Source: Bacillota bacterium (GTDB lineage Bacteria; Bacillota; Clostridia; Oscillospirales; QAMX01). From it: a DNA stretch of 5,503 nt. This document shows, piece after piece, positions 1 through 5,503 of the stretch. The notes under the pieces are model-generated. The model was not told the origin of the DNA and did not search any database. It worked only from the letters and a program-made list of their open reading frames with translations. How positions within the stretch are numbered: the first letter of the stretch is position 1; every line of letters begins with the position of its first letter. Both the position numbers and the translations under genes were made by a program. The stretch lies in NCBI GenBank assembly GCA_029778935.1, contig JAKPBM010000043.1, positions 1 to 5,503 of the forward strand, given 5' to 3'.

Positions 1-1802
1 ATGTACCCAACACCCACCTTCTCGATGATGACATTGTAGTATATGTCTTCCACCTTGGCGGTAACGGTCAAATCGCTGTTTATGACCTTACCCGGCTCCA
101 GCTTCTCCCCGCTTTCCATATACCAGCCGAGGAAACGCTGAACGCCTTCCGGCACCGGATAGTTGGGAATCTCACTTTTAGCAATGGCGGCGCCGGGTTT
201 GACATACACCGTCTGAAAAACCGCTCCCTCCGGGTTCTGATAGGTAATCTTCTTGAGTTTCTCGACCGTAAACTTGTTACTGGTCACCAGCAGACCGCCG
301 CAATAGGCCGTCAGCGTATACGTGCCCTCCGGTGTGTCTGGCGAAAGACCGACATCACTAAACGTAGCATACCCGTTGGAAGTCTTGACAGAGGTCGTAC
401 CCGTCAGATACTGGGTGGCAATCAATTCTCCGTTCTCGTCGGTCAGAAAAAGAGATACGGTGTCGACGCTGCTGCCGTCGCTCAGGCGAACGACCGGCTG
501 CGTGTCCAGCTTCATGCCGGCGCAAGCGGTTTGGCCGGCGTTCGGCTGCGTTGTGAAGGACAGGGAGGGGAGCGCGGACCTCCACTCCAGGTAGCCTTTG
601 CCTGTCAGCGATTTTGAATAGGGATCTGTTGTCGTAAAATATGTGAAAATCCGGCCCTTTTCGTCCGCGGCGACGGCGCCCATTTCCACAATTTCATCAT
701 GTGTGGTTTCCTTGCCGTTTACCAACCGGTATTTGTTCTTAATCGGCACCCAATACCGGCCGCATTCATCCTGTTTGGTGGTTTTCACACCCGGTTTGGA
801 AACCCAAATAAGGTCGTTTTCCGTATCTGTTACGTAGAAAATGCAGTTGTCGGGATAATCCCTGAACAAATTATTATAATTGCTGCGTGAAACGTAAAAA
901 TCATTGGGCGAGTTTGTGGGCGCTTTTGCGACTTTTTGTATGTCTCTTACTTCCTTTACATAGGTTTCTTCAATGCCGCCGTAATAAGCAAAAAACAACC
1001 GGACATACCAAATATTGCCCGCAGAGTCCAGCATGTAAACATACTCTGTATCTTCATAGTTTGTGTTTACATTCGGGTGCTGATAAATAGCGATAATAGA
1101 CCCGGAAATTTGCGGAATCGTCAGCTTGTCAAACCACTTGTTGTTGGTCTTGCTGTAGTAGTAAATTTCATTGCGGTCGGCATAATAGATGTTTCCCCAA
1201 CGGTCGGCCCACATGGCGGTCGGATACATCGGCAAAGGGTTGTTGCTGTTTATAATCGTCCACGTGTCATTCGACGCAAGATAACGCCAAATTTGCGTAA
1301 CTTTTTGATTTTGCGTGTTATAGCCGGGCCTTACAATCGTTATGACATCACAGTTGTATGACCCCCAACTATATCCGCCGGCTAAATGGGGCAACCCGTA
1401 TAAATTATATTGGGGATAACTCTCTGAAATATTGGTTACTTCATAGGAAGTCAAATCCGAGGAGGTAAAAGTCAGCCTTTTAACATAGGAAGTTTCGAAA
1501 AATCCATTCGAGGTAAAGTAAACGGTCGGCATATAATTACTCGAATCATATTGACCAAGATGTTTCGGGTATTCGGTCGTGACGACCAGATCGTCGCCAT
1601 AGTAAAACGTACTATTTTCCATATCTTGGCTATTGAAGTGATTGTACGAATTCCATCTACCGTACAACGGGTTTTTAACGGGATCCGGATACGACACGGT
1701 CGATCCCGTTTCATCCGCGCCGTCCGACGGGATGGCAATCAGGCCTATCACCATAATACAGGCCAAAACCAAACACAGCATCCGCTTGGACAGGGATTTC
1801 AT
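1..1802 (-). CDS. Secreted propeller/Ig-like/InlB-repeat protein (3' end outside window)
   Basis: The reading frame is open from ATG at 1802 to the left window edge (600 codons, no stop), so the C-terminus is missing. Residues 1-28 form a Sec signal peptide: K3/K6/R7, then a hydrophobic stretch from about 8 to 24, and likely cleavage after SDGA. Residues about 60-400 contain blade-like motifs: ADRWGNIYYADR at 199-210, LDSAGNIWYV at 258-267, FYVTDTENDLIWV at 322-334 and AADEKGRIFTYF at 378-389. These suggest a beta-propeller, with the fold inferred. Residues about 414-513 look like a bacterial Ig-like domain (FTTQP, QPVVRLSDG, PEGTYTLTAYCGG). Residues about 518-585 match the Listeria-Bacteroides/InlB B repeat (FLGWY at 557-561, then SDLTVTAKVE). 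AAAGGAG at 1811-1817 lies 8 nt before the start. An ATG at 1808 is followed at once by TGA, so 1802 is the real start. The gene is probably co-transcribed with the small gene ending at 1863. A surface or secreted adhesin-like role is inferred; no catalytic motif is visible. A lipoprotein is unlikely because C15 lacks a good lipobox. Confidence 0.9.
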   Translation of the reverse strand, partial: MKSLSKRMLCLVLACIMVIGLIAIPSDGADETGSTVSYPDPVKNPLYGRWNSYNHFNSQDMENSTFYYGDDLVVTTEYPKHLGQYDSSNYMPTVYFTSNGFFETSYVKRLTFTSSDLTSYEVTNISESYPQYNLYGLPHLAGGYSWGSYNCDVITIVRPGYNTQNQKVTQIWRYLASNDTWTIINSNNPLPMYPTAMWADRWGNIYYADRNEIYYYSKTNNKWFDKLTIPQISGSIIAIYQHPNVNTNYEDTEYVYMLDSAGNIWYVRLFFAYYGGIEETYVKEVRDIQKVAKAPTNSPNDFYVSRSNYNNLFRDYPDNCIFYVTDTENDLIWVSKPGVKTTKQDECGRYWVPIKNKYRLVNGKETTHDEIVEMGAVAADEKGRIFTYFTTTDPYSKSLTGKGYLEWRSALPSLSFTTQPNAGQTACAGMKLDTQPVVRLSDGSSVDTVSLFLTDENGELIATQYLTGTTSVKTSNGYATFSDVGLSPDTPEGTYTLTAYCGGLLVTSNKFTVEKLKKITYQNPEGAVFQTVYVKPGAAIAKSEIPNYPVPEGVQRFLGWYMESGEKLEPGKVINSDLTVTAKVEDIYYNVIIEKVGVGY

Positions 1803-1862
1803 TCACATCTCTCCTTTAATTTCTCTTTAAAATCTTAAGTTCCTAAAAACTCTGCTCTTATG

Positions 1863-2213
1863 TTAGATATCTTTATTTTCTCTTGCCGGTCGAAGCCGAA
1901 ACGGCGTCAGCATGCTGTAAACAACAGCGAGATACCCGCCGCTTTGAAGCCGCGCGTATCCGATAACCCATTCAAAGGGCCTTATCAGGCTGCCCCGCGG
2001 CAGAATCGGGATCTTCGTTCCGTTTTCCAACAGCAGCGCGTCGCCATGGGCCGGCGGCCGGGCGGCGCCGCCGATTTCGCCGATTACATTCACTATTTCG
2101 CCGCTATGTAACTTCTTTAATTCTTTTACTGAGTAATACCAGATGCTTTGCCTTCCGGATAGGCCGCAATAGCGCCTCGCGCACCCATCGGGGGGAGCCA
2201 GATGGTAGTTCAG
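1863..2213 (-). CDS. Small protein of unknown function, probable CTG start
   Basis: I do not recognise this protein family. The frame is open from just after a TGA at 2220-2222 to TAA at 1863-1865. From the CTG at 2211-2213 it encodes 116 residues, beginning (M)NYHLAPPDG. It contains the well-formed stretches IWYYSVKELKKLHSGEIVNV and GDALLLENGTKIPILP, and ends in a basic tail, RLRPARENKDI. No ATG exists in frame. The only GTG (2091-2093) would remove the first 40 residues and has no ribosome binding site. The CTG instead lies 6 nt after AAGGAGGTGA (2220-2229), a perfect ten-base anti-SD match, itself just downstream of a TATAAT promoter. There is no signal peptide or membrane helix, so it is likely cytoplasmic. 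It is the first gene behind the candidate regulator operator and precedes the secreted protein by 60 nt with no terminator. Alternatives are a start codon lost by mutation or sequencing error, or a frameshift at the C6 run 2190-2195 that would join it to an overlapping ATG frame. Confidence 0.55.
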   Translation of the reverse strand: MNYHLAPPDGCARRYCGLSGRQSIWYYSVKELKKLHSGEIVNVIGEIGGAARPPAHGDALLLENGTKIPILPRGSLIRPFEWVIGYARLQSGGYLAVVYSMLTPFRLRPARENKDI

Positions 2214-2219
2214 TCGGAC

Positions 2220-2229
2220 TCACCTCCTT
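2220..2229 (-). promoter_or_regulatory. Perfect Shine-Dalgarno that decides the CTG start
   Basis: On the minus strand this reads AAGGAGGTGA, complementary over ten bases to the 3' end of 16S rRNA. It lies 6 nt before the CTG at 2213 and starts only about 11 nt after the -10 box. The predicted mRNA therefore has almost no leader apart from this site. No ATG, GTG or TTG in the 1863-2213 frame is within working distance, so this site favours initiation at CTG. Confidence 0.6.
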
Positions 2230-2239
2230 CATTGCTACC

Positions 2240-2269
2240 ATTATAAAGCAATATTGGCCATATGCACAA
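2240..2269 (-). promoter_or_regulatory. Sigma-A type promoter for the small gene and secreted protein
   Basis: The minus strand has a perfect TATAAT (2245-2240) preceded, across an 18-bp spacer, by TTGTGC (2269-2264), which matches the -35 consensus TTGACA at only three positions. Transcription should begin near 2231-2233, just before the Shine-Dalgarno. A good -10 with a poor -35 and a long spacer is typical of promoters that need an activator. The direct repeat upstream ends on the first base of the -35. Confidence 0.65.
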
Positions 2270-2301
2270 AAATGGCGAAAATAGCGCTTAAAATGGCGAA
2301 A
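2269..2301 (-). promoter_or_regulatory. 12-bp direct repeat, 21-bp period: candidate LytTR regulator operator
   Basis: TTTCGCCATTTT occurs twice without mismatch on the minus strand, at 2301-2290 and 2280-2269, separated by 9 bp. The 21-bp start-to-start spacing puts both copies on the same face of the helix. LytTR regulators such as AgrA and YpdB are known to bind paired direct repeats with about this period, placed just upstream of the -35 of the target promoter. Here the proximal copy abuts a weak -35, and a LytTR regulator is encoded 2 kb upstream on the same strand. The core sequence itself does not match the general LytTR consensus well, so the assignment rests on geometry and context. 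Confidence 0.6.
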
Positions 2302-2306
2302 TTGGT

Positions 2307-2351
2307 ATAAAAAAGTCCCCTGCCGTTACATTTGGCAGGGGACTTTTTTAT
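2307..2351 (-). terminator. Strong rho-independent terminator after the kinase gene
   Basis: An 18-bp perfect inverted repeat (2307-2324 with 2334-2351) encloses a 9-nt loop. Its GC-rich core, GTCCCCTGCC/GGCAGGGGAC, is flanked by A6 on one side and T6 on the other, so it has terminator form on both strands. The minus-strand reading ends the regulator-kinase transcript. The restored kinase stop codon (TAA, 2348-2350) lies in the foot of the stem. Only about 5 bp separate it from the direct repeat of the next promoter, which insulates the two transcription units. Confidence 0.9.
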
Positions 2352-4315
2352 TGTGTGACGCCCTCCGGGGGCATCGATGTAACGCCGGCATCGCTTTCTG
2401 CCGGGAACGCCGCCATCAGCGTAAAGGTGTTCCCGTCGTACTTGGTTTTCAGATAGCCGTCGTAAGATTCGACCACCTTTTTTAATGTTGTTCAGCCCGA
2501 AGCCGTGGCCGCTTCCCTCTTTGGAAGTCGCCAGGGTGCTGCCGCTTTTGCTCAGCTGCCCGTCGTAGGAATTCACGACCTTGATCAGAAACCGGCCGCC
2601 AAAGAGCCTTGCTTCCGCCGCCACAAAGGGTTTTTGCTCCGGCGGCACCTTCCGGCAGGCCTCCATGGCGTTTTCCAGACTGTTGCTTAAGACGATGCAG
2701 AGGTCGCTGTCCATAACGGTGAGGGTTTTGGGAATGGCGCAGACGCAGTGGAAGGGGATGTTTTTTCTTTCAGTCGCAAAGCGTAATACCCCAGCACCGA
2801 GTTCACTACCGCGTTATCGCAGTAGACGGGCAAAGGCTCCATCTCCGCCAGTTCGGCATACTCGGCGACAAAGCGCCGCAGCTCGTCAAACCGCCCTTCC
2901 TCCGCAAGCAATGCCAGCGTAGCGGCAAAATGGCGCACATCGTGGCGCAGCGCCCGCACTTCGTTCATCTGGCTTGAGAGGGCGTCGTAATACTCCGTCT
3001 GCATGGCAATCTGGCGCCGGGCCATCTCCAGCCTGGCGGCAGACTGCTCATACTCCCTGTGCACCTTCAGCATGCGCAGGATAAACGCGACGCTAAGCAG
3101 CATCATGTACACGGCGATGCAGAGGGGGAACACCAGCGAAACGTCCGGATAAATGTTCCCGTTGGCGTAGTAAGAGTCCACCGCCATGCCCGCCACCGCC
3201 GCCGCCGTCCCCCAGAACACCAGCATCGCATAGGGCTGTAAGTTTGGCTTTCCGAAGTAGATTTTGCAGAAGGTGTACACTTCCAGAAGGAAGCTCGCGG
3301 CGGGAATCAGAATGTCCAGGTAGCGGTTATAAAAATCGTACGGGGTCAGAAAGTGCACAAGGAAAATGCCGGCGTAGTAGCAGACAAGAAAGATCTTTTC
3401 CTTTTGGGAAAAATGAACGCCGAACTGCTCCTGATACAAAAAGAGCATCAAAAACTTCAGTGCAAAGGAGACTAAAAACAACAGCTCATTGGTGGCCTCA
3501 AAGGACAAGCCGCCGAAAAAGCGCTTCTGCCAGAAGGTGAAAAACTCGGTCAGTAGCATAAGCCTCAGGTGGACGCAGACAACAAGGGCCACCAGCCAGG
3601 CCGAACGAAGCCCCTTCCGGTACGCCACAAAATACACCATCAGCAGAACAAAGGAGGAAAACAGGATGTTGCCAAAGAGGGCAAACCTTCCGGCGCTTTT
3701 TTCCGTGTTCTCCTGGATTGCCTTGTCGTAGGACATCATCACGGGGGCCTTGTACAGCCCCGAAAAGCGGGTGGTGGCGGTTTCAATGACCAGCTCATGC
3801 TCCCCTTCCGAAAGGGTGATGGGGTAGACGGTGGACAGGGGGGTGGTAAAGACCGCCTTCGGGCTTTTGGAGACCACGCCGCTTTGGGAAACCAGCCGGC
3901 CGTCGATATACGCCCGGTAGGCGCTGCCGAAATCCGGAATCCAGACGGTGACCGGCACGCTGATCTCCGGCGTCTGCAGGCGGACGGCGTAGCTTGCGTA
4001 CCCGTCGGCGGGAAGAAGCTTTCCCTCGAGCTTGGTATCCGACCAGTACCCCGGCACGTTGACATAGGCGTCCGGCCCGTTCGGCGCGGCCCGGTCGTTG
4101 ATTACAAACTGGTTCCAGTAAAACGCCCACCGGCCGTCCAGCACGGCGCGTTCGCCCCGATACTCTTTGCACAGTTCCAGTACGCCGTTTTGAGCGGCAG
4201 GCTCACCGGTGATCTGGTGATAGAACAGGGTGTATAAAACGGGAAGATGCGAAAACAACACCGTCAGAACGAGCCCCAGCAGTAGCTGCGCACGAACGGA
4301 AACGCTCTTCTGCAT
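2348..4315 (-). CDS. GHKL sensor histidine kinase with 7TMR-DISM-like sensor; two compensating frameshifts
   Basis: This is the membrane sensor partner of the adjacent LytTR regulator. From ATG 4315 the literal frame gives 542 residues (stop at 2687). With one A added at 2761-2766 and one removed at 2478-2483 it becomes a complete 655-residue kinase ending at TAA 2348-2350. Domains in order: a membrane helix at about 10-32; an extracellular jelly-roll/galactose-binding-like region at 40-200 (LDGRWAFYW, VNVPGYW, YRAYIDGRLVSQSG); seven helices at about 211-413; a helical linker at 416-450; the phospho-acceptor box ALRHDVRHF with H458; and a GHKL ATPase with N-box NSLENAMEA (N545, N549) and G-box GSGHGFGLNN (601-610). 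The layout is that of 7TMR-DISM receptors, which often sense carbohydrates or other small ligands; the ligand here is unknown. The gene starts 15 nt after the regulator's stop codon, so the two share an operon. As written, the ATPase is not in frame with the sensor: sequencing error, a recent pseudogene or recoding are all possible. Confidence 0.88.
2478..2483 (-). other. Frame break 2 in the kinase (A6 run, one base too many)
   Basis: On the minus strand the codons AAC AAC ATT lead into A6 and GGTGG. Reading five As instead of six gives NNIKKVVESYDGYL, the expected continuation of a GHKL G-box region, and the frame runs to TAA at 2348-2350. Reading six As leads into unrelated basic sequence. 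Confidence 0.85.
2761..2766 (-). other. Frame break 1 in the kinase (A6 run, one base too few)
   Basis: On the minus strand CTG AAA GAA runs into A6 and CATCCCC. Reading seven As gives LKEKNIPFHC, the expected segment before the GHKL N-box. Reading six gives a proline/serine-rich tail and a stop at 2687. The restored frame meets the N-box MDSDLCIVLSNSLENA without any gap. Confidence 0.85.
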
Positions 4316-4330
4316 ACTCTTACCCCAATT

Positions 4331-5041
4331 CTACATGCGGGAAAACAGGCTTTCGTAATATTTGGCCTTGGCTTCTTTTATGTACTTACGGGAAATGGCA
4401 ATAGTGGTCTGGCCGATGCGGAAATAATTGTCGCCCGCTTCCGTCACATGGGAGAGATTTACGATAAAACTCTGGTGACAGCGGAAATAGCTTGGGTCAT
4501 AGACGTTTTTGAAGATTTCTTCCATCTTGCCGTAGCATTTGAGCACAGTCCCGTCCACCAGATGGAACAGAATCATCTTGTTCTGGCTTTCGGCGTACAA
4601 AATGTTCCGGCAGTCGATGCGGTGGGTAACACCTTTGTACTGAATGCAGATCTGGTAGCCTCTTTCCTTGTGAAGCTCTTCCAAAGCCCTGTCCAGCACG
4701 GCGTTGAGCCTTTCTTTCTGCACGGGCTTTACCAGGTAGTTAAAGGCAAAAACCTCGTACGCCTGAGAATAAAAGTCGGTACTGGAGGTAAGAAACACGA
4801 TTTTTAAGTCTTTCATCACCGTTCGGACGCGCCGGGCCGTCTCTATACCGTCCATTTCGGGCATGCAGACGTCTAAAAACAGCAAGTCCGCGTCGAAAAC
4901 CCCGTCTTCCACATCCGTGACAAGGGTTTTGCCGTCGGCGTACGGGTGGATTTTTAAGCCGGGGTCGTATTGTTGCAGCGCTTCCGAAAGCTGCTTTATA
5001 GCCAGGGGGTCATCGTCGCAAAGGGCGATTCGAACCGGCAT
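4331..5041 (-). CDS. LytTR-family response regulator (AgrA/LytR type)
   Basis: This 236-residue cytoplasmic transcription regulator is normal in length for the family. The receiver domain (about 3-122) has acidic residues D9-D11, phospho-acceptor D57 in LFLDVCMPEMDG, T85 in FLTSS and K105 in YLVKP, all in the expected places, so it should be phosphorylatable. Residues about 130-234 form a LytTR DNA-binding domain, with the diagnostic YFRCHQSFIVNL (185-196; R187, H189, S191, N195) and a later SRKYIKEAK segment. LytTR proteins bind paired direct repeats upstream of weak promoters. ATG 5041 is preceded by GGGAGGGGA with 5 nt spacing. It is the first gene of a two-gene operon with the kinase. Likely targets are the repeat at 2269-2301 and perhaps its own upstream region (5077-5102). 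I see no damage to this gene. Confidence 0.96.
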   Translation of the reverse strand: MPVRIALCDDDPLAIKQLSEALQQYDPGLKIHPYADGKTLVTDVEDGVFDADLLFLDVCMPEMDGIETARRVRTVMKDLKIVFLTSSTDFYSQAYEVFAFNYLVKPVQKERLNAVLDRALEELHKERGYQICIQYKGVTHRIDCRNILYAESQNKMILFHLVDGTVLKCYGKMEEIFKNVYDPSYFRCHQSFIVNLSHVTEAGDNYFRIGQTTIAISRKYIKEAKAKYYESLFSRM

Positions 5042-5076
5042 CAGACTCCCCTCCCAAACTTTTCACGGGAATGCTT

Positions 5077-5102
5077 ACAAGTGTATTAAAAAGACAAGTG
5101 TA
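5077..5102. repeat. Perfect 9-bp direct repeat (ACAAGTGTA) upstream of the regulator gene
   Basis: ACAAGTGTA lies at 5077-5085 and again at 5094-5102, with an 8-bp spacer and a period of 17 bp. It is 36-61 bp upstream of the regulator's ATG, where an operator or promoter is expected. I cannot assign a convincing -35/-10 pair here; TTTACA on the minus strand falls inside the distal copy. The period does not fit the usual 21-22 bp LytTR spacing, so autoregulation is only a possibility. Confidence 0.45.
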
Positions 5103-5245
5103 AAATTTTTCGAGTTGTTGCAACCGTCACTTCCAACGAGGCAACAGAAAAATTTCTTGCGACTATCAGCAAAACACGCACGGCAAGATATACAGAAACA
5201 GGGGCGGATGGAGAATACTTATATGTTACCGGTCATATGGAATAA
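5090..5245 (+). pseudogene. Possible gene remnant: 51 open codons without a start
   Basis: The plus strand between TAA at 5087-5089 and TAA at 5243-5245 is open, and its translation is balanced like a real protein (for example VVATVTSNEATEKFLATISK, then TARYTETGADGEYLYVTG). No ATG, GTG or TTG occurs early in this frame and no ribosome binding site is visible. It also overlaps the regulator's upstream repeat. I do not recognise the family. It may be the 3' end of a decayed gene or chance. Confidence 0.25.
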
Positions 5246-5503
5246 GAATCTGCGGTCGCCGCAATGCCGCCGCCCCGCCCGCTGACTCCCATTGATACTT
5301 GCAAAAAACGGCGCAACGGATACTGTCCGGAGGGGGTTGGATGATTTTCAGGCGGTTTCGGCCTTCCGCTTTGCGCAAGACACCCGGCGCGCAAATTTCC
5401 TTACACCCGAAAATTCTTCATTTTTCGCATGTGCATACGACCCGGCCAATGCCGGTTTTGCACAAACCAGTTACACCTCCATCACCGGTGCATCCCCGGC
5501 CGG
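5246..5503. other. Stretch at the right edge with no supported gene
   Basis: No gene can be supported here. A plus-strand ATG at 5341 follows GGAGGGGG and stays open to the window edge, but the product is rich in P, H and R and looks non-coding. On the minus strand 5503-5471 reads PAGDAPVMEV then TAA, which could be the end of an upstream gene but is too short to judge. CCGGC-CAAT-GCCGG followed by TTTT (5443-5460) is a weak plus-strand hairpin/terminator candidate. Confidence 0.4.

Follow-up and report, generated by a model that had tools for sequence, protein, structure and literature searches.

A conserved direct repeat as candidate activator site of a LytTR two-component system with a small uncharacterised protein among its likely outputs in Bacillota

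The DNA recognised by LytTR regulators is generally quoted as a 9-mer with the consensus [TA][AC][CA]GTTN[AG][TG]. According to the accessible part of a published account, LytTR sites are direct repeats of 9-11 nt separated by spacers of 11-13 nt, and it is this structure and not a consensus sequence that they have in common (PMC4847170). The LRS systems HdrRM and BrsRM of Streptococcus mutans are described, in the available portion of the source, with a 9-mer, 12 bp and a second 9-mer just upstream of the promoter (PMC6193735). For AgrA of Staphylococcus aureus the part of the literature at hand reports paired direct repeats upstream at agr P2/P3, where the promoter spacers of 18 and 20 bp are suboptimal (PMC4227749).

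The window analysed here, by which we mean the whole stretch of 5,503 nucleotides, carries on its minus strand a response regulator, a sensor kinase, a small gene and the gene of a secreted protein (Table 1). Between the kinase and the small gene lies a pair of direct repeats that a first-pass annotation of the same DNA had proposed as the output site of the local LytTR system. The comparative data presented below lead us to regard this pair as a highly probable candidate binding site of the adjoining LytTR response regulator, positioned such that it could activate the promoter that follows.

Table 1. Features of the window, in positions from its first letter.
Feature	Position	Strand	Basis or remark
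Secreted protein, 600 aa, runs off window end	3..1802	-	N-terminal signal-like segment, by eye
Small gene, 116 aa, homologous to a family of ~110 aa	1863..2213	-	Sequence homology
-10 box TATAAT	2240..2245	-	37 bp from copy 2 start, counted from ATTTTCG
Poor -35-like TTGTGC	2264..2269	-	Not conserved in relatives
Repeat copy 2, conserved unit CTATTTTCGCCATT	2271..2284	-	Alignments, matrix; first-pass 12-mer at 2269-2280
Repeat copy 1, conserved unit CCAATTTCGCC	2295..2305	-	Site alignments, leave-out matrix; first-pass 12-mer at 2290-2301
Long hairpin and T run after kinase gene	2302..2352	-	-30 kcal/mol; 0/200 shuffles equally stable
GHKL-type sensor kinase	2348..4315	-	HATPase_c_5 6e-13 on the 2241-2714 frame
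Response regulator, receiver and LytTR domains	4331..5041	-	Pfam Response_reg 3e-19, LytTR 3e-14

Exact copies of TTTCGCCATTTT are present on the minus strand at 2301-2290 and 2280-2269, copy 2 lying 21 bp past copy 1, as the first-pass annotation had described. Its account of the promoter was equally accurate, since copy 2 ends on the T (2269) that opens the poor -35 element TTGTGC (2269-2264), from which an 18-bp spacer (2263-2246) leads to a perfect TATAAT (2245-2240). From 2305 to 2240 the minus-strand sequence is CCAATTTCGCCATTTT AAGCG CTATTTTCGCCATTTT TGTGCATATGGCCAATATTGCTT TATAAT. A scan of 1780-2480 for sigma-70-type promoters found no promoter there. The hairpin behind the kinase gene is likely a terminator that would separate the kinase from the repeat promoter; its loop of 9 exceeds the loop limit of 8 set in the terminator scan, which did not report it.

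The longest exact repeat in the window at offsets of 20-24 is 12 bp, a length that none of 1000 dinucleotide shuffles reached, while a 12-bp exact repeat at any offset between 15 and 60 turned up in 16 of 1000. The genome scan for pairs of 21-bp period, which had been suggested as a check together with the original observation, found the window pair to be unique at up to three mismatches in the 2.0-Mb genome as scanned (465 contigs, 86% complete). A pattern made from the conserved core gave two more matches in this genome, both at three mismatches and both lacking a TATAAT-like box at the appropriate spacing. Inside the small gene, the plus strand of the window (2074-2106) contains a second TTTCGCC pair with 21-bp spacing that derives from repeated Gly-Glu-Ile codons and was judged coincidental; the reverse complement of the core, GGCGAAATT, is itself readable as Gly-Glu-Ile.

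The motif was built on 19 collected sites, and its conserved unit consists of CCAATTTCGsC in copy 1 (2305-2295) and yCAATTTCGCCATT in copy 2 (2284-2271). Each 12-mer is thus preceded by four bases that form part of the unit, and most relatives do not share the TTTT tail of copy 1. The period is 21 bp in 14 of the 19 sites and 22 bp in the remaining five. The sequence of one locus (L003) stops before the -10 box and was therefore omitted from the -10 counts and from the matrix described below. In the other 18 sites the distance from copy 2 to the -10 box is 37 bp (12 sites), 38 bp (5) or 36 bp (1), and the hexamer is TATAAT in 12, TATACT in three, TATAGT in two and TACAAT in one. These boxes were picked as the best hexamer across seven positions, and the ranking of sites stands without them. 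Information content amounts to 1.1-1.7 bits over AATTTCG in both copies and to about 1 bit in a T tract directly before the -10 box, whereas the upstream flank and the -35 region mostly hold 0-0.5 bit and at most 0.8. In the register CCAATTTCG, the two copies in the window agree with the LytTR consensus quoted above at 6/9 and 5/9 positions, and agreement over the 18 sites ranges from 4 to 7 of 9.

Orthologs of the regulator with flanking sequence were gathered from 18 genomes (G000, G059-G068, G451, G466, G475, G525, G1270, G1215 and G938), and the repeat occurs at 16 of these loci, the window included (G000, L002-L009, L103, L111-L113 and L150-L152). A small-gene homolog was identified by tblastn at 14 of the 18. 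The first-pass annotation had named comparison of this intergenic region among relatives as a check, and its reading would have been refuted by relatives that keep regulator and output gene but not the repeat. The reading stands by this measure, as all 14 loci with both the regulator and a small-gene homolog keep the repeat. The repeat is found without a small-gene homolog in L003, where the contig ends just past it, and in L005, which has a degraded small gene. It is missing from L010 and L011, where the frames of regulator and kinase are both broken and there is no homolog of the small gene. The arrangement is variable: L007, at which no kinase was seen, has a site in front of the small gene and another in front of a surface gene, and at L150 the site separates the small gene from a divergently oriented regulator and kinase.

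The search for the site covered L002-L012 among 60 regulator-matched loci from named genomes. L012, which carries an N-terminal fragment of the regulator on a second contig of the L009 genome, was not counted, and L013-L061 were left out at 24-42% identity, nearly all of them matching over part of the regulator. Regulator orthologs were found in at least 2 of 391 sampled genomes of one class, a lower bound because at most seven candidates were scored per genome, and in 5 of 82 of another, with already known genomes included in these counts. Among 59 near relatives, the own genome included, a close regulator match was present in the window's genome only, the other match being 37% identical, and the system therefore looks accessory in its own family. 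When 393 genomes were searched with the small protein, five matched: the seed genome (G059), three strong matches (E 2.4e-26 or better) and a weak one. All three strong genomes carry the regulator, the kinase and the site, and by this indirect route they entered the set of 18. In the weak one (G1013, E 6e-8) the best regulator scores 158 bits, which is not ortholog strength, and its 13-kb locus has no site. This diverged homolog (L153 7000-7755) has a C-terminal extension and is located near surface-protein-like genes. The corresponding search in the order of G062 gave 0/393 in a sample without any genome known to match the query.

The ability of the motif to identify its own sites was assessed with a leave-out matrix that was trained, for each of the 18 sites, on the others minus close kin and used to scan both strands of the locus, limited to 10 kb around the site in the longest loci. 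The true site was the top match in 17 of 18 scans, and the same 17 were found without the -10 term; the exception was the second site of L007, which was beaten by the first site of that locus. With a matrix trained without the window, the window site scored 41.3 bits, compared to 40 shuffles with a mean of 7.5 and a maximum of 14.2. Even the lowest-scoring true sites, L150 at 24.8 and L103 at 28.5, exceeded their shuffle maxima of 18.9 and 19.4. Scores on the negative loci L010, L011 and L153 (9.1, 10.4 and 8.8) were inside the shuffle ranges, as was the score of 1.4 in the 2.7 kb around the window's own regulator (L062).

The site pattern was also used blindly, at up to one mismatch, on 391 genomes. 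It matched 33 times in 26 genomes, compared to nine matches of the reversed pattern, and 32 of the 33 were examined. Exact TATAAT at 37 or 38 bp accompanied four of them, all in two genomes, G113 and G303. Three of them precede, respectively, a small-gene homolog, a 1241-aa SLH protein and a secreted protein with a signal-like start; the fourth, in G113, is followed by no clear gene but by open stretches that overlap larger ORFs of the other strand. Used blind, the site pattern combined with a -10 box at fixed distance brought up genes of the output type in two genomes, and on this basis sequence searches can map the regulon. At one mismatch the pattern did not recover the sites of G065 and G451, the two sampled genomes known to carry the regulator. 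In the remaining 28 of the 32 no TATAAT stands at the proper distance; the first 30 loci include 27 of these, every one of them within an ORF of at least 80 aa. Such coding matches illustrate how a repeat of this kind could arise by chance or from codons and be functionless; that the window pair is of this sort is nevertheless an explanation with next to no probability, since none of the 1000 shuffles gives the pair and it is conserved at 16 of 18 loci in phase with the -10 box.

The two genomes found blind also bear on what may bind the site. Regulator and site co-occur in 16 genomes, but by profile no regulator ortholog was found in G113 or G303, the best scores being 112 and 101 bits compared to at least 344 for the intact orthologs scored, and more distant regulators were matched in both. 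G113 has three site copies, one of them without a -10 box and one followed by the small gene. It also has a kinase ortholog, 57% identical to that of L002, with surface-protein-like frames in the expected place of the regulator (L206 5751-9381), an arrangement that may point to rearrangement or misassembly. One may argue from these genomes that the repeats are bound by the small protein, or by a regulator encoded elsewhere, and that the LytTR regulator is a mere neighbour. We consider this improbable, as the period and position of the repeats are those described for LytTR sites in the accessible sources, and no match to a Pfam or NCBIfam family was obtained for the small protein. Furthermore, G062 retains regulator and site although its small gene is degraded at the locus and no copy turned up among the 11 of 31 candidates scored in the genome, and G1013 has its diverged small protein with neither an ortholog-strength regulator nor a site at the locus.

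The LytTR regulator itself is encoded on the same strand just upstream, as had been noted in the first-pass annotation. The regulators of site-bearing loci are 46-55% identical to that of the window, and several relatives are closer to one another. An RCHQS segment of the LytTR domain is kept in 16 of 17 sequences compared, with RSHQS in L152; the AgrA counterpart, FFRCHNS, includes DNA-contacting residues according to the available part of PMC4227749. Among the best 25 of 83 NCBIfam families the regulator passed no cut-off, and its score of 34 bits against the AgrA family, for which the cut-off is 400, does not make it AgrA-type. The regulator frame is intact, and the kinase frame is broken twice near A runs (window 2460-2500 and 2750-2770), by either assembly error or decay; with its kinase broken, the window's own system may not work.

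A site for autoregulation was sought with the same core sequence in the 400 bp upstream of the regulator (293 bp in L003) at 15 loci; L009, in which the regulator is cut by the contig end, L010 and L011 were left out. At 14 of the 15 every pair in this stretch had at least 5 of 18 mismatches, and at the fifteenth, L150, the regulator shares the divergent intergenic region with the site. The regulator operon thus lacks a like site at 14 of 15 loci, so the system looks like a dedicated output switch and not like the self-amplifying loop of LRS.

The direction of control is suggested by the promoter. Over the 18 sites the -10 box is conserved and a -35 element is not, and a good -10 without a conserved -35 fits activation. 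A bound regulator could in principle repress the small gene instead, since copy 2 abuts the -35 position where a protein could block polymerase, and some LytTR proteins are repressors, as described for BlpS in the portion of PMC8545106 available. This reading is very unlikely, given that a conserved -10 without a conserved -35 suits activation. Activation through a LytTR-type site, as first proposed, is supported by conservation at 14 of 14 loci, phasing with the -10 box, the little-conserved surroundings and sites in front of unlinked surface genes. The kinase would sense a signal and phosphorylate the regulator, two LytTR domains of which could then occupy the repeat copies, which face the same side of the helix at a distance of two turns, beside the missing -35. 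The bound regulator would recruit RNA polymerase and switch on the small gene, together with the surface protein behind it where one is present. The terminator-like hairpin after the kinase would render the output promoter independent of read-through.

The first-pass annotation had assigned both the small gene and the secreted protein to the dedicated output. The small gene is the commonest putative output, and the secreted protein is variable and sometimes absent. In L006 (Acididesulfobacillus), L112 (the first D. orientis locus) and L151 the small gene lacks a large surface gene immediately behind it, and for this reason the small gene appears to be the more constant output. SLH domains were found in surface proteins behind or near the sites of L002, L009, L152, L113, L100, L207 and L206, and CWB2 domains in those of L111 and L144, so that all nine proteins scanned as surface proteins of sites have one or the other. 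An M13 peptidase in L204 is not behind its site. The gene of an unlinked SLH protein in Lutispora is preceded by a further site. D. orientis has a second cassette (L144, 5683 of the reverse complement), located about 10 kb from the first and consisting of a hairpin-like repeat, site, small gene and surface protein, the latter with 1545 aa, a GDSL lipase and CWB2. The secreted protein of the window, which is cut by the window end, had no Pfam match at 0.01.

At the homologous start, where relatives have ATG or TTG, the small gene of the window has no ATG, GTG or TTG. Its apparent start is CTG (2213-2211), after a strong AGGAGG (2228-2223) and 9 nt past GGAGG. The family has 160 homologs at E 0.001 or better, and none of the 120 listed has a Pfam domain. 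The window's small protein matched no family in Pfam and NCBIfam, a profile search against solved structures yielded no hit with E below 0.25, and its AlphaFold model (mean pLDDT 53.5, pTM 0.29) was too poor for a fold search. The idea that the small gene encodes a LytTR-only protein like BlpS was dismissed, as no Pfam or NCBIfam match supports it. A 477-aa open frame in L103 (7944-9377) starts with the small-protein domain and is perhaps a fusion.

With these observations a likely DNA code, promoter architecture and output genes can be assigned to a LytTR two-component system on the basis of conservation across regulators that are only about half identical to that of the window. They also bring to notice a family of small proteins, at least 160 in number, with no Pfam annotation among those listed, whose genes are often next to those of S-layer-type surface proteins. 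The interest of the locus resides in this combination of an unusually well supported candidate site and an uncharacterised small protein. One may speculate, although we would hold the idea to be somewhat doubtful, that these loci represent an undescribed mobile surface-display module of Bacillota in which a LytTR two-component system, using a CCAATTTCGsC code of its own, drives a new-family protein of about 110 aa and an exchangeable SLH or CWB2 surface protein, the small protein being a dedicated helper or regulator of the latter. Among the literature matches listed, no paper dealt with the motif or with the locus tags of D. acidiphilus and D. orientis.

Compared to described systems, the sites agree with the published LytTR architecture in repeat and spacer, with a period of 21 or 22 bp in all 19, and in their position just upstream of or at the promoter -35, with 36-38 bp to the -10 box in 18 of 18. 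One of the closest likenesses is to LRS, in which 9-bp direct repeats with a 12-bp spacer, and hence the same period of 21, are likewise directly upstream of the promoter. The distance from the start of copy 2 to the -10 box is 42 bp (9+10+6+17) in several LRS examples in the accessible part of PMC6193735, whereas here it is 38-40 bp counted from CCAATTTCG. The LRS repeats described there are ACCxCTTAx-like and thus differ in sequence from the repeat here, and they control the operon of their own regulator, while no like pair is found upstream of the regulator at 14 of 15 loci in our survey. The LRS regulator is moreover paired with an inhibitory membrane protein, in contrast to the receiver domain and the kinase with GHKL ATPase domain in this system.

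The YpdB site of E. coli, a pair of GGCATTTCAT with the same period of 21, also belongs to a LytTR response regulator with a LytS-type kinase, as described in the available portion of PMC4847170. Its repeat differs in sequence from the one reported here. The YpdB target yhjX is a transporter gene. The kinase that partners AgrA is GHKL-type, a class shared with the kinase of the window. AgrA further resembles the present system as a LytTR regulator with paired direct repeats upstream of promoters, as far as the accessible part of PMC4227749 describes them, but it controls its own quorum-sensing operon. In comparison with the VirR boxes of Clostridium perfringens, the targets here are instead SLH or CWB2 surface proteins and a small conserved protein. 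The period, spacer and position of the repeats are accordingly those known for LytTR sites, and what is new is this putative regulon and its repeat sequence. Since LytTR sites are known to vary in sequence, we regard it as a new regulon of a known kind.
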